Assembly (NCBI GenBank): GCA_028716525.1 | Contig: JAQUPQ010000006.1 | Location: 62,001-126,000 of the forward strand | Length of the DNA: 64,000 bases | Direction: 5' to 3' | Source of the DNA: Terriglobia bacterium | Lineage (GTDB): Bacteria; Acidobacteriota; Terriglobia; JAIQFV01 | Shown: positions 1 through 64,000 of the stretch, one piece after another | Layout: every line of letters begins with the position of its first letter | Numbering within the stretch: the first letter of the stretch is position 1 | Translations under genes and position numbers: made by a program | The notes under the pieces: model-generated | Seen by the model: the letters and a program-made list of their open reading frames with translations, nothing else | What the model was told of the DNA's origin: nothing | Database searches by the model: none

Positions 1-2389
1 TGACATACTTCATTTCGACGGTCGATTTCACCAGCAGGCCGCTCAAACCAATGGCGTCGACCTGATGCTCGATCGCCGACTTGATGATGTGATCGGAGGG
101 TTGTTTGATTCCCAGGTTGATCACCCGATAGCCGTTGTTGGTCAAAATGATATCGACCAGGTTCTTGCCGATGTCATGGACATCCCCTTTGACGGTGGCC
201 AACACAATGCGGCCTTTGGTGGCGCTGCCGGCTTTGTCCATGAACTTTTCAAGGTAACTGACGGCGGCTTTCATCACTTGGGCGGAATCCAGCACCGACG
301 GCAGTTGCATCTTGCGGGCCCCGAATAAATCACCCACCACCTTCATACCGTCCAGAAGAACCAGGTTGATGATGTCCAGCGGCTTATATTTCTTCAGGGC
401 CGCATCCAGCAGTTCCTCCAAAGTCACTTTCCGGCCTTGGACAGTAGAAACTTTTTCGCCGTTAATGATGGAGTTCTTCAAACGGTCTTCCAGAGTCAAC
501 TCCGCCTCGGCTTTTTCAGAAACTTGAAATATTGTTTTTTCGGCGCCTTGATAGAACTGAATGAAATTTTGAAGAGGATCTCCCTGAGAGCGATCGCAAT
601 AGATCAGCCGGCGGGCCAGCTCCGCCTCTTTGTCGGAAATTTTGAACAGAGGATAAATTCTTTGCCAGTTGACGATGGCGGCGTCGAGCCCGTGTTCCAT
701 GGCTTCATGCAGAAAAACCGAATTCAAGATTCTGCGCGCATAGATATCCAAGCCGAACGACACATTGGAAACACCCAATATGGTCAAGACCCCGGGAATA
801 TTCTTCTTGATCAATTCAACGGCCTTCATCGTTTCGATGGCGGCCGTGCGGTAATCCTCCTGGCCCGTCGAAATCGGGAGCGTCAAGGCATCGAACAAGA
901 GGTTTTGCGGAGCGATGCCGTATTTTTCGGTAGCCAGCTTGAAAATGCGTTGGGCTATCGCAAATTTCTTTTCGGCCGTCAGGGCCATGCCCTCTTCATC
1001 AATGGTCAGGGCAATGACGGCAGCGCCGAATTTTTTAACCAGGGGCAACACTCTGGAGGTGCGTTTCTCTCCATCTTCCAGGTTGATGGAGTTGACGATG
1101 GCTTTGCCGGGGATCAGTTTCAGCGCGATTTCGATCACATCCGCTTCGGTGGAATCGATCATCAGCGGCGCGGAGACACGCGTCGCCAACATCTTCACGG
1201 TCTCTTCCATGTGATGTTTTTCATTACCGCCGACGATGGCCACGCACAAATCGAGGAGGTGCGACCCTTCGTTCACCAGGCGTTTGGCCATCATTAAAAT
1301 ATCGTCGTACTTCTCCTGGGTGACCAATTCCTTGAATTTGGGGCTCCGCGTGGTGGTGTTCATTTCCTCGCCCACAATGAGGGGTCGCGGTTCCTGGACG
1401 AGCGGAGTCGAAGAATAAATGGAGGCCGCAGCGGCCAGGGGTTTTCGCTCGCGGCGCTTCGGTGCTTGATTCCCCAGCGCCTCCACGACCCGGCGCAGAT
1501 GTTGCGGTGTCGTCCCGCAGCATCCACCCACCATGTTGAGACCATATTCCGTGGCATACTGCTTCAAATATTCGGCCAGTTCTTCGGGGGTCAGAAGATA
1601 AGAGGCTTGACCCTTAACGTTCTTGGGAATTCCGGCGTTGGGGAGGCAGGAAATCATCTTGGTGCAATAATCCCCCAAGTACCGAATCGCATCGTTCATT
1701 TCCCGCGGACCCGTGGCGCAATTCAGCCCCACCGAAAGAATGTCGTAGGGCTCCAAAACCGTGAGGGCAGCTCCGATTTCAGTTCCCAGCAGCATGGTTC
1801 CCGTGTTCTCGATCGTCACTTGAACCATGACAGGAATCTTCTGTCGGGCTTCTTCCAAAGCACTGAACGTTCCGGCCAGTGCGGCCTTGGTTTGCAAAAG
1901 ATCCTGGCAAGTCTCGATGAGCAAAACATCCACGCCGCCGTCAATCAGGCCGCGTGCCTGTTCGCGAAAGGCTTCCGCCATGGCATCAAAGGTGATATGC
2001 CCGAGGGACGGAAGTTTGGTGGTGGGTCCCATGGAGCCGGCCACAAATCGCGGTCGGCTGCCTCCGTTGGAATAATCTCGTGCCACGGCCTGGGCCAACT
2101 GAGCCGCTTTCACATTCAACTCATAAGCTTTGTCGGCGAGGTCATACTCCGCCAGAACAATGCGTGTGGCCCCGAAGGTATCGGTCTCAACGACTTCACA
2201 GCCGACTTCCAGGAATCCGGCGTGAACTTTTCGCACGGCTTCCGGTTTCGAGAGCACCAAATACTCGTTGCAACCTTCTTTGCCCCAAAAATCGTCGGCA
2301 GACAGACCTTGAGTCTGAAGCGACGTGCCCATGGCGCCGTCGAAGATCAGAATCTTGTCTTCAAGCTGTTGTAAAAAGTTATTGGCCAT
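1..2389 (-). CDS. metH: Cobalamin-dependent methionine synthase (3' end beyond the left edge)
   Basis: Transfers a methyl group from methyltetrahydrofolate to homocysteine through bound cobalamin; cytoplasmic, methionine/SAM cycle. The visible 796 residues hold the homocysteine-binding barrel from the start (FDGAMGT near residue 17; zinc-ligand cysteines near 221 in LNCATG and 287-288 in GGCCGTT), the folate-binding barrel from about residue 330, the cobalamin cap, and the first part of the cobalamin domain with DVHDIGKN, whose His738 is the expected lower axial ligand. The frame stays open to base 1, so the rest of the B12 domain and the activation domain would lie outside. Start chosen at ATG 2389, preceded by GGGGGA about 8 bases upstream. 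Family assignment is very secure; whether the activation domain is present cannot be seen. Confidence 0.97.
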   Translation of the reverse strand, partial: MANNFLQQLEDKILIFDGAMGTSLQTQGLSADDFWGKEGCNEYLVLSKPEAVRKVHAGFLEVGCEVVETDTFGATRIVLAEYDLADKAYELNVKAAQLAQAVARDYSNGGSRPRFVAGSMGPTTKLPSLGHITFDAMAEAFREQARGLIDGGVDVLLIETCQDLLQTKAALAGTFSALEEARQKIPVMVQVTIENTGTMLLGTEIGAALTVLEPYDILSVGLNCATGPREMNDAIRYLGDYCTKMISCLPNAGIPKNVKGQASYLLTPEELAEYLKQYATEYGLNMVGGCCGTTPQHLRRVVEALGNQAPKRRERKPLAAAASIYSSTPLVQEPRPLIVGEEMNTTTRSPKFKELVTQEKYDDILMMAKRLVNEGSHLLDLCVAIVGGNEKHHMEETVKMLATRVSAPLMIDSTEADVIEIALKLIPGKAIVNSINLEDGEKRTSRVLPLVKKFGAAVIALTIDEEGMALTAEKKFAIAQRIFKLATEKYGIAPQNLLFDALTLPISTGQEDYRTAAIETMKAVELIKKNIPGVLTILGVSNVSFGLDIYARRILNSVFLHEAMEHGLDAAIVNWQRIYPLFKISDKEAELARRLIYCDRSQGDPLQNFIQFYQGAEKTIFQVSEKAEAELTLEDRLKNSIINGEKVSTVQGRKVTLEELLDAALKKYKPLDIINLVLLDGMKVVGDLFGARKMQLPSVLDSAQVMKAAVSYLEKFMDKAGSATKGRIVLATVKGDVHDIGKNLVDIILTNNGYRVINLGIKQPSDHIIKSAIEHQVDAIGLSGLLVKSTVEMKYV

Positions 2390-2822
2390 GCCGATTCTTT
2401 CCCCCGGGGGCTCCACGCGGCATCCCGCCGGAAATCGCGAAGGGATTCAGGCTCTGAGGCGCGCAGGCGCGTCAGCGCTCCTCCCGGGCGACTCTGTAAA
2501 CAGAGCATTGTAGATTCTTTGCACAGAGTACGCAAGAAGCCGCCGCTTGACACCCTAAGGGCGCTGTGATTTGATACCTCCGCTCCACACAACTGATTGA
2601 CCGACATCTTCAAGAGATCGACCGGTCATTTTCCATACCTGAATTCGGCAAAAACGGGTTTCTTCACACAGCGGGACCGTCCGGAAGAAATCCATCGTCA
2701 CCATGTCCGTGGGAACAGGATTTCTTGATCTTCGAAAGAGAGCAGCGTGTCATCCCGGTTCCTGGCTTTTTCAATTCAACCAAACCGTAAGAACATTCAG
2801 CTGAACTTCAAGGAGAGATAAC
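2390..2822. other. Divergent intergenic region between metH and the 2823 gene
   Basis: 433 bases between two genes read outward, so promoters for both should lie here. I see no convincing open frame, tRNA or riboswitch. A purine-rich AAGGAGAGATAAC precedes the ATG at 2823. The metH leader contains AGGAGCGCTG, which recalls part of the SAH riboswitch core, but the other conserved parts are absent. Confidence 0.6.
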
Positions 2823-3710
2823 ATGGCAAAACAATGGAAAGTAGTTCTGATTGCGGTCACCTTGCTGACTGCAACCGCCTATCAAGTTTGGGCTCAGGAA
2901 ACTGCTGCTCCGCCTGTCCTCAGGATTGAGCGCGAGGAGATCAAGCCGGGAACGGGCAGCCAGCATGAACGCGAAGCCAATGGCTACGTCAACCTCTCAA
3001 CAAAAATGAAATCAAAATATCACTGGGTCGGCATGGAAGCTGTGACTGGAGATGAAAACTCCGCCCTGTTCTTTATGGGCTTTGGAACTTTCGCCGATAT
3101 GGAAAAAAATCAAGGAGAATTTGCAGCCGCCAACTCGGGATCTTTGAAGGCTGAAGCGGAGCGACTGGACCGCGAGGGGGGCTTGATCCATACCCGTCAA
3201 ACCGCACTGGTCGGTGTATTGCGGCCGGATCTCAGCTATCACCTGGAGGGCATCACGCTGAAGACTATGGCTCAAGTCCGCTTCTTCAACGTTGTTACCT
3301 TCCGCACTCGACCCGGCAGCGACCAACGTTTTGCCGCGGGCGCACGAATTTACTACGCCGCCCTCGAAAAAGCACACATCACTCGCCCGTTGGCCATGTA
3401 TCAGGTCATTGCCGGCGCCCCGAATGGAACTTACATCATTATCGAAGGCTACCATTCTCTGGGCGACATGGATGCAGTCGACCGACCGGCCATCATGCAA
3501 GCGCTGGGAGCAGACAATCTAAAGAAGCTGGACGAAATCGAACACACCGATTTCATTTCCACGGAGTCCAATCTTTATGCCGTCAATCCGGCCATGAGTT
3601 ACGCGCCGAAAGAGGTTGTCTCAGAAAGCCCGGACTTCTGGAATCCCAAGCCGGCCGCCAAACCCAGAACGGCAGCCAAGGAAAAGAAAGAGCCTCAAAA
3701 GAATCAGTGA
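2823..3710 (+). CDS. Exported protein of unknown function with two ferredoxin-like halves
   Basis: 295 residues. A signal peptide (about 1-25, ending VWAQ) is followed by a body that seems to be built of two similar alpha-beta units (about 30-140 and 150-255). Each has a strand containing a G-S-x-x-x-F/H-like turn and a YHSL/GTFADM-like segment, as in dimeric alpha-beta barrel (NIPSNAP/ABM-like) proteins. The C-terminal tail (about 270-295) is Pro/Ala/Lys-rich and probably disordered. The start has a good ribosome site (AAGGAGA) and the gene ends at a strong terminator. It stands alone ahead of the TonB receptor genes. The fold is an inference from pattern only; no catalytic residues were recognised. 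Confidence 0.85.
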   Translation: MAKQWKVVLIAVTLLTATAYQVWAQETAAPPVLRIEREEIKPGTGSQHEREANGYVNLSTKMKSKYHWVGMEAVTGDENSALFFMGFGTFADMEKNQGEFAAANSGSLKAEAERLDREGGLIHTRQTALVGVLRPDLSYHLEGITLKTMAQVRFFNVVTFRTRPGSDQRFAAGARIYYAALEKAHITRPLAMYQVIAGAPNGTYIIIEGYHSLGDMDAVDRPAIMQALGADNLKKLDEIEHTDFISTESNLYAVNPAMSYAPKEVVSESPDFWNPKPAAKPRTAAKEKKEPQKNQ

Positions 3711-3764
3711 CTGCTTGGGCTTTGCGCCTTCCCGCTTCAGGGATCCCGGATCAAATTGCATATT

Positions 3765-3809
3765 CAGCAGGGCAGCCGATATTCAAACGGCTGCTCTGCT
3801 GTAATTTTT
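3765..3809 (+). terminator. Rho-independent terminator after the 2823 gene
   Basis: A 14-pair stem CAGCAGGGCAGCCG / CGGCTGCTCTGCTG with one G-T pair and a loop of about 9 bases is followed by TAATTTTT. Confidence 0.9.
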
Positions 3810-4383
3810 AAAATCGCGCAGACATCACAACAAGCTGTCGCGGGTTGAAATCAAACAAATTCCCGACCTCACATAAGAACGACTCGAGGTTCAATCGGGG
3901 CATCTCCTCATTACCTGCCTTTAAGCAAGAACCCTCCAGGTTCTATTCGCAAGACAAATCCCATTCTTGAAAATTCCTATTTCAGTCCACTTCTACCGTA
4001 AATCATAAATTGCTACTGGATTATGGAGAATTCTATGTATTCGTTTGTAACGCATGCGGAGTTCACTTTGTTATCGCCTTTCACCCTTTGTGATTAGAAA
4101 CTTTCTATCAGGAGAAAAGTCTTTGGGCCTGTACGTGCTTATTCTATAACCAGTTCAAGAGCTATTTTCAGGGCTTCCCATTAATGGGATGAAGTCGCTT
4201 TTGAAATTGCTGAACGAACCCTGGGGATTGCAGGTTCTTAATCGTTAGGTTGTTCGCGGAATGCTCAAGCCCGACGTGTGCCTGAGAGAGGGAATCTCTG
4301 TTCATTTTGGAATCTTAAGGTCAAAAGCAGGTCAGCTCTAATTCCATTAGAGAGTTGTTTCCAAATTACCGTAAGGAGGAACC
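3810..4383 (+). other. Long leader / promoter region of the first TonB receptor
   Basis: About 570 bases after a terminator and before the receptor ATG. AT-rich stretches occur around 3960-4150. No convincing ORF or conserved RNA was seen. The ribosome site TAAGGAGGA lies next to the start at 4384. A long 5' leader is suggested only by the spacing. Confidence 0.45.
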
Positions 4384-7300
4384 ATGAAATCAGTTTTTAG
4401 ATTGGTCGCGTTTATGATGCTGGCTGTTTTGACAGTAGCTGGCCTCATGAATCCGACCGTATCAAGAGCGCAATTGACCCGAGGTTCAGTTGCGGGGACG
4501 GTGCATGATGCATCCGGGGCCATCATTCCGGGGGCTACGATCAAGGTGACAAACCTTGACACCGGCAGTGCTCGCGACACGGTCACCAACGGGGACGGTT
4601 TCTATCGCGTTGCAGCCCTGGAGCCTGGAAACTACAGTGTCGTCGTTTCCAAGGATGGATTTCAGAGCGTCGAAAACAGAGCCATCGTGATTCAGTCCAG
4701 CAAGGAAATCACTTTTGACGTGGATTTGAAGGTGGCAGCAGCCGGAAATGTCACGGTCGACGTGACCGGCCAGGCCGAGGGCGTTGAACTCAACAAAACC
4801 AACCCGACTATCGGCCTAACTTCCACTTCGCGCCAAGCTGTGGAATTGCCCTTGAGCGCCGGCCGCGACATAAACCAGCTCTCCCTTCTTTCCCCCAATG
4901 TGTTTACGGCGCCGGGTTCGACCGGAATTTCAGCCAACGGTCAACGAGCACGCAACGACAATTTCATGATCGATGGAACGGATAACAACGACATCAGCGT
5001 AACCCTTCAGACCATTCCGGTGGTCCCGGAGGTCGTAGGTGAGTATCAAGTCCAAACCAATGCCTACAGCGCCGAATTCGGTCGTAATTCCGGTGCCACC
5101 CTCAATGTTATTACACGGTCTGGAACCAACTCTCTGCATGGAGACGGGTGGGAGTACTACCGGGACAACAACATGAATGCTCTCTCTCCCGCCGAGAAGC
5201 GAAACGGGTTGACCGATCCGGCCCGGTTTGACCGTCACCAGGTGGGCTTTGACGTCGGCGGTCCGATCAAGAAGGACAAGACCTTCTGGTTCTTTGCGCT
5301 TCAGTGGGACCGGACACGCAATTCCAATTCGCCCGGCGCTACGGCGACCATCCCGACACCAGCAGGTTTCGCCCTCTTAGGGTCGGTGCCGTTGCGAGCG
5401 GCAAGCGGGACCACACCGGCGCAAAGCACCGCCAGTCGGCAAGCGGTGTTGGGCTCCATCGGCTTCCTCAATAACATCTATGCGGGAAGCCCGGTGTTCA
5501 GCAATCCGTCTACAACGAAGGTGAACGGCGTGGTCATTCCCATCGGGAATATTAATTTCCCGATTTCTCAGCCGGACAATACCCGGGAAATTACCATCAA
5601 AGTGGACCACAAGCTCACCAACAATGACAACCTGACGGGTCGATATATCGCCAACAAGGACATCACCGTCAACCTGATAAGCAATTGCCAGTTTGGTGCC
5701 CTCTTCTGCGGAAACCAGGACGTTTACGACCAGAACGGCGCCCTCAGCGAGACTCACATCTTTGGCCCCACACTCTTGAACGAGTTTCGTTTCTCGGCGA
5801 TCCGAAGAAACCTGGCCTTCCCGGAAAATGACCCGAAAACTCCCTCCACGACGATCAGCGGATTTTTCGGTATCGGAGGAGCCTCCAACTTTCCACAAGG
5901 GCGAATCCAAAACAGCTTCCAATTCCAGGACACTTTGAGCTGGCAAAAGGGTCGTCAATCCTTCAAATTCGGGACGGACATCCGGCGCATCAGGCTGTTC
6001 AACTTGGCGGCCTTCGATTCCAAAGGGACTTACTCGTTCAACAACTTTCAGGATTTCATGAACAACGCGCCGTTCTTTTTCCAGCAGTCGCTGCAAACTT
6101 CGAGCTTTGACGCACGCCAGACTCAACAAGCCTACTTCGTGCAGGATGATTTCAAGGCCACACCCAACCTGACCCTGAACCTAGGCCTGAGGTATGAGTA
6201 TTCCAGCGTGCCGTTCGGTTTCTTTGGAGCGACAGATGCGCAATCTCTGGGGGCGTTGGTCCCCGGACCTGTAAAACCCGACAAGAACAACTGGGCGCCG
6301 CGTGTGGGATTTGCCTATAGTCCCCATGAAGCCCCGGGCTTCTTGAATAACCTCTTCGGGGATGGAAAGACTGTATTCCGTGGCGGATTCGGAATAGCTT
6401 ATGACATCCTCTTCTACAACTTGTTAGTCGTGGATGATTCCAATTTCCCTCGGGTCGTGACGCCACAGGTGTTCGGCGCGTTTGACATTTTCCCGAGCAT
6501 TATTCCTGTGAGCGGCGCTGCTGTGTTCAATCCACTGGCCACTTATGTGAATACACCGTCTGATGCACGCGATCCGTATGCGGAGCTGTATAGCCTCTCG
6601 GTACAACGCGAATTTGCCCGAGATTTCGTGTTGGAATTCGGTTATACGGGAAGCCGCGGGATCAACCTGCCCAATCAAGGACAAGCCAATCCGGCCATCC
6701 TGACAGCGGCGCAGATTGCCACCGTGCAGTCCACATTGAATGCCAACTCCATTCCCAGTGTTCAGGCACGGCGTCTGTTTCCACAGTTCGGATCGCGTAT
6801 CCTCATCCCCACCTTCGGCATGTCCTCGTATAACGCGGGGTATGTGTCTTTGAACAAGCGCCTTTCACGAGGACTCCTGTTCGGGGCTTCTTATACGTGG
6901 AGTCACAACATCAGCAACAACGATGAATCTCTAGGTGTCGGCGCGATCACGGCGGGCTCTCCCCAGATCCCTCAGGATTACCTGAACATGGGGGCTGAAA
7001 AGAGCACCTCCGCTTTCGATCGAACTCAGCGGTTTGTTGTGAATTACATTTATGAAATTCCCTGGTTCAAATCGGGTTGGGCTGAAAACTGGGCCATGCG
7101 GCAGGCCTTCAGCGGCTGGCAACTTTCCGGAATTTCTTCGTTTCAATCCGGGCAACCGTTCTCCATACTTACCGGAGTAGACACCAATGGAAATGGAACC
7201 GCCGGCAGCGACCGCCCCAACTTCAATCCGAATGGAACCCTCAATCTGGATCCGGTGACGGGCAACTTGAGATCCTTCTCAACTTCGCTTACTTCCGGTC

Positions 7301-7596
7301 CTTTCATTACAGTCTTGGGAACCAACGGATTGCCACTGGCTAACTCTCTCGGCAACGGCAACCTCGGGAAAAACACCTTCCGCGGTCCCGGGTTTGCCAA
7401 TTGGAACATCAGCTTGTCCAAGGTCTTCAAAATGTACGAACGATACGCCTTCACGATCCGCTTGGACATGCTGAACGCTTTCAACGAGCGTAGCTGGGGA
7501 AACCCGGTCAACGTCATGAACAGCGCGAACTTCGGCAAAAACCTGAACAGCTCTACTCCCCGCACCTTGACTTTGGGTGCGAAGTTTTCGTTCTAG
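4384..7596 (+). CDS. TonB-dependent receptor, Oar-like, with carboxypeptidase-regulatory domain
   Basis: Outer-membrane active transporter driven by the TonB system; the substrate is unknown. 1070 residues: signal peptide about 1-29 (ending SRAQ); a CarboxypepD-regulatory beta-sandwich at about 33-110, with the typical V-A-G-T-V-x-D-A-S-G-A-I-I-P-G start; a plug domain at about 120-250 (SAEFGRNSGATLNVITRSG); then a 22-strand barrel rich in aromatic residues ending in Phe (LGAKFSF), as expected for BAM recognition. This architecture and length are typical of Acidobacteriota, where such receptors are numerous. No N-terminal signalling (STN) domain is visible. It is followed by its own terminator, so is likely monocistronic. 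A second receptor of the same class lies 940 bases downstream. Confidence 0.93.
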   Translation: MKSVFRLVAFMMLAVLTVAGLMNPTVSRAQLTRGSVAGTVHDASGAIIPGATIKVTNLDTGSARDTVTNGDGFYRVAALEPGNYSVVVSKDGFQSVENRAIVIQSSKEITFDVDLKVAAAGNVTVDVTGQAEGVELNKTNPTIGLTSTSRQAVELPLSAGRDINQLSLLSPNVFTAPGSTGISANGQRARNDNFMIDGTDNNDISVTLQTIPVVPEVVGEYQVQTNAYSAEFGRNSGATLNVITRSGTNSLHGDGWEYYRDNNMNALSPAEKRNGLTDPARFDRHQVGFDVGGPIKKDKTFWFFALQWDRTRNSNSPGATATIPTPAGFALLGSVPLRAASGTTPAQSTASRQAVLGSIGFLNNIYAGSPVFSNPSTTKVNGVVIPIGNINFPISQPDNTREITIKVDHKLTNNDNLTGRYIANKDITVNLISNCQFGALFCGNQDVYDQNGALSETHIFGPTLLNEFRFSAIRRNLAFPENDPKTPSTTISGFFGIGGASNFPQGRIQNSFQFQDTLSWQKGRQSFKFGTDIRRIRLFNLAAFDSKGTYSFNNFQDFMNNAPFFFQQSLQTSSFDARQTQQAYFVQDDFKATPNLTLNLGLRYEYSSVPFGFFGATDAQSLGALVPGPVKPDKNNWAPRVGFAYSPHEAPGFLNNLFGDGKTVFRGGFGIAYDILFYNLLVVDDSNFPRVVTPQVFGAFDIFPSIIPVSGAAVFNPLATYVNTPSDARDPYAELYSLSVQREFARDFVLEFGYTGSRGINLPNQGQANPAILTAAQIATVQSTLNANSIPSVQARRLFPQFGSRILIPTFGMSSYNAGYVSLNKRLSRGLLFGASYTWSHNISNNDESLGVGAITAGSPQIPQDYLNMGAEKSTSAFDRTQRFVVNYIYEIPWFKSGWAENWAMRQAFSGWQLSGISSFQSGQPFSILTGVDTNGNGTAGSDRPNFNPNGTLNLDPVTGNLRSFSTSLTSGPFITVLGTNGLPLANSLGNGNLGKNTFRGPGFANWNISLSKVFKMYERYAFTIRLDMLNAFNERSWGNPVNVMNSANFGKNLNSSTPRTLTLGAKFSF

Positions 7597-7636
7597 TTTC
7601 GAACCGAATTTTTTGAGTTATCTCTGTTTGATTTGC

Positions 7637-7675
7637 GCCCCGGTTCAGGTCTGCTGACCGGGGCGATTTTTTTTA
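7637..7675 (+). terminator. Rho-independent terminator after the first TonB receptor
   Basis: A GC-rich stem GCCCCGGT(T)CAG / CTGACCGGGGC with one bulged base and a short loop is followed by GATTTTTTTT. Confidence 0.92.
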
Positions 7676-8537
7676 TCCGGCCTCTCTGACATTCTCAACC
7701 TGGTCCCAGTTCGAAAATCCGTCCCCCAAGGAAGGTCCCCAAATTGAAACTCCGATTTGCGGGATTCTTTCCAGAATATCGCAATACGATACTTGATTTT
7801 TCTTGGGACGGGCATTCCGGTTGCCCCATTGCCAACAACGCTATTTTTTTCAATATGTTACTTGGCAATGACGATCTCCACCTGCCTTATCCGCGATGGA
7901 CACCCTAGCTAGGCGTTCGAAACCGCTATTAGTTTTTGAATATACTATTCCCAAAATTCATATTCAATCAACCGGACCGTTCTTGTCCGCTTTCCTAAAG
8001 ATTCTGAAGGTAGTTGTCTGAGGTCATGGCGACCGAAGGGTTTGCCGAATTTCCTTCGACACCTGTGAAAATCTCAAAAACAGTACATTGAAGGGCCATT
8101 CATCCCTATTGTGAGACAAGAATTTTCTCATTCTAAGTGACTTAAAGGCAATGTCTGGATTCGGTACGAAGATTGCTAGATATATCGTGTTCAGATACGA
8201 CTTTTCATATGCCAAAGGGCACGGTTGATTTACCGGTAAGAGCTCGGTTTGCAGAATTAATAGGCACGACGCAGGGTTGCTGGGTTGATCGACACATCAG
8301 GTTCCATCGGTTGCGCTTTCCCCTGAACGTCTTGTAGCAGTCATTCATTCGTAGCTTCGGCCAATCATAAAGTTTGGAAGAAGATATTTCAATCCCGGAC
8401 TCATGAGGACTTTTCGCTTTTCTCATCGGGCCTGAAGTCATTCGCACTTTCGATTGGGTAGGATTTCGGGGAAGGAAGTTTTCACAGTGAAAAGAACCAT
8501 CAACCATCAACACAACATTCAACAAGGAGAAAACACA
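7676..8537 (+). other. Long non-coding leader of the second TonB receptor
   Basis: About 860 bases with no gene that I can support. AT-rich segments lie at about 7780-7990. An in-frame extension of the downstream gene to 8454 exists but lacks a ribosome site. A weak hairpin CGAAGG / CCTTCG occurs near 8036-8060. Nothing else was recognised. Confidence 0.4.
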
Positions 8538-11500
8538 ATGTCAGGACAAAGGCGTTTTATTGTGCTGCTGACCCTGGTGATCCTGTTTACATTGGCCGTG
8601 ACCAGTTTGGCCATGGCCGATGAAATCACCGCCCGGATCCGCGGCACAATCACGGACCAATCCGGCGCCATCATTCCCGGCGCCAAGGTGACCGCCACCA
8701 ACACGGACACCGCGTTGAGCCGCGATACGACCTCGGGAAGCGACGGAACGTATGAGTTCCTGCAGCTCCCCGTCGGAAACTATAAAGTGTCTTCCGAGAA
8801 GTCGGGCTTCCGAACTTATACGGCCACGGGCATCAAGCTGGTGATCAACCAGATCTTGGTGTTGAACATCCCCATGGAAGTCGGCCAGGTGAGTCAGGAA
8901 GTTTCGGTGCAAGCCAACGCCGCGCAGGTGGAAACCACCAGCATTCAGCTGGGCACCGTCGTGACGGGCAGCACAATTGTGGACCTACCATTGAACGGTC
9001 GCAATTGGGTTCAACTGCAACAATTGCAACCGGGCGTGGTGGGCTCTTCGGATCGCTTCGGCAGCAACTTTGCCACCAATGGAAGCCAATCGCAGCAGAA
9101 CAGCTACATGATCAATGGAACCGACGCCAACGACATTCCTTTGAATACGCCGTTGGTGGTTCCGAGCCCTGATGCCATCGGGGAATTCCGCCTGGTCACC
9201 AATACCCTCAACCCGGAATATGGTCGAAACTCCGGAGGTATTTTGAACGCGGTGACGAAGTCAGGAACCAATCAATTTCACGGCAGCGCCTTTGAGTTCT
9301 TCCGCGATACGAGTTTGAACTCGCGCAACTTTTTTGCCAAGTCTGCGGTGATCTTCCATCAAAACCAGTTTGGCGGAACGATCGGTGGGCCGATCAAGAA
9401 GGATCACACCTTCTTCTTCGTGTCCTATCAGGGAACCTTTAACCGCATTCCTCAGGGCGTTGGAAATGCCAACGTGTTTACCAATGATGAAAGGAATGGA
9501 ATTTTTCCGAAATTGGCAGCATCGAACAACACTTCGCCCTTCCCGCTGAAAGGTGAGAATGGGACGATCTATCCGGCCGGGACACCGTATTCGACCATTT
9601 TCCCTACGGGTCACATCCCGTTGTCTGACTTCAATTCCATTTCGGCCAAATTGATGAATACCTTTGTGCCGCCGCCTAACAGCGGTCTCAGGTCGTTCTT
9701 GTTCAACCCCATCACGGTTGGGCACACGAACCAGTGGATTGCGCGCGTTGATCACAATATTAGCGCCAAAGACAATCTGTTCGTCAACTGGTTCTGGCAA
9801 ACCAACCCGAATGCCGACACATTGCCATTTACAGGTTCAAACCTGCCGGGATTCGGTGAGTTCGCGACACGTCATATTCAGCAGTACACGGCTGGATGGA
9901 CCCACATTATCAACGACCACATGCTGAATGAGGCACGGTTCGGCTACACGCGCTTCAACTTCTTGGCCGTTCAACCCACTAATCCGACCCTGCCGTCGTC
10001 CTTTGGATTCCAGATCAATCCGAATAACACTTCGGGTGCGGGACTTCCCGTGATTGCTGTGACCGGATTGTTCACCTTGGGATTCTCAGACAACGGTCCG
10101 CAACCCCGCATCGACCAGACTTATGAAGCGACCGACAACTTCACCTGGACGGTGGGCAAGCATGCGCTGAAGTTCGGGTTTGACATGCGTCGCTTCCAAG
10201 TGGCTAATCCGTTCTTCTTCTTGAACGGCGGACACTTTGACTTTGGCGGCAACGGCAGTTTCTCCACAGGAGTGCCGGGCGCCGATTTCCTGCTGGGAAT
10301 TCCCGATGATTTCTCTCAGGGCAGCGGCGATTTCATTGATGCCAGGGCGCAACAGTATTACACCTATGCTCAGGATCAGTGGAAGATCCGCCCGAACTTG
10401 ACCATCACCTACGGTGTCGGTTGGCAGATTGACACGCCCATGAATGACGTTGCGCACAACGGCAATGCCACCGTGGCTTTCCGCCCCGGACAACAGTCGA
10501 CGCTGTTCCCCACCGCTCCAAAGGGTTACGTCTTTTCGGGCGCCGACGTCAACAATGCTGCCGGCTCTACCTACTACGGGCAGTTCGGACCCCGCGCTGG
10601 ATTCGCGTGGAGCCCGGATTGGGGCTGGCTCTCTGGCGGTCCCGGCAAGTTGAGCATTCGGGCGGGCTACGGGATTTACTTCAACCGTTCGGAAGAGGAA
10701 ATGACCCTGCAATTCCTGGCGTCGCCTCCGTTCGGATTGGCCTCGACGGCTATCGGAGACGTAGGCGGGAGTCCCTCTTTCGCGAATCCGTTCTGCGATA
10801 TTAGCGGCGCGGGGTGCATCCCCAACAAATTCCCGTTCAGTGCTCCAGCGGCCGGAAGCAAAATAGACTTCGGCTTCTTCGAGCCGCTCAGCATCAGCAC
10901 GCTGGATCCCAACTTCCGCAGCCCGTACGCGGAAAACTATAACCTGACCGTGGAACGGGAACTTCCTTCCAGCATGATTTTTTCGCTCGCCTATGTCGGC
11001 TCGGTGGCACACAAACTGAGCGTTGAAACCGAAAGCAATCCGAACATCAACGTTGCGGCATGTGCGGCCAATCCCACCTGCGTGAAGTTCCGTTCAATTC
11101 AGAACATCGTCTTTCCGAACCACTACAAGTTCCCGGGCGATGTTTTTGGATCGGTCGGCACCATCACCAGTGCCGGGAACTCGAACTACAACTCGCTGCA
11201 GGCCCGCTTGGACAAGCACTTCTCGAACGGTATGCAGTTCTTGGCGTCGTACACTTGGGCGCACTCCATCGACAACGGTTCCGGCTTTGAGAACTCCGGA
11301 TTCGGCGGTGGGCGTGGACCCGGCATGGATCCCTTCAATTTCAACCGCAATCACGGGGATTCTTCTTTCGATGCCCGGCAACGGTTCGTGTTCAGCTATG
11401 TGTACGCCATTCCGAGCGTTCGGAAGTTCTCGGCCTTCTCTCGATGGCCCAGCCGCTTGACCGACGGATGGAGAATCACCGGTATTACCACCTTCCAGAC

Positions 11501-11939
11501 CGGATTCCCATTCAACCCCACCCAGAGTGGGCGCTCCTCGCTGCAGTGCACGGTCTTCACGTTCTACAGTTGTCCGGACCGTCCGAACGTGGCAGGACCT
11601 GCGCCGACACTGGATCCTCGGAGCGCTACCTTTAACGGCTTGAGCAATTACTGGTTCAATCCGGCTGCCTTTTCGGCCGAAGCGATTGGCACGATCGGAA
11701 ACGCCGCCCGCGGCGTACTCCACGGACCGGGTGTCAACCAGTTTGACTTTGCGCTGTTCAAGGACACCAAAATCACCGAAGGAACCAGTGTGGAAATGCG
11801 CTTTGAATTCTTCAACGTCTTCAACCACACGCAATTCGGACAGCCCTCCAACAACTTCAATTCACCGTCGACCTTTGGCCGCATCTTCAGCGCGGCTGAT
11901 CCGCGGTTGATTCAGTTGGGGCTCAAGATTTATTTCTAG
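8538..11939 (+). CDS. TonB-dependent receptor, Oar-like, second copy
   Basis: 1133 residues from ATG 8538. This start was preferred over an in-frame start at 8454 because AACAAGGAGAAAACACA precedes it and a clean signal peptide follows at once (cleavage near AMA-DE, about residue 27). Domains: carboxypeptidase-regulatory domain at about 30-115 (IRGTITDQSGAIIPGAKV), plug at about 125-260 (NPEYGRNSGGILNAVTKSG), large beta-barrel to the C-terminal Phe (LGLKIYF). Same architecture as the receptor at 4384, but the barrels differ clearly in sequence, so it is a paralogue and not a recent duplicate. Substrate unknown; uptake of a large or scarce compound is inferred from the family. It ends at a very strong terminator. 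Confidence 0.93.
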   Translation: MSGQRRFIVLLTLVILFTLAVTSLAMADEITARIRGTITDQSGAIIPGAKVTATNTDTALSRDTTSGSDGTYEFLQLPVGNYKVSSEKSGFRTYTATGIKLVINQILVLNIPMEVGQVSQEVSVQANAAQVETTSIQLGTVVTGSTIVDLPLNGRNWVQLQQLQPGVVGSSDRFGSNFATNGSQSQQNSYMINGTDANDIPLNTPLVVPSPDAIGEFRLVTNTLNPEYGRNSGGILNAVTKSGTNQFHGSAFEFFRDTSLNSRNFFAKSAVIFHQNQFGGTIGGPIKKDHTFFFVSYQGTFNRIPQGVGNANVFTNDERNGIFPKLAASNNTSPFPLKGENGTIYPAGTPYSTIFPTGHIPLSDFNSISAKLMNTFVPPPNSGLRSFLFNPITVGHTNQWIARVDHNISAKDNLFVNWFWQTNPNADTLPFTGSNLPGFGEFATRHIQQYTAGWTHIINDHMLNEARFGYTRFNFLAVQPTNPTLPSSFGFQINPNNTSGAGLPVIAVTGLFTLGFSDNGPQPRIDQTYEATDNFTWTVGKHALKFGFDMRRFQVANPFFFLNGGHFDFGGNGSFSTGVPGADFLLGIPDDFSQGSGDFIDARAQQYYTYAQDQWKIRPNLTITYGVGWQIDTPMNDVAHNGNATVAFRPGQQSTLFPTAPKGYVFSGADVNNAAGSTYYGQFGPRAGFAWSPDWGWLSGGPGKLSIRAGYGIYFNRSEEEMTLQFLASPPFGLASTAIGDVGGSPSFANPFCDISGAGCIPNKFPFSAPAAGSKIDFGFFEPLSISTLDPNFRSPYAENYNLTVERELPSSMIFSLAYVGSVAHKLSVETESNPNINVAACAANPTCVKFRSIQNIVFPNHYKFPGDVFGSVGTITSAGNSNYNSLQARLDKHFSNGMQFLASYTWAHSIDNGSGFENSGFGGGRGPGMDPFNFNRNHGDSSFDARQRFVFSYVYAIPSVRKFSAFSRWPSRLTDGWRITGITTFQTGFPFNPTQSGRSSLQCTVFTFYSCPDRPNVAGPAPTLDPRSATFNGLSNYWFNPAAFSAEAIGTIGNAARGVLHGPGVNQFDFALFKDTKITEGTSVEMRFEFFNVFNHTQFGQPSNNFNSPSTFGRIFSAADPRLIQLGLKIYF

Positions 11940-11961
11940 AGCGTGGAGGTAAGGTCTCTCT

Positions 11962-11997
11962 GCTCCGGTCCCGCAAGGCGGGACCGGAGCTTTTTTT
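11962..11997 (+). terminator. Rho-independent terminator after the second TonB receptor
   Basis: A perfect 13-pair stem GCTCCGGTCCCGC / GCGGGACCGGAGC with a 3-base loop is followed by seven T. Confidence 0.95.
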
Positions 11998-12007
11998 ATG
12001 GCGGTTC

Positions 12008-12539
12008 GGGGGTTTGGTATGTGTAAAAAACGGACGTCTCGGAAATTGTGGGCGTCGTTCAAAAGGGAAAAGAGTCTCCATCCGGCCGTTCGCTTAAAAC
12101 CAGTCCGCCTTGAGCGGACGGGATAATCGAAGTCCGGCCCTGCGCGACGCAAGCTTGCCTCAGTGCAAGCCCGATTTATCGGGCTGAAATAATCGTAGCC
12201 TGAGGCGTAAGCCTCAGGGATCGGCGAGGTAGAGAACAGTTAAGCCCCTTTGAGGGGGCGACAGAGAGCTGTGCACAATTCGTTTTTGGGTTCCCGGATT
12301 GTTCTTCGAGATTACTCCGCAGTTGAGGGGGTTGCAGAATTTCGTTATGTCGCCCCCTCCAGGGGGCTCATATCTGCTTCGGTGGTGCACCCGTACCTGA
12401 GGCTTACGCCTCAGGCTACGGTCATCCCGTCCGCACAAGGCGGACTGCCTTTAAGCAATCGGCTGGGTGCGGAGTCTTGTACCTTTGAACGATGCGCATA
12501 ATTTCTGGAAGTGCTCTATCTTTACGCACACCAACCCCC
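12008..12539. repeat. Diverged large inverted repeat in a convergent intergenic region
   Basis: Two related arms face each other: about 12008-12266 and, in reverse complement, about 12539-12343, around a centre of about 76 bases. Shared blocks in order include GTTCAAA(A/G)G, a GACTCC/GTCTCC block, CAGTCCGCCTTG(A/T)GCGGACGG, CGTAGCCTGAGGCGTAAGCC and a (G)GAGGGGGCGACA block. The left arm carries 66 extra bases (12130-12195) bounded by direct ATAATCG copies (12123-12129 and 12189-12195). The extra piece contains its own small palindromes (CCCGATTTATCGGG). No coding region is inside. Confidence 0.85.
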
Positions 12540-12610
12540 AAAGTGTTTTTCGTATTTCGAAGTTGAATGGAAGAGTGGGAGAAGCGATAAGCCGGGCGGA
12601 TGGATCACGC

Positions 12611-13474
12611 TCACAGTGTTTTTTGCACCAGACGAATCTGAAAAATCTTGGGCCAGAGTTTTCCGGTAACGATCAAGCGGTCTCGAGCAGCGTCGTAGGC
12701 AATCCCGTTCAGTACATCCACCGGCCGTGTTCGGTCCGCAGGCGACAACAGCCCCGTCAGATCAATCCATCCCCGCACTTTCCCATTGGCGGGATCAATT
12801 CGAACCATATAATTGCTCTCGTAGACATTGGCAAGAATCTCGCCCTGGATGTATTCCAGTTCGTTCAGATTCTGAACCGGAGTTCCATCGCTCAAAACGG
12901 AAATGGTTTGCCGTACTTCGAAGCTCTTGGGGTCGAGAAACCGGATTTGATTCGTTCCATCGCTCATGATCAAATTTTGGGCATCATGGGTCAGGCCCCA
13001 GCCTTCCCCCACATAGGAAAACCCTCCAATCTTTTTGAAATCTTCGACTTGATAGATAAAGCCCTTGTGGTTCTGCCAGGTCAGTTGGAAGATCTGGCCT
13101 CCAAAAACCGTAATTCCCTCCCCAAAATACTCGGAGCTCAAATCGATTTTTCTGAGCACGCGCCCCGACCCCAAATCAACCTCGCGTAGGCTGGACTGCC
13201 CATTCAATCCCGTACCTTCAAACAACCTTCCGTCGTAAAATTCCAATCCTTGAGTATACGCCGAGGTATCGTGAGGCCAAGTCGTAATGACCTGGTACGT
13301 GTAATAACGAACGCCGCTACCGGCGGGGATTGGGGGGATAGATTTCTGTCCTAAGGATGTCTCCGGTTGACTCCGCGGGTTACTTCCGCAACACACCAGA
13401 GCTCCCCAAGCACAAACCACCAAAAAGAACCGCAGAGTTGAGAAGTTCGAAAAAACCGATTTTTCGGGTTTCAT
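12611..13474 (-). CDS. Glutaminyl-peptide cyclotransferase (plant/bacterial beta-propeller type)
   Basis: Converts N-terminal glutamine of peptides to pyroglutamate; an exported enzyme. 287 residues: hydrophobic leader at about 12-30 ending in Cys-Cys, so it may be either a cleaved signal or a lipoprotein anchor (the lipobox is imperfect). The family body follows, with the hallmark segments HDTSAYTQGLEF, FEGTGLNGQSSLREVDL, FGEGITVF, LTW, GEGWGLTHD, SDGTNQIRFLDP, LNELEYI and VLNGIAYD in the expected order for the five-bladed propeller. The gene is convergent with the TonB receptor and divergent from fumC. Length is usual for the family. No operon partner. Confidence 0.9.
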   Translation of the reverse strand: MKPEKSVFSNFSTLRFFLVVCAWGALVCCGSNPRSQPETSLGQKSIPPIPAGSGVRYYTYQVITTWPHDTSAYTQGLEFYDGRLFEGTGLNGQSSLREVDLGSGRVLRKIDLSSEYFGEGITVFGGQIFQLTWQNHKGFIYQVEDFKKIGGFSYVGEGWGLTHDAQNLIMSDGTNQIRFLDPKSFEVRQTISVLSDGTPVQNLNELEYIQGEILANVYESNYMVRIDPANGKVRGWIDLTGLLSPADRTRPVDVLNGIAYDAARDRLIVTGKLWPKIFQIRLVQKTL

Positions 13475-13604
13475 TCTCCAAGAACCGCAAGACGGATTTC
13501 GGATTTCGGCGCCCGATTGTTAAAATAGAGGCTCCAGCAAATGACCGCGCGGTCACGCGGCGATGAAGGCATTTCCTGGTAGCCCGTATCCAAAGGAGCC
13601 CGTC

Positions 13605-14987
13605 ATGGATTATCGCATTGAAAAAGACGCCATGGGAGAAATCTCTGTCCCTGCGAACAAATACTGGGGCGCCCAAACCCAGCGCTCCCTTCAGAACTTT
13701 GTGATCGGCGGGCAACGTATGCCGGTGGAATTAATCCGGGCATTTGCCATTCTCAAGAAAGCAGCTGCGCTGATCAACCAGGAGCTCGGAGTTCAGTCCC
13801 AAGAGAAAACCGATGCCATCGCCGCCGTGTGCGATGAAATTCTTTCAGGAAAACTGGACGAACATTTTCCGCTGGTCATTTGGCAAACCGGGTCCGGGAC
13901 CCAGACCAACATGAACGTGAATGAGGTCATCTCCAATCGGGCCATCGAAAAGCTCGGAGGAAAGTTGGGCTCCAAAACGCCCATTCATCCCAATGATGAT
14001 GTCAACAAGTCCCAATCATCCAACGACACGTTTCCCACAGCCATGAACATGGCTGCTTTCACATTGATTTCAACACACACCTTGCCCAAGCTGGAGCAGC
14101 TGCAGAAATCGCTGGCTTCAAAATCGGAGGCTTTCAAAACCATCGTCAAAATCGGGCGAACGCATCTGATGGATGCCACGCCGCTCACCCTGGGCCAGGA
14201 GTTTTCCGGATATGCCTCGCAACTGGCCCACGGCGTCCAAGCCATTCGGAACTCCTTGGATCACCTTTCCGAGCTGGCGCTGGGCGGGACCGCCGTGGGT
14301 ACGGGTTTGAATGCGCCGAAAGGGTTTGCCGAAAAAGTTGCCGGGAAGATCTCCCAGCTGACGGGCCTGCCCTTTAAAACCGCGAGCAACAAATTCGAGT
14401 CGCTGGCAGCGCATGATGCCCTTGTCGAAACTTCCGGAGCCTTGAAGACGGCGGCCGTCAGTCTCATGAAGATTGCCAACGATATCCGCCTGCTGGCCTC
14501 CGGGCCGCGCTGCGGTATCGGCGAGGTCACCATTCCCTCCAATGAACCCGGGTCGTCCATCATGCCGGGAAAAGTGAATCCCACACAGGTGGAGGCCTTA
14601 ACCATGGTGTGTGCGCAAGTGCTCGGCAATGATGTGGCCATCAATATCGGGGGAATGAGCGGGCAGTTTGAATTGAACGTCTTCAAGCCGATGATGATTT
14701 ACAACCTCCTTCTTTCGGCCCGGCTGCTGGGCGATGCCGGCGATTCCTTCGATCGCCACTGCGTTGCTGGAATCGAGCCTAATCTCCAACGTATTCAAAA
14801 TCACCTGGAGAGTTCATTGATGTTGGTGACGGCCCTGACGCCTCACATTGGCTACGACAAAGCAGCGGAAATTGCCAAGAAAGCTCATGCCGAGGGGACC
14901 ACACTCCGTCAAGCCGCGCTGGCCTTGGGATATTTGAGCGCTGAAGAGTTCGATCGCTATGTAGTCCCGGAAAAAATGGTGGGATGA
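13605..14987 (+). CDS. fumC: Fumarate hydratase, class II
   Basis: Reversible hydration of fumarate to L-malate in the TCA cycle; cytoplasmic homotetramer, iron-independent. 460 residues, near the E. coli FumC length. The signature loop [11 protein letters not shown] starts at Gly316, with the catalytic Ser in Ser317/Ser318. The substrate-binding motifs [22 protein letters not shown] and the [19 protein letters not shown] block, which carries the general-acid/base His, are intact. ATG 13605 was chosen over an in-frame ATG at 13563 because CAAAGGAG sits just before it and the protein then begins at the normal family N-terminus. Single gene with a promoter presumably in the short divergent gap before it. 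Confidence 0.96.
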
Positions 14988-15092
14988 AGCAACACTTTGA
15001 AATTGAAGACCGCCGGGAGCAAAGGCCGCTGCCTGCGTCCCCTGCGGGGACTTGGCATCGCTACCAAGCTTGCCGTGAAAATGGTGGGATGA
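14973..15092 (+). repeat. 15-bp direct repeat spanning the fumC stop codon
   Basis: AAAATGGTGGGATGA occurs at 14973-14987 (the last codons and stop of fumC) and again at 15078-15092, 105 bases apart. The intervening bases are GC-rich and non-coding. Confidence 0.7.
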
Positions 15093-15116
15093 TGAGATTC
15101 GGAAAATTCAATGTCT

Positions 15117-15137
15117 CGCCGAACAAAGCGTTCGGCG
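15117..15137. terminator. Small hairpin between convergent fumC and the macro-domain gene
   Basis: Stem CGCCGAAC / GTTCGGCG around a 5-base loop. There is no T-tract on either strand, so terminator activity is only suggested by its convergent position. Confidence 0.4.
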
Positions 15138-15178
15138 GAACGACCCAAGCCGGAACCTGTCACCCAATTTCGTGTGCC

Positions 15179-15724
15179 TCAACGAATCGAGCTTGCGGCG
15201 TTCTGAAAAACCTCAAAAGACCCTTCATCAAACAACACGAAAATAACTTTTTCAACGCATGAGCGGGGGTGATCCTGGCTGTACCGGCGGGCCGCCTGAA
15301 TCATCACCTGGGCGCACTCATCGGTTGGAAAACCTGCCACGCCGGTCCCCAGAGCCGGAAACGCAACCGCATGAAGCTTGAGTTCATCCGCCACGCGTAG
15401 ACAGGATTGCGTGGCGGCCGCGATAATCTCCCCGCTAGTCAATGATCCCCCGCGTTTGGGGACATGCGCGTCTTCGTCTCGATAGCCCATCGCCGCGGCG
15501 TGGATCACGTACGTGTTGGGCAGCCGCCCCGCCGTTGTGGCCACCGCCTCTCCCAGCCGGATCGGCGCCTTGGCGCGCCCCTCGCGGTCAATGACATCGC
15601 CTCCCTTGCGGCGAATGGCGCCGGCTACTCCCGCCCCTAAAATCAAATCGGTGTTGGCAGCGTTGACGATGGCCTCCACGTCCGGCTGCTCGGTGATATC
15701 GCCCCGGCGGATCAATATCTCCAT
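15179..15724 (-). CDS. Macro-domain protein (ADP-ribose / O-acetyl-ADP-ribose binding or hydrolase)
   Basis: 181 residues forming a single macro domain. Residues of the ADP-ribose pocket are visible: GDIT near the start, then NAANTDLILGAGVAGAI (Asn pair plus the Gly-rich phosphate loop), VIHAAAMG, and PALGTGVAGFP near 125. The family removes or binds ADP-ribose on proteins or small molecules. This clade (bacterial MacroD/YmdB-like) often acts on O-acetyl-ADP-ribose, but the exact substrate is an inference. The start at 15724 follows GAAGAGGAG at a good distance. It is divergent from lnt and shares no operon with other genes. No DarT-like toxin is next to it, so an antitoxin role is not supported here. 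Confidence 0.92.
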   Translation of the reverse strand: MEILIRRGDITEQPDVEAIVNAANTDLILGAGVAGAIRRKGGDVIDREGRAKAPIRLGEAVATTAGRLPNTYVIHAAAMGYRDEDAHVPKRGGSLTSGEIIAAATQSCLRVADELKLHAVAFPALGTGVAGFPTDECAQVMIQAARRYSQDHPRSCVEKVIFVLFDEGSFEVFQNAASSIR

Positions 15725-15898
15725 GATCTCTGCTCCTCTTCTCCACGCACCTTCCCGACCTTTCCGAATCGCGCGTTCAATTGTGCTACAATCGATTTCG
15801 GCCGAGAAGATTCGATCGAGATCTCAGGTGATTTAAGCTCCAGATCCAATTCACTCTGCACGGAAACTCCGATTTCATTTCCGAGCTCCCACGCACCG

Positions 15899-17503
15899 AT
15901 GGCCGAACTTCAGAGCATTTTTCAAGATCGCAACCCACGCCAACGCCTGGCACTCTCCGTACTTTCCGGGATTCTCCTGGCCTTGGTCTTCCCCAAATTC
16001 AATCTCAACTGGCTGTGCTGGTTCGCCCTATTGCCGCTTTTCTTTGTACTGTTGCAGCCCATCTCTTTGAAGAGCGCTCTCGGGTACACCACTCTTTCCG
16101 GAGTTGTATTTTACGCCATCCTGCTTTATTGGGTGATGCAGGTCATTCATCAATACGGTGAACAATCCTGGCCCATTGCCGCCTTGGTGTGGCTTGTTTT
16201 AGTGGCTTACAACGCCCTCTTCTTCGCGGTATTCGGATTTCTGGCTAGAAAACTATTAATTCAAAATTATTTTCTTGGATCGATGCTTCGCCCCTCAGTC
16301 ATCCAAATTTCAGTATTGAATTCCCTTGTCGTAGCAGCCTTGTGGGTGGCTGTGGAGTTCGCGCGAACCTATTTCCTGACAGGCTTTCCCTGGTGTTTGC
16401 TCGGCTACGGACTGGTGAAGCAGCTTGGAATCATGCAAGTCGCCACCGTGACGGGAATCTACGGCATTTCCTTTCTGATCTGCCTGGTCAACCTGTTATT
16501 GGCCCACGCTCTCTACCAGAAAAAACAGCCCCTCTTTTTTGGCGCTGCAATCTTGTTGGGGTTAGTGCTGACCGGTGATTTCGGATTTCACGCCTGGCTG
16601 GTTCAACACCCCTTTGAATATGTTCCGGAAACCACGCAACTGCCCGCATCAGTTCATCGGGTTGCCATTCTCCAACTCAACATTCCGCAGGATACGGACT
16701 GGGGTCCGACCACTCTGGATGCCTGGGTTTCGAAACTCGATGAAATGATCCAACACTCCCAGGCTGAATTGATCGTGATGCCTGAAAATCCCGCCCCGTT
16801 TTATCTACCGGATGATCCTCGTTTTACCCGGGAGTTGCGCTTTGCGACCCAGCAGGCCGGCGCCACGGTCGTGGCCGGCGTCATCATGGGGCACAAGACT
16901 CAAAGCGGCAACGCCGGGGTTTTCAATTCCGCGGCGACCTTGGATCCTTCGGGCCGTCTCACCTCCGAATATGACAAACGCCATCTGGTTCCATTCGGAG
17001 AGTATATTCCCTGGCGGAACGTAGTGTCCTGGGCCGGCAAGTTGACCCAGGAAGTGAGCGACTTCAGCCCGGGAGAAAACTATACCCTCAGCCTCATCAA
17101 TCAAAATCGGGCCGCCGTTATGATTTGTTACGAGGCTATTTTCCCGCATTTGGTCCGGCAATTCACGCGGCGAGGCGCCGAGGTTCTCATCAATATTACC
17201 AACGACGGCTGGTACGGATTCTCGGCAGCTCCCTATCAGCATTTTGAGATGGCCCGAGTCCGGGCCATCGAAAACCGGCGTTATCTTATCCGGGCCGCCA
17301 ATACCGGCATTAGCGCCATTGTCGATCCTTATGGCCGGGTGCTTGATCAAACAGCGCTGGGACAACAATCTATTCTGCGGGGAGTCTATGAATACCGTAC
17401 CGATATGACTATCTACGCCCGTTTTGGGGATGTGTTTGCCTGGATTTGCGTGCTGCTCTCCATCGTGTTCCTCGCCTGGGGTTTCGCCAAAAGAATCCGT
17501 TGA
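15899..17503 (+). CDS. lnt: Apolipoprotein N-acyltransferase
   Basis: Adds the third acyl chain to the N-terminal cysteine of lipoproteins at the periplasmic face of the inner membrane. 534 residues: several TM helices at about 15-240, then a nitrilase-type catalytic domain, then a last TM helix at about 505-525. The Glu-Lys-Cys triad is visible at Glu296 (VMPENPAPFY), Lys360 (YDKRHLVPFGEY) and Cys410 (MICYEAIFP). The NITNDGWYG block and the AxNTGIS segment are also typical. No strong ribosome site precedes the ATG, but the N-terminus fits the family. Presence of Lnt agrees with a diderm cell; the lipoprotein at 41365 would be a substrate. Confidence 0.96.
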   Translation: MAELQSIFQDRNPRQRLALSVLSGILLALVFPKFNLNWLCWFALLPLFFVLLQPISLKSALGYTTLSGVVFYAILLYWVMQVIHQYGEQSWPIAALVWLVLVAYNALFFAVFGFLARKLLIQNYFLGSMLRPSVIQISVLNSLVVAALWVAVEFARTYFLTGFPWCLLGYGLVKQLGIMQVATVTGIYGISFLICLVNLLLAHALYQKKQPLFFGAAILLGLVLTGDFGFHAWLVQHPFEYVPETTQLPASVHRVAILQLNIPQDTDWGPTTLDAWVSKLDEMIQHSQAELIVMPENPAPFYLPDDPRFTRELRFATQQAGATVVAGVIMGHKTQSGNAGVFNSAATLDPSGRLTSEYDKRHLVPFGEYIPWRNVVSWAGKLTQEVSDFSPGENYTLSLINQNRAAVMICYEAIFPHLVRQFTRRGAEVLINITNDGWYGFSAAPYQHFEMARVRAIENRRYLIRAANTGISAIVDPYGRVLDQTALGQQSILRGVYEYRTDMTIYARFGDVFAWICVLLSIVFLAWGFAKRIR

Positions 17504-17523
17504 CGTTTGTCGAATTCGAACAC

Positions 17524-17597
17524 AAAAAAATTCGGGAGCTGTTTCAGACCCGTGATCGGTCTTGTCTGATCACACCTGCGGGCTGAATCAACTCCCG
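17524..17597 (-). terminator. Rho-independent terminator on the minus strand
   Basis: Read on the minus strand, the outer arms CGGGAGTTGATTCAG / CTGAAACAGCTCCCG (two mismatches) enclose an inner stem GTGATC / GATCAC and are followed by AATTTTTTTG. It lies about 170 bases beyond the stop of the 17766 gene and could also shield lnt, whose own stop is about 20 bases away. Confidence 0.75.
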
Positions 17598-17765
17598 TTC
17601 GAAGCACTTTCTCAAGTACAAACGCCGTGGAGAGGCGAGCTAACGCTCCCCACTTTCACCACACGACGAGACCTGAACCATTAGACACCGCCGGCGAAAA
17701 AAAAGGCGGCTTTCTTTAAAGGGATTTTCTGAAGGAGCATCGCTCCCCGGATAAATCGTAGAGGT

Positions 17766-18767
17766 TCATGCCACCGTCACGACAGGTTTTTCCGTAGGGG
17801 AGGTGAACCAGGGTTTCCCCGTCCCAAACTTTGTGGCTAACGAAATGCCGAGCGCAAAAATGAAGACGATGTAGGGAACGAAAAGCTGCACCATCGGAAT
17901 AAACGACAGAAGAGACCACAGGATTAATCCCAGCAGTGCATAAATGGCCATGGGGACAGGGCGCTTCAAAATGTGCCGCACCAACCATCGTCCCAGGGTC
18001 AGATAAAACGCGACTGCGCCGAAGCCCCACATGGCGATCAATGAAACCAGAAGCAGGAAAATCAGCGGAATTCCGATGATAAATTTGATGAGAATGGAAA
18101 AGAGCGCCAGCAAGCCCACAAAGACAATCAAAGCCACAAATCCGATCAACAGGATGCGGGCAAAATCCCTTTCAAACCGATCCATGGCGAGCGTCGCCTG
18201 AACCGGGACAAACAGAATCACCAGCAGGGCGATAATGAACCAGCCCAGCAGCCGGGCCACACGCCACAGCATCACGCCGCGGTCCGTCGCCAGACTCCAA
18301 AACGGGCGTCTTCCTGTCTGGAAGGCTTGACGATATACCTCCGAAAAGTAGGTGGTAGCCAGCGTCCTTCCTAAGATTCGGGCATCCGGCGAAGCATAAA
18401 GTTTGCCTCCGAGAACGGTCACGTCGCCCCCGATGGAGGCTTTGGGTCCCAACCACACATCCCCACCGAATGCTGCCACATCGCCATCCACGGTCCCATC
18501 CACGCACACCGAACCCCCCATCGCCGCCGCAGATTGTTTGGCATGGCCTTCAATAAATATCGAGTGACTGATCGTCACCAGGTCGCTCGCAGCCGTCTCG
18601 TTGGCAGCGATCTGTTGATCGCCGGATTGATATACAGGTTTAGACACGGAAGCCTTTTGAGAGTCGGCCTCCCGATTCTGGGCGGGAGTGGCAGAAATCC
18701 AGGCCCCCAGGCATGCCGCCATAGCCAGGCAATGAATCGCTCGGTGAAATGTGATTTTCGAAAGCAA
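17766..18767 (-). CDS. Membrane protein with exported polymer-forming (bactofilin-like) segment
   Basis: About 333 residues. A signal peptide is followed by a short beta-repeat region where hydrophobic and Gly residues recur every 5-6 positions (GSVCVDGTVDGDVAAFGGDVWLG and on), as in bactofilin/polymer-forming domains. The second half has four or five hydrophobic helices. The start is uncertain: the TTG at 18767 lies eight bases past the stop of the upstream anti-sigma gene and gives a good signal peptide, while an ATG at 18722 is an alternative and the longest in-frame ORF (18869) would overlap the anti-sigma gene. It is third in the sigma / anti-sigma operon, so is likely co-translated. Function unknown; a surface or envelope-stress role is inferred from context. 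Confidence 0.8.
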   Translation of the reverse strand: MLSKITFHRAIHCLAMAACLGAWISATPAQNREADSQKASVSKPVYQSGDQQIAANETAASDLVTISHSIFIEGHAKQSAAAMGGSVCVDGTVDGDVAAFGGDVWLGPKASIGGDVTVLGGKLYASPDARILGRTLATTYFSEVYRQAFQTGRRPFWSLATDRGVMLWRVARLLGWFIIALLVILFVPVQATLAMDRFERDFARILLIGFVALIVFVGLLALFSILIKFIIGIPLIFLLLVSLIAMWGFGAVAFYLTLGRWLVRHILKRPVPMAIYALLGLILWSLLSFIPMVQLFVPYIVFIFALGISLATKFGTGKPWFTSPTEKPVVTVA

Positions 18768-18774
18768 GTCGAAC

Positions 18775-19356
18775 TCAGGAAATGTGACGATTGGGATGTC
18801 TTGGCATCCGTTCTTGCGATTGCTGGACCAGACTCCGCTCGTAGCGTGTGAGCAGCTTGACCAGCACAAAACCGGCGATCAACGTGGCCGACAGCAAAAT
18901 CGGAAGCACCCGGGCTCCGCTGGAAACCAGCAAACGGCTTCCCGAAGCCGTAACGACATCCATTGTACTCAACAACGCCAACATGGATCTCAAGGGAAGC
19001 TGCAACCAGCCGAACACGGAATCGAAAAAGGAACGTTGAATTCCGCCTCCGAATAAAATCAGAATCAAGAGGGCCAGACCATAACCTGCGGACATCAAGG
19101 AATACTTGCGCTCCTCTGCCGGAACAATCTGCGAATACAACTCCTGGCGCACGCGGTACATGATGTGGGGCACAAAATGCCTGGGCGGCTCGATCGCCGG
19201 GATGGACTCCAGGGAATTCACCAGGCCCACCTCGCGTGTGTGCCGCGACATACAGGCGGAGCAATATTGCAAGTGGATGTCGATCTGCCGCAGTTGACCT
19301 TCCGGAAGGTCGCGTTCGTAATAACCTGAAAAATTAATCTCGTTGCATTGAAGCAT
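18775..19356 (-). CDS. Anti-sigma factor with zinc-binding N-terminus
   Basis: 193 residues. The N-terminal 45 residues hold the zinc-finger pattern of ZAS anti-sigma factors (a Cys at position 4, then HLQYCSAC, i.e. H-x3-C-x2-C). Next comes a cytoplasmic linker, then hydrophobic helices at about 85-105 and 145-165. Proteins of this type hold an ECF sigma factor inactive at the inner membrane until a signal arrives. It lies 48 bases downstream of the ECF sigma gene, the usual arrangement. The polymer-forming membrane protein follows immediately. The sensed signal is unknown. Confidence 0.88.
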   Translation of the reverse strand: MLQCNEINFSGYYERDLPEGQLRQIDIHLQYCSACMSRHTREVGLVNSLESIPAIEPPRHFVPHIMYRVRQELYSQIVPAEERKYSLMSAGYGLALLILILFGGGIQRSFFDSVFGWLQLPLRSMLALLSTMDVVTASGSRLLVSSGARVLPILLSATLIAGFVLVKLLTRYERSLVQQSQERMPRHPNRHIS

Positions 19357-19404
19357 GGCCGTTGAATATCGCTATCTCATTCCCGACGCGTGCCCTCATT
19401 GTGC

Positions 19405-20001
19405 CTACACGTGGGAGTAAATTTTAATCCCTTCCCCTTCCAACTTCTCAACCATTCGCCGCAGCATCTCGCGGGCTCGAAACGTTCTGTTCTTGACCGT
19501 GCCCAGAGGAAGATTCTTCACTTCAGCAATTTCCTCGTAACTCAACTCGTTGATGTGCCGCAAAACGATCATTTCACGATATCCGTACGGCATCCGTTCG
19601 ATCAAGCGGGCCAAGGCGGTTCGTGTTTCGCTTTGCTCCAGCAGCTCATCGGCAAGAAAATCGTCCGCGGCCACTTCCATCCGGATCTCGTCCTCTTCTG
19701 TTTCAATCGGCTTATCCAGGGACGTCACCGGCAGCGCCCCTTTGCGGAGATGGTCAATCACAGTGTTCGAGGCAATCTTGAAAAGCCAGGAACTGAACTT
19801 GAACGTCTCGTTGTAGGTGCGCAAGGCCACGAAGGCCTTCACAAAAACATCTTGAGAAAGATCCAGCGCCAAATCGTAATTCCCGACCATGCGGGCAATG
19901 TAATTCACGATCGGTTTTTGAAATCGTTTGACGAGCTCCTCAAATGCCCTTTCGTCTCCTTTAAGGGCCCGCCTGACGAGTTGTTGATCGGAGCTCGCCA
20001 T
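19405..20001 (-). CDS. ECF-type RNA polymerase sigma factor
   Basis: 198 residues with both ECF regions. Sigma-2 lies at about 10-85 (FEELVKRFQ, DLSQDVFVKAF and the -10 recognition segment FSSWLFKIASNTVIDHLRK). Sigma-4 lies at about 130-185 (LPxGYREMIVLRHINELSYEEIAEVKNLPLGTVKNRTFRAREMLR, a helix-turn-helix). The acidic linker between them is long. Followed by its probable anti-sigma factor and a membrane protein, so this is a sigma/anti-sigma envelope-response operon; autoregulation is usual in such operons but no promoter motif was identified here. The stop is 60 bases beyond the end of pyrC on its far side, and all run the same way, so read-in from pyrC is possible. Confidence 0.95.
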   Translation of the reverse strand: MASSDQQLVRRALKGDERAFEELVKRFQKPIVNYIARMVGNYDLALDLSQDVFVKAFVALRTYNETFKFSSWLFKIASNTVIDHLRKGALPVTSLDKPIETEEDEIRMEVAADDFLADELLEQSETRTALARLIERMPYGYREMIVLRHINELSYEEIAEVKNLPLGTVKNRTFRAREMLRRMVEKLEGEGIKIYSHV

Positions 20002-20061
20002 AGTCGGTTGACGATTACAATACGTCCTTCCGTTGCAAAAGGTTGCAGTGCCTCAAAAATA

Positions 20062-21426
20062 TTAATGGTCCGCCCCGCCAGGCCTCATGGCGCCGGCTTC
20101 AAATACAACCTTTCCGGCAACCAGGGTGGTCCTGACCCGGCCTCGAAACTTCCAGCCATCGAAGGGCGTATTGCGACTTTTTGAAAATGAATCCGATGCC
20201 CGAAAGACCCACTCCTGGTTGGGGTCCAAGATTGTCAAATCGCCCCAGGCTCCCACATCGACCCGGCCGAGGTCAGGCCGTCCCAAGATCCGGGCTGGAC
20301 TGGAGCTTAACAGCTCCAAAAGGCGAAACCAATCCAGGTGCCCCGGCTGCAATAACTGTTGCAATGCCAAAGCCAGGGCGGCTTCCAAGCCCGTTATCCC
20401 GAAAGGTGCGGCCGCGAAGCCCTGGGCTTTCTCAGAGGCCAAATGCGGTGCGTGATCCGTTGCAATGGCGTCGATGGTGCCGTCCGCAAGGCCCTCAACA
20501 ACCGCTTCCACATCGGAGGCAGCTCGCAACGGCGGCTTCATCTTGGCATCAGCGCCATACTTCTTCACGGCCTCATCCGTCAACGAAAAATGATGGGGGG
20601 TGGCTTCACAGGTCACTGCCACGCCCTGTTGTTTGGCGTGGCGGACCAGGCTCACAGCCCCGGCCGTCGAAATGTGTGCGATATGAACGTGTGCGCCGGT
20701 TTGCTCGGCCGCACGAATATCACGCTCAACCATTGAATCTTCACTGCTGCGCGGCAATCCGCGAATCCCCAGTTCGCGGGCCACACTGCCATCATGGATG
20801 ACGCCGTCTTCGGCGGCATTCCAGGCTTCGCAATGGTCGCTGACAAAACTCCCGACTCGCTTAGCGACTTCCAAGGCATTTTTCATCAATGTTTCGGTCC
20901 GAACCGCCTTCCCATCATCAGAAAAACAAACCGCACCCGCTGCTTTCAAGGCTTCAAAATCCGTGAGCTGTTCTCCCCGGCTCCCGATGGAGACGGCAGC
21001 CACAGGAAACACGCGCACGCTTCCGGTGGCTTGCGCTCTTTCCAGAATCATCTTCATAACGGAAATGTTGTCATTGACAGGTCGCGTGTTGGGCATACAA
21101 CAAACGGCCGAAAATCCTCCTGCGGCGGCAGCCGCTGTTCCTGTGGCAATGGTTTCCGCTTCTTCGCCGCCGGGTTCTCGAAGGTGGGTATGAAGATCGA
21201 CGAACCCGGGGCTCACGATACACCCTCGGGCATCGATCTCCTCAAACTGATTTCTGGGTTTCCCTGTGGCCATGGACGCCGATTTGTTTCGTCCCCCGGA
21301 ATTTGTCGGAGAGCTTTGAAGTTCGATGTCCACGATGCGACCTTCTTCGATCCACACATCGCCCGTCGCGTCGCGGCGTGTCCGAGGGCAGATGATACGT
21401 CCATTGGTGATGATCAAGCCGGCCAT
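20062..21426 (-). CDS. pyrC: Dihydroorotase
   Basis: Cyclises carbamoyl-aspartate to dihydroorotate, third step of pyrimidine synthesis; a cytoplasmic zinc enzyme. 454 residues, class I type (multifunctional-like) length. Metal-binding DLHTHLREPG lies near residue 77. The MPNT, SDDGKAV, HCEA, HIAHIST and ATDHAPH motifs appear in order and supply the remaining metal ligands and the catalytic Asp. A short Ser/Asn-rich insertion at about 38-55 is unusual but lies in a surface loop of the N-terminal beta-sandwich. The gene starts 12 bases after pyrR, so the two are an operon. pyrB (aspartate carbamoyltransferase), often found between them, is not here. Confidence 0.96.
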   Translation of the reverse strand: MAGLIITNGRIICPRTRRDATGDVWIEEGRIVDIELQSSPTNSGGRNKSASMATGKPRNQFEEIDARGCIVSPGFVDLHTHLREPGGEEAETIATGTAAAAAGGFSAVCCMPNTRPVNDNISVMKMILERAQATGSVRVFPVAAVSIGSRGEQLTDFEALKAAGAVCFSDDGKAVRTETLMKNALEVAKRVGSFVSDHCEAWNAAEDGVIHDGSVARELGIRGLPRSSEDSMVERDIRAAEQTGAHVHIAHISTAGAVSLVRHAKQQGVAVTCEATPHHFSLTDEAVKKYGADAKMKPPLRAASDVEAVVEGLADGTIDAIATDHAPHLASEKAQGFAAAPFGITGLEAALALALQQLLQPGHLDWFRLLELLSSSPARILGRPDLGRVDVGAWGDLTILDPNQEWVFRASDSFSKSRNTPFDGWKFRGRVRTTLVAGKVVFEAGAMRPGGADH

Positions 21427-21438
21427 GAAAGCACTCCG

Positions 21439-21990
21439 TTAATCGTCGACCCGCTCCACCAGCAGGACCTTTTCCATTCCATCCACTTCTCTCAATTTAA
21501 CCTCGATAATTTCGCGGTCGGTAGTGGGAACGTGTTTTCCGATGAACTGCGCTTCAATGGGAAGTTCACGATGTCCGCGGTCGATGAGCACGCCCAAATG
21601 GACGCGCCGGGGCCGGCCTTTCTCAAACAAGGCATCCAAGGCGGAACGGACGGTGCGTCCGGTGTACAGCACGTCATCGACTATCACCAGATTCCTATCC
21701 ACAATCGAAAAAGGAATTTCGGTGTTTTGCACCACCGGCCGCTCCGCCACCGTGGATAAATCATCGCGATACAAATTGATATCCAATTTTCCGATTTCAA
21801 CCCCCCGCGGTTCGACCTTGGAAATATTCATAGCCAAACGCTGGGCCAGATAAAATCCGCGTCGCACCACTCCAATCAATGCCAGGTTCTCGACGCCGTT
21901 GTTGCGCTCGACAATTTCGTACGCCATCCGGATCAATGTGCGGTCCATTTCCGACGCATTCATCAGCTCAGTTTTTTCGACAATCTTCAT
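21439..21990 (-). CDS. pyrR: Bifunctional pyr operon regulator / uracil phosphoribosyltransferase
   Basis: 183 residues, the usual PyrR length. The PRPP-binding loop NLVIVDDVLYTGRTVRSALDA (near 95-115) is intact, and RMAYEIVERN and GVVRRGFYLAQRLA at the N-terminus are typical. In Firmicutes PyrR binds leader RNA of pyr genes when UMP is high; outside them some copies act mainly as UPRTase. First gene of pyrR-pyrC. The leader upstream (21991-22422) shows no clear PyrR binding loop, so autoregulation here is not established. Confidence 0.94.
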   Translation of the reverse strand: MKIVEKTELMNASEMDRTLIRMAYEIVERNNGVENLALIGVVRRGFYLAQRLAMNISKVEPRGVEIGKLDINLYRDDLSTVAERPVVQNTEIPFSIVDRNLVIVDDVLYTGRTVRSALDALFEKGRPRRVHLGVLIDRGHRELPIEAQFIGKHVPTTDREIIEVKLREVDGMEKVLLVERVDD

Positions 21991-22422
21991 GAATCACCTC
22001 AATGGGAGTATGGCGTTTCGCGCCCTGGAAGGGCCTGAACCGAAGACCGTTCCGCCCCGATTCGCTTCAACCCGATTTAGCGTCAACACCGAAATCCATT
22101 CGACGAATGAAGAGCGGATATCATTCGGCCGGGCAAGGTTGGAACCGGCCTAGTCTAGCATACCCATCCATCAAATCCGATGGCAGGACACGATGCCGGC
22201 CGTAACGCGTCATTCACGGCGTTAATGAAATCCCCGGGGCTCTTTTAACCGCAAAAAACGCGAAGTGAACGCAAAGCTCGCCGAGAGGAGACTCTCATTC
22301 CTTGACGCTTTCTTCGCCATCTTTCCGTTCTTGCGGTTGAATCCCGGACCGGCTACGACCCCGTCCGTATGTTCCTTGCAATTTCTTGCGCGATTTCTTG
22401 AATTTGCTAAGATGCCTTCGAC
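21991..22422. other. Divergent region between pyrR and pyrD
   Basis: 432 bases with no gene. It should hold both promoters. The pyrR start is preceded by TTGAGGTGATTC. The part next to pyrD contains a long imperfect palindrome (22247-22338). No PyrR-type anti-terminator loop was recognised. Confidence 0.5.
22247..22338. repeat. Imperfect palindrome of the AACCGCAA...TTGCGGTT type
   Basis: AACCGCAA at 22247-22254 pairs with TTGCGGTT at 22331-22338. Between them A/G-rich and T/C-rich tracts (ACGCGAAGTGAACGCAAAG, then TTGACGCTTTCTTCGCC) continue the symmetry imperfectly. It resembles the AACCGCAAAGAACGC intergenic sequences seen in many bacteria. A half-similar AACCACAAAGAACACTGAG tract occurs at about 26221-26240. 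Confidence 0.6.
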
Positions 22423-23367
22423 ATGGCCAATCTCCAAACAGAAATCGCCGGGACCGTCTTTAAGAATCCCGTCTTTACGGCCAGCGGGACCTTCGGCTAC
22501 GGGGTGGAATTTGCTTCCCTGTTCGACCTCAATCGCTTGGGCGGAATTGTGGTCAAGGGGCTGTCCGCAAAACCCATCGCCGGAAACCCGGCGCCCCGTT
22601 TGGTTCCAGCCCGATCCGGCATGCTGAATTCCGTGGGTTTGCAGAACATCGGCGCGCCACGATTCATTCAGGAAAAACTGCCGTACCTGCGAACCCTCCA
22701 CACCCCTATCATCGCCAACGTTTTCGGATACACGCTCCATGAATACCTCGAGTGTCTTCGTATCTTGAACGACTCCGAAGGAATTGCGGCTTACGAGTTG
22801 AACATCTCATGCCCCAACACCTCCCGAGGAGGCATGGAATTTTCGAGCGATCCGCAATTGACGCACGAGGTTGTCGCCGCGGCGAAAGGCATCAGCCGCC
22901 GGCCCCTGTGGGTGAAGCTTTCGCCCAATTGTGCGGATGTGACCGTCATTGCCCGGGCGGCAGCTGAAGCTGGGGCCGACGCTCTCACACTGATCAACAC
23001 AGTTCTCGGGCTATCGCTGGACGTCGACACCACGCGGCCGCGGCTTCCCCGCGGACTCGCGGGTCTTTCGGGCCCTGCCATCAAGCCCATCGCTTTGCGT
23101 TGGGTATACCAAACCGCCGGAACCGTGCAGATTCCCATCGTGGGCGTCGGAGGCATCGCTTCGACCGAAGATGCCATCGAATTTCTTTTGGCGGGCGCCC
23201 GTGCCATCCAGGTCGGAACCGCCAATTTCTATGATCCAATGGCCGCCTTGAAAATTGTTCGAGGACTTGAGACGTATTGCCTGCGCCACCACATTACTTC
23301 GGTTCAGGAGCTGGTGGGAAAGGCAGCACCGCCCTCAACCGTCCCGGCCTTTCAGGAGGAGTCATGA
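22423..23367 (+). CDS. pyrD: Dihydroorotate dehydrogenase, class 1B catalytic subunit
   Basis: Oxidises dihydroorotate to orotate with FMN, fourth step of pyrimidine synthesis. 314 residues. The class 1 signature is seen: NPVFTASGTFGYG, VVKGLSAKP, NSVGLQN, and the active-site base Cys130 in ELNISCPNTSRGG (Cys, not Ser, marks class 1). GVGGIASTEDAIEFLLAGA is the FMN phosphate site. Class 1B enzymes normally pair with the electron-transfer subunit PyrK; none is in the window. The stop overlaps the next start (ATGA), so it is co-translated with the exported protein at 23364. Divergent from pyrR-pyrC, forming a pyrimidine locus. Confidence 0.95.
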   Translation: MANLQTEIAGTVFKNPVFTASGTFGYGVEFASLFDLNRLGGIVVKGLSAKPIAGNPAPRLVPARSGMLNSVGLQNIGAPRFIQEKLPYLRTLHTPIIANVFGYTLHEYLECLRILNDSEGIAAYELNISCPNTSRGGMEFSSDPQLTHEVVAAAKGISRRPLWVKLSPNCADVTVIARAAAEAGADALTLINTVLGLSLDVDTTRPRLPRGLAGLSGPAIKPIALRWVYQTAGTVQIPIVGVGGIASTEDAIEFLLAGARAIQVGTANFYDPMAALKIVRGLETYCLRHHITSVQELVGKAAPPSTVPAFQEES

Positions 23368-24038
23368 AACAATTCCGGTTGCTCTTTCTGTGCGTCATCC
23401 TCATCCTTTTCAATACCGCTGTGTTCACCCAAGCTCCTCCGGCGCCGACAGCGGCCACTCTAAAACCCGGCGCCATGGTTAAATGTCAGCTGGATGGCGA
23501 CCTCAGCTCCACCTCGATCTCCAAAGGCGACATGGTGGATTTCAAAATTCTCTTTGCCACCGACGATGGAAAGCGAGTCGTTCTACCCCACGGATCCAAA
23601 CTCCAGGCCACGGTCACGCAGGCAAAATCCGCTCTGAAGGAACGGATCGGAACCATCACCTTGAAACTCACGCAACTGATTCTTCCGGACGGGCACACAG
23701 AGCCGGTTCAAGGCAGCATTCAATTCATGGCCCTCAAAGAAGTCACGGTCGAACCCAACGACGCCGAGGTCACTCTGGAGGGCAAACTGGATGAATCCAG
23801 CACCATGTCGATTCAATCGAGCACTTCCATGTCTCCTCCGCCATCCAACGCGGACGACATGGCGAATGGAGACATTAAGAATCCCGAGCGGTCCAAGAAA
23901 CAAGCTTCCGGGAGCCTTGACCTAACCCGGAAGAAAGGACACGATGTGGAGATTCCGTCCGGGACAACCGCTAATATCAAGATCCTGGAACCGTCACCGG
24001 CAGCATCTTCGAAGCCTGCGCCGAATGCTCATCCATGA
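23364..24038 (+). CDS. Exported protein of unknown function, coupled to pyrD
   Basis: 224 residues from ATG 23364, which overlaps the pyrD stop (ATGA) and follows CAGGAGGAG. Signal peptide at about 1-22 (ending FTQA). The first half (about 35-130) is a predicted beta-rich domain: a GAMVKCQLDGDLSS strand, then KGDMVDFKI and LPHGSKLQATVTQ. This recalls domains that hold a molecule-independent PRC/OB-like barrel as in acidobacterial exported proteins with the phrase LPxGSxLxG/ATV. The second half is Ser/Pro-rich and likely flexible. No catalytic motif. The overlap with pyrD gives no clear functional link. Confidence 0.87.
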   Translation: MKQFRLLFLCVILILFNTAVFTQAPPAPTAATLKPGAMVKCQLDGDLSSTSISKGDMVDFKILFATDDGKRVVLPHGSKLQATVTQAKSALKERIGTITLKLTQLILPDGHTEPVQGSIQFMALKEVTVEPNDAEVTLEGKLDESSTMSIQSSTSMSPPPSNADDMANGDIKNPERSKKQASGSLDLTRKKGHDVEIPSGTTANIKILEPSPAASSKPAPNAHP

Positions 24039-24152
24039 TTCTTTTGGGGCTGAAAAACGATCGTGGGTATAATGTCGCGGATTTCGCATCGCACGGCTCG
24101 TGAACGATGCACCGTGGTTTTCAATTGAACGCGTACTTCGATCCGACCACCC

Positions 24153-24839
24153 ATGAAACTTTCGATCATTATTCCGGTTTACAACGAGCAGGAGACAATC
24201 CTTCAAGTCCTCAAGAAGATCGAGGAAACACCCTACGAAAAAGAAATCATTATTGTGGATGACGGGTCGACCGACGGTTCGTGTGAATTGCTTTCAAAGA
24301 TCTCCAAAGAAAAGGGATATACCTTCATCACTCATCCCCGCAACCGCGGGAAGGGCGCGGCGTTGCGGTCAGGAATCACCTTGGCCAAAAACGACATTGT
24401 GATCATCCAGGATTCCGATCTGGAATATGATCCCGCCAACTATCCCAAGCTTCTACAGCCCCTCTTTGATAATCAGGCCGACGTTGTTTACGGTTCGAGA
24501 TTCATCGGCTCGCCGCACCGCGTCCTTTTGTTTTGGCATTACCTGGCCAATTCCGCTCTCACACTGTTTTCAAACATTTTTACCAATCTCAATCTCACAG
24601 ACATGGAGACGGGATATAAAGCGTTCCGCCGCGAGATCATCCAGCCGCTCCGTTTAAGGTCCAATCGTTTTGGTTTTGAGCCCGAAGTCACTCAGAAAAT
24701 TTCCAGGATCAAAGGGTGCCGGATTTATGAAGTGGGAATTTCCTACTTCGGTCGCGATTACACGGAAGGCAAGAAGATCACTTGGAAGGATGGAATTGCG
24801 GCGATCTACTTTATCATTCGATATTGGATCACGGATTAG
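24153..24839 (+). CDS. Family 2 glycosyltransferase (dolichyl/polyprenyl-phosphate mannosyl/glucosyl transferase-like)
   Basis: 228 residues, GT-A fold. Starts with MKLSIIIPVYNEQETI. The nucleotide-sugar site EIIIVDDGSTDGS, HPRNRGKGAALRSGI, the metal-site variant QDSDLEYDP (in place of DAD), VVYGSRF and DMETGYKAFRREI are characteristic of the DPM1/GtrB group that loads a sugar on a polyprenyl phosphate. The FGFEPEVTQKI segment completes the active site. There is no C-terminal membrane domain, so this is a soluble/peripheral DPM1-like form. The sugar cannot be told from sequence. Single gene, convergent with the Hfq-like gene. Confidence 0.93.
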   Translation: MKLSIIIPVYNEQETILQVLKKIEETPYEKEIIIVDDGSTDGSCELLSKISKEKGYTFITHPRNRGKGAALRSGITLAKNDIVIIQDSDLEYDPANYPKLLQPLFDNQADVVYGSRFIGSPHRVLLFWHYLANSALTLFSNIFTNLNLTDMETGYKAFRREIIQPLRLRSNRFGFEPEVTQKISRIKGCRIYEVGISYFGRDYTEGKKITWKDGIAAIYFIIRYWITD

Positions 24840-24902
24840 CTTTTGACCGACACTCCACGGTGAACCCCCAAATTTCCGGGAAGATTCCGCTATCCACAGC
24901 TA

Positions 24903-25439
24903 TCAATCCGGGTTCGAGGTATCTCCCGGAGTGGGATTCTCAACAAGGTATCGGATCTCGTGCTTATAGATGAACAGGTTTGATTTTCCGAGGCGGGTCA
25001 ATCGAATAAACTTTTTGTCGATGTATTCAATCCAGCCTTCAAACACTTCTCCATTCACCATTTTGACCGCGACGGGGGTTTTACTGAGGCTGAGAGAATT
25101 CAGGTACTCAAATTCCTCATCGGTTTGAACCGGAACCGCTTTGCGGCTGATGGCCGTGGCGGTGGCTTTTTCATTGATGTGAAGCCTTCCCTCAGCCTTC
25201 CGGCGGAGCACATCTTCCATGGTCGTTCGAATCAATTTTCGCGGGGCCAGCGCATCATCTTTCAAAGGAACGGGCGTAGGCGGGCTGGAAGGCCGATACA
25301 CGCGAATATTGCGCTCCTCCCGCTCTGCCCCCGGAACGCGAAAATCATCCCGCATTCTGCCTCCCGAGGGAGACGGAGAATGCGATCCCGGTCGGAGAGG
25401 CCGCTTGGATCGAAATCTGGAATCAAACGGTTTTTTCAT
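24903..25439 (-). CDS. Hfq-like Lsm protein with a ~100-residue basic N-terminal extension
   Basis: 178 residues. Residues 110-167 match an Hfq/Lsm core: YLNSL at the start, then TPVAVKMVNGEVFEGWIEYID (Sm1) and LFIYKHEIRYL (Sm2) with the Hfq KH pair at Lys159-His160. Differences from E. coli Hfq: the proximal Gln8/Asp9 positions are Glu/Phe, Gln41-Phe42 are Lys-Lys, and the distal Tyr25 is Lys, while Gly29 is kept. Residues 1-105 are rich in Arg, Pro and Ser and look disordered; the part 65-105 may be helical. The likely role is RNA binding or chaperoning, but its RNA preference may differ from classical Hfq. Good ribosome site (GGAAGAG). In operon with the gene at 25456 upstream of it. Confidence 0.85.
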   Translation of the reverse strand: MKKPFDSRFRSKRPLRPGSHSPSPSGGRMRDDFRVPGAEREERNIRVYRPSSPPTPVPLKDDALAPRKLIRTTMEDVLRRKAEGRLHINEKATATAISRKAVPVQTDEEFEYLNSLSLSKTPVAVKMVNGEVFEGWIEYIDKKFIRLTRLGKSNLFIYKHEIRYLVENPTPGDTSNPD

Positions 25440-25455
25440 CGCACTCTTCCTGGCG

Positions 25456-26127
25456 TCACCTTACTTCGGGTGCGCCCTTGTTCTCCTTTAATTCCACCTC
25501 AAAAAACAAGAGGTCATGGCCTACCCGCTTCGGATCGGGAGATCGTGTAACGCGTGTCTCCGGAATATAAACCTTCGCTCCCAGAACATACCTCTCGGCT
25601 TGGGGCACCTCGTAGAAGACAAAACCATACGCCGTGGAATGAGGGGCTACCAGCTTGCGCCCGAATTCCTTCGACATGAAGTCCATGCGGGCGTTCTCGA
25701 AATCCTTGGCCGGATTACCCGTCTGTATTCGGACCCCGACGCGCGGCGACTGAGAATGTTTGGACCGCCCATAGAAAATCTCCTGAACCACGTCGCCGGC
25801 CGGCAAGGAACGGAGCGAACCCATGCGGGCGTGCGTCAATTCAATGGCGTCTCCGTTGACCTCGACTTCGTCGTCGCCGTCGTTACTGAACACCACCAAC
25901 ACCGGCAAAATATTCCATCGTGAGGTATCCCGATCAAACACCTGCAAAATCCGGTCGGATTGGCTGTAGGCATCGGCAGCCACCGTGATGCGATCATGCA
26001 TATCGCGCGCCGGAAAAACCGAAGCATGGCTGGCGGAAAACGGCTTCACTTTGTAGCCGGCCACGAGCAGTCCCGGAAGCGCCACAATACAGCAGAGGAC
26101 CGAGAGCCCCCAAAATTTCGTCCTCAT
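25456..26127 (-). CDS. Exported/membrane-anchored protein of unknown function
   Basis: 223 residues from ATG 26127 (GATGAGGTTGGATCCC upstream); longer in-frame starts lack ribosome sites. A hydrophobic leader at about 6-25 acts as signal peptide or anchor. The rest is predicted beta-rich, with LPVLVVFSNDGDDEVEVNGDAIEL suggesting an Ig-like strand pair, and KLVAPHSTAYGFVFYEV, a pattern seen in acidobacterial exported proteins. No active-site motif. It precedes the Hfq-like gene by 16 bases, so the two are co-transcribed, but a functional tie is not evident. Confidence 0.85.
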   Translation of the reverse strand: MRTKFWGLSVLCCIVALPGLLVAGYKVKPFSASHASVFPARDMHDRITVAADAYSQSDRILQVFDRDTSRWNILPVLVVFSNDGDDEVEVNGDAIELTHARMGSLRSLPAGDVVQEIFYGRSKHSQSPRVGVRIQTGNPAKDFENARMDFMSKEFGRKLVAPHSTAYGFVFYEVPQAERYVLGAKVYIPETRVTRSPDPKRVGHDLLFFEVELKENKGAPEVR

Positions 26128-26419
26128 GGGATCCAACCTCATCGAGCGGGAGAATAGAATGAACGGCTTTTCCCCTCCCGTCAAGGTTTTTGCAGATTCA
26201 GGAGTGAATCCTCTTGAATCTAACCACAAAGAACACTGAGAAGGTGCGGAGAACGCGAAAGACCCGGTTTCCGCTCTTTGCGGAAACTCCACGTGCTTTG
26301 CAGTTGAAAAAGATCTTGGGAACCCTCGAGAAGTCGAAAGGAGTTGCTCCTCGGGATTCGAGTCGGGGGTTCCACAGGTAACGCTTCACGCGCGCGTGCC
26401 TACCACTCACTTGATAATT

Positions 26420-27388
26420 TCAACCGCTGTGGTCCAAAAGAACCTTCAGGACTCCGCCTTCTTGGGCCCGGCGAAACGCCTCTTCACCGCGACTCAAAGG
26501 GTATCTCTCAGAAACAAGCGGCAGAACGTGAACTTCGTGCCGTTGGAGCCGTGCGAGCGCCTTATCAAAGGGACCACACCTCGAACCGACGACTTGAATT
26601 TCGTTGACCACGAGCGGCGCAGCGTCAAAACGGAGATTCTCATGGTACGTGGATTTCATCACCAGGATTCCTCGAGGACGCACCAAGGTCAGCGCGGTCT
26701 GAAATCCTGAAGGCACTCCCGTGGCCTCAACAACCACATCAAAACTACCCGCCCATCGACGCAGGTCCTGTTCGACTTCTTCCGCGAATTTCACCTCGGC
26801 GCCCATATGGGCGGCGAAATCGAGTTTATTGCGGTGTTTGCCGATCAAGGTCAGCGTGTCGGTCTCTCCGACCAAAACTTGCGCGATGAGTTGAGCCAAC
26901 TTGCCGTCGCCCAAAACCGCGATTCGATCGATCGGCCGTATCTTAATTTGTTCGAGAATCTCACAGGCGGCGGCCAGAGGTTCGACAAACACCGATTCGT
27001 CGTCGCTGATTTCGTCAGGTACCTCGTGAAGATTCTCCATCGGCAGGACGCAAAATTCCGCCATGGCGCCCGGGCGTCCCACAATTCCCAACACCGTGCG
27101 CTGGCGACAGTGCCGCTCCCTTCCGTCCAAACAAAGATCGCAGTCATGGCAGGCACAGTTGATTTCCCCCACCACGCGCTTTCCGATCCAGGCGGGGTCG
27201 GGCGCTTCCTCGACCCGGGCCACAAATTCATGTCCCAAAACCCCCTGGTAGCGGTGGTAGCCGCGCGTGATTTCCAAATCGGTGTTGCAGATGCCACTGC
27301 GTAAAACCCGCAGCAACGCTTCGCCGGAAGCTTCAGGAACGGACTCCTGACGCAGCCGAACTTTGCCATCAAAAACTATTGCATTCAT
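26420..27388 (-). CDS. Zinc-type alcohol dehydrogenase (MDR superfamily)
   Basis: 322 residues. GroES-like catalytic domain: catalytic zinc ligand Cys in SGICNTDLE (near 33), GHEFVARVEE, and the four-cysteine structural-zinc loop C-x2-C-x2-C-x7-C (NCACHDCDLCLDGRERHC). Then a Rossmann domain with the variant IAVLGDGKLAQLIAQVL and an acidic VEPLAAACE segment that supplies the second zinc ligand. Oxidises or reduces an alcohol/polyol/aldehyde with NAD(P); the substrate is not predictable. Closest in style to threonine/sorbitol dehydrogenase-like enzymes. Divergent from the glycosylasparaginase gene. Confidence 0.92.
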   Translation of the reverse strand: MNAIVFDGKVRLRQESVPEASGEALLRVLRSGICNTDLEITRGYHRYQGVLGHEFVARVEEAPDPAWIGKRVVGEINCACHDCDLCLDGRERHCRQRTVLGIVGRPGAMAEFCVLPMENLHEVPDEISDDESVFVEPLAAACEILEQIKIRPIDRIAVLGDGKLAQLIAQVLVGETDTLTLIGKHRNKLDFAAHMGAEVKFAEEVEQDLRRWAGSFDVVVEATGVPSGFQTALTLVRPRGILVMKSTYHENLRFDAAPLVVNEIQVVGSRCGPFDKALARLQRHEVHVLPLVSERYPLSRGEEAFRRAQEGGVLKVLLDHSG

Positions 27389-27547
27389 AGAATCATTTGT
27401 GTAGGTTTGGCATTCAAACTTTTGAGTTTATCTGCTTTGCCTTTTACTCTCGCTCGGCTGAAAACGCAAGCATGAACCCGCATTCCAGTTTTCGGGGTCA
27501 TTTCAGATATTTCTATTCTCCGGTGTTGATTCATAAATGGAGCCTTT

Positions 27548-28597
27548 ATGAGTCCGAAAGTTTCAAGGAGAAATTTTTTGAAGAAATCTACAGCCGCCGG
27601 CATGGGTGCGGCCTTGATCAGTCACATGGCTGTTGAGAATGTGATGGCGCAAACCCCTGCTCCGCCAGGTTCATTGCCGGTGGTCATCTCAAGTGTCAAT
27701 GGATTGGAAGCCGTCAAAAAGGCCTTTGAAATGATCAAGGGCGGCAGTGATCCTCTGGACGCAGTGATTGCCGGCGTCAACATTGTGGAGGACGATCCCA
27801 ACGACATGACGGTGGGCTACGGAGGTCTTCCCAACGAAGATGGCGAGGTGGAGCTGGACGCCAGCTGCATGCACGGACCGACCTGCCGCGCCGGCTCGGT
27901 GGGCGCCCTCAAATTCATTAAGAACCCTTCCACGGTGGCCAAGTTGATCATGGATCGATCCAACCGTATCATGCTGGTAGGCGAAGGCGCCTTGAAGTTT
28001 GCCCTGGCCCACGGCTTCAAGAAAGAAAACCTTCTGACGGATAAATCGCGGGAACTTTGGCTCAAGTGGAAAGACAATCTCTCGACCCACGACGATTGGG
28101 AGCCGCCGCATGATAAGGAGGGGAATCCCATCACGCACGGCACCATCAACTGCAACGCCGTCGATGCCCGCGGAAACATCGCCGGGGTCAATTCCACCAG
28201 CGGAATGGCCTTCAAAGTGGCCGGACGCGTGGGTGACTCCCCCATCATTGGCGCCGGGCTCTACGTCGATAATGAGGTCGGCGCAGCGGGCTCAACCGGG
28301 CATGGCGAAGCCAATATCAAAGTCGTGGGGGCGCACACCGTTGTGGAATTCATGCGTGACGGCGCCTCACCCGAGGAAGCTTGCGTTCGAACCTTGAAAC
28401 GCATCGTGGAGATGCAGAAGAAAGCTCCCAAATGGTGGGGGGAATTGCAGAACGTCGCCTACTACGCCATCAACAAGAGGGGGCAGTTTGGTGCTGCCGC
28501 TATTTACGGCGAAACACGCTATGCCATCGCCACCCGCGAAGGCGTGCGCCGCCTGGAATGCGCGTATTTGTTTAAGAAACCGGCCGGCGCCAACTAG
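27548..28597 (+). CDS. N4-(beta-N-acetylglucosaminyl)-L-asparaginase (glycosylasparaginase), Tat-exported
   Basis: Ntn-hydrolase that cleaves the GlcNAc-Asn bond of glycoprotein fragments. 349 residues. A twin-arginine signal SRRNFLKKS near residue 6 is followed by a hydrophobic stretch, so the folded precursor goes to the periplasm by Tat. Autoprocessing should occur before Thr199 (HGTINCNAVDARG), giving alpha and beta chains. The family motifs VGYGGLPNEDGEVELDASCMHG, NSTSGMAFKVAGRVGDSP, GAGLYVDN and STGHGEANI are intact. Divergent from the dehydrogenase and followed by purE after 142 non-coding bases. Could serve in scavenging glycopeptides. Confidence 0.95.
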   Translation: MSPKVSRRNFLKKSTAAGMGAALISHMAVENVMAQTPAPPGSLPVVISSVNGLEAVKKAFEMIKGGSDPLDAVIAGVNIVEDDPNDMTVGYGGLPNEDGEVELDASCMHGPTCRAGSVGALKFIKNPSTVAKLIMDRSNRIMLVGEGALKFALAHGFKKENLLTDKSRELWLKWKDNLSTHDDWEPPHDKEGNPITHGTINCNAVDARGNIAGVNSTSGMAFKVAGRVGDSPIIGAGLYVDNEVGAAGSTGHGEANIKVVGAHTVVEFMRDGASPEEACVRTLKRIVEMQKKAPKWWGELQNVAYYAINKRGQFGAAAIYGETRYAIATREGVRRLECAYLFKKPAGAN

Positions 28598-28739
28598 AAG
28601 AGTTCAGGCCCGGAGCGCTGGTCGGAGTTTAGTCCACCCAATATTTCGCAGTCTTATGTGAAGCGAGGTTGGGGTTGCTTGCAAGAAGAAGTCATCGAGC
28701 CCCGGCAGGGGCGACAAAACACCCCGGAGTAAGATCATT

Positions 28740-29243
28740 ATGAATCCCATCGTTGGAATCGTTATGGGCAGCGACAGCGACCTACCCGTCATGACGGAAT
28801 CCGCCAAGCGGCTCAAAGAATTTGACATCCCTTTTGAAATGGAAATCACCTCGGCGCATCGTTCCCCCGTCCGCACCTCCGAATATGCGCGACAAGCCCG
28901 CGAACGGGGTCTCAAGGCCATCATTGTTGGCGCCGGCGGCGCCTCCCATCTTGCCGGCATCATCGCGGCCGAAACGACCATCCCTGTGATCGGCGTGCCC
29001 ATTGATAACTCGCCTCTCAGCGGCATTGACTCTTTGCTCTCGACGGTTCAAATGCCCAGCGGCGTCCCGGTGGCCACCATGGCAGTGGGCAAGGCCGGGG
29101 CTGTAAACGCGGCCATCTTTGCGGCCGAAATCATTGGTACTTCCAACCCGGCAATGGCCGATAAGCTTGCCACCTTCAAGATCGAGCTGGAAAAATCTGT
29201 CGTCGAAAAATCTGAAAAAATAAAACGCGACTTCAAGGTTTAG
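28740..29243 (+). CDS. purE: N5-carboxyaminoimidazole ribonucleotide mutase
   Basis: Converts N5-CAIR to CAIR in purine synthesis; cytoplasmic homo-octamer. 167 residues with the class I signature GSDSDLPVM near the N-terminus, SAHRSP (phosphate/ribose site and catalytic His), GAGGASHLAGIIA, PVIGVPI and SLLSTVQMPSGVPVATM. Start ATG 28740. purK, which usually follows, is not adjacent; a methyltransferase gene follows 39 bases later and may be co-transcribed. Confidence 0.96.
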   Translation: MNPIVGIVMGSDSDLPVMTESAKRLKEFDIPFEMEITSAHRSPVRTSEYARQARERGLKAIIVGAGGASHLAGIIAAETTIPVIGVPIDNSPLSGIDSLLSTVQMPSGVPVATMAVGKAGAVNAAIFAAEIIGTSNPAMADKLATFKIELEKSVVEKSEKIKRDFKV

Positions 29244-29282
29244 ATAAGACGGCCGCCGCGCGTCCCGGAATTGATTCCAGAA

Positions 29283-29870
29283 ATGAACCTCATCCATCGA
29301 TGTCTGTGCCGGTCCTCCTCGTGGCGCAAGGTGCTTGACCGGTTCGTCGTGCCTTGGGCTTTTGCCGACGTGCAACTCGGGCAGGACGTTCTGGAGCTGG
29401 GTCCGGGCCACGGGCTCACCACGGAATTATTGCGCTCACGAATCCCGCGAATCACTGCCCTTGAAATTGATCCGGAGCTGACGGCGCACCTGGCCACACG
29501 ACTCCGTGGCACGAATGTCACCGTGGTTCAGGGGGACGCGAGTGCGATTCCGTTGGACGACGGCCGTTTTTCCGGCGCGGTTTCATTTCACATGCTCCAC
29601 CACGTTCATTCTGCGGATCTGCAAGACAAACTCTTTCAGGAAGTCCATCGGGTCTTGAGACCGGGGGGAACGTTTGTCGGGATCGATAGCCTGGGTTTGA
29701 AGAGTCTGTGGATGCGCCTGATTCACATGGGCGACACCCTGACGCCCATCGAGCCCGGCACGCTGCGTGATCGGTTGTCTGCCGTGGGATTCGAGGAGAT
29801 AACCGTCGACACCAACTCTTATGCGTTTCGCTTTCGTGCCCGCCGGCCGCCGACGTCCGGGAGCGCGTGA
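29283..29870 (+). CDS. Class I SAM-dependent methyltransferase
   Basis: 195 residues from ATG 29283 (an in-frame TTG at 29271 is possible). SAM-binding motif I is LELGPGHGLTTELL, motif II ALEIDPEL with the acidic ribose-binding residue, then QGDASAIPL and VSFHMLHHV, followed by the typical RVLRPGGTFVGID. The acceptor is unknown. It lies between purE and a cupin gene, all reading the same way with short gaps, so they may share a transcript. Confidence 0.88.
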   Translation: MNLIHRCLCRSSSWRKVLDRFVVPWAFADVQLGQDVLELGPGHGLTTELLRSRIPRITALEIDPELTAHLATRLRGTNVTVVQGDASAIPLDDGRFSGAVSFHMLHHVHSADLQDKLFQEVHRVLRPGGTFVGIDSLGLKSLWMRLIHMGDTLTPIEPGTLRDRLSAVGFEEITVDTNSYAFRFRARRPPTSGSA

Positions 29871-29916
29871 ACAGGGTGGGAGGAGCGGATGATCAGACCG
29901 GGAGTGGAGGGAGTTC

Positions 29917-30285
29917 ATGAACGAGCGACAATTGGACGTCGTTCTCCGGCGCTTTGAGTCACCGGATGAAACGCGCTTGATGGAGAAGGGGAAATTTGAG
30001 ATCGTTCACATCGGCGGTCTCACGATCGGACGCGCCACTTACGAGCCGGGATGGCGGTGGTCAAAACATGTAGGACCCGCCCTCGGGGCGATACGTTGTG
30101 AGGTCGCACATGTGGGGCTGGTTGTTTCCGGCATTGCCACGGCAGCGCTCGAGGATGGCCGTGTCTTCGAACTCCGGCCCGGTGAACTTTTCTACATTCC
30201 ACAGATTCCGCATGACAGTTGGGTTGTTGGCAATGAACCCTACGTTTCGCTGCATTTTCTGGGAGCGGAGCATTATGCAAAATGA
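29917..30285 (+). CDS. Small cupin-domain protein
   Basis: 122 residues forming one cupin barrel: YEPGWRWSKHVGPAL (cupin motif 1 region, His present), HVGLVVSGIATAAL, LRPGELFYIPQIPHDSWVVG (motif 2, with P-x-x-x-H). Single-domain cupins bind metals or small ligands and are often sensors or isomerases. No specific function can be given. GGAGGGAG precedes the start. Confidence 0.88.
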   Translation: MNERQLDVVLRRFESPDETRLMEKGKFEIVHIGGLTIGRATYEPGWRWSKHVGPALGAIRCEVAHVGLVVSGIATAALEDGRVFELRPGELFYIPQIPHDSWVVGNEPYVSLHFLGAEHYAK

Positions 30286-30316
30286 GATGTATTGCAGATG
30301 GCTTCGTTAAAATTAT

Positions 30317-30634
30317 ATGACCCCCGCAAACACCTATTTGCTTGTTATATTCGCGGTGAGTATTGGTATCGCGGGTCTTGTGTTCACCCTGCGTCGCAGC
30401 CGATCCCTGTTGAATCATTGGGCCGCGCAAAATGGTTTTGAGATTCTGCAGGCAAAAGTCCGTATGCTATTTGCCGGTCCGTTCACGTTCCGGCATTCTC
30501 GTGGCCAGATCGTCTATTTGGTTCGGGTGCGCGACCGGGCGGGAATGGAACGAAGCGGATGGGTTCGATGCGGTAGTTTCTGGCTGGGCGTTTTGAGTGA
30601 CGAAACCGAAGTCCGATGGGAAGAGGTCACGTGA
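30317..30634 (+). CDS. Small membrane-anchored protein of unknown function
   Basis: 105 residues. One N-terminal TM helix (about 7-25), a basic stop RRSRS, then a soluble part with NGFEILQAKVRMLFAGPF, RVRDRAGMERSGWVRCGSFWLG, which recalls short acidobacterial proteins of this pattern (membrane anchor plus a small beta domain). The ribosome site is weak. Follows the cupin gene by 31 bases. Confidence 0.65.
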   Translation: MTPANTYLLVIFAVSIGIAGLVFTLRRSRSLLNHWAAQNGFEILQAKVRMLFAGPFTFRHSRGQIVYLVRVRDRAGMERSGWVRCGSFWLGVLSDETEVRWEEVT

Positions 30635-30660
30635 ACTTGCGGCTTGGAGATCAGGAGACA

Positions 30661-30720
30661 CGGGACAGACACCTGAAGCTGAACAGTCCCGCACCGCATT
30701 GAACAGGCGTGTCAGTCCCC
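30661..30720. repeat. REP-like inverted repeat, GGGACAGACACC type (imperfect)
   Basis: GGGACAGACACC at 30662-30673 pairs imperfectly with GGCGTGTCAGTCCCC at 30706-30720. Related to the element at 31023-31083. The two bracket the 80-residue gene at 30753. Confidence 0.75.
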
Positions 30721-30752
30721 TCTTTTCCGTTCTCTGATGGAGTAAACCCTCA

Positions 30753-30995
30753 ATGCATCGCTTTTTGACTTCCACCGTTATCGCCTGCCTGACGCGGCAG
30801 GATATCGAACTCTTGATCGGCGATCTCAAGTCCCCTTCAAATTCCATCACTCTGGAACATGCCTGGGCCGGTTCCACCGACGGCAAACTCCTGTGCCTCT
30901 TTGCCGCCACTGACCGCGCGGCGCTCGAAGCGTTCTTAAAAGCAAAACGCGTTCACACGGAATGGAGTGTGTTGGTCGATATGGAATTCGATTGA
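30753..30995 (+). CDS. Small protein of unknown function, ferredoxin-like pattern
   Basis: 80 residues. Strand-helix-strand pattern with HRFLTSTVIACLTRQDIE, WAGSTDGKLLCLFAATDRAALEAFLKAKR, typical of small alpha-beta proteins of the dimeric ferredoxin-like fold (DUF-type). GATGGAGT precedes the ATG. It is isolated between two REP-like elements. Function unknown. Confidence 0.7.
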   Translation: MHRFLTSTVIACLTRQDIELLIGDLKSPSNSITLEHAWAGSTDGKLLCLFAATDRAALEAFLKAKRVHTEWSVLVDMEFD

Positions 30996-31022
30996 ACCGG
31001 CGAGCATCTCTCCTTAAAGAAA

Positions 31023-31083
31023 GGGGACAGACACCTAGTGGGTGACAACTCCGAGGCGCCCTGAAGGTGTGGTGTCTGTCCCC
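31023..31083. repeat. REP-like inverted repeat with perfect 13-bp arms
   Basis: GGGGACAGACACC at 31023-31035 and its exact complement GGTGTCTGTCCCC at 31071-31083. It lies just past the end of the long minus-strand cluster and can fold into a hairpin, which might also help 3' end formation. Confidence 0.88.
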
Positions 31084-31163
31084 AGTTTCCCAAGGCTACC
31101 CTCTCCTGCCGCTTCGCTGCCGTTTTGGTTCGGTCGGAACATCGCCTTCAAGTGCCGGCAGCT

Positions 31164-31754
31164 TTACCGGCTCTGCATCTGGCGGATGATGTCGCTTTGC
31201 GATTCTCCGAAGTGTCCGATGGTCGCAAAATCAAAATTGATCCCCGACAAGGTGGTAAACATCACCACCAACAAAATCACCAGAATGACTTTCTGCCGAG
31301 CCCCCTCGCTTTGAAGGGTGATCACCAGCAAGCCCAGCAACAGCATCAGGCGTCCCAGCCAGCTGATCACAAACTGAATGCGAGAACCTGCCGCATTGGC
31401 CTGAGCTTCGAGCAATTCGCGCTTCAGGGTATTGCTGTCGTATTTTTTCTCCAGCTCATCATTCTTTTGATTGGCGGCATCGGTCAGCGCCTGGAGCTTC
31501 TTGGTGCGTTCCTCCAGGGGCAGATTCGAGTCGGAGTTGATGCGATTCCGCTCCTCAGTTTGGTCGCGATTGAATTTTTCCATGTCGAGCTGAATCATCT
31601 GTCCGGCCTGATCGCTGCGAACCCGGGCACTATCGATGGCGGCTTCTCGAAAACGCGGAATGAGTGGAACCGCCAAAACCAGCAACAGACCGAGGACAAT
31701 CAATATCTGGGCGGGAGTACCGTCCAATCTGGAAAAGTAATTCTTACCGTCCAT
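31164..31754 (-). CDS. Three-TM membrane protein, paralogue A of the GTPAQILI family
   Basis: 196 residues from ATG 31754 (AAGGAGGAGTTT before it). MDGKNYFSRLDGTPAQ leads into TM1 (about 17-34). A charged helical segment (about 35-125, with DQAG at 48-51) should be periplasmic; TM2 (about 128-148) and TM3 (about 156-172) follow, then a conserved tail INFDFATIGHFGES. It aligns without any gap over its full 196 residues to the protein at 38561 and over 170 residues to the TonB-fused protein at 39215. No known family was recognised. Last gene of the cluster. Role unknown; by analogy with paired TolQ/ExbB-like TM proteins next to a TonB domain it could form an inner-membrane complex, but sequence similarity to ExbB is not visible. 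Confidence 0.88.
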   Translation of the reverse strand: MDGKNYFSRLDGTPAQILIVLGLLLVLAVPLIPRFREAAIDSARVRSDQAGQMIQLDMEKFNRDQTEERNRINSDSNLPLEERTKKLQALTDAANQKNDELEKKYDSNTLKRELLEAQANAAGSRIQFVISWLGRLMLLLGLLVITLQSEGARQKVILVILLVVMFTTLSGINFDFATIGHFGESQSDIIRQMQSR

Positions 31755-31836
31755 AAACTCCTCCTTGAAGGAATGTGATTTGAAATACATCTGTAACCGA
31801 GCGTGTGCTTGAGCCGTTGAAAAACTGTTGAAATGA

Positions 31837-32931
31837 TCAATTCGTCCGGGTCAACTGAAACGATCCAATGACTGACGTCAAATCGCTGATGAACGTGGCA
31901 TAGTACGTTCCGGTGGCCGACGTAGCCTCTGTTGAAAAGGGCGAGAAGCGGGCGTAGCAATACACTTCCTCATTGTAGTACGGCGCTCCGGATCCGTACC
32001 AGTTCGCCCTCAAAACCCCGTTGATCAACCGACCGACCAGAAAATAAGTGATCGGGGTGATGGTGGATCCATCGAATTCCGTAACGCGCAGATAGCCCCG
32101 CACAAAAAAACCATCCACCCACAAACTCATATCGCCCCGCGAGGTCACCGTACCGGAGATGGCGTCAAAGTGATAGGAGCGCGGGGAACCTTGTAATGGC
32201 AGGGAAGAAATTGTTCCGGCGTTGACCGTCAGAGCAGTACCCAAAAGCGGTTGGTCGGCTGAAATCTCAATTCGCCCGCGAGTGATGTGGACCGAAGGAA
32301 AAAGCTCTGTCAGAAAACGCGCCGTATGAGAAGCCGAACCCAGCGTAATGGGCGTTGTCCCGACCAGTGCATTCGCCTCATTAATGACCTTGACTGTGAT
32401 GTTGGAACTTACAGAAGGATCACCGTTGGCCAGGGCCAATGCGATGGTCGAAAAATCATCGAAGGGCAAAGCCGCCAGATAAAATTCAGAAGACGGCTGA
32501 ACGCCGACACTTTCGAGGAGGGTGGAACCTGAGCGCACATGGTAGGTCAGGTTTCCTTCGATGAAATTCGTATTGGCATCGCTGCCGGCATAGAAAAAGG
32601 CAAAACCCGCCTCGATGCTGGTCCCCGAAGTCACGCGATAGGTTTGAGTCGCCCCGGCCGGAATGGTGATATTCATAATTCCTCCGCTGACGGGGGTCCC
32701 ATTCACGGTGGGGTTCCAAACCTGACGATTACCCTGAAAGAAATATAGCCAGCCGGCATATGTTGCAGATCCCCGATTGGTCACATTCAAGACGGTATCA
32801 TAACCACCGCCGGCAGCCACTTGGGCGAACGCGAGATCTTTGTGGGTGAGAAACGTCTGTCCGAAGATTGAGCCTGTCAGAAACAGGAGCAAACACATCC
32901 CTGCAATAACACCAAAACTCCTGCACCTCAT
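31837..32931 (-). CDS. Secreted beta-rich protein of unknown function
   Basis: 364 residues. Signal peptide at about 1-24 (ending IFGQ) after AAAGGAGGTTCT and ATG. The rest is Gly/Thr/Ser-rich and predicted beta: an N-terminal part with YDTVLNVTNRGSATYAGWLYF typical of extracellular Ig-like repeats seen in Acidobacteriota, a middle part with SSNITVKVINEANALVGTT, and a C-terminal domain (about 255-364) with DGFFVRGYLRVTEFDG and YARFSPFSTEATSATG. No catalytic motif. Second-to-last gene of the cluster; presumably surface-exposed or periplasmic. Confidence 0.87.
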   Translation of the reverse strand: MRCRSFGVIAGMCLLLFLTGSIFGQTFLTHKDLAFAQVAAGGGYDTVLNVTNRGSATYAGWLYFFQGNRQVWNPTVNGTPVSGGIMNITIPAGATQTYRVTSGTSIEAGFAFFYAGSDANTNFIEGNLTYHVRSGSTLLESVGVQPSSEFYLAALPFDDFSTIALALANGDPSVSSNITVKVINEANALVGTTPITLGSASHTARFLTELFPSVHITRGRIEISADQPLLGTALTVNAGTISSLPLQGSPRSYHFDAISGTVTSRGDMSLWVDGFFVRGYLRVTEFDGSTITPITYFLVGRLINGVLRANWYGSGAPYYNEEVYCYARFSPFSTEATSATGTYYATFISDLTSVIGSFQLTRTN

Positions 32932-33028
32932 AGAACCTCCTTTAAGCCAAGTGGATCAACGCCTCACTTGGATGAGCGCTGGTTCCTCGGCTTTCTCTTG
33001 ACGAAAGAGGTCGCCAAATGCCGGTATC

Positions 33029-33256
33029 TCACCGGCCGACCAAATTTTCATAAGCGGGCGAAACACTCCCGCGACACCACAAACACGGTCCATTTATCGG
33101 TGTACCTTTGCATTGGGTGCACTCCACCTTGCCGCACTGGTTGCAGACCACACCACTATAAAGCGCCGGAAGAGTGCCCCCGATGACAAACGCCCCTTGG
33201 TTCATATCCAACCGCTCCAAGGCACGGTTGCAACACGCACAGGTCACAGCTTTCAT
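33029..33256 (-). CDS. Small zinc-ribbon protein
   Basis: 75 residues. Cysteine pairs CACC, CNQCGK, CTQC and CLWC mark one or two zinc-binding knuckles. CAAGGAGGAAATTC precedes the ATG. One of several small zinc-ribbon proteins spread through the cluster. Function unknown; zinc ribbons of this size usually mediate protein-protein contacts. Confidence 0.85.
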   Translation of the reverse strand: MKAVTCACCNRALERLDMNQGAFVIGGTLPALYSGVVCNQCGKVECTQCKGTPINGPCLWCRGSVSPAYENLVGR

Positions 33257-33303
33257 TCAGAATTTCCTCCTTGAGAAGGAGCCCACACGGGCGGCTTTCG
33301 AGC

Positions 33304-33750
33304 CTAAGCCTTTGCAAGCGAACCCTTCTCCGCCGCGCGATCAAGATTCTGCTTCTTGGCGGCTTCCAGCGCCGGGCGGCTGTTGGTGGCAGTCCCCACC
33401 AATTCTCCAAACGCATCGATGCGCCCCGCGTCCGGAAGCGGCTCGTTGACCACCGCCATGTCTTCTCCAAAAGGCGGCCAGGCGGCCACCTTTTGAAACC
33501 CATCATGGTGCTCCAGTGCGGTGCGAACCGACTCCACCGCCGAACGATCCATGGATTGAAGGGCGATACAAAAGACGTTTTCCTGACCGTTCAGTGTGCC
33601 CTTGGTGTCGCCCTCAAAGAGAAGTGTTGCCGGCAGATTCCGGGGATCAATCGCCTCCCAAAAAATCCTCCAGCAGGCAATGCCATAGGCCGCAGAATTC
33701 ACTTTCCCGATATCGAATCGAATTCCCAACGTGGGCATAAAAGCAAGCAT
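33304..33750 (-). CDS. Protein of unknown function
   Basis: 148 residues; AAAAGGAGGCATCCC before the ATG. No signal peptide. Mixed alpha-beta core with FDIGKVNSAAYGIACWRIFWEAI and LLFEGDTKGTLNGQENVFCIALQSMD. The C-terminal 30 residues are Ala/Lys-rich. It lies 19 bases after the 705-residue gene and is co-transcribed. A TPR/N-terminal partner domain and the protein at 47045 contain loosely similar phrases, but a shared family is not established. Confidence 0.8.
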   Translation of the reverse strand: MLAFMPTLGIRFDIGKVNSAAYGIACWRIFWEAIDPRNLPATLLFEGDTKGTLNGQENVFCIALQSMDRSAVESVRTALEHHDGFQKVAAWPPFGEDMAVVNEPLPDAGRIDAFGELVGTATNSRPALEAAKKQNLDRAAEKGSLAKA

Positions 33751-33769
33751 GGGATGCCTCCTTTTCCGT

Positions 33770-35887
33770 CTAGGCGCTCACCGTGGCCATTTCCTCCACC
33801 TTCTTCAGCACAGGGCTTTCTGAAATCAATGTGGTGATGATCGACTTCAGAGAAACTTCCGCCACTCCCATTTGCCAGGGTTGCAAGTGGGTGGAATTCT
33901 TCAGGGAAGTCGGCGGCTGGATGGCGTTCAACCCTTTGTCGACCGCATACAACTGGGCTGCCGAACCGATGAGGTCCTCATTCGCGGTGTAGAGGCGCAG
34001 GGCGGAAGTCAAAAGTTCATCGCATCGCTTCGCCGAGAACCTCCCCACCTTCTGGGCGCCCAACAAGCAATACAGGAAAGGAGCCACGTCGTTGAGCCGG
34101 AAGGTATAGATGGTCGTTCCCACTTGTTCTTGAACACTTTTATCGACGGCTTCCGATTTAACCCATTGCACAAAGGCGCTGGTCATGGCCTCCGGACGGG
34201 CGGCAAAAACGGTGTAACACCGCTCAAATATCGAGTTACGCAACAGGTCGAACCGCAGTTCCGAAGGGAACGGTTTGATGACCTTCCACATGGCTTTAAT
34301 CAACGATTTCACTTCCTCCGGATGGGCGTCGTCCCAAACGGCCAGTGCGGCGAGAAGGAAGGGATCCACCTGATCACAGCTGTATTCCCCGTAACCGTGC
34401 ATGCGGATGTAATCGGTGAATTGGTTATCGGCTTTTTCCGACTTGCTGTACAGGCTCAAGCGAACTCGCTCGTAGGCGGTGGCGGCTGTTCGTTTCTTCG
34501 AGTCCAACAGATTGACGACGTCCATCAAATCGTTACGGGCCCAGAACGCCGAGGGTAGCGAATCGGATCCCTTCACACTGCGTTCCCGCAAGAATTCCAT
34601 GCGCTTATCGGAGGCTCCCAGGAGCATAAATTGCCCGACCACATCTCCGGCCAGATCTTCGGCGCGGACGACCGATGCGGCGGTCTCGGGATTCAGAAAG
34701 ATCCAGGCCCGACGCACCCGGGGAAACAGCTCCGCCGAGCGAGGCGAATTCCGCGTCAGTTCGAGGGCCGCCTCACCCAGTCCGCGGCGCAGCAGGGTGA
34801 TCAGAAACCAGGCCTCGGTGGTGACTTTGTCCTTGCACAGGGGCTCCAGCTCCTTCCAGGCTTCGAATGCATCCGCCGCTTTAGAGCAGGACACGCCGTA
34901 CCACTGCGCCAGACAAAAATCCCGCAGGTGTGCCGGCGTCTTTTCTCTCAAAAATGTTTTGGCCTTTTCCTGGTGGGACGGCAGGTTGGCCCAAACATTG
35001 ATCAGTTCGCGCAGATAGGTGAACCGCTCGGCCCACTTCTCGTTGAATCGTTTGGTGGTGAAGGAGTCCACCAACAGGGCTTCCATCAACGCTTCCGCTT
35101 CATCCGGGGAGCGCTGCTGGGTTACTTGCACCAGGCGCAAATAACGCTGCAACGCTTTTTCCCGCTCCGTCTCCATCTTTCGTTCCGCATCCGCCACGGT
35201 TGACGTGGCATGGACTTGCGCGCGAATCATCCGGCTCAAATCCTCCGTCAAAGCTTTGCCCAAATTCAGCACCGGCTTTTCACGATCCAATATTTCACAC
35301 AGCAACGGTTTGATCCCGGCCCAGGACCCGGCATGACGCTGCACAAAATCCCATTCCTCGGGATTTAAGGGTGACCGGTCATTCAGCCGCTGGAGTAGAT
35401 TGTTTTGTGAATTCACTGGCACTTTGCCGATGTATTTCAGAGCTTCCGCCCGGTCCACTTCCGCCCAGGATGGAAGCAGGGCCGCCCAACTCGCCTTCTT
35501 GCCCCACGGCCATTTGCGCTGAACGATGCGCTGGCAACAATGGCGGAGCAGCGTTCGAGCTTCCTCCGGATTAGAGGATGCTTTTTGCGAGGCTGTTTCG
35601 ACGGAAGCCGCAACCGATTGCGCGAACTTCCCGCCCTGCTGTTTGGCGGAGGACTTCTTCAATCCCGCCAAGGCGTCAAAAGCCTGGCGCTGCTCGATAT
35701 TGAGTCTTCCGCTCATCTGCTGCAGCTTGGGAAAGTACTTCTCATACACGTCAGGCCGAAACACCTGAGTGATCTGGCAAATGCGCAACAGCAAAAATGC
35801 CCGTACATTTTCAAAAACCTTGGGATCGGCCAATACTGCATCGATTTGTGCAAGAATCGTCTCCGTTGTCAGGGGTGAGGAACCCAT
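33770..35887 (-). CDS. 705-residue alpha-helical solenoid-like protein
   Basis: Cytoplasmic by prediction (no signal peptide). Almost wholly helical, with repeated antiparallel helix pairs from about residue 40 to 680, as in HEAT/TPR-type solenoids, but with no repeat motif clear enough to name. Low-complexity Ala/Ser/Lys/Gln stretch at about 72-110. AAAGGAGGGTCT precedes the ATG. Largest protein of the cluster; a scaffold role is inferred from its shape. Flanking genes: the TPR protein at 35951 and the protein at 33304, close enough for a single transcript. Confidence 0.87.
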   Translation of the reverse strand: MGSSPLTTETILAQIDAVLADPKVFENVRAFLLLRICQITQVFRPDVYEKYFPKLQQMSGRLNIEQRQAFDALAGLKKSSAKQQGGKFAQSVAASVETASQKASSNPEEARTLLRHCCQRIVQRKWPWGKKASWAALLPSWAEVDRAEALKYIGKVPVNSQNNLLQRLNDRSPLNPEEWDFVQRHAGSWAGIKPLLCEILDREKPVLNLGKALTEDLSRMIRAQVHATSTVADAERKMETEREKALQRYLRLVQVTQQRSPDEAEALMEALLVDSFTTKRFNEKWAERFTYLRELINVWANLPSHQEKAKTFLREKTPAHLRDFCLAQWYGVSCSKAADAFEAWKELEPLCKDKVTTEAWFLITLLRRGLGEAALELTRNSPRSAELFPRVRRAWIFLNPETAASVVRAEDLAGDVVGQFMLLGASDKRMEFLRERSVKGSDSLPSAFWARNDLMDVVNLLDSKKRTAATAYERVRLSLYSKSEKADNQFTDYIRMHGYGEYSCDQVDPFLLAALAVWDDAHPEEVKSLIKAMWKVIKPFPSELRFDLLRNSIFERCYTVFAARPEAMTSAFVQWVKSEAVDKSVQEQVGTTIYTFRLNDVAPFLYCLLGAQKVGRFSAKRCDELLTSALRLYTANEDLIGSAAQLYAVDKGLNAIQPPTSLKNSTHLQPWQMGVAEVSLKSIITTLISESPVLKKVEEMATVSA

Positions 35888-35950
35888 AGACCCTCCTTTT
35901 TATTTACAAGTCGCTGCCACATGCCTGAACCTTCGTTTTATGTCTCGGGA

Positions 35951-36880
35951 TTACTCAAATTCCACTTTCGCCATATCAAAATTGTTCATGTGCCATTGCA
36001 TGGCGCGTTGAAAATCGGCCTGCGCCAAAAAAGATTTTCGACCGGCCACGTCGGCCTGGATCTTTTGAATCTGGCGCAGGGTCTTAGGACCCCATTCCAA
36101 TTTGCAGTTGAGCTGCACGCCGCCATTGTTGACGAGTGCCACGAAAGCATAGGGGCACAACGCCAACTGCTGAGCCAGGTAGAAGCCTTCCATGGGAGCA
36201 AATAAGGTCGGCTTAAAGAGGGGAACGAAGGCTTCCATGGTGGAGGGCTCGCCTTGAGGTTCGATAATCTTCACGTAGTAGGCGAGAAGCGGCCCCGACG
36301 GCGTCTCCGACAAAACCCACGCCACCCGGATCTTGGTTTGGGGATGGAAGGGAGGCCCTTGGACCACCGCGACAATGGCAATTACCTTTTGAAATCCCTC
36401 CCGGACAATTTGCACGCGATGCCCGGCCCTGAGATGCGCCGCCATGGCGGGCTGAAGCGCTGTCATCTTTTCATTCCAGACAGGAAATCGCAGCGGGTGG
36501 AGCCAGGATTCCCAATGGTCTTTCCATTGACGGGCTTCGAAGTGTTGCGGATCTTTGGCCAAAACCTTATCCAACTCTTCTTCAGCAGATTTGAATTGTC
36601 CGCACACGTGCAGGGCTGAAGCCTTCGCCACGGCCAAATTCAAATCGTCGGGACAAAGCTGAATACCGGCATCCAGCTCTTGGACCAGCTGCGTGAGATC
36701 GTCCATGCCTGCGGAAACCTGGAGCATGGACTGATCGCCGGCCACTTCGATTCGCACACACCGATCCACTATGTCGGCGGCGGCTTTCAAATGCTTGGAG
36801 GCCGGGTGGCGGGGATCTGAAAGAGACCCGGCCACTGGGGTGTCTTCTTTTTCTTTCAATCCGAAGAATGAGAAACCCAT
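35951..36880 (-). CDS. TPR-containing protein with amphipathic N-terminal leader
   Basis: 309 residues. Begins MGFSFFGLKEKED, the short amphipathic leader type shared with other proteins of this cluster. A helical TPR-like region at about 65-125 (QLCPDDLNLAVAKASALHVCG, then DPQHFEARQWKDHW) precedes a globular alpha-beta part (about 130-300) with KVIAIVAVVQGPPFHP, KIRVAWVLSE and LALCPYAFVALVNNGG. CAAGGAGAACTTT precedes the start. The second part was not recognised. Probably binds other members of the cluster through its TPR. Confidence 0.87.
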   Translation of the reverse strand: MGFSFFGLKEKEDTPVAGSLSDPRHPASKHLKAAADIVDRCVRIEVAGDQSMLQVSAGMDDLTQLVQELDAGIQLCPDDLNLAVAKASALHVCGQFKSAEEELDKVLAKDPQHFEARQWKDHWESWLHPLRFPVWNEKMTALQPAMAAHLRAGHRVQIVREGFQKVIAIVAVVQGPPFHPQTKIRVAWVLSETPSGPLLAYYVKIIEPQGEPSTMEAFVPLFKPTLFAPMEGFYLAQQLALCPYAFVALVNNGGVQLNCKLEWGPKTLRQIQKIQADVAGRKSFLAQADFQRAMQWHMNNFDMAKVEFE

Positions 36881-37012
36881 AAAGTTCTCCTTGCCCTCGT
36901 CTGAAGATTGAATTTGTGCCCTGCGGCTTAGAGTTTTATGTCACTTCCTCAATGCGCGAGCACGTCTTACAACTGCCACTCTCAAAGATATGGTCGAAAA
37001 TGAACTCTCCAA

Positions 37013-37228
37013 TCAGATGGTCAGCTCCATAACCACGCCCGGATTTTGATCCCAAACCACGTACCACTCTTTTCCACAATGGGGACATTGGACGGTCAAA
37101 GGAAACCTTCCCGTTTCTTTTTGGAAGTAAAAAGGAACCTGGTCTCCATTGACAGGCCATCTTCGAGTAGCATGGGTCTTGTAACAATGCTGACAGCGCA
37201 ACTGGTCGGCGAATTGGGAGTAATGCAT
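37013..37228 (-). CDS. Small zinc-ribbon protein
   Basis: 71 residues. Two Cys pairs, LRCQHCYKTH and VQCPHCGKEW, give a typical zinc ribbon around RWPVNGDQVPFYFQKETGRFPL. The ribosome site AAAGGAGACTATCG is clear. Unknown function. The GC-poor codons do not differ from neighbours. Confidence 0.85.
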   Translation of the reverse strand: MHYSQFADQLRCQHCYKTHATRRWPVNGDQVPFYFQKETGRFPLTVQCPHCGKEWYVVWDQNPGVVMELTI

Positions 37229-37342
37229 CGATAGTCTCCTTTCGATGGACCTTATTTTCCAGTCAATTGAATGTTACCGATTTGCGTTCCAACTGCTGCA
37301 ATCTCGTGGGCTGCTCCGAGCCGAATCTCACGGTCGGCTGTG

Positions 37343-38398
37343 TCAAACCTTTAACTGCGACAAATGGACGTGCTTGGCTTTTTCAAAAACAACAAGCGAA
37401 CTTGCCGGATCGAATGCCGAACTCATGAAAAGCGGACCCTGCCCGAGTTCCAGCTCGTCCTCTGGTTTCCTCAGGGTTCCCGAGAGGATTTCCTTGGTCG
37501 AATGGATGCAAAGCCACTGTCTGACACCATCTTTCCACGGTGGGGCCGCTGCCAATATCACCACCTTTTCTCCCTCGGGTGAGAACGCGGCGTTCTGAAA
37601 AACGGTCTCTGCCTTGCTGACCGAATGGAGCTTGCCGGATAAGACGTCCAAGAGGACGATGACCCCGCCCATATTCTTAAAATGGGCGTTCGTGCTGCCC
37701 CCAGCCGTGAATTCAATTTCGACCTCGAAAGTTCCTCCTGCGATAAGAAGATGTTCTCCTGACGATGAAAATCTCAAAGAATGGTAGCTATAGGGTGGCG
37801 TCATGTGGACTTTGCCCGCGCCGCCTTTTTGGACGTCCCACACGACCACCAGTCCACCCCCGATGGCCGCCCAACGAGTCTGATCCGGCGAGATGGCGAC
37901 CTCTGAAAATTTTTCGGGTGGCTTCTCAAGGATTTGCTTCAGAGACTTCGAATCAAGATGAAACGTCTGCTCTTCCTTACCGGAAGAGATTTCCACGCAG
38001 GACACCGTTGTTTCACTGCCTGCGATAGCCAGCGACTTGCCATCTGCCGTGAAGGCCAAAGCGCTAACGGGGCCGGAGCGCTGCCACCTTGCTAATTCCT
38101 TCAAGCCTGTGGTGTCCCAAATACGGACCTCCCCATCTTCAGACCCAGACGCGATTTGATTTTCGTTGGTGGAAATAGCCAGGGCTTCAACCCTCTTGAG
38201 ATGGCCCTTCAGTGTTCCCAGGGATTGAGCGTTCAGCACATCCCAAATCCGGATTTCCGTTCCTTCTGAAGGAGCGGAAGCCACCCAGCGTCGCGACGCC
38301 GCAACCTCGGAAACTCCGCCGGCATGAAGACCGAGATCGTGTTCTGCCACCAGCAGAGCGTCTTTCGAATGAAGCAAACCAGATAAGAAGCCTGGCAT
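37343..38398 (-). CDS. WD40 beta-propeller protein
   Basis: 351 residues from ATG 38398 (AGAGGGAGGTGTGTT upstream; a longer in-frame start lacks this). After the amphipathic leader MPGFLSGLLHSKDALLV come about seven WD40 blades: EIRIWDVLNAQSLGTLKGH, EVRIWDTTGLKELARW, ALAFTADGKSLAIAGSE, RWAAIGGGLVVVWDVQKGG, SLRFSSSGEHLLIAGG, GVIVLLDVLSGKLHSV, AAFSPEGEKVVILAA. A single seven-bladed propeller is likely. No signal peptide; cytoplasmic platform for protein interactions is inferred. Its leader resembles those of other cluster proteins. Confidence 0.88.
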   Translation of the reverse strand: MPGFLSGLLHSKDALLVAEHDLGLHAGGVSEVAASRRWVASAPSEGTEIRIWDVLNAQSLGTLKGHLKRVEALAISTNENQIASGSEDGEVRIWDTTGLKELARWQRSGPVSALAFTADGKSLAIAGSETTVSCVEISSGKEEQTFHLDSKSLKQILEKPPEKFSEVAISPDQTRWAAIGGGLVVVWDVQKGGAGKVHMTPPYSYHSLRFSSSGEHLLIAGGTFEVEIEFTAGGSTNAHFKNMGGVIVLLDVLSGKLHSVSKAETVFQNAAFSPEGEKVVILAAAPPWKDGVRQWLCIHSTKEILSGTLRKPEDELELGQGPLFMSSAFDPASSLVVFEKAKHVHLSQLKV

Positions 38399-38560
38399 AA
38401 CACACCTCCCTCTTGATGTTGGAAGTAGACCATTTTCAACTGACCCGACAGCCACAGCGATTTCATCTCGACCTAAAAGGAAGCTCTCCGCAATACTCCG
38501 AAACTATGCCCTTGCCGATCCAGAAACGTGGCTGAGTGAAGTATCCTTTTCAAATCCGCG

Positions 38561-39151
38561 CTATCGGCCCCTCACCGCACGTCCCATTTCGGCCGAGGAC
38601 TCGCCCAAGTGGCCGACGGATCCGAAATCGAAATTGAGGCCGGCCAGCGAACTGAACATGACGGCCAACAGAACGATCAACACAACTTTTTGTTTCAGCC
38701 CCTTGCTTTGAATCGCAAGGGTCAGCAGGCCCAGCAACAGCAGCAGCCGTCCCGACCAGCCCATCCACAGGGTGGCGCGCGATCCCGCGACCTCCGTTTG
38801 CAGGTCTAACCAGGCGCGCTTCAGTCGTGTGGTGTCGATGGATTTCTCCAGCTCGGCCTGCTTGGCCTCAGCGGCTTGGCGGAGTTCTTCCTCTTTTTTG
38901 GACCGCTCCTCGAACGTCAAGGCAACGTTGTCATTCATCTTGCGGCGCTCCGCTTCTTGATCTTTTTTGAATTGCTCCATCTCGAGATCGATGATCTGTC
39001 CGGCTTGATCGAATTGCGTTTTGGCCTTGGAAACTCTCGCGCCATCAATGCGAGCCCACACGGGTGCAAACAAGGCCAAGGCCAGTCCGATCACAATCAA
39101 AATCTGCGCCGGCGTCCCTTCGAGCTTAGCAAATAGATCCTTGCCGTTCAT
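38561..39151 (-). CDS. Three-TM membrane protein, paralogue B of the GTPAQILI family
   Basis: 196 residues from ATG 39151 (AAGGAGGAGGCCC). Same layout as the protein at 31164, gapless along the entire length: MNGKDLFAKLEGTPAQ, TM1 (about 17-34), periplasmic charged helix with FDQAGQIIDLEMEQFKK, TM2 and TM3 (about 131-172), tail LNFDFGSVGHLGES. It is placed directly before (in transcript order after) the TonB-fused paralogue, 63 bases apart. Unknown family. The strict conservation of length points to a structural, probably oligomeric, role. Confidence 0.88.
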   Translation of the reverse strand: MNGKDLFAKLEGTPAQILIVIGLALALFAPVWARIDGARVSKAKTQFDQAGQIIDLEMEQFKKDQEAERRKMNDNVALTFEERSKKEEELRQAAEAKQAELEKSIDTTRLKRAWLDLQTEVAGSRATLWMGWSGRLLLLLGLLTLAIQSKGLKQKVVLIVLLAVMFSSLAGLNFDFGSVGHLGESSAEMGRAVRGR

Positions 39152-39214
39152 GGGCCTCCTCCTTCTGAGATACAAGTGAAGTTGCGTCGCTGACAAGGAT
39201 GCCGCGCCGTACAT

Positions 39215-40303
39215 TCACTCCAACTTAAAATTCACTGTGACGGTAGTAACGACCTCGACCGGTTGACCATTAAGTAAGACCGGCCGATAGATCCATTGTC
39301 TGACGGCATCGATAGCCGCCTGCACAAGAATCGGATGTCCGCTCAGCACGGAGACATTCTGGACGGTTCCTTGTTTCGACACGGTCACCTCCAAAACCAC
39401 AGAACCTTGAATGCGCGCTGCCTTGGCTAATTGCGGATAGACCGGATTTACCCGGCGGATCAGGTTGGCCTCCTGATCAGTCACGCGAATTCGGTCAGGA
39501 AGTTTGGCGCTTTCACCCGCTCGTGAGGAAGACGGCGGTGGAGCGGATGACGATGGCACCCCGCCAAGAATTCCCCCGATCACCCCTCCAGGGACGCCAC
39601 CAGGAATGCCTTGCATTTCAAATGAAGTAGCCGATCCTGGCGGTGGTGGAGGCGGCGGTGGGGGTGGCAAACTCTCAGAGAGCTTTGCGATTTCACTCGA
39701 GATGCTGGTGGGAACATCGCTAGCCAAGGCCAAGTGGCTGACCGCGGGAACCGGTCGCCCCAAAAAATCTTGACGTCGCTCGGGTTCGATACTGGCCAGC
39801 GAGCTCAGCATCGCCACCAGGAGAATGACAAGAAGGATGATCTGTTTCACGCCCTCATTCTGAATGGTCATGATAAGAAGGCCCAACATCAACATCAGGC
39901 GTCCCAGCCACCCCACAATGTCCGGCCATCGTGTATCGACGGCGCGTGCCCGGGCACTCATTAACGCGCGCTTCAAATCGCTTTCATCGTAGGAGCGCTG
40001 CAATTCATCGCGTTTGGCATAAGCCGCCTCTTGCAGGCCCTGTCTTTTCTGGAGGCGCTCATCCACACTCAAGGCCGGGTTTTCATAAACGCTCTTCAGG
40101 TCGGCATCCTGGCCTTTCTTGAATTTTTCAACTTCTGTTTTGACCAAGTCTCCGGCTTGATCGAGCTTCGCTTGGGCCTTTGAGACGGCAACCTCGTTCA
40201 TTTGTCGCCACAAGGGGACAAACAACGTGACCGCCAGCCCCAGGATGATCAGAATTTGCGCGGGAGTCCCTGAAACCTTCGAAAATAAGTTTTGTGAACT
40301 CAT
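39215..40303 (-). CDS. Three-TM protein fused to a TonB C-terminal domain (paralogue C)
   Basis: 362 residues. Residues 1-170 align gaplessly with paralogues A and B (MSSQNLFSKVSGTPAQ, DQAG at 48-51, GWLGRLMLMLGLL at 131-143, TM3 about 156-172). Next is a linker with ten prolines at 213-222 and a Gly/Pro/Ser-rich stretch. A TonB C-terminal domain follows (about 275-362), with VNPVYPQLAKAARIQGSVVLEVTV and VRQWIYRPVLLNGQPVEV. With three TM segments and the N-terminus inside, the TonB domain would sit in the periplasm, as needed to touch outer-membrane receptors. GAAGAGGAGAAGACTA precedes ATG. TonB proteins normally have one TM helix, so this architecture is unusual. Could energise receptors such as those at 4384 and 8538; that is inference. 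Confidence 0.9.
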   Translation of the reverse strand: MSSQNLFSKVSGTPAQILIILGLAVTLFVPLWRQMNEVAVSKAQAKLDQAGDLVKTEVEKFKKGQDADLKSVYENPALSVDERLQKRQGLQEAAYAKRDELQRSYDESDLKRALMSARARAVDTRWPDIVGWLGRLMLMLGLLIMTIQNEGVKQIILLVILLVAMLSSLASIEPERRQDFLGRPVPAVSHLALASDVPTSISSEIAKLSESLPPPPPPPPPPGSATSFEMQGIPGGVPGGVIGGILGGVPSSSAPPPSSSRAGESAKLPDRIRVTDQEANLIRRVNPVYPQLAKAARIQGSVVLEVTVSKQGTVQNVSVLSGHPILVQAAIDAVRQWIYRPVLLNGQPVEVVTTVTVNFKLE

Positions 40304-40491
40304 TAGTCTTCTCCTCTTCTTTCACACTGTTCTTTTCATCCCAACCCTCAAGACGTTTCCTCACACTTGGGATCGCCCAGCGGGACAGTCATAATCAGAG
40401 TTCTTATCTGAATTCACCTCGGTTAATCTCCACTCATTACCTCGTTGGACGGCGGGCCGTCATGGCGTTGTGCTTGCGCCCGGGTCAGTCT

Positions 40492-40758
40492 TTAAAGCCC
40501 GGGGGGAGGCTTAAGCATCTGCCGACAATCGGGACATTGATTGACAAGCGCCATCATGCCGGGAAAGGGTTCCCCCATGGCCTTGATATAGCAGTTCGAG
40601 CACAGGACACGCTTGCACTTGGGGCACTGACCAAATCCCAGCCTTCCCGGCTGAATATCTCCCGAGAGGCCACATTTTGCGCACGTATACTTCCCTTTGG
40701 CGCTGACCGACTTCCCCTCTTCTTTCTTGCTTCCAAAGATTTTTCCGATGAATGACAT
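40492..40758 (-). CDS. Small double zinc-ribbon protein with amphipathic leader
   Basis: 88 residues. Leader MSFIGKIFGSKKEEGKS, then a treble-cleft-like cysteine set: YTCAKCGLSG, GQCPKCKRVLCSNCYIKA, NQCPDCRQM (eight cysteines in pairs). CTGAGGAGATATTGTC precedes ATG. Zinc-binding by pattern; partner unknown. Confidence 0.86.
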   Translation of the reverse strand: MSFIGKIFGSKKEEGKSVSAKGKYTCAKCGLSGDIQPGRLGFGQCPKCKRVLCSNCYIKAMGEPFPGMMALVNQCPDCRQMLKPPPGL

Positions 40759-40788
40759 GACAATATCTCCTCAGGGTGTGCTTGGCCG

Positions 40789-41259
40789 CTACGACAGCAT
40801 GCTCATGCCTTTCTTCAACCCGCTTGGACCGATGGTTTTCAATTGTCCGATGGAGTAAGAGTTATACGTCCCGCCCGAATAGCTGAAATTGATAATCAAC
40901 CCGTAAGGCGCTTGGTACAGCGGGTCGGAAGACGCGTTGTTCAGCATGGCCCACAAATCACTGATGGAAGGAAGCGCCAGCACGCTCAACGGCTTGGTCG
41001 TCCGGTAGTACCGCTGATACCCTTCGATGAAGCGTGCGGCCTTGTCAGCGCTCGAGAAGATCATGATGGACTCATCGCTGCCCATCTTGCCGGTCAACGG
41101 CCGATCGCCAAACAGCACGAGATGACACAGCGGGCTTCTGGGTTTGTTCTTCCGAAGCTCCGCCACAATCTGCTCCACTGAGGCTGAGGTCGGGGTCGGC
41201 TCGACCCCAGCTGCGGAGTTCCCTCCGTTGCCTTTTAACAAGTCCTTGAACCAGCTCAT
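40789..41259 (-). CDS. Protein of unknown function, weakly SseB-like, with amphipathic leader
   Basis: 156 residues from ATG 41259 (GAAGGAGGGGGGGATC), a start that fits much better than the longest in-frame ORF. Leader MSWFKDLLKGNGGN and a flexible stretch precede a small alpha-beta domain with SPLCHLVLFGDRPL, ESIMIFSSADKAARFIEGYQR and YGLIINFSYSGG. The order resembles the SseB N-terminal domain found near secretion systems, but similarity is too weak to be sure. Confidence 0.8.
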   Translation of the reverse strand: MSWFKDLLKGNGGNSAAGVEPTPTSASVEQIVAELRKNKPRSPLCHLVLFGDRPLTGKMGSDESIMIFSSADKAARFIEGYQRYYRTTKPLSVLALPSISDLWAMLNNASSDPLYQAPYGLIINFSYSGGTYNSYSIGQLKTIGPSGLKKGMSMLS

Positions 41260-41364
41260 GATCCCCCCTCCTTCGATCACGATCCGCCCGGATTCAAACG
41301 CCTCTCCAAAACGCTCCCTGTCTTTCCAATTCCCGCGGAGCAGAAACAACTCCTTCCTTAATTG

Positions 41365-42027
41365 CTATTTTTCTGACTTCGAACTTGGCGATGTCGCAGC
41401 GTCGGCAATCTCCACGGGGTGTGGTTCCAACTGGTACTGCTTCTTTCCATAGTGCCACACCAACCCGGCGGCATTGGAGGGCACTTCAAAGGAAAGCGTG
41501 GTTGGCCCTTTGTGTGTTTTCAAAAGGCCGCTCTTAAACTTCGCCCCTGAGGCATCTGAGAGCCAGGAATGCTCATCGAGCCGCACCAAGTATTTGCCTT
41601 GCGTCAAGGACACAAATTTCGTCAAATCCTCATCAAAATTCCGCTGTCCCTTTCCCCCGAACTGGAGAACAAGAAATGTTTTTCCTGGGGCGGCGTTTTC
41701 GTCGAAGCCACAGATCGTACTCATGGAAGGAATGGTAAAAACCTCCGTTCCCGGCTTCGCCGACAGGTACTTACCCTTTTCCACACACATGGCTTCGATG
41801 GTGGTCTTGTCGCTGCGCGCCACACCGGTCAGTTCGCCCATTGGAGTTTTGGGTGGAGGGGGCGGAGGCACAGGGGTCGCCGGCGGAGCGGGCTTGGCCA
41901 CATCCGACTGAACCGCCGTCGACGACGGCTGATTTTCGGCCTTCTTGCACCCCATGGAAAAGAATCCCTCAAACAAAGCCGTGCATAAAACCATCCCGCT
42001 GATCAGAAAAATTGATCTCCTAGCCAT
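41365..42027 (-). CDS. Lipoprotein of unknown function with Pro-rich linker
   Basis: 220 residues from ATG 42027 (ATGGAGGAATTT). Signal peptide ends at a probable lipobox around FSMGCKK (Cys about 27), so acylation by Lgt/Lnt is expected. A linker with six consecutive prolines within AKPAPPATPVPPPPPPKTP follows, then a compact domain (about 65-205) that includes VARSDKTTIEAMCVEKGKYL, FLVLQFGGKGQRNFDEDLTKFVSLT and LSFEVPSNAAGLVWHYG, a pattern like DUF4352-type Ig domains. The proline linker would let it span from membrane to periplasm. Confidence 0.87.
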   Translation of the reverse strand: MARRSIFLISGMVLCTALFEGFFSMGCKKAENQPSSTAVQSDVAKPAPPATPVPPPPPPKTPMGELTGVARSDKTTIEAMCVEKGKYLSAKPGTEVFTIPSMSTICGFDENAAPGKTFLVLQFGGKGQRNFDEDLTKFVSLTQGKYLVRLDEHSWLSDASGAKFKSGLLKTHKGPTTLSFEVPSNAAGLVWHYGKKQYQLEPHPVEIADAATSPSSKSEK

Positions 42028-42115
42028 AAATTCCTCCATGAGGTTTTTTGTCCTGCTCGTGGCCCCTACCCTATCGGATCACTTCGTTTTCCCATCCTCC
42101 ACCCGGGGAAGCTCT

Positions 42116-43135
42116 TCATCCCCGCGCGAAACGATGCACATATGAAACCAGCTTCTGCCGCACCGTTTCATCATTGAACGTTTGACCTTCACGCAGCTCG
42201 TCGTAAATCTGAAACAGCATATTTTCGACGCACTTGTAGACCTCGATCACGGCATCTTCGACGAGAATGATTTTCTTTCCACCCTTCTGAGCGAAGCGCT
42301 CCGCGAAGGGAAGAAGGAAGACGAACTTGGCGAGATTCCATCCGCCGTAGAGTTGAATTATCTCCATGGTCAAGGAAGAGGCGCGGTCGTCGAAGGGACT
42401 GACTGATCCCCGCCCCGAGAGGCGTGAAGCGGTGGAAGCAATCATGCAGTCTTCGGCAGGACTCGATTCGCGTCCAATCTTTCCGTTGACGAGGCGATAG
42501 GTCGGTTTGCCGCCGAAACCGGGTAGTGTGCCGGGATGTGCCTTCGAGCCGAATTCACGCACCCAGGCAGCAAAGCCGTCGAAATCGAAACGGTCAAAGG
42601 TTTCACGAGCGAGTTCCTTCGGCCATCCGCCCGCCAGCGCCTCCGTAAGACCCAGCGTTTCTTCTTTCTTCTTGTCGGTGGAGTCACCCAAGCGAAATGC
42701 CATCTTGAGCTTCCGCTGATAACGAATTTCCACGCCGGCCTGGCGTAAAACCGTGACCTCGTAACGATTCGGCCTTTTGCCGATGCCCAGGAAACCTTTT
42801 TTACCGAGGCTCGTGAGTTTGACGTTTTGAATGACCACATCGGATTTCACTCCGTTGCGCGCCTCCGCTTCGGTGAAAGCATCGATACCCAGCACCTTCT
42901 GCTCGGCGGCGACAATTTCCTTTCGCTCAATGACCTCGGCGCCTTCGGGAACTTTGGCCATCGCTTTGACGAAAGCAGACGAGGAATCGTCGGCATATGC
43001 CCGCACCGTGACCACATCGCTGGACTGAATCACTTTTTCGTTGACGATGGAAAAGCCGGATGGAATTTGTGGAATCACTTGCTCCCGTGCTCTTTCGATG
43101 GAGTCGGCTTCGACTTCCAGTGTCTGGATGCTCAT
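42116..43135 (-). CDS. Protein of unknown function with a Jag-N-like motif
   Basis: 339 residues, no signal peptide; TCAGAGGGAGGTTGT before ATG. N-terminal half carries the phrase KKGFLGIGKRPNRYEVTV (near 112-130), matching the Jag-N pattern G-F-L-G-I-G followed by a beta strand, preceded by alternating strands typical of that domain. The C-terminal half (about 140-339) is mainly helical, with ETFDRFDFDGFAAWVREFG and FVFLLPFAERFAQKGGKKIILVEDAVIEVY, and was not recognised. Jag-N domains occur in RNA-binding Jag/KhpB proteins; RNA binding here is speculative because no KH or R3H domain is visible. Confidence 0.84.
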   Translation of the reverse strand: MSIQTLEVEADSIERAREQVIPQIPSGFSIVNEKVIQSSDVVTVRAYADDSSSAFVKAMAKVPEGAEVIERKEIVAAEQKVLGIDAFTEAEARNGVKSDVVIQNVKLTSLGKKGFLGIGKRPNRYEVTVLRQAGVEIRYQRKLKMAFRLGDSTDKKKEETLGLTEALAGGWPKELARETFDRFDFDGFAAWVREFGSKAHPGTLPGFGGKPTYRLVNGKIGRESSPAEDCMIASTASRLSGRGSVSPFDDRASSLTMEIIQLYGGWNLAKFVFLLPFAERFAQKGGKKIILVEDAVIEVYKCVENMLFQIYDELREGQTFNDETVRQKLVSYVHRFARG

Positions 43136-43253
43136 ACAACCTCCCTCTGAAATTCAGCAAGATAACAAATGCTCAAAACGGATTGCTTCTTCGAATGCCC
43201 GGTTAGAAACTGTGCCCAAAAAAAAGTCGAGAGACAACGCCAGGTACTTGGCC

Positions 43254-43541
43254 CTAAGCCTCGCCTCGGTTAATCGCTTTGGCCCTCTTCGCAGCCCACC
43301 ACGGCTGCACCACAAGGAAGTAAACCAGGAAGAGCAGCCCACCAATGATGGGGATGGGATGATCCTGACCGGGCTGAAGTCCCAAAGCTAAGGTGGTCAC
43401 CCACATCAACAGACCGAACCCAATCACTATTTCAAACGACCGCAAGCCTCGCCGCACGTAAATCATCCCGATGGGTCCGAAGAAAAGCGCCAATAGGACA
43501 GCCGCAACTACACTCTTTGGATTCTCAATAGGCTCTTCCAT
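43254..43541 (-). CDS. Small integral membrane protein, TM2-like
   Basis: 95 residues from ATG 43541 (GCAAAGGAGGTACCGAGGCC). Three hydrophobic helices (about 12-30, 33-55, 60-80); the first loop GPIGMIYVRRG recalls the TM2-domain GxFGxHxFY loop but lacks its His. Cytosolic basic C-terminus AAKRAKAINRG. Unknown role in the cluster. Confidence 0.82.
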   Translation of the reverse strand: MEEPIENPKSVVAAVLLALFFGPIGMIYVRRGLRSFEIVIGFGLLMWVTTLALGLQPGQDHPIPIIGGLLFLVYFLVVQPWWAAKRAKAINRGEA

Positions 43542-43704
43542 GGCCTCGGTACCTCCTTTGCAGCAACGACGAGTTGCGATATTCAAAACCGTCTCTCTAA
43601 CTTCTAGGCGCGGTTCCTTTCTCTCCAATCATCAAAGGCCAATGGCGAAGGCTTGACCCTCTGGAGATGTCTGCCGCCACAGGCCAAGTTCGGTGCTGCC
43701 CGAG

Positions 43705-44250
43705 TTAGTCCAATCGTTTAGAAAATGTAAATGCAAACACCTCGATGCTCTTTCCGGGTTTTGTCAAATCCTTGATCGTCCACTCGTGGCCGCCCGTCCC
43801 GGTGAATGTGATCTTCACTTCCACGGGATGGGTCTTTTCCTGGATGTCCCGCAGCACGCCTGTGCCCGAAAAGCCGGTGCTCGGGTCATACGCAAGTTCG
43901 GTCCTCTCAAGCGCGTCGTGTCCGCCGGAGTTGATGGTCAAAAAGAATTTTTTTGTCTCTGCAACATATGTAAGTTTGGCATCGAATACGGGCTGTGCGG
44001 AGACCATCGGTTTGATGGAGAAGACAATCGTCCTGGAGTCGAGCTGTTGTATCTGCACGTTGTCGGCGCGGCTCACGGTGAATTCATTCCCCGAATGCAC
44101 ATACGACATGATGGCGCTCCACCGTCCCAACAAGCGCGCAAATGCCTGCGGAGAATCCCCGGAACCGGCGTGCATTGAACCACTGATCATTGAAAGACCA
44201 ATGCCAAAGCACAGCCCCATCAAAGCCACATACACAGTTCTGCGTCTCAT
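43705..44250 (-). CDS. Secreted protein, DUF1579-like
   Basis: 181 residues; AAAAGGAGAAGGTC before ATG. Signal peptide about 1-28. The phrase LLGRWSAIMSYVHSGNEFTVSRAD and a string of strands (TIVFSIKPM, AKLTYVAETKKFFLTINSGG, TELAYDPSTGFSGTGVL, VEVKITFTGTGGHEW) suggest a beta-barrel of the lipocalin-like type used by DUF1579 proteins. No substrate known. The downstream flank holds a TGTCCAGGTGTGACCCC repeat. Confidence 0.85.
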   Translation of the reverse strand: MRRRTVYVALMGLCFGIGLSMISGSMHAGSGDSPQAFARLLGRWSAIMSYVHSGNEFTVSRADNVQIQQLDSRTIVFSIKPMVSAQPVFDAKLTYVAETKKFFLTINSGGHDALERTELAYDPSTGFSGTGVLRDIQEKTHPVEVKITFTGTGGHEWTIKDLTKPGKSIEVFAFTFSKRLD

Positions 44251-44274
44251 GACCTTCTCCTTTTCAGTCTATCT

Positions 44275-44297
44275 AATGTCCAGGTGTGACCCCTTTC
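44275..44297 (+). repeat. AATGTCCAGGTGTGACCCC repeat copy 1
   Basis: AATGTCCAGGTGTGACCCC followed by TTTC. Its near-exact copy lies at 45230-45251, and an inverted copy at 45112-45129. It is inside an intergenic gap of the cluster (44251-44427). Confidence 0.85.
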
Positions 44298-44427
44298 TTC
44301 TCTTTCAATGTCCCCCTCGGCCCCGATCCGATACCAACACCTTCAAACTTCACGATTCCGTGTGTTTTAACAGATCACCAACGTCAAACTTGGACAAACA
44401 CTTTTGCGCGAACGAAGCACGTCGAGC

Positions 44428-44967
44428 TCACTGGCGCGTGCCCTCAAAATTCTTTAGGTCTAATGTCACGCTGCCAATACTGAATGCTGCAACGCGAGTC
44501 GTACCCTTGGGAACCACGAAAGGAACTTCCAGCTTGTCCCACTTCTCGGCGCCTGAGGAATTCTTGCCAAAGACAAATCCGAGTGGAACCTCGGAGGGTT
44601 TGAGAGGAGGCAAAGGCTTGCGTTCGCCATTTGGCCCTATTTCGTATCGAGACTCCCAACCGCCTAGAGCGCACGGCACCTTCGTTCCATCAAGAAGAGT
44701 GATTTCAAACGACACGTCGCTACTCTTGGTAATTTCAGCCCCGACCCATTGGGTGATTTCCAAGTGAACGACGGCAATCTCAGAAACACCTTTCCCTGTC
44801 AACGCGACTCCGCTAATGGATGGCGGAGTCCATCGCGGATGGAATTCCAGGCCGGTAACCTTCAAATCTAAACCCTTAAACGTATGATGTTCCTGGCCGG
44901 CACCCGGCAGTGCAACAGCAGCTGCCAGCCAGAGTAAGGTCGTCAACACGGTAATTCGTTTTGTCAT
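44428..44967 (-). CDS. Secreted Ig-like protein of unknown function
   Basis: 179 residues; GAGGAGTAAAGGAT before ATG. Signal peptide about 1-24 (ending PGAGQ). Body is beta-rich: HTFKGLDLKVTGLEFHPRW, EIAVVHLEITQWVGAE, SDVSFEITLLDGTKV, VPFVVPKGTTRVAAFSIGSVTLDL. This series resembles DUF4352 / telomeric-repeat-binding-factor-2-like exported domains. It is similar in layout to the proteins at 41365 and 45303, which suggests repeated use of the fold. Confidence 0.86.
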   Translation of the reverse strand: MTKRITVLTTLLWLAAAVALPGAGQEHHTFKGLDLKVTGLEFHPRWTPPSISGVALTGKGVSEIAVVHLEITQWVGAEITKSSDVSFEITLLDGTKVPCALGGWESRYEIGPNGERKPLPPLKPSEVPLGFVFGKNSSGAEKWDKLEVPFVVPKGTTRVAAFSIGSVTLDLKNFEGTRQ

Positions 44968-45096
44968 ATCCTTTACTCCTCATTCCATCGAGAAACCCCC
45001 ACCCCAATTCTGTGCCGTGCCTGGTCTGATCCGAGTTTCCTCCCAGCAGTCCTATTCGAGGGTGCGTGCCCTAGGTTCGACCCGATTGGCTTGACA

Positions 45097-45251
45097 CCCC
45101 TACAGATCTGTGGGGTCACACCTGGACATAAGACAATGCACTCAGCGAGTGCACAATCCAATTCGAGTGATGGGTAACGCGAGATGAAATACCACTTTGC
45201 GTGGCCCATTACAGCAGCTCCCTTCTGTCCAATGTCCAGGTGTGACCCTTT
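45097..45251. repeat. Inverted pair of TGTCCAGGTGTGACCC repeats with a palindromic core
   Basis: GGGGTCACACCTGGACAT at 45112-45129 faces AATGTCCAGGTGTGACCCTTTT at 45230-45251. A near palindrome CCCC(T)ACAGATCTGTGGGG (45097-45115) adjoins the first copy. The intervening 100 bases hold no gene. Together this occupies most of the 335-base gap 44968-45302, in which nothing else was seen. Confidence 0.85.
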
Positions 45252-45302
45252 TCTATGCTGCGGCGCCGCCCTTACTGAATCCGTTGGGGTTTCATGGCCC
45301 CA

Positions 45303-45851
45303 TCAATTCGTGATCCGTATTCCCGCCTTGACCACCGTCATTTCGCCGGCTGCGCTTTTCTGCATCAAGGTCGCCTCCACCACATCCTGAGGAACAATAA
45401 ACAGCAATTTCATTTTTGAGGTCTTTTCGGGATTTCCTCCGATTGAGAAGGTCCCCTTGGCCTGGCCAATTTCCCACTGGTCCTTCCATTGCTCTTCCGG
45501 GTCCCCAGCCTTTGTCGGGAGCGGGCCAACTCCGACTCCAACCGCGGGTACCGTCGTCGCCAGGCCATCCTGATTAAATGCGAGGGCAAATTGGTCGAAA
45601 TAGAGCGTTGTAAAAGTCATCGGGGCGCTCCCCAATCGCATTTCCAACTCCAGGACCAGGCATCGCTGCGGAGTCTTGCTGCTGGGCCTGGAGTTCCTGG
45701 GAAGCAGTTTTACGGTGCTGTCAACATCCAACGAGTATGGAAGGTATTTCGCTTCCACGACGTTGTAAGGTCTGAGAGTTCTTTTTTCGGCGCTAAAGAC
45801 ACTGACCACGCCGATGAGGATGATTACAAACAGCATTGCGAGTTTTTTCAT
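45303..45851 (-). CDS. Secreted beta-rich protein of unknown function
   Basis: 182 residues; CTGGAGAAACCACA before ATG. Signal peptide about 1-21 (MKKLAMLFVIILIGVVSVFS). Body: LPYSLDVDSTVKLLP, RCLVLELEMRLGSAPMTF, LYFDQFALAFNQDG and MKLLFIVPQDVVEATL. Same kind of Ig-like domain as neighbours at 44428 and 41365. Function unknown. Confidence 0.85.
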   Translation of the reverse strand: MKKLAMLFVIILIGVVSVFSAEKRTLRPYNVVEAKYLPYSLDVDSTVKLLPRNSRPSSKTPQRCLVLELEMRLGSAPMTFTTLYFDQFALAFNQDGLATTVPAVGVGVGPLPTKAGDPEEQWKDQWEIGQAKGTFSIGGNPEKTSKMKLLFIVPQDVVEATLMQKSAAGEMTVVKAGIRITN

Positions 45852-46006
45852 TGTGGTTTCTCCAGAAATGGATGGTTCTCATCCCGCCCGTTTATCGAAG
45901 TCACTTTTTGGCCCTCTTTCGTTTCAGCGAGGGCTCGCAATTTCAGCATTCGTGGCAATGTCGACCGGCATCTTTCCCGCTCATTTTCGCCTTTGCCTGT
46001 TTACGC

Positions 46007-46738
46007 CTATTTCGGAGCAGGCTTCTGCTCATGGCTCAGTGCACTGACGAGCCGGGCCCCATGCCAGGGGCAAAAGGTCCATGCGCCGTCGAGTTTCTCC
46101 CCGTCGACCGGACACGTTTTCTGCGGAATCAGCGATCCCAGCGGCAAATGCCACTTGAAAACGCTGTCGTTCACTTGAATGGAGAAGCTGCCTTCTTTCC
46201 TGGCATCCGCGATTGGCAGGCCCTTGGCATTGCGTGCGGGAAACAAGAGGAAGTGCATGTTTTGTCCCAGGGGGCCCATCATGTTGCTCAAAACCGGCTT
46301 CACCATTTGTAGAAAATTCCGCAGGTCCGGTTCGAAGCGTTCATCGCCTACAGGATGGTAGCGCACGCCGCTGGAGTCCAGCAGTTGCGTCGTTTCCCGA
46401 ATGGTCGCTTCGGGCTTGAAGCTCACGCCGCCCAGAGAACCGATTTGTCCATCCACAGCCACCACCAACATGTAGGGTCGAAGCACTTTCAGAAAACCCT
46501 CCACTTGGGCAGGCGAGATGGTGGCGTCCTGCGCAAAGCTGACTTTCCAAAACTCTTCCGGAATCCACCACGCGAGCTTCATGGTATCGGCCTGCTTCGA
46601 CATCTTTTGGGTCTCTTGAACCAGCGTGGTTAGATCGACGGCACTTTCCTGCGCCGGAACAATTCCCGGAAGAAAGAACAGCGCCGCGACCATGACGCCG
46701 AAGCATTGATCGACGAACCAGAACCGTCGTGTACGCAT
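46007..46738 (-). CDS. Exported protein with a C-terminal zinc ribbon
   Basis: 243 residues; signal peptide about 1-30 (ending PAQ). A helical N-terminal part (about 35-110: VDLTTLVQETQKMSKQADTMK, then LAWWIPEEFWKVSF, VEGFLKVLRPYMLVVAVDGQ) is followed by a loop, then a zinc ribbon CPVDGEKLDGAWTFCPWHG (two Cys plus Cys/His). The exported ribbon is unusual because such modules are mostly cytosolic. Ribosome site AAAGGTGGCACGAGCGT. Function unknown. Confidence 0.85.
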   Translation of the reverse strand: MRTRRFWFVDQCFGVMVAALFFLPGIVPAQESAVDLTTLVQETQKMSKQADTMKLAWWIPEEFWKVSFAQDATISPAQVEGFLKVLRPYMLVVAVDGQIGSLGGVSFKPEATIRETTQLLDSSGVRYHPVGDERFEPDLRNFLQMVKPVLSNMMGPLGQNMHFLLFPARNAKGLPIADARKEGSFSIQVNDSVFKWHLPLGSLIPQKTCPVDGEKLDGAWTFCPWHGARLVSALSHEQKPAPK

Positions 46739-46834
46739 ACGCTCGTGCCACCTTTCTTATGCCCCTCAAAGCTGCCCGCTCGAGCCGGCCGTGTTTTTCC
46801 GTGTTCCCGAGGAACCCAAAGTCCGTTTGCACAA

Positions 46835-47026
46835 CTAATGCGTCACGGGTTGATCTTCTTCAGCGAGCTCCCGTTCAATATCCACGCGATTTTCGAAGCG
46901 GGTAATATTGCATTTCTCGCAACGCAGTTTCACGATAGGGCTGGGTCCGCCCCCGAAAACATGCACGCCTTCGGTGGTGATATCCATTCTTTCTCCGCAC
47001 TGCCGACACTTCAGTTTCTTTTCCAT
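46835..47026 (-). CDS. Very small zinc-ribbon protein
   Basis: 63 residues. LKCRQCGERMDI and LRCEKCNI form one zinc ribbon; the last 15 residues are acidic. TTGGAGGAAAAAC precedes ATG. 18 bases after the gene at 47045. Function unknown. Confidence 0.84.
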   Translation of the reverse strand: MEKKLKCRQCGERMDITTEGVHVFGGGPSPIVKLRCEKCNITRFENRVDIERELAEEDQPVTH

Positions 47027-47044
47027 GTTTTTCCTCCAAGGTTG

Positions 47045-47650
47045 TTAGTGTGTTCCACTTGCGGTTACAGGTTCCGGGTTGGATTGCAGAAACAGATGAC
47101 CCGGCCGGAACAGCCGGTCGTATTCGATTTGACAGGTGGTCCAATTCTGAGTGTTTTCTTTGAGTTCCAGGACGGCGGCCTGGCGAACGCATTCATAACC
47201 GGCCTTCAAATCGGGATTGGAGCGCATGAACTTCACGACCACCAGCTGACCCACTTCATCGAACACCGGCAGGAGCCAGCGGTTTTGGCTCAACATGAGC
47301 CCGAGATGGTCCAGATGTTTCTCGTTGGTGGGATCGATCAAGTGCTCGGAATCCAGCGGATCCTCGGGCCGGTCCAGGAATCGAATTCCGAAGATCAGGA
47401 GGGTCCCGGAAGGCACCGTCACGGCGCCACAGCGGAACTGGATGGGAATAGATCCCGCCAAACCGGCGGCATCGCTGCGCGCCAACTTGATTCCCAGATA
47501 GGTTTCACTGCCACCCTGGGCATTCCACAATCGTTCCATGAAAGCGCCCAGATGAGCTGCCCGCACTTTTGCCAGACTCTCCTCACCCCACATAACCGGA
47601 AAATTGATGGGTGTCACTTCCACGATTTTGCTCATCGACAGGGTGCCCAT
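47045..47650 (-). CDS. Protein of unknown function
   Basis: 201 residues, no signal peptide; AAGGAGGTCGCCGT before ATG. N-terminal strand-rich segment (MSKIVEVTPINFPVMWGEESLAKV) and helices with RAAHLGAFMERLWNA. C-terminal half includes VLMLSQNRWLLPVF-like and VVKFMRSNPDLKAGYECVRQAAVLELK segments. Reads alpha-beta. Unknown. Confidence 0.82.
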   Translation of the reverse strand: MGTLSMSKIVEVTPINFPVMWGEESLAKVRAAHLGAFMERLWNAQGGSETYLGIKLARSDAAGLAGSIPIQFRCGAVTVPSGTLLIFGIRFLDRPEDPLDSEHLIDPTNEKHLDHLGLMLSQNRWLLPVFDEVGQLVVVKFMRSNPDLKAGYECVRQAAVLELKENTQNWTTCQIEYDRLFRPGHLFLQSNPEPVTASGTH

Positions 47651-47680
47651 ACGGCGACCTCCTTGGAGTTCTTTTGCTCT

Positions 47681-48049
47681 TCATTTCCAGAACTGCCACC
47701 AGGATTTGTCCCGAGGCTCACTCATGTTCGGGAGCGAAACTGAGGTCAGCGAAGCAGGCCGGGAGCCTTCCGAAACGGCCGGTGTAGACTTGGGGCGTTT
47801 AGTGTCGAACTTTGAAGCCCGAACCGCACAGACCGGGCACAGCAGCCAGTCGGTGCTGGACTGCGCCACTAAACCGGTCTTCCACTGCTGGACCGCCTGC
47901 CCTCTCGAGGCTCCGAAAGCCATCATGACGGCTAAGGTGGATTCGTCAGGCTGCAGTCCCCGTGCCACCAGTTCTCGAAAGTCCGATGCGCTGTAAACTT
48001 TTCCCTCCTGCCAGCTGGTCGTGGCATTGCATAAATCACATGTCGCCAT
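47681..48049 (-). CDS. Zinc-ribbon protein with an aromatic C-terminal tail
   Basis: 122 residues; AAAGGGAGGCACT before ATG. Cysteine pairs TCDLCN and LLCPVCAVR bracket a helical segment (DFRELVARGLQPDEST...). A Ser/Pro-rich linker leads to the end KSWWQFWK, a short aromatic/basic tail that could insert in a membrane or mark the protein for recognition. The reverse arrangement of the N-terminal leaders of other cluster proteins is notable. Function unknown. Confidence 0.82.
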   Translation of the reverse strand: MATCDLCNATTSWQEGKVYSASDFRELVARGLQPDESTLAVMMAFGASRGQAVQQWKTGLVAQSSTDWLLCPVCAVRASKFDTKRPKSTPAVSEGSRPASLTSVSLPNMSEPRDKSWWQFWK

Positions 48050-48085
48050 AGTGCCTCCCTTTGAATCTTCGGTTAACGCCCGCGA

Positions 48086-49486
48086 TCACCGCTTCTCTTC
48101 AACAAAAACTTCGACACCTCTCTTCTGAAAATAGGCCACGAGCGCCTCTTTAGCTTCTTTGCCTGTCGACCGGAGATGAAATTCGTCTTTCACCCAGGTC
48201 CTGCTTTGATTGGGAATGGGGCCTGTGAACTTGAGATTGAAATCGTAAACAGGACGGCCCGCTTGAAAGGATCCTTTGACTTGAACTCTTCGGATGGAGG
48301 AGTAAGGAACCGTAATTTGATCGGTGCTCCAGTCCGTCGGCAGAAACGTCATTTTTTCTGCAGACAGAATGAGAGGACCGGAGCAACCGGCCAGGGCATG
48401 GTCATGGTAGAAATCCGGCAGCCGCACGCCTTTCAAATCGGCATGATAATGATGCGGAGCTTGAAACCCCTTGCTGACGATGTCCTGATAAATCGCCCGG
48501 GCCGCATCAAAATCGCCCTGGTAATACAGGACATCTCCCTTCATCGTCAGGGCGGGAACTGAGGATGGCTCGCGCGATAAAATTTCCGTTACCTGCTTCG
48601 ACGCCGCTTCCCATCGTCCCGCCTGGAGGTAGGCGCGCGCCAGAAGTTCCTTGGTGGAGAGATCGGTCGGATCGAAATCCAGCGACCATTCCAGCCGTTG
48701 CGCCAGGCCTTTTTCGGTTCGAATGGCGGGATTGGGGAAGCGCCGGCGCAATCCCATCCGGCTAAGGGCATCCCGAATCGCTTCATCCTTTTTGGGTTCG
48801 AACAGATCCCAACTGACTTGATCCAGTGGCGCATCGATTTTCTGAGAATATAAACGCGACACTTGGCGGCCGTCGATGAACGTTCCCGGCCCCACATCCG
48901 CTTCATATCCCTGCGTCGTAATCCCGACGCACTCCCCCGCCAGAGTGAATACCGGGACCCCGCGTGTGAAAGCGTCCCATTGCAGATTGGTTGAAACCAG
49001 CATGGCACCCGACGGTAATTCATGGTGGGCGATTATTTTCCCGCTGCGCAGGCGGGCAGGCTGCTCCCCCTTGGGATGGGGAGCCACAAATATGGAATTG
49101 CCGGTGACCGGCGCGGCCGCCGACGACAATTCCGTGAACGGGGCATTAAACGTGGGAATTTTCAGCAGCGCCAAGTCGGCTTCCGGATCAAGGGCTTTCA
49201 CGATGACCTGGTCGTAGACGTCGCCGCAGGCGGTATACACCTGCAATCGTGCGGCCTGTTCGATGAGATGAAAGTTGGTGAGCAACAAACCATTGGAGCT
49301 GATCAAAAATCCATTTCCGCGCAGAATTTCAGCCCCGTCAGGGGCCAGGTTGATCAGTCGGACAATGGAGTTCTGTACACGGTGGGTGCGCTCTTCACTC
49401 CACTCCTGCGCCCGGAGAACCTGGCCCGGGAACACGATCCCCGCAAGAAAAACACCGATCCAGCTTACCGCCCGCTTCGCCTTCAT
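48086..49486 (-). CDS. Secreted trypsin/HtrA-fold protein with TPR; catalytic Ser replaced by Arg
   Basis: 466 residues from ATG 49486 (GAAAGGAGGGCAC); an Arg-rich in-frame extension to 49606 has no support. Signal peptide to about 27. Protease-like domain about 30-235 with the expected His73 (LLTNFHLIEQA) and Asp104 (DPEADLALLKI), but the GNSGGP site reads FTRGVP with Arg175 where Ser should be. Thus probably inactive as a protease. A TPR-like helical part (about 285-355: STKELLARAYLQAGRWEAASKQ, then MKGDVLYYQGDFDAARAIY) and a C-terminal beta domain (about 370-460) that recalls a PH/GRAM fold follow. Exported; 73 bases from the second protease-like gene. Confidence 0.88.
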   Translation of the reverse strand: MKAKRAVSWIGVFLAGIVFPGQVLRAQEWSEERTHRVQNSIVRLINLAPDGAEILRGNGFLISSNGLLLTNFHLIEQAARLQVYTACGDVYDQVIVKALDPEADLALLKIPTFNAPFTELSSAAAPVTGNSIFVAPHPKGEQPARLRSGKIIAHHELPSGAMLVSTNLQWDAFTRGVPVFTLAGECVGITTQGYEADVGPGTFIDGRQVSRLYSQKIDAPLDQVSWDLFEPKKDEAIRDALSRMGLRRRFPNPAIRTEKGLAQRLEWSLDFDPTDLSTKELLARAYLQAGRWEAASKQVTEILSREPSSVPALTMKGDVLYYQGDFDAARAIYQDIVSKGFQAPHHYHADLKGVRLPDFYHDHALAGCSGPLILSAEKMTFLPTDWSTDQITVPYSSIRRVQVKGSFQAGRPVYDFNLKFTGPIPNQSRTWVKDEFHLRSTGKEAKEALVAYFQKRGVEVFVEEKR

Positions 49487-49559
49487 GTGCCCTCCTTTCC
49501 TGGAACGCAAGGGATTCACGCCCTGCGCCCATGGTCCCGCACTCATTTGTGAGCGCAAT

Positions 49560-51038
49560 CTATTCCGCGGTCTCCTTCTCTTTTTCCTTCTGCTTCTTGG
49601 CATCACGCGTCATCTGTTTCCAAGATCGAAGTTTGGCCTGAAGATCCCACATCTTCTGATTCTTCAGTTCGCTCCAGGGAACGGTGTAGGCGTCAAAACT
49701 CCAAATCGATTCGGCTTCCTTATCCTTTCCATCGGAAGGATCCTTATAAAACACCGCCAACGACAACCGCGGCATATCTTCGGTGGACTCCAGGCGCGAC
49801 AACAAACCCGCCAATTCAATAGCGGTCGTCAGATTCGTCGTGGTCTGCAGGAAAAGGGGCAGATAGGTGGAGATGCTATAACTGATTTGAACTTTTGAAA
49901 TTTTTCCCTTGGATTCCCCCTTCTTACCGTAAAGCTGATGTCCGATGTCGAGCGGGCCGGGCGGCACGGAATTCATCAAACCGGGAGTCAGTGGAATCAG
50001 CACGTCATCCTGCCCCTCTCCCACCACAAAAATTTCATTGAATCCAAAAGAAAGGTTGGAGATCAGGCGCCGATGTTCGGCCACCTCGAACGGATCCGCC
50101 AAGAAAATCTCGGCGCTCGTGGTGCCATAGGCGTTCAATTCCTTGATCAACTCGGCTTGCAGCTTGGAGGTTACCGTGTTGATCTGTTCCCACTTCACGC
50201 GGCGGTCCCGCATGTCAAAATTGTTGACCCGGACTTTTTCGATGATGGCGAGTCGCTTGGCTTCCACCAAGGCGGGATCAAACGGTTGGAAGGGCTTGCG
50301 TGTTTTGACGAATTCCGCAAAGGGTGTACCGGTCTTCTCGCCCATCAATCCGCGTACATAATTGATCGGAACCAGAAAACCCAGGCTTTCGTTGAAGAGC
50401 CGATAAAATGAAACCATTCCCACGGTCTCTCCGCGATCATTCAGCGCCGGCCCACCGGTAGCAGAGCGATTGACGGGATCGGCGAGTTGATGCAGGCGCA
50501 ATCCCCGCTTGGAGTCCCGAATGGCCGCCACCAACGAATCGGTGGCCGAGATGAAGGTTCCCAGAGGACGCGACAGAACCACCAGGGTTTCTCCGACACG
50601 TGTACGGTCGGAATCGCCCAACGTCACCACAGGCAAGGCCGTGGCGGGAATTTTGAGGATGGCAATGTCTTTGCGCGGATCGACGCTGACCACGGAAACA
50701 TCGCGAAATTTTCGGCCGTCGGGAAGGAGGACTTCAATACTTTCTGCATCGGCGAGGGGCTGATAGGCCGTTACAAGAATGCCGCTGGGATCGACAAAGA
50801 AACAACTGAATTTCTCAATGTAGCTCCCGTCGACATCCAACGTGGCCACCAGACCTACCGCCTTGCCGTACGTGTCCACGATCTCGGGCAAGGGCTTCAG
50901 CTTGGCGTCCTGTGTGAAGGATGGAATACAGCAGATCCCCATCCACAGCACGAAAATCAGCGAATGAATGATTTTCAAATCCATGCGGTGTTTCAGGATT
51001 CTTGGAGCAACGCTCAACCGTTCGGCTTGGCATTCCAT
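49560..51038 (-). CDS. Secreted trypsin/HtrA-fold protein; His and Ser of the triad replaced
   Basis: 492 residues from ATG 51038 (GAGGAGGTTCTTCG). Signal peptide to about 42 (long n-region). Protease-like domain about 50-235: the His site reads TAYQPLADA with Gln93, Asp124 is kept (VDPRKDIAILKI), and the Ser site reads RSATGGPAL with Thr194. The remaining fold features (LGDSDRTRVGETLVVLSRPLG, INYVRGLMG) are retained. The C-terminal half (about 250-492) is not recognised and ends in a Lys/Glu-rich tail. Inactive as a serine protease by pattern; a substrate-binding or sensing role is inferred. Adjacent to the other pseudoprotease, same direction. Confidence 0.87.
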   Translation of the reverse strand: MECQAERLSVAPRILKHRMDLKIIHSLIFVLWMGICCIPSFTQDAKLKPLPEIVDTYGKAVGLVATLDVDGSYIEKFSCFFVDPSGILVTAYQPLADAESIEVLLPDGRKFRDVSVVSVDPRKDIAILKIPATALPVVTLGDSDRTRVGETLVVLSRPLGTFISATDSLVAAIRDSKRGLRLHQLADPVNRSATGGPALNDRGETVGMVSFYRLFNESLGFLVPINYVRGLMGEKTGTPFAEFVKTRKPFQPFDPALVEAKRLAIIEKVRVNNFDMRDRRVKWEQINTVTSKLQAELIKELNAYGTTSAEIFLADPFEVAEHRRLISNLSFGFNEIFVVGEGQDDVLIPLTPGLMNSVPPGPLDIGHQLYGKKGESKGKISKVQISYSISTYLPLFLQTTTNLTTAIELAGLLSRLESTEDMPRLSLAVFYKDPSDGKDKEAESIWSFDAYTVPWSELKNQKMWDLQAKLRSWKQMTRDAKKQKEKEKETAE

Positions 51039-51166
51039 CGAAGAACCTCCTCGGATGTCGGTACTCTTAATCATTGCCGTAAATCACATTTATTCCGTTC
51101 GAAGACCCATGGGGCATAAGGAATCGGCGGTTTGCCCCATGGATTTTTTGCGACCTTGCAGCTCTC

Positions 51167-51397
51167 CTACTCCCCTTGTACTCCCGAAATCTCGATCTCC
51201 GTTCGGCACTTGATGCACCGGAATTTGGTCGTCCACACGGGAAAATCAAACAGAAAGGGCGACTGCTTCTTAATTTCGCGAATGACTGCCACGCGGTTGT
51301 AAATCGTGCGGCATTGCGGGCACACGGGATCTCTGCCTGTTGCAAAGCCCGTGGGTGTGGATCCACTTTTGCTCGACATCCAATCGAATATGCCCAT
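51167..51397 (-). CDS. Small zinc-ribbon protein with amphipathic leader
   Basis: 76 residues from ATG 51397 (CAGGAGGCAATCTG). Leader MGIFDWMSSKSGSTP, then zinc-binding VCPQCRTIYN and FRCIKCRTEIEI. Similar layout to the protein at 40492. Function unknown. Confidence 0.84.
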   Translation of the reverse strand: MGIFDWMSSKSGSTPTGFATGRDPVCPQCRTIYNRVAVIREIKKQSPFLFDFPVWTTKFRCIKCRTEIEISGVQGE

Positions 51398-51458
51398 CAG
51401 ATTGCCTCCTGACACCAGGCGTGAAATCCGCATCATTCATTCTGTCGATACGCCTCGT

Positions 51459-52124
51459 TCAAGGGTGCGGTACCACTTTCCAAGTGTTGCCGTTCAGCTC
51501 CAGCCAAATCTCGTCATTCTTCACGGCCAGAGAAAACCGTGGAATTTCCTTGGCTTCTTTAGAGAGCAGCGTGTTTGATATCCGCGTTTTGAGATCAAAC
51601 TTCTCATCTCTGGCTTTTGGAACATTCTTTCGGCGGTTGTAGTCGAAGTGTTTTTCGGATTCGTCATTCCCCGTCAGCTCCAAAGCATCCTCATAGGCAT
51701 GGAGAATGTAGGGTCCGGCCGGAAACTGTTTGTCTTGGATCGAAAATGGAAATTCAGAATGGAGAATCCCGATGAGGGTGAAACTCCCCTTCGTCCCATC
51801 CGCTTTCGTAAAAGAGCCATGAAAACCGTAAGTCTTACCCGAACTCTCTCCCACCAGCCGGGCACCGTTGGCCAGCCGGACACCAAAACAAGTTTCTGCG
51901 CTCACGTGCTTCATTTTGGTGAAAGGAAAAATGTACGACTCCGGAAACAGCTTCTCAGCCTCATTCAAACTTGTGATGAGTCGGAAGCTGTCCTCTTGTG
52001 AAAGAGTTTCAGGCGGTCCCGCCAACCCTTGTGCGGTTTTCGATGACGCACCGGCCTGCGGGAGCAAGGCCGTTGGTGTAAAGGCGAGAAGCATAAAAAC
52101 CATGAAACTCCAGATCCGATTCAC
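51459..52124 (-). CDS. Exported protein of unknown function (GTG start)
   Basis: 221 residues from GTG 52124, chosen because TCAGGAGAAATTACC precedes it and a signal peptide (VNRIWSFMVFMLLAF..., to about 24) follows; the in-frame ATG upstream has no ribosome site and a non-leader sequence. Domain with YIFPFTKMKHVSAETCFGVRLANG, KTYGFHGSFTKADG, FTLIGILHSEFPF and a C-terminal IWLELNGNTWKVVPHP, all short strands. A compact beta domain; function unknown. Confidence 0.82.
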   Translation of the reverse strand: MNRIWSFMVFMLLAFTPTALLPQAGASSKTAQGLAGPPETLSQEDSFRLITSLNEAEKLFPESYIFPFTKMKHVSAETCFGVRLANGARLVGESSGKTYGFHGSFTKADGTKGSFTLIGILHSEFPFSIQDKQFPAGPYILHAYEDALELTGNDESEKHFDYNRRKNVPKARDEKFDLKTRISNTLLSKEAKEIPRFSLAVKNDEIWLELNGNTWKVVPHP

Positions 52125-52244
52125 GGTAATTTCTCCTGAGCTCCAGGTTGATGTTGGAACTGGCCTCGACCGCTTGCTGCGCGGCGGATCACGCCGCCTA
52201 TCTATTCCATCGCACACATCCACAATAGCGGTAGGGTCTGGCGG

Positions 52245-52937
52245 TCACACCGGTTGAAGAGTCAAGGCATCGACAGCCTGTATTGCTTTGGTCATGGCAG
52301 AGCATTTCTGCTCCCGCACGAGTGTCGTCAAACGATTGGCCGTCTCAAAATCCAATCGAATTTGCCCGGCTCTCATGGAGTCCACGCGAGAGAGAAAACG
52401 ATGCTCAATTTCGGCGAGTCCGCATCCTTTAGCCACGTAGCTCAAGAGAAGATAGGCGTTGTAATCGATGGGATTGGTCAAAAGACCGTGAGCCGCCTGG
52501 CACCAAAAGTAAAGGGCTCGAGGCGCACTGCCCAATCGCCACTCCGTTTCTCCCATATCTGTGAGAAGGAGGCTCTTTCGTTTGGCTTGGGCCAGACCTC
52601 GCCCCAGGACTTCCTGCGATCGCCGCAACTGACCGGTGGAGCGATAGGCACTCGCGAGCCATTTGTAGGGAAGATCAAAATCAGCGAAATTGGACAGCAG
52701 ACCTTCGGCTGCCTTAATGGCCGCCGGGTAGTTTTGCGAGTTCAGCGGATCCAGAACCCGCTGAAAAGAAGGATCACTCCGGAAGGTGCGTTCCTCTTTC
52801 TGCTCTGTGAAGGCCGGCCGCGTGCAGGCTTGTACGTATTCTTCCTCATTGGCGGCGTCAGGTACCGGCCAGGTCTTGCCAATGTCATGGCTCGCATCAT
52901 TTGATTTACTTCCAAACAATTGTCCAAAAAACCCCAT
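52245..52937 (-). CDS. TPR protein with amphipathic leader; first gene of the cluster
   Basis: 230 residues. Leader MGFFGQLFGSKSNDAS, then a disordered stretch and TPR-like helix pairs (about 55-195): SQNYPAAIKAAEGLLSNF, LPYKWLASAYRSTGQLRRSQE, LLLTDMGETEWRLGSAPRALYF and a further pair. ATAAGAGGAGGAGCTC precedes ATG. Being first in the run, it marks the probable promoter-proximal end (52938-53300). TPRs bind partner proteins. Confidence 0.87.
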   Translation of the reverse strand: MGFFGQLFGSKSNDASHDIGKTWPVPDAANEEEYVQACTRPAFTEQKEERTFRSDPSFQRVLDPLNSQNYPAAIKAAEGLLSNFADFDLPYKWLASAYRSTGQLRRSQEVLGRGLAQAKRKSLLLTDMGETEWRLGSAPRALYFWCQAAHGLLTNPIDYNAYLLLSYVAKGCGLAEIEHRFLSRVDSMRAGQIRLDFETANRLTTLVREQKCSAMTKAIQAVDALTLQPV

Positions 52938-53730
52938 GAGCTCCTCCTCTTATTTTAGTGTGCGTTTCTCAATCGAAGTCAGGCCAGGTGATTAGTGGGC
53001 TGTGTTTTGAAAATATTCCTTAAAACCCGAGAGCCGCTGTTCACCGCGCAGCGCCCTACATCGTGTCCGCAACCCCTGAACAGCTCGGGGTACCTGGGGT
53101 ATCGTTCAGCGCCATTCTCAATGTTTTACTCGCAGTGGATGATTTGAAGCGGTCCATAATTCGAAGTCTTTTCGTTCCTCCTCAGCCCTGTCCACGAGCG
53201 TGGCCGTTAAAAACTCATGGGATGAATCCCTTTGACTCGGAAGGATTGAACGATCAAACCAAATACGTCCTTGTACCGGCAACCGGGATGCCAAATCGGC
53301 GCTGTAAACACCCGAATAACCTGTTGATAAACAAAGAGTTGCTTGCCTGTCTCGGAGGTGCTATCGCGCGACTGTAACCGTCGTTGCTACACTCGGGAAC
53401 AATGAGCCGCAGTGAGGTAGGGAGTGAAAAATGACAACTGCTCTGCTTTCAACCTTTGAAGAAATTCTCCAGCGAGAGTGATGTGTAGCGCGGTGGGCTA
53501 CGGGTGTTTGACGATTCGTATTGTAAGGATTGTCGGCGCGATATCTCTTCTTGAGACTCACAATCATCGCACCGGTTTCCAGCTGATATTCATGTTTGGG
53601 TCTTGAAGTTTGGCAATTGGAATTTATTTGGACTTTGGAATTTGGAATTTACTCCTTGGGTTGATGCCTCTTCGACTCTTCGTCCGATTCCCCGGCGGCC
53701 GTCACAGCATGTATGCGACAATGAAGAATC
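52938..53730. other. Divergent intergenic region; probable promoter of the 27-gene cluster
   Basis: About 790 bases between the cluster (minus) and the gene at 53731 (plus). I see no convincing gene. Near 53595-53650 is a run of TTTGGAATTT-like words (GGAATTTATTTGGAC, TTTGGAATTTGGAATTTA). A related tract occurs in opposite orientation at about 55385-55425. Promoters were not pinpointed. Confidence 0.5.
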
Positions 53731-54210
53731 ATGGCGGATGAAAATCGCGCAAGAATGATCCAGCTGGCAACCGAGTTTTTCGGCGCCAAGGACGACCCCG
53801 CTCAAATCTCCGTCACTCCACAAGACATCGAAAAGTTTCAGAAGATTCATCCCTGCACCATGATGGAAGAGAAGAACGAGGACGGGCCGATCGCCTGGGT
53901 CCTGGTGATTCCGACCCTTCACGAGTTGATGGAGCAATTTCTGGCCAAGGCCATCACGGAACGCGACCTCTTGGATCGCACACCGCTTCAGATCCGCTAT
54001 GATGCACTCTACTTATGTTCGGCGCTGGTACTCACCGAATTTCGAGGGCGTGGGTTGGCCAAGCTGCTCCTCTCCAAAGCCATCGAATCCATTCAACACG
54101 AGCACCCCGTGCGATCGCTCTTCTGCTGGCCCTTCAGTCCCGAGGGCGAGCGGCTGGCCTCGCACCTGGCGCAGAAATTTGGCTTGCCGTTATACAAACG
54201 CCCCACTTGA
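53731..54210 (+). CDS. Acetyltransferase-like (GNAT) protein
   Basis: 159 residues. The acetyl-CoA loop region is LVLTEFRGRGLAKLLLSKAIESI (about 98-120; R/Q-x-x-G-x-A/G as RGRGLA), preceded by strands YDALYLCSALVL; the N-terminal part is helical (DIEKFQKIHPCTMMEEKN). Fold consistent with GNAT; substrate unknown. The Shine-Dalgarno is weak. Confidence 0.7.
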   Translation: MADENRARMIQLATEFFGAKDDPAQISVTPQDIEKFQKIHPCTMMEEKNEDGPIAWVLVIPTLHELMEQFLAKAITERDLLDRTPLQIRYDALYLCSALVLTEFRGRGLAKLLLSKAIESIQHEHPVRSLFCWPFSPEGERLASHLAQKFGLPLYKRPT

Positions 54211-54400
54211 TTCCGCCTGGAAAATTTCCGGCTTGAGGAATCTATGGGCCAAGACTCATGTCCAGAGAGAACGGCCCGGGTAAAGTGAATGTTGTCTATT
54301 TGGTGATTTGCTCTGACGAAGCAGTGTGTTAGATTTTTCCCGCAGGAATATCAAGAACGGCCCAGCCATTGTGAGAATTTGAAAGCCTCCAGGTGAGGAC

Positions 54401-54694
54401 ATGCAGATGATTCTTAAAATCCTCAAACGCCTCGTTATTGCGGCGGCCCTGGCTGCAGCGGTGATTTATTTAGGAGACTACGCGGCACTACGTTGGCGGA
54501 TTTTCAGGCATCAAAATCCGTATGGATCGGTCACCCTTCAACGTTACTACGCCGTCACTCAAAAAAATAAAACCACGGAATTTTATTTTGACCCACCCAC
54601 GGCACAAGTTTGCGTTCACTCGTTCTTTCCTCACAACGGTTTTTCCCCTTGTTGGTATCTGAACCGGCATCAAACTCAACGCATCAATATGTGA
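54401..54694 (+). CDS. Small membrane protein of unknown function
   Basis: 97 residues. N-terminal TM helix (about 7-28), then a conserved-looking soluble part: RHQNPYGSVTLQRYYAVTQKN, TEFYFDPPTAQVCVHSFFPHNG, SPCWYLNRHQTQRINM. The C-terminal phrase (CVHS-FPH-G-SPCWYL) recurs in acidobacterial small membrane proteins I recall, which supports reality. GGTGAGGAC before ATG. Function unknown. Confidence 0.8.
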   Translation: MQMILKILKRLVIAAALAAAVIYLGDYAALRWRIFRHQNPYGSVTLQRYYAVTQKNKTTEFYFDPPTAQVCVHSFFPHNGFSPCWYLNRHQTQRINM

Positions 54695-54945
54695 TGTATT
54701 TTCTGCGGATCGAGCAGGAAGCAATGCCGCCTCCCCTCCTTGAAATATCGCAAGTTCGCGAAGTTCCTCGCCAACTTCCACATTACATTCGATTACATCT
54801 CCTTGAGGGGCACACCAAATGGGATATCTGAAAACAGACAACCTCCGGCGCCGGGACAACATCGGTCAAAGAGGGAGGAAAAACCAATGGCAGCCAAGAT
54901 TAGTGAAAGTCCGAAAACGGATTTTCAAGTTGCCGGGAGGTGAAT

Positions 54946-55323
54946 ATGAAGATCAGAAATATGAAGTTCAAGAAGATGATCGCAGCATTTGGATTAGGCA
55001 CAGCGTTGTTGATCTTCGGAAGTGGCATCGCCAATGCGCAGTGGTGGGACGATAGTTGCAGTGCCCGCATCGCACACGAACGGGCCGAGCTGTATAACTC
55101 CGAGCGGTTCTACGGGTACTATAGTTGGCAAGCCAATCACGAGCGCGCCGAACTGAATCAACTTCTGTACCAGTGCGGATACGACAATGACAGCTACTAC
55201 GTAGCCCCGCGGCCTCACTTGTTCTTCGGCGGAACCTTCATCATCGGTGGCCATCACCGCGACCGCGATGACCGCGGATTCCGCCGCGATCACGATCGTG
55301 ATCGAGACCACGACCGTCACTGA
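54946..55323 (+). CDS. Small secreted protein with an Arg/Asp/His-rich tail
   Basis: 125 residues from ATG 54946 (GGGAGGTGAAT; an in-frame GTG at 54940 overlaps the ribosome site). Signal peptide about 1-32 (ending ANAQ). A short helical region has two HERAEL repeats, and two cysteines (DSCSARI and YQCGYD) could form a disulphide. The tail from about 100 is almost only H, R, D (GGHHRDRDDRG, RRDHDRDRDHDRH), a strongly charged, possibly metal- or polyanion-binding end. Followed by a perfect hairpin. Function unknown. Confidence 0.82.
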   Translation: MKIRNMKFKKMIAAFGLGTALLIFGSGIANAQWWDDSCSARIAHERAELYNSERFYGYYSWQANHERAELNQLLYQCGYDNDSYYVAPRPHLFFGGTFIIGGHHRDRDDRGFRRDHDRDRDHDRH

Positions 55324-55340
55324 TTGACAGGTTGAACGCG

Positions 55341-55372
55341 ATTTCCCGCCCCGAGAAATCGGGGCGGGAAAT
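55341..55372. terminator. Perfect 14-bp hairpin between convergent genes
   Basis: ATTTCCCGCCCCGA and its exact complement TCGGGGCGGGAAAT around a GAAA loop. No T-tract follows on either strand. The position between convergent genes (55323 and 55433) supports a two-way terminator. Confidence 0.75.
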
Positions 55373-55432
55373 CCATCCCTTCCGAAACAACATAAATTCC
55401 AAGATCCAAAACCCAAACTTCAGATGTTGATT

Positions 55433-56698
55433 TTACGAAGGAATGTACTTGGGGAAAAAGGTGCTGACCACCAGCAGCAGCGTCAGCACGATCATGACCA
55501 CGCAGCAAACCCAGGCAATGATGTTGAGGGTACGGGTATTTCGATACTTGCCCATCAGATCCACGCGGTTGCACAACCGCAGCATAAAAATCAGCACAAA
55601 CGGCAGCATGATGCCGTTCAGGACTTGAGAAAGCAGTATGATGGGAACCTGCTTCTCTTCTCTCAACAGCAGCACAGCCAAAGCCCCCAGAAAAATCAAA
55701 CCCGTGTACAAGCCATAAAAGGTCGGAGCTTCATGCACGCGGCGATTGATCCCGGACTCCAATCCCAAGCCTTCACATACATAGTAAGCCGTGGCCAACG
55801 GCAAGATGCACGCCGAAAACAGAGAGGCGTTGCACAATCCGAAGGCAAACAGGGCGCTGGCAAATTTCCCGGCCAAGGGCGCCAGGGCCAACGCCGCGTC
55901 ACCGGCATCGTTGATTTGCCGATGCCCGCTGACGTAAATGGTTGCCGCACAGGCCACGATGATGAAGAAGGCCACCACGTCGGTAATGATGCATCCGATG
56001 ATGACGTCCCAGCGCGACTGCATGTAGTTCTTCAGCTTGACGCCCTTCTCCACGACCGCCGATTGCAAATAAAACTGCATCCACGGAGCAATGGTCGTTC
56101 CGACCAGCCCGATGATCATATAAATATAATTGGTATCCAAATGGACGCTCGGCTGGACGGCTTCGAAGATCGCTTTCTTCCATTGCGGATGCGCCAGAAA
56201 ACCCGAAATCAAATAGGCCACATAAAACACGCAGGCCACCAAAAACACTTTTTCCACGAGCCGGTAGGTTCCTTTCACCACCAGCACCCACACCAGCAGA
56301 GCCCCCAGCGGGACGGCCACGTAGCGGCTCACATGAAACACCGACATGCCCGAGGCCAGCCCGGCGAATTCCGAAATGGTGTTTCCCAAATCGGCCACCA
56401 ACAACATGGCCATCAGAAAAAAGGTGGTGCGAAATCCGTATTCCTCCCGGATCAGGTCGGCCAGACCTTTGCCGGTAACCACGCCCATGCGTGCCACCAT
56501 TTCCTGCACCACGATGAGGGCGATGGTAATGGGGATTAACGTCCACAATAAGGAATAGCCGAAGTGGGCGCCCGCCACGGAGTAGGTGTAAATTCCCCCG
56601 GCATCGTTATCGACATTGGCCGTGACAATCCCCGGTCCCAGGACCATCAGGAAGATGAAGAAGTTGATGCGCCAGCGTCTGAAGCGGGTCGATTTCAT
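55433..56698 (-). CDS. NRAMP-fold divalent cation transporter, atypical metal-site motif
   Basis: 421 residues, about 11 TM helices, LeuT-like fold. TM1 carries GPGIVTANVDNDAGGIYTY instead of the DPGN motif of Mn/Fe NRAMPs, and the TM6 site reads IAPWMQFYLQS in place of the MPHNLYLHS type. In the NRAMP family changes at these positions go with other substrates (for example Mg2+ in NRMT proteins). It lies 24 bases after an MgtE-N/CBS sensor gene, so a linked cation module is likely. Substrate (Mg2+, Mn2+ or other) is not settled by sequence. ATG at 56698; ribosome site weak. Confidence 0.9.
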   Translation of the reverse strand: MKSTRFRRWRINFFIFLMVLGPGIVTANVDNDAGGIYTYSVAGAHFGYSLLWTLIPITIALIVVQEMVARMGVVTGKGLADLIREEYGFRTTFFLMAMLLVADLGNTISEFAGLASGMSVFHVSRYVAVPLGALLVWVLVVKGTYRLVEKVFLVACVFYVAYLISGFLAHPQWKKAIFEAVQPSVHLDTNYIYMIIGLVGTTIAPWMQFYLQSAVVEKGVKLKNYMQSRWDVIIGCIITDVVAFFIIVACAATIYVSGHRQINDAGDAALALAPLAGKFASALFAFGLCNASLFSACILPLATAYYVCEGLGLESGINRRVHEAPTFYGLYTGLIFLGALAVLLLREEKQVPIILLSQVLNGIMLPFVLIFMLRLCNRVDLMGKYRNTRTLNIIAWVCCVVMIVLTLLLVVSTFFPKYIPS

Positions 56699-56722
56699 AA
56701 GAGCGCCAAAGTCGAAGTGAGA

Positions 56723-57964
56723 TTATTTTCTTGCCACCACCAGCTCCAAAACGTCGTCTGCGGTGACGACTCCGAGCAAGCGGCCATGGTCGTCCACCAC
56801 CGGCAAGCTGAGGAGGTTATATTTGTGAAACGAACTGATCACCATTTTTTCGTCGGCGTGCGGCGGGACGGAGATGAGCGGCTCCGTGGAAAGATCCTTC
56901 AACGGCGTCCTGGCCTCCGCCAATAGAATCCGGGCCAGCGGAACCGCGCCCGTCAAGGTGCCATCGGCGTTGATCAAATAAATGGCATGGACAAACTCCA
57001 TCGGGCCCTCAAAGGCCTTCAAAGCGGCGATCACTCCTTCCACGGTCACGGTGTCGGCCACCACGATGAATTCCGTGGTCATCAAACCGCCGGCGGTGTG
57101 CTCTTCGAAACCCAACAGGTCGCGAATGTCCTTGGCTTCTTCAGACTCCATCTTCGACAACACCTCAGCCGTGGTTTCCGGCGACAACTCCTGCAAAATA
57201 TCAGCCGCTTCGTCGGGAGGCATTTCTTCGACAATATCGGCGACGCGATCCGTGGAGATACTTTCCATCAACATCACCTGCATTTCGGTGGGAATCTCCG
57301 AGACGGCTTGCGCCACCGTCTCGTTATCCAAAGATTCGATAACCGACTTCTGTTCGTCGCGACTCAATTCCTCCAAGATATCGGCCAAATCGGCCGGATG
57401 AAGTTCGGCTAAGCGGTTGTAGGAAATGCGCAGCTTAATGCGCCGGGCGGGATCCGCTTCGATCAAGTTCACAAATTCCCAGGGGATCACCTTGGAACGC
57501 AAAAGGCTCGTCAGAGTTCGAATGGTGTGCTTGGCAAATATGCCCTGCAGCAACCGCCGCACCGCCGCCCCCCAGCCGATATTGACGGCAACGATGCGCA
57601 AATCGGTGTGACGTTCGTTGGGGCGGATGTCAAAGTCCACATCGTTCACCCGCACCACCTTTCGGTTGTTCACATCGATGATCTGCTGATCCAGGATATC
57701 TTTCTTCACGCTGATCAAATCGCCGTCCGTCGGATAGGGCTTGATCTGGGATGCCTCCACGCTGGCTTGAAGCGCCCGCACGGAAATCGACTGAATCTGT
57801 TCACGGGTGATGGACAGCATTTCTTTCTTCGGGGTTTTTACGCGGTAGGCCGCCACTCGCAAGGCATTCTGGTTGGGATCGATGCCGAGATCGACCAGGT
57901 TGCCCAAAAATTCGCCGCGCGCATCGTAGGTGGCCAGGTGCTGCAGCTCGGTGAAATAAATCAT
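56723..57964 (-). CDS. MgtE-type N domain plus CBS pair without a channel
   Basis: 413 residues from ATG 57964 (GAGGTGTG; a GTG three bases earlier is possible). N-terminal PRC-barrel-like strands (about 1-160), then the MgtE intracellular N helices (about 190-300: LAELHPADLADILEEL, VIESLDNETVAQAVSEIP, DRVADIVEEMPPDEAADIL, EVLSKMESEEAKDIRDLLGF) and a CBS pair (about 310-413: GLMTTEF, LTGAVPLARILL, VPPHADEKMVISSFHKY, GRLLGVVTADDVLELV). In MgtE channels these domains bind Mg2+ and gate the pore; here the TM part is missing and the neighbour is an NRAMP-fold transporter. Soluble regulatory role inferred. Confidence 0.93.
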   Translation of the reverse strand: MIYFTELQHLATYDARGEFLGNLVDLGIDPNQNALRVAAYRVKTPKKEMLSITREQIQSISVRALQASVEASQIKPYPTDGDLISVKKDILDQQIIDVNNRKVVRVNDVDFDIRPNERHTDLRIVAVNIGWGAAVRRLLQGIFAKHTIRTLTSLLRSKVIPWEFVNLIEADPARRIKLRISYNRLAELHPADLADILEELSRDEQKSVIESLDNETVAQAVSEIPTEMQVMLMESISTDRVADIVEEMPPDEAADILQELSPETTAEVLSKMESEEAKDIRDLLGFEEHTAGGLMTTEFIVVADTVTVEGVIAALKAFEGPMEFVHAIYLINADGTLTGAVPLARILLAEARTPLKDLSTEPLISVPPHADEKMVISSFHKYNLLSLPVVDDHGRLLGVVTADDVLELVVARK

Positions 57965-58192
57965 CACACACCTCGAAGGCTGACCCCCGAAATCGCATTT
58001 TTGAGGGTCGGACCGTGACTCCCGCAGGGTCGTCGCAGTCTATCCCATCCGTTGCGACAAGAGCAATCACCTTTTCAGCAAAAACACAGATAATTCGATG
58101 CGAACGGAGGCTGCTCGGCTTCCTGTCCGCTTGCCGCGCCGATGGAAAATCAAAGGGACAAGAGGGGACGCTTCAGGCCTGAGTTCCGTAGC

Positions 58193-59995
58193 TCAGACTT
58201 CAGGTGGTTTTCGAAGTATGCGGTGGAGGGTGATGCGATGCATTCCCAGCCGTTGGGCGGCCTGGGTTAGGTTTCCGTTGGATTCTTGAATGGCTCTTTG
58301 AATTAAATCCTTCTGGCGCTTGCGAAGGAGTTGGTCGAGGCGCGACTTCAGACGTCGCAACTCCTCCAGGTTGGCCGGGGACCGATGCAGAACCTCCAGC
58401 AGCGGCTCTTCCGCCAACGAAATGCGCTGCGAGGCGGCATGCAAATATTCGGGAGGAAGATCTGCAAAACGAAGATACGAATCGGGCGCCAGGGCAATCA
58501 TGCGGTGGACCAAATTTTCCAGTTCGCGGACATTGCCCGGGAAGGGATAATCCATCAAACAGGCGCTGATGGCAGGATCAAATTGAACCGGCTTGCGGTA
58601 CACGACAGAAAACTTCTCTCTGAAATGTTCAATTAACATCGGAATATCCTCCCGCCGTTCCTTGAGAGGAGGCAGTCGAAGCGGAAGGACATTCAATCGA
58701 TAAAACAACGAGTCCAGAAAACGGCCGGCTGCGATTCCCTCTTTCAGGTTCTTGCCGGTGGCCGCGATGACACGCACATCCGCATGGATCCGTTCCTTCC
58801 CGCCCAGCCGGTCGAACTCATTGGATTGCAAAAAGCGCAGCAGCTTGGCCTGCAGCGAGGGAGCCAGCTCGCTGATCTCATCCAAGAAAACCGTCCCGTG
58901 GTCGCCCTGCTCGATCCGGCCGATGTATCGCTCCGTGGCCCCGGTAAATGCGCCCTTTTCATGGCCGAAGAGTTCCGACTCCAATAAATTTTCAGGAATG
59001 GCGGCGCAATTAATAGCCACAAAGGGATACTTCTTCCGGCTGCTTTGATAGTGCAAGGCCCGCGCCACCAGCTCCTTTCCTGTTCCGCTTTCCCCTTCGA
59101 TCAACACCGTGGCGGGAGACTCGGCCAGTTGGTCGATGGTTTTCAGCAATTTTGTGATGGCAGCGCTACGCCCCACAATCTCCTTGGAGGCCCGGGTTTG
59201 GTCCAACACCACACGTCGCGACGATTTCGTGGTGAACGGCAAGCGGTGAGTTTGATGCAAATAGAAGACCATAAACCGCGCCACCCGGCTCAGCAGTTGA
59301 ACATCTGATTCCTCAAAGGCATGGGGCACGCGGTTGTTCTCGAGATAGATGGCCCCCAGCGTGCGGCCGCCGTCAATTAACGGGGCTGCCAGCACAGCCC
59401 GAAGCTTCAGGCTGACAACACTCGATTGTTGCGAGAAGGTGGGATGTTGCGAGGCGTCTTCCAGCAACAAGGGTCGATTGGTCCGCCACACTTCCCGGAG
59501 CAGAGACCGGCTGAATTGATATTCTCCTGAAGCGAGATCGGTGGATTGAAAGTTTCTCGTGGCCACAAGCTCGGCTTCCGTAGATTCCGCGTCATAAAAA
59601 ATCAGAAAGCCCCGCTCCGCGTTCATGGTGCTGACCAGGGAATCAAACAAGGCGGCACAGACTTCAGAAAGTGAAGGTGTGTCTACCCCCAGGCAGCCCT
59701 CGATGACGGCGCTGAAGCGGGCCTGCTCACACTCTTTCGTCAATCCTTCGCCCTCGTGAATCATGGGCTCAAGAAAGTCCTTTGGCCCTCGATCACACAG
59801 GTCGTCCAGATGATCGTGAATTTTTCGGAGCTGCAGCGCCAGGGCCTGAAACCGGCGATCGGCCGTGTCTTCCTGCAACAGGCGAAGGGATTCCTGCAAC
59901 CGCGCCATCGATTCCCGCAGAAATTTCTGCTCCTGCTCCAAAACCAATCGGAACTGCTGGGCCAGGCTTTTCACTTTTTGGGCGGGTGATTCCAT
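58193..59995 (-). CDS. Sigma-54-dependent transcriptional activator with GAF domain
   Basis: 600 residues. N-terminal helices and a GAF domain (about 90-250: [48 protein letters not shown]). Central AAA+ domain (about 275-505) with Walker A GESGTGKE, the sigma-54 contact loop GAFTGA, Walker [10 protein letters not shown] and the R-finger segments. C-terminal Fis-type helix-turn-helix (about 555-598: [23 protein letters not shown]). Lacks a response-regulator receiver domain, so is controlled through the GAF or partners. 75 bases downstream of the kinase-STAND-WD40 gene, same strand. The ligand is unknown. Confidence 0.95.
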
Positions 59996-60070
59996 GGTGT
60001 TACTTGTATCTCCTGATCGGGAAGAAAAGATGCGAATGGGATGGCCGAAATCACGGTTCGATCCACGACA

Positions 60071-63000
60071 TTAATCCAGGCGATGTCCCCAAAGCCATCG
60101 CTGGCGCGTGAAGAGAAAAACAGATCGATCGCTTCCACCCGTGACAAGCCGCCGGCCATCCGGCGAGTAGGCCACAGCCAGGACCGGGGCATGGGGCGTG
60201 CCAATGCGCGTGATCAAGGACCGTCGGCGCACACTCCACACGGCGATCATGCCGTCGTCGCCTGCGGAGGACACTTCACGGCCATCGGGAGAAAAACTGA
60301 CCGCCTTGACCCGAGCCGTGTGTCGTCCCAAAACCCCCAGTTCCCGCAATGGAGATACGCTCCACAATCGTACCAAACCGCTGTCTTCCACGGTGACAAA
60401 TTGTTTTCCATCCGGAGAAAAGCTGACGGCAATCAACTGCATCCCTTTTAACTGCGTTCGTCCGAGGATCTTCCAAGTCTGCGCGTCCGCCAGTCCAACC
60501 GTTCCCTGGTCCGTGACGCAAACAAAAAGCCGCCCGTCGTCCGTGAAGTCCATGCCGTAAATGTGCCCCCGGTCCAATTCCGGCTTATTCGTCAGATCCA
60601 GAACGCATCGTTGCGTGCGGGGATCATAAATACAGTTCGTCGAGGCCACCCAACGGCCGTCCGGAGAAACCGCCACGGCATAGCTGGCCGAAACCCCGCC
60701 CGAGGAGTCCCGGTAACGAAAAGTTTCGGAGGCTTGACCACTCTTCAAATCCCAAAGAATGACAACGCCATCTTGATCACACGACGCCAACCAGGTGTCA
60801 TCCGAGGAAAAAGATAGGGCGGTCACGCGGGTCTGATGCCCGAGCAACACCGATGCTTTTTTAAGGCTCGCCGCATCCCACAAAATGATGGACCCGTCAT
60901 CGCCGGCTGAAGCAATCCATCGACCTTGATTGGAAAAGCTCACGGCGCGGACCGCACCGCTGTGCTCGTTGAGATTGGCGGCCAGCCCCCGCTCTGAAAC
61001 GTCCCAAATCAAAATTGCACCGTCACCGTGGGTTGAAACCAGCCATCGACCGTCCGGGGAAAAGGTCAGGCTCCAGACAATGGCGGCGTGCTCCAACCGG
61101 GCCAGCTTGGTGTGATGGACGGCATCCCAAAGGACGATATCTTCCGCTCCGGTGGCGGCAAGTCGTCCGTCGGGTGAATAGGCGGTGGCCCGGCCGTGAT
61201 CTCGATGGACTTGGTACAAATCGGTCACGTGCCGGGGCAGAAACATTCCTGGTTTATCCAAATTCCAAAAGGCTACGGCTCCGACAGAATCGATGCTCAA
61301 TAGATGACGTTGGTCCCTGGACATGGTCGCCCAATTCATTCCGGGCTTGCTGAACTCTTGCAGAAGCCGATTCTGGGGAATATCCCAAACGGCTCCGGCC
61401 GGATACAACACCTGGTCGCCTCGAGCTGAGAAGAGCATCGAACCGTAGCCGACCCCCAGGGGGTAGGCCGCGATTTCTTTCCAACTCCCCACTTCCCAGA
61501 CCACCGTTCGTTTCGCAATAGCACCCAACTTTCGGCCATCTTCGGAGAAGGACACAGCGGCGACTTCTCCCCCCGGCCTTGAAAGCTCCGCGACCTGCCT
61601 GAAATCCCCGGCATTCCACACGATCACCCTCTGATCCAATCCGCCGGTGGCGATCCACCGGCCATCCGGAGAAACCGCACAGGTGGTGACCCATCCTCGG
61701 TGAGCCGTGAGCGTCGCCACCCGCTGGCGATGGACAAAATCCCACACAATGACTTTTCCATCTTCCCCGCAGGAGATGAGACGTTGGCCATCCGGTGTAA
61801 AAACAGCCCGGCGAACGGCCGCTGTGTGTCCATCGGTCAAACGGGTTCCCTCCCACGATTCGTTGATTGAAAAAAAACTCGTGGCGGTTACCGCCAGAAC
61901 AAGAAAAACAATGAACAGCCCGGTCACGTTCAACACTCCGCGGCGCCAGCTCTGTCGCACCAGTTTTTGCTCGCGGGCATTCCAGATGTGATCGGCATAG
62001 CGTCGGATGGACCACAGCTTGGTCAGCGGAATGCGGGTCCGGCTGTCGACTTGATATTCAGAAAAGTAGCGTCGAAACAAACGGTTCGCCCGCTGGGCTG
62101 CATCCATCATTTTGCCGGTGACTCGATTGATGCGCTCGATTAGATACTCGTGCATCAATTCGTAACGCCATGGCTCTTCCTCCTGAACTTCATGAATCAA
62201 CCGCGCCGCCACGAATGCTTCCAGAATGGATTTAATCTCGGCCGCCGGGCGTTGCGTACGGCGGGCAATTTCGTCCAACGGCAGGGTCAGGCGGGTGTTT
62301 TCATCGGAAATTAGACATCGAAGCAACAATTGGGCGGTGTCCCGATCACCGACCATTTGAATGACGTCCTCCAAGTAGCCGTGCAGGAGTTGTTCCTCGC
62401 CGCCGGCGCGTAGATAATCGGAATTGGTAAAAATCCGCTTTCGCTGCAATTGCTCTCCGACAATTTGAAGCTCCGAAGGAAGGACGGCGCCGTTCTCGGC
62501 CAAATCATGGGCCACATGCTGGCCGAGCCCGTCCTCGAAAGGAAGATCAGCCCGCCGGGCGGAACGGTCGATGACTTCAGCCGCCTGCATCACCCCGAAA
62601 TTCTGCAAATGATATAACCGCGACGCGCCCAAGGGTTCAGGCACGCGGTCGGTAAAGGCGGTGCTGATCAGATGCAAGAAATCACTGCGAAGAGAGAACA
62701 GAATCTTTATGGATCCCGCAGCCGCCGTTTGGCACCGCTGCACAAAGGCAACAAAGGGCTCACGGGCTTGAGGTGATTTGTAGGCGACGAAAAATTCTTC
62801 AAATTGATCGAACAGGAGGACCAACGGGGCATCCAAAGTCTTCGACACGCGGCTCAGATAGGAGTCCACTTCTTCGGAATTCTTCCGCCCCTCGCCGGTG
62901 CGGCGCTGACATTCATCGCCAATGGCTCTCAGTGGATCCTTATACGATCGACAATAGAGCGGCAGGAATCCGGTCTTCCATAATCGGGGTATCAAACCTG

Positions 63001-64000
63001 CCCGGATCAACGAGGTCTTCCCGCAGCCGGAATCTCCAAACAAGACACCAAAGTAGTAATCCGTATGCGACATCCGGTCCAGGAGCGTCAGCACATCGAT
63101 TTCACGCCCGTAGAAACGGCCGTTGTCCGATTCATGAAACGGCAACAGCCCTCGAAACGCTGCTCCTGCAGCACCCGCGACCGGTTCATCTTTACTCCGG
63201 TGCTGCCGTACCCGTTCTATTGTCAGCGTTGCTACGATTCCGAAAATCGACACAACAGCAATCCACACGCCCCAATTTCTGTACAGAGGCATCAGGGAAG
63301 CCGTTGCTGCTCCCAGCAACATCGACCCAAGAAGCAATGCCTTCAGCCATCGGGAGAATAAGGACGGGTGGGCTGCGGGGAGCTCCGGCAGAGGAAGTTC
63401 ATGAACGCTGTCCACGCCATTTCTCGAAAGATACTTCCAATCCAGTTGGCCTTGAAGCTTTTCCAGGTCCCTCGACACTTCGGCCGCCGAGGCGTAGCGC
63501 CGGTCGGGGCTTTTGTGCAAGGCCTTCCGGACAATGTGCTCCAGCTCCAACGGTAGATCGGGACGAAAGGAGCAGAGACTTCCGGGCTCCTCGTGAAGAA
63601 TCTTCCGCAAAAGGGCTGCCGGACCGGGCGCCTCGAAGGGCCTCCGACCGGCGACCATTTCGAACAACAAGACACCGAAGGAAAAAATATCGGAGCGCTC
63701 ATTCGGGAGCTCGCCTCGTATTTGCTCGGGCGACAGATAGTCGGGAGTTCCTCGCAGCGGCGAATTTTCCAGTGCCTCAACGCCGGAAGTCAGATCATCC
63801 GGAGACAAACGGCGCTCCCTGGTAGGCGTCTGCCGCGACAACCCGAAGTCGAGGATTTTGACGACGCCCTCAGAGGTCAGCATAATGTTCGACGGTTTCA
63901 AATCGCAATGAACAATTCCGCCGGCGTGAGCCGCTTTCAGGGCCGCCAATATCTGGATTGAAAGGTCAAGAACTCGATCCAACGGCAAAGGACCCGCCTG
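60071..64000 (-). CDS. Ser/Thr protein kinase - STAND NTPase - WD40 fusion (5' end beyond the right edge)
   Basis: At least 1309 residues visible, reading off the right edge (kinase N-lobe absent). Visible kinase: HCDLKPSN catalytic loop and DFG (ILDFGLSR), then GTPDYLSPEQIRGE, the activation/P+1 part. One or two TM helices at about 225-260. A nSTAND-type ATPase follows with Walker A GDSGCGKTSLI and Walker B LVLLFDQFEEFF, then a helical linker, another TM helix (VLNVTGLFIVFLVLAV) and about 14 WD40 repeats (VFTPDGQRLISCGEDG...), enough for two seven-bladed propellers. The kinase-STAND-WD40 layout is known among bacterial signalling and putative conflict proteins. Co-directional with the sigma-54 activator. 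Substrates and signal unknown. Confidence 0.93.
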   Translation of the reverse strand, partial: QAGPLPLDRVLDLSIQILAALKAAHAGGIVHCDLKPSNIMLTSEGVVKILDFGLSRQTPTRERRLSPDDLTSGVEALENSPLRGTPDYLSPEQIRGELPNERSDIFSFGVLLFEMVAGRRPFEAPGPAALLRKILHEEPGSLCSFRPDLPLELEHIVRKALHKSPDRRYASAAEVSRDLEKLQGQLDWKYLSRNGVDSVHELPLPELPAAHPSLFSRWLKALLLGSMLLGAATASLMPLYRNWGVWIAVVSIFGIVATLTIERVRQHRSKDEPVAGAAGAAFRGLLPFHESDNGRFYGREIDVLTLLDRMSHTDYYFGVLFGDSGCGKTSLIRAGLIPRLWKTGFLPLYCRSYKDPLRAIGDECQRRTGEGRKNSEEVDSYLSRVSKTLDAPLVLLFDQFEEFFVAYKSPQAREPFVAFVQRCQTAAAGSIKILFSLRSDFLHLISTAFTDRVPEPLGASRLYHLQNFGVMQAAEVIDRSARRADLPFEDGLGQHVAHDLAENGAVLPSELQIVGEQLQRKRIFTNSDYLRAGGEEQLLHGYLEDVIQMVGDRDTAQLLLRCLISDENTRLTLPLDEIARRTQRPAAEIKSILEAFVAARLIHEVQEEEPWRYELMHEYLIERINRVTGKMMDAAQRANRLFRRYFSEYQVDSRTRIPLTKLWSIRRYADHIWNAREQKLVRQSWRRGVLNVTGLFIVFLVLAVTATSFFSINESWEGTRLTDGHTAAVRRAVFTPDGQRLISCGEDGKVIVWDFVHRQRVATLTAHRGWVTTCAVSPDGRWIATGGLDQRVIVWNAGDFRQVAELSRPGGEVAAVSFSEDGRKLGAIAKRTVVWEVGSWKEIAAYPLGVGYGSMLFSARGDQVLYPAGAVWDIPQNRLLQEFSKPGMNWATMSRDQRHLLSIDSVGAVAFWNLDKPGMFLPRHVTDLYQVHRDHGRATAYSPDGRLAATGAEDIVLWDAVHHTKLARLEHAAIVWSLTFSPDGRWLVSTHGDGAILIWDVSERGLAANLNEHSGAVRAVSFSNQGRWIASAGDDGSIILWDAASLKKASVLLGHQTRVTALSFSSDDTWLASCDQDGVVILWDLKSGQASETFRYRDSSGGVSASYAVAVSPDGRWVASTNCIYDPRTQRCVLDLTNKPELDRGHIYGMDFTDDGRLFVCVTDQGTVGLADAQTWKILGRTQLKGMQLIAVSFSPDGKQFVTVEDSGLVRLWSVSPLRELGVLGRHTARVKAVSFSPDGREVSSAGDDGMIAVWSVRRRSLITRIGTPHAPVLAVAYSPDGRRLVTGGSDRSVFLFTRQRWLWGHRLD

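Follow-up and report, generated by a model that had tools for sequence, protein, structure and literature searches.

A foldback, MITE-like element carrying paired REP palindromes in a Terriglobia genome, probably a RAYT-less derivative of a RAYT/REP unit with inverted ends

RAYTs are regarded as genes that stay in place while their REPs spread. The described systems closest to the locus reported here are: (i) the REPtron, i.e., REP, REPIN or BIME repeats with a RAYT, which (PMC3116915; passages of PMC3733652 and PMC6006769) has GTAG-footed palindromes in inverted pairs, a GTAG at the palindrome foot being given as the hallmark of RAYT-associated REPs (PMC3733652, PMC6006769); (ii) the TIRtron or TIRYT (PMC3733652; subclass 2.1 in PMC6006769), reported in passages of these papers from a defined group of Acidobacteria, with Y1 transposase genes between long inverted repeats that are dispersed in the genome; (iii) GTAG-15 of Anabaena variabilis, which a passage of PMC3733652 presents as a REP dimer within a longer palindromic sequence; (iv) bacterial MITEs, which are short, non-coding and multicopy, with inverted ends and a flanking duplication; and (v) the "Acido-Lenti-1 RNA" (Rfam RF01687), annotated as an sRNA (table entry for Weinberg et al., 2010, PMC2864571), whose Rfam consensus reads hairpin-CUA-spacer-hairpin, i.e., a TAG-footed hairpin on the opposite strand.

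The present locus shares traits with each of them. It has the inverted pair of GTAG-footed palindromes of the REPtron, and matching palindromes are arrayed around a RAYT gene of the same genome, but the pair is enclosed by a larger element, which has inverted ends and is flanked by a duplication, an arrangement that differs from the REPtrons of the cited passages. As in TIRtrons, Y1 transposase sequence occurs between inverted repeats; however, the end sequence is another one, REPs are present, a duplication and empty sites are demonstrated, and the copies in the genome studied carry no gene. For GTAG-15 the source passage gives a short flanking palindrome and states neither ends nor a duplication, whereas the elements described here, 88–838 bp long, have common 24-bp ends. 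The difference from bacterial MITEs lies in the interior, which consists of REP units, and in the partner transposase, none with the same ends having been found in our search for the ISL3 profile. The REP unit has the layout of RF01687 (hairpin, CUA, spacer, second hairpin), but where that family is annotated as an sRNA, the unit here behaves as a RAYT-associated DNA repeat.

The window analyzed is a 64,000-nucleotide stretch (positions 62001–126000 of contig C6) of a 4.2-Mb genome (G000), which was compared with a same-family genome of the sister genus (G002) and with a sister species of the latter (G001). Window positions 12002–12545 are a single 544-bp foldback element, non-autonomous and MITE-like; these limits, based on end motifs and flank comparison, lie somewhat beyond those of the original prediction (12008–12539). 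The element is situated between a plus-strand gene (8454–11939), which from its translation we take to encode a TonB-receptor-like protein, and an oppositely oriented gene for a 287-aa protein (12611–13474). It directly follows a terminator-like hairpin with a T-run (11962–11999; arms 11962–11974 and 11978–11990), and the left candidate duplication overlaps this T-run. The proposed comparison with relatives lacking the element could be carried through on one side: the right-hand genes (the 287-aa protein and its fumarase-like neighbor) are conserved at this locus in G001 and G002, and by eye no element copy was seen beside them; the junction itself could not be aligned, because the left neighbor differs and is not conserved. 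The following features were distinguished:

11991–11999, plus strand: left candidate target-site duplication, TTTTTTTAT, agreeing with its right-hand counterpart at 7 of 9 positions (flank comparison)
12002–12545, no strand: whole MITE-like element, 544 bp, A-type ends on both sides (end motifs, flank comparison, homologous copies)
12002–12025, plus strand: left outer terminal inverted repeat (flank comparison; by-eye alignment to A-outer ends of other copies)
12034–12057, plus strand: left inner terminal repeat, in tandem, 32 bp further in (by-eye comparison with family ends)
12101–12121, plus strand: REP-type palindrome CAGTCCGCCTTGAGCGGACGG (same palindrome in the RAYT array on contig C37)
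12123–12195, plus strand: B-arm segment, i.e., the 66-bp piece and two ATAATCG copies (sequence, copy alignment)
12167–12218, minus strand: REP unit and sub-threshold RF01687 match, 29.1 bits (Rfam model)
12168–12185: palindrome AGCCCGATTTATCGGGCT inside the B-arm segment
12195–12218, plus strand: GTAG foot and palindrome CCTGAGGCGTAAGCCTCAGG (REP) (sequence; C37 array)
12243–12368, no strand: central stem-loop, arms 12243–12263 and 12348–12368
12396–12430, plus strand: second, inverted REP unit and sub-threshold RF01687 match, 25.7 bits
12490–12513, minus strand: right inner terminal repeat (end-motif matrix, L210 position 1492, 25.7 bits)
12522–12545, minus strand: right outer terminal inverted repeat (end-motif matrix, L210 position 1524, 24.8 bits)
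12547–12555, plus strand: right candidate target-site duplication, TTTTCGTAT (flank comparison)

The two related, facing arms described in the original prediction are real: 12062–12132 and 12416–12486 are 79% complementary over 71 nt, and 12042–12063 and 12484–12505 are 86% complementary over 22 nt. Its ATAATCG pair was likewise located, at 12123–12129 and 12189–12195 (spaced 66 bp), and its palindromes occur as described, each twice: CCTGAGGCnTAnGCCTCAGG, allowing up to 3 mismatches, only at 12199–12218 and 12396–12415 (2 matches vs. 0.03 expected), and CAGTCCGCCTTGWGCGGAC only at 12101–12119 and 12429–12447 (2 matches vs. 0.05 expected). The second REP unit starts with the palindrome at 12396–12415, followed by CTAC and then by palindrome GTCCGCACAAGGCGGAC (12429–12445). 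The predicted fold of the strand has an energy of −303 kcal/mol, compared with −193 ± 6 kcal/mol for shuffled sequences (z −17.7; 0 of 100 shuffles as stable). In the A-type arms (12002–12057 and 12490–12545) the terminal repeat is doubled in tandem with a spacing of 32 bp, which perhaps reflects two binding sites or a nested insertion.

A search of G000 with a 541-bp element query gave 98 matches (E ≤ 10) of two sorts. More than a single palindrome was matched at 10 places, including the window (contigs C6, C78, C35, C28, C17, C11, C20, C22, C73 and C5), mostly with 75–85% identity, while dozens of places match just one 25–50-bp REP unit. Partial copies on C16 and C41 were added with a consensus query, and copies other than that of the window are found at approximately 11 places in G000. 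The genome-wide search suggested in the original prediction has shown the arm sequence to be multi-copy, and the single-copy state that would have spoken against that prediction does not apply.

Alignment of 10 G000 copies, including that of the window, revealed an asymmetric family, in which arm A carries a GTCCGC palindrome and arm B the AGCCCGATTTATCGGGCT palindrome. The 66-bp segment (containing GCAAGCCCGATTTATCGGGCTGAAATAATCGTAGCC), originally interpreted as a piece inserted into the left arm, is present in the left arm of five of the nine other aligned copies, the remaining four having no alignable left arm at this position; it is a segment of the arm and not an insertion into it. The window copy is without approximately 67 bp of the family core near 12346 and is a chimera with A-type ends on both sides and an inner B-type segment on the left. 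At the lower end of the length range, the 88-bp minimal element of L131 (G002:C20, 1437–1524) is barely more than two facing terminal repeats. An element is found beside the same gene in both sister species, in L189 (G002:C22, 2931–3704; 774 bp, with tandemly repeated right ends) and in L209 (G001:C25, 1342–1524; 183 bp), apparently at one and the same site. The element copy of L034 (G000:C17) has a REP-like mosaic of another kind (GGGGCTTGCGCCCCGGGCTAC, TCCCTGCGGGACTGGAGCGAAGCGATCGTTCAAT; 880–1065) directly beside it, and one dispersed repeat of approximately 250 bp, recognized by eye and unrelated to the element, is present in G002 in both L240 (1080–1340) and L133 (1670–1940).

The outermost conserved motif, of approximately 24 bp and CACTTCCGGAAATTGTGTGCGTCG-like, is found at both ends and faces inward, and such terminal inverted repeats are common to the dispersed copies, as in MITEs; at 6 of 9 G000 loci, the A arms carry the motif as a tandem pair, 31–32 bp apart. 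With 3 mismatches the end pattern occurs 6 times in G000, once in G001 and 9 times in G002, and is absent from G003, with no matches to the reversed-pattern controls; a looser pattern gave 11, 6 and 29 matches, vs. 2, 4 and 6 for controls. Of 297 genomes drawn from the phylum (G001 and G002 not among them), only that of the window itself contains the motif at up to 2 mismatches. Within 400 kb of control sequence, four sites score at least 17 on the end matrix, all of them in the L189 stretch, which also contains the sole RAYT trace of the control sequence.

The flanking 7-, 8- and 9-mers of 11 two-ended elements (window included) were compared with those of mismatched pairs. The 9-mers have a mean best match of 6.45 of 9 positions, vs. 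4.62 for mismatched pairs, and for 7, 8 and 9 bp alike 0 of 5000 permutations was as good. One of the 11 elements, on C35, has a perfect 9-bp duplication (CAACACAAG / CAACACAAG), and the A/T-rich duplication of the window copy (TTTTTTTAT / TTTTCGTAT) is 7/9 identical. At the family level, insertion occurs at A/T-rich sites and leaves a duplication of roughly 9 bp. Moreover, for the G002 elements on C52 and C57, G001 has the two flanks side by side and no element between them. The inverted ends, duplications and empty sites are the marks of transposition by inverted ends. A candidate empty site on C20 was set aside, as the alignment across its junction was merely loose. These observations, together with the dispersed copies, bear out the non-autonomous repeat family of the original prediction, but not its insertion in both orientations, since both arms belong to one element, as its two ends.

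The ends of the element presumably resemble those of ISL3 elements. ISL3 was rejected as the partner family, with its transposase profile (PF01610) present in 0 of 4 genomes, and a DDE transposase with these ends was not found in this search, which covered profile PF01610 in these four genomes. The proposed search for a cognate transposase was successful with respect to the REPs. The RAYT gene of contig C37 (PF01797, 94 bits) is intact, its reading frame being open, and is flanked by tandem CCTGAGGC REP units composed of a GGGGC palindrome, ATAATCGTAG, CCTGAGGCGTAAGCCTCAGG and then CAGTCCGCC..GGCGGAC; the palindromes of the window are the same blocks as the REPs of this array. A GTAG foot with a GC-rich imperfect palindrome, dispersed in the genome, is what characterizes REPs and REPINs and is present here; the two GTAG feet in the window point outward, as in REPINs, an arrangement termed head-head in a passage of PMC3733652. 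The interior of the element is an inverted pair of GTAG-footed REP palindromes. Scanning the genome contigs with the C37 RAYT yielded five distant relatives only.

When 21 RAYT sequences, trimmed to the domain, were compared with 26 end-bearing loci, RAYT sequence was found inside the ends at 10 of the 26 loci and outside them at none (Fisher P 3e-4). L133 (= L194) and L129 were dropped from this count, because their RAYT matches fall mainly on the beginning of the L098 reading frame, which is encoded by a REP. All 10 positive loci are among the 16 of G002, with 0 of 9 in G000 and 0 of 1 in G001; nine of them contain fragments of one lineage, nearest L098, in C/D-type elements. L127 (with L076) has an open, intact RAYT frame near one A-type end, its second end not having been found, and RAYT remnants lie between two ends in L211, L138, L189 and L205. 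None of the 26 loci combines an intact RAYT with both ends of an element. In G002, RAYT genes or remnants of them, along with RF01687-type REPs, lie between the inverted ends of this family. A good end motif was found at none of the 10 G000 RAYT loci (L140–L149; best score 14.5). Since the G000 elements are RAYT-free and the G000 RAYT loci lack a good end motif, the link with RAYTs rests on the sister genus, and a RAYT-bearing form is presumed for the lineage of the window. An open-frame RAYT surrounded by ten RF01687-type REP units is located in L098 / L159 (G002:C99, approximately 1–2900), likely the source lineage of the remnants in the C/D elements.

Both REP units of the window match RF01687 below its gathering score (29.1 and 25.7 bits vs. 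37). Of 906 candidates in G000, 150 were scored and gave 79 RF01687 matches. Of these, 21 are located no more than 1 kb from a RAYT gene, at 5 of the 10 such genes (0.44 expected), a proximity for which the Poisson P is descriptive only, as tandem arrays make the matches non-independent. Overall, RF01687 was detected beside 17 of 38 RAYT loci (L049, L050, L052, L053, L054, L056, L076, L078, L098, L167, L075, L077, L081, L082, L083, L095 and L097), comprising 10 of 18 from G000–G003 and 7 of 20 from other families of the class; for named genomes it was found at 1 of 5 RAYT loci, approximately 1.5 kb away. Three 20-kb control stretches (60 kb, treated as 18 blocks in the Fisher test) contained none. 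RAYTs with RF01687 on both sides mostly have a minus-strand match upstream and a plus-strand match downstream, the exceptions being extra plus-strand upstream matches in L075, L083 and L098; this is the classical arrangement, in which inverted REPs flank a RAYT. Element loci contain RF01687 in 4 of 9 cases at E ≤ 0.05 (L138, L205, L211 and L201). Given its presence at 17 of 38 RAYT loci and its absence from the 60-kb control, this "RNA" looks like RAYT-associated REP DNA, and RF01687 is probably such DNA largely, perhaps wholly. No published link between RF01687 and RAYTs was found in the literature searched, at the level of listings and passages.

In our view, the window element probably derives from a RAYT/REP element with inverted ends by loss of the RAYT, and would have been mobilized in trans by a transposase, itself probably of the DDE type. 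Several other readings were weighed against this one. A structured, Acido-Lenti-1-like RNA, conserved for its fold and not mobile, could account for the two RF01687 matches and the very stable predicted fold, yet both matches are under the gathering score, RF01687, for its part, is concentrated at RAYT genes as inverted flanking pairs, and the copies of the element family are scattered and diverged and show duplications and empty sites, all of which makes this reading very improbable. That one repeat was inserted twice, independently and in opposite orientations, is hardly credible: the 79–86% complementarity of the arms would fit, but the other copies are one unit in the order end-core-end, with inverted ends and flanking duplications.

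The remaining readings concern the RAYT. The RAYT itself (Y1/HUH) might recognize the inverted ends and move the whole unit without a DDE enzyme, as in TIRtrons, whose Y1 genes and long inverted repeats are known, according to a passage of PMC3733652, from a defined acidobacterial group; the restriction of RAYT sequence to the inside of the ends would be expected in this case. We regard it as improbable, because the flanking duplication is not expected of IS200/IS605-type enzymes (passage of PMC2817692), the RAYTs in the elements resemble ordinary REP-flanked RAYTs, and the GGGGWSAS motif, reported for most TIRtrons in passages of PMC3733652 and PMC6006769, is by eye not in these ends. Somewhat unlikely, in our view, is that chance insertions brought REPs and, in a single lineage, a RAYT/REP cassette into an ordinary MITE family, with the RAYT a mere passenger and no RAYT-bearing unit in the ancestry of the window element. 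It is consistent with the lack of a RAYT trace in all nine G000 element loci and with REPs known elsewhere inside longer palindromes (passage of PMC3733652), but REPs are present in both main element types (A/B and C/D), and RAYTs of two lineages (L076 and L098) occur near or within the ends.

Under the preferred reading, a RAYT-less derivative of a RAYT/REP element, the ancestral unit would have been TIR-REP-RAYT-REP-TIR, the window element being its RAYT-deleted form, and loss of the RAYT would leave miniature foldback elements of 88–838 bp. Whole units may move at their inverted ends, in trans, by a transposase most likely of the DDE type, which is favored because Y1/HUH enzymes leave no duplication, while the RAYT would separately process the internal REPs, not the ends. 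The long foldback would be a by-product of the inverted ends and paired REPs and not a selected RNA.

Overall, the element is mostly an ordinary object, a MITE-like repeat. Two points are less ordinary: DDE-style ends that enclose a REP/RAYT cargo, and an Rfam sRNA family that should likely be reassigned to REP DNA. A tentative, more far-reaching reading is a mobile REPtron, in which an HUH/Y1 RAYT and its REPs would be the cargo of a transposon with DDE-style ends, RAYT-less miniature forms like the window element would be left behind, and Acido-Lenti-1 would be the REP DNA of the RAYTs of these bacteria, not an RNA family. REP/RAYT cassettes inside units with inverted ends, duplications and empty sites would provide a route for the spread of REPtrons within and between genomes. 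As RF01687 is linked to RAYTs, the matches that carry an sRNA annotation in these genomes probably represent mobile DNA repeats, and their apparent RNA structure would probably stem from palindromic DNA.

Follow-up and report, generated by a model that had tools for sequence, protein, structure and literature searches.

Do two adjacent secreted proteins of protease type, each with a different broken catalytic triad, still cut their substrates, or has their fold been taken over for another purpose? This question is raised by genes A and B, which follow one another in that order on the minus strand of the window (the whole stretch of 64,000 nucleotides analysed here), with 73 bp between them in its ORF map (Table 1). 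In our reading, to which we assign a probability of roughly 0.7 on the strength of sequence, structure models and analogy, A and B would be an operon-encoded pair of exported proteins, repurposed as non-catalytic binding or scaffold proteins.

Table 1. Features of genes A and B and of the neighbouring genes, in positions of the window.
Feature	Position	Strand	Basis and remarks
Gene A, secreted Trypsin_2 pseudoprotease with orphan C-terminal region	49560..51038	-	492 aa; ORF, SD GAGGAGG before ATG 51038
A signal peptide-like hydrophobic N-terminus MDLKIIHSLIFVLWMGICCIPSFTQ	50910..50984	-	Sequence reading; helix 14-36 in AlphaFold2 model
A chymotrypsin-fold domain, aa 48-235	50334..50897	-	pLDDT mostly >90; Foldseek to HtrA proteases
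A Gln93 (CAG, TAYQ) in place of catalytic His	50760..50762	-	Translation and alignment
A Asp124 (GAC, DIAIL), catalytic Asp kept	50667..50669	-	Translation and alignment
A Ser192-Ala193-Thr194 (RSATGGP) replacing Gly193-x-Ser195 (oxyanion hole, nucleophile)	50457..50465	-	Translation and alignment
C-terminal region of A (aa 250-492), lacking clear relatives	49563..50291	-	Search and low-confidence model
Gene B, secreted Trypsin_2 pseudoprotease with TPR and C-terminal domain	48086..49486	-	466 aa; ORF, SD AGGAAAGGAGGG, ATG 49486
B signal peptide MKAKRAVSWIGVFLAGIVFPGQVLRAQ	49406..49486	-	Sequence reading
B chymotrypsin-fold domain, aa 38-218	48833..49375	-	pLDDT mostly >90; Foldseek to HtrA proteases
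B His73 (CAT, TNFH), kept	49268..49270	-	Translation and alignment
B Asp104 (GAC, DLALL), kept	49175..49177	-	Translation and alignment
B Phe173-Thr-Arg175-Gly-Val177 (FTRGVP) replacing G-x-S-G-G	48956..48970	-	Translation and alignment
B TPR region, aa ~276-340	48467..48661	-	Pfam TPR_16 (35.2 bits), TPR_19, TPR_14 above cut-off
B C-terminal domain, aa 345-466, strand-rich, helix at end	48089..48454	-	AlphaFold2 model
Gene 3' of B, 122 aa, two CxxC motifs	47681..48049	-	36 bp past B; operon membership probable
Orphan gene further 3', 201 aa	47045..47650	-	30 bp past the 47681-48049 gene; operon membership probable
Secreted protein upstream of A, no assigned function	51459..52223	-	420 bp before A; perhaps separate unit

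Both reading frames (492 codons in A, 466 in B) are complete, with strong ribosome sites and hydrophobic N-termini of the export type, and their third-position GC lies inside the range of the neighbouring genes. The Pfam family Trypsin_2 matches A with 67.2 bits and B with 68.6 bits, against a cut-off of 27.6. In the AlphaFold2 models, built from an alignment of 50 rows, the barrels of both proteins are predicted at a pLDDT mostly above 90, and the C-terminal regions (residues 250-492 of A, about 245-466 of B) are poorly modelled. Foldseek searches against the PDB related the A domain to MucD, DegQ, DegP, DegS and HTRA1, and the B domain to DegS, HTRA1, HTRA2 and Deg1, all with a probability of 1.00; the S1C-NTF2 ectodomain of RsgI9 was the top hit for B and came second for A. 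The label "HtrA-fold" holds for the protease domain by Pfam, AlphaFold2 and Foldseek, but fits the whole proteins less well, as a Pfam scan at E 0.1 found no PDZ domain in either and B carries TPRs in addition. Between these TPRs and the C-terminal domain, B also contains a His-rich stretch, HHYH...YHDH (residues ~342-359, positions 48411-48463), a candidate metal site.

The structure models served for the fold, and the argument about the active site is based on alignment. A and B were aligned with their 48 closest relatives, which are paralogous rather than orthologous; these contain the catalytic His and Asp in 48 of 48 cases, and Ser and Gly193 in 47 of 48 each. The HDS triad is intact in 130 of about 145 deduplicated trypsin-like domains, the few exceptions including A and B. 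At the triad columns, A reads Gln/Asp/Thr (QDT, Thr194 being encoded by ACC) and B reads His/Asp/Arg (HDR, Arg175 being encoded by CGC), and direct translation returns exactly the residues first named for both proteins (Q93, D124 and T194 in A; H73, D104 and R175 in B). Position 193 in chymotrypsin numbering is part of the oxyanion hole, and in the Gly193 column A carries Ser192 and B carries Phe173. Additionally, the GSG strand motif is replaced by FSC in A, while B has lost the second Gly of SGGP and conserved residues of the next strand. Because several flanking active-site positions are altered together, one sequencing error cannot account for A or B, and this origin of the broken triads is ruled out. 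The catalytic Asp and several core glycines (G86, G149, G203 and G207 of A, and their equivalents in B) are kept. Elsewhere in the comparison, the "ADS" triads of Chitinophagaceae turned out to be an alignment artefact, the profile alignment showing their His intact (NCHLIDR).

A has thus lost two catalytic residues (His and Ser) and B one (Ser); the oxyanion-hole glycine is gone from both, and the predicted chymotrypsin fold is kept. On the aligned sequences, canonical proteolysis by A or B is very unlikely, given Ser (A) or Phe (B) at position 193, the missing His of A, established chemistry and the precedent of MamO. In MamO, a glutamate at position 193 disfavours the active conformation and the oxyanion hole stays shut (PMC4794232). 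The retention of His and Asp in B is no evidence of activity, since MamO keeps both as well, and their loss in MamO leads to temperature-dependent phenotypes (PMC4794232). The original suggestion that A and B are pseudoproteases is well supported by the damage to triad and oxyanion hole in a retained fold, by intact exported genes and by relatives that keep the catalytic residues.

A, B and the two genes downstream of them probably form one operon. Scans of the locus for sigma-70 promoters and terminators gave nothing above chance level. The two downstream genes are as rare as A and B, being almost without relatives in the 200 class genomes searched; a relative of the CxxC protein is a 375-aa frame of genome G087 (L185), at 34% over 80 residues. 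The wider surroundings (43254-52937) contain about 12 minus-strand genes in a run, mostly with secreted or small products and few Pfam matches. Beyond this run, the 339-aa product of 42116-43135 shows a weak similarity to Jag_N (17.2 bits, under the cut-off), and at 55433-57967 an NRAMP transporter adjoins an MgtE-like protein, the MgtE match covering only model positions 25-252 of 450. The NRAMP-MgtE pair is syntenic in three other genomes altogether, namely both other genomes of the family and G005; the surroundings of A and B are not conserved in these three. The host genome is a draft of 4.2 Mb, assembled into 104 contigs with a completeness of 96.5%; judged by its best hits in named genomes, the host is probably a relative of the Acidobacteriota. 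The genome contains six Trypsin_2 genes, four of which have intact H, D and S motifs and lie on other contigs than A and B. A and B represent its sole broken copies and its sole adjacent pair; the chance that two broken copies of six are the one adjacent pair is 1/15, which is suggestive only.

The losses had initially been read as independent, which is not demonstrated, since the domain tree supports the placement of A and B weakly, on long branches (A 2.2, B 5.66), and an AU test does not reject the two as sisters (p 0.41). An older common descent is neither backed nor rejected by this tree. A recent tandem duplication is unsupported, as phmmer scores the match between A and B at no more than about 29-30 bits; outside relatives match A better than B does. 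A full-length orthologue of A was found neither in the named-genome scan nor among 60 relatives, 399 class genomes and 252 phylum genomes, samples which overlap in part and amount to about 650 phylum genomes. The C-terminal region of A, used as query, returned only itself and one marginal match of 64 aa. B was searched less widely than A: no full-length orthologue was present among the 60 relatives, the TPR and C-terminal region had no relative in the 399 class genomes, and the C-terminal domain was searched in the host genome as well. Since the searched genomes hold no orthologue, fixation of the dead state and purifying selection on it are not demonstrable.

In the repurposed pair that we favour, A and B would be exported to the periplasm or the extracellular space, where the barrel and the former substrate cleft would bind other molecules or act as a scaffold, without catalysis. 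The TPRs and C-terminal domain of B, and the C-terminal region of A, may link this barrel to partners, the TPRs being presumably an obvious site of protein contact. As A and B probably share one transcript, they probably act in one process, perhaps jointly. The mode of action may be like that of MamO or of the S1C domain of RsgI9, binding without cutting. Against the repurposed pair it counts that no orthologue was found to show the dead state conserved, that the long branches would fit relaxed constraint too, and that any role of the poorly modelled C-terminal regions is guesswork. The more specific idea of a wholly non-catalytic, bicistronic HtrA-fold pair, working as a two-part binding or sensing complex in the periplasm or outside the cell with no active subunit, we consider unlikely. 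A pair with both members dead points to the barrel itself as a scaffold for binding that secreted bacterial proteins can reuse, and suggests that such proteins will be mislabelled as proteases wherever genomes are annotated solely from domain matches.

The alternative that survives best is that A and B assemble into a hetero-oligomer for binding or sensing, or that they regulate in trans one of the four active Trypsin_2 proteases, in the style of MamO and MamE; we regard it as a tentative possibility. Trimers are common among HtrA-type domains, and the shared strand and close spacing of A and B would suit paired action. In magnetotactic bacteria, where active/inactive pairs (including MamO and inactive MamE copies) evolved repeatedly, MamO activates MamE-dependent proteolysis without catalysis of its own (PMC4794232). 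However, this activation requires the TauE domain of MamO (PMC4794232), which the Pfam scan did not find in A or B, and no active protease gene is adjacent to them.

Improbable, in our estimate, is that A and B are the decaying remnants of a duplicated protease with no current function. Their domain-tree branches are indeed very long, and both genes are missing from the two other family genomes even though the neighbouring NRAMP-MgtE pair is kept there. Decay, however, would sit poorly with complete frames that still have ribosome sites and signal peptides, with a long extra region that is still open in each gene, and with the retention of structural positions (the Asp and the core glycines) while many of the losses fall at the active site. 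Thr can be a nucleophile in other folds and B has both His and Asp, but a non-canonical activity, with Thr194 of A as nucleophile or a His73-Asp104 dyad of B used for another hydrolysis, is highly improbable in view of the missing His general base and the Ser at 193 in A, and of the Arg at 195 and Phe at 193 that would fill the oxyanion region of B. MamO, with Thr at 195 and with His and Asp kept, speaks against it too, as it dispenses with the nucleophile and its T225A mutant has no defect (PMC4794232).

Catalytically dead HtrA-type domains are already known, though from few systems, and MamO, from the Magnetospirillum magnetosome, is one of them. Like A and B, MamO combines a Trypsin_2/HtrA-type domain without catalysis, a non-Gly residue at position 193 (Glu in MamO, Ser in A, Phe in B) and another trypsin-like gene in the same gene cluster, and it has Thr at the Ser place, as A does. 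It differs in having His and Asp, and in possessing both the TauE domain and a metal site of two His residues (H148/H263). Directly before the catalytic Asp, where MamO has H148, A carries Lys123 and B carries Ala103, and neither protein has the L1 Trp at the corresponding position. Its partner MamE is active, whereas A and B are both dead. Membership of the MamO family was rejected, as NCBIfam model NF040961 gives 28.7 bits for B and 19.3 bits for A, against a cut-off of 800. RsgI9 of Clostridium thermocellum likewise possesses a secreted S1C-type domain that is protease-like and is reported to bind cellulose or polysaccharide (PMC12203970). RsgI9 belongs to the membrane anti-sigma factors and has an NTF2-like domain, while neither A nor B showed an anti-sigma part. 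With the HtrA/Deg proteases (DegP, DegQ, DegS, HTRA1, HTRA2), the pair shares the fold of the protease domain and a sequence relationship; A and B are nevertheless not textbook HtrA proteins, since the PDZ domain, the intact triad and the oxyanion glycine are all missing.

Broken copies also occur in other genomes. In a genome of the same class, a protein at L078:1150-2136 (also L179) reads GSRGGP, with Ser changed to Arg as in B and an otherwise canonical site; its closest relatives (L138, L140, L142, L149, L152) read GSSGGP. A Planctomicrobium MAG contains three consecutive HtrA-like frames (L066:3112-8010) reading HDS, then NDA and NMY. This cluster shares with A and B the adjoining trypsin-like genes with broken triads and resembles the magnetotactic pattern, but an intact HDS copy comes first and the C-termini are PDZ-like by eye. 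The trypsin-like frame at L012:10374-11366 is degenerate, reading YGG in the triad columns, and an intact HDS gene lies about 1.2 kb away on the opposite strand. A literature search found no pseudo-HtrA pairs other than the magnetosome ones. The magnetotactic pattern of duplication followed by loss of catalysis may reach past biomineralisation, as L066 and L012 likewise indicate. Among the known dead HtrA-type domains, A and B represent an unusual variant, in which both copies are dead, the C-termini are new and no active partner is adjacent.
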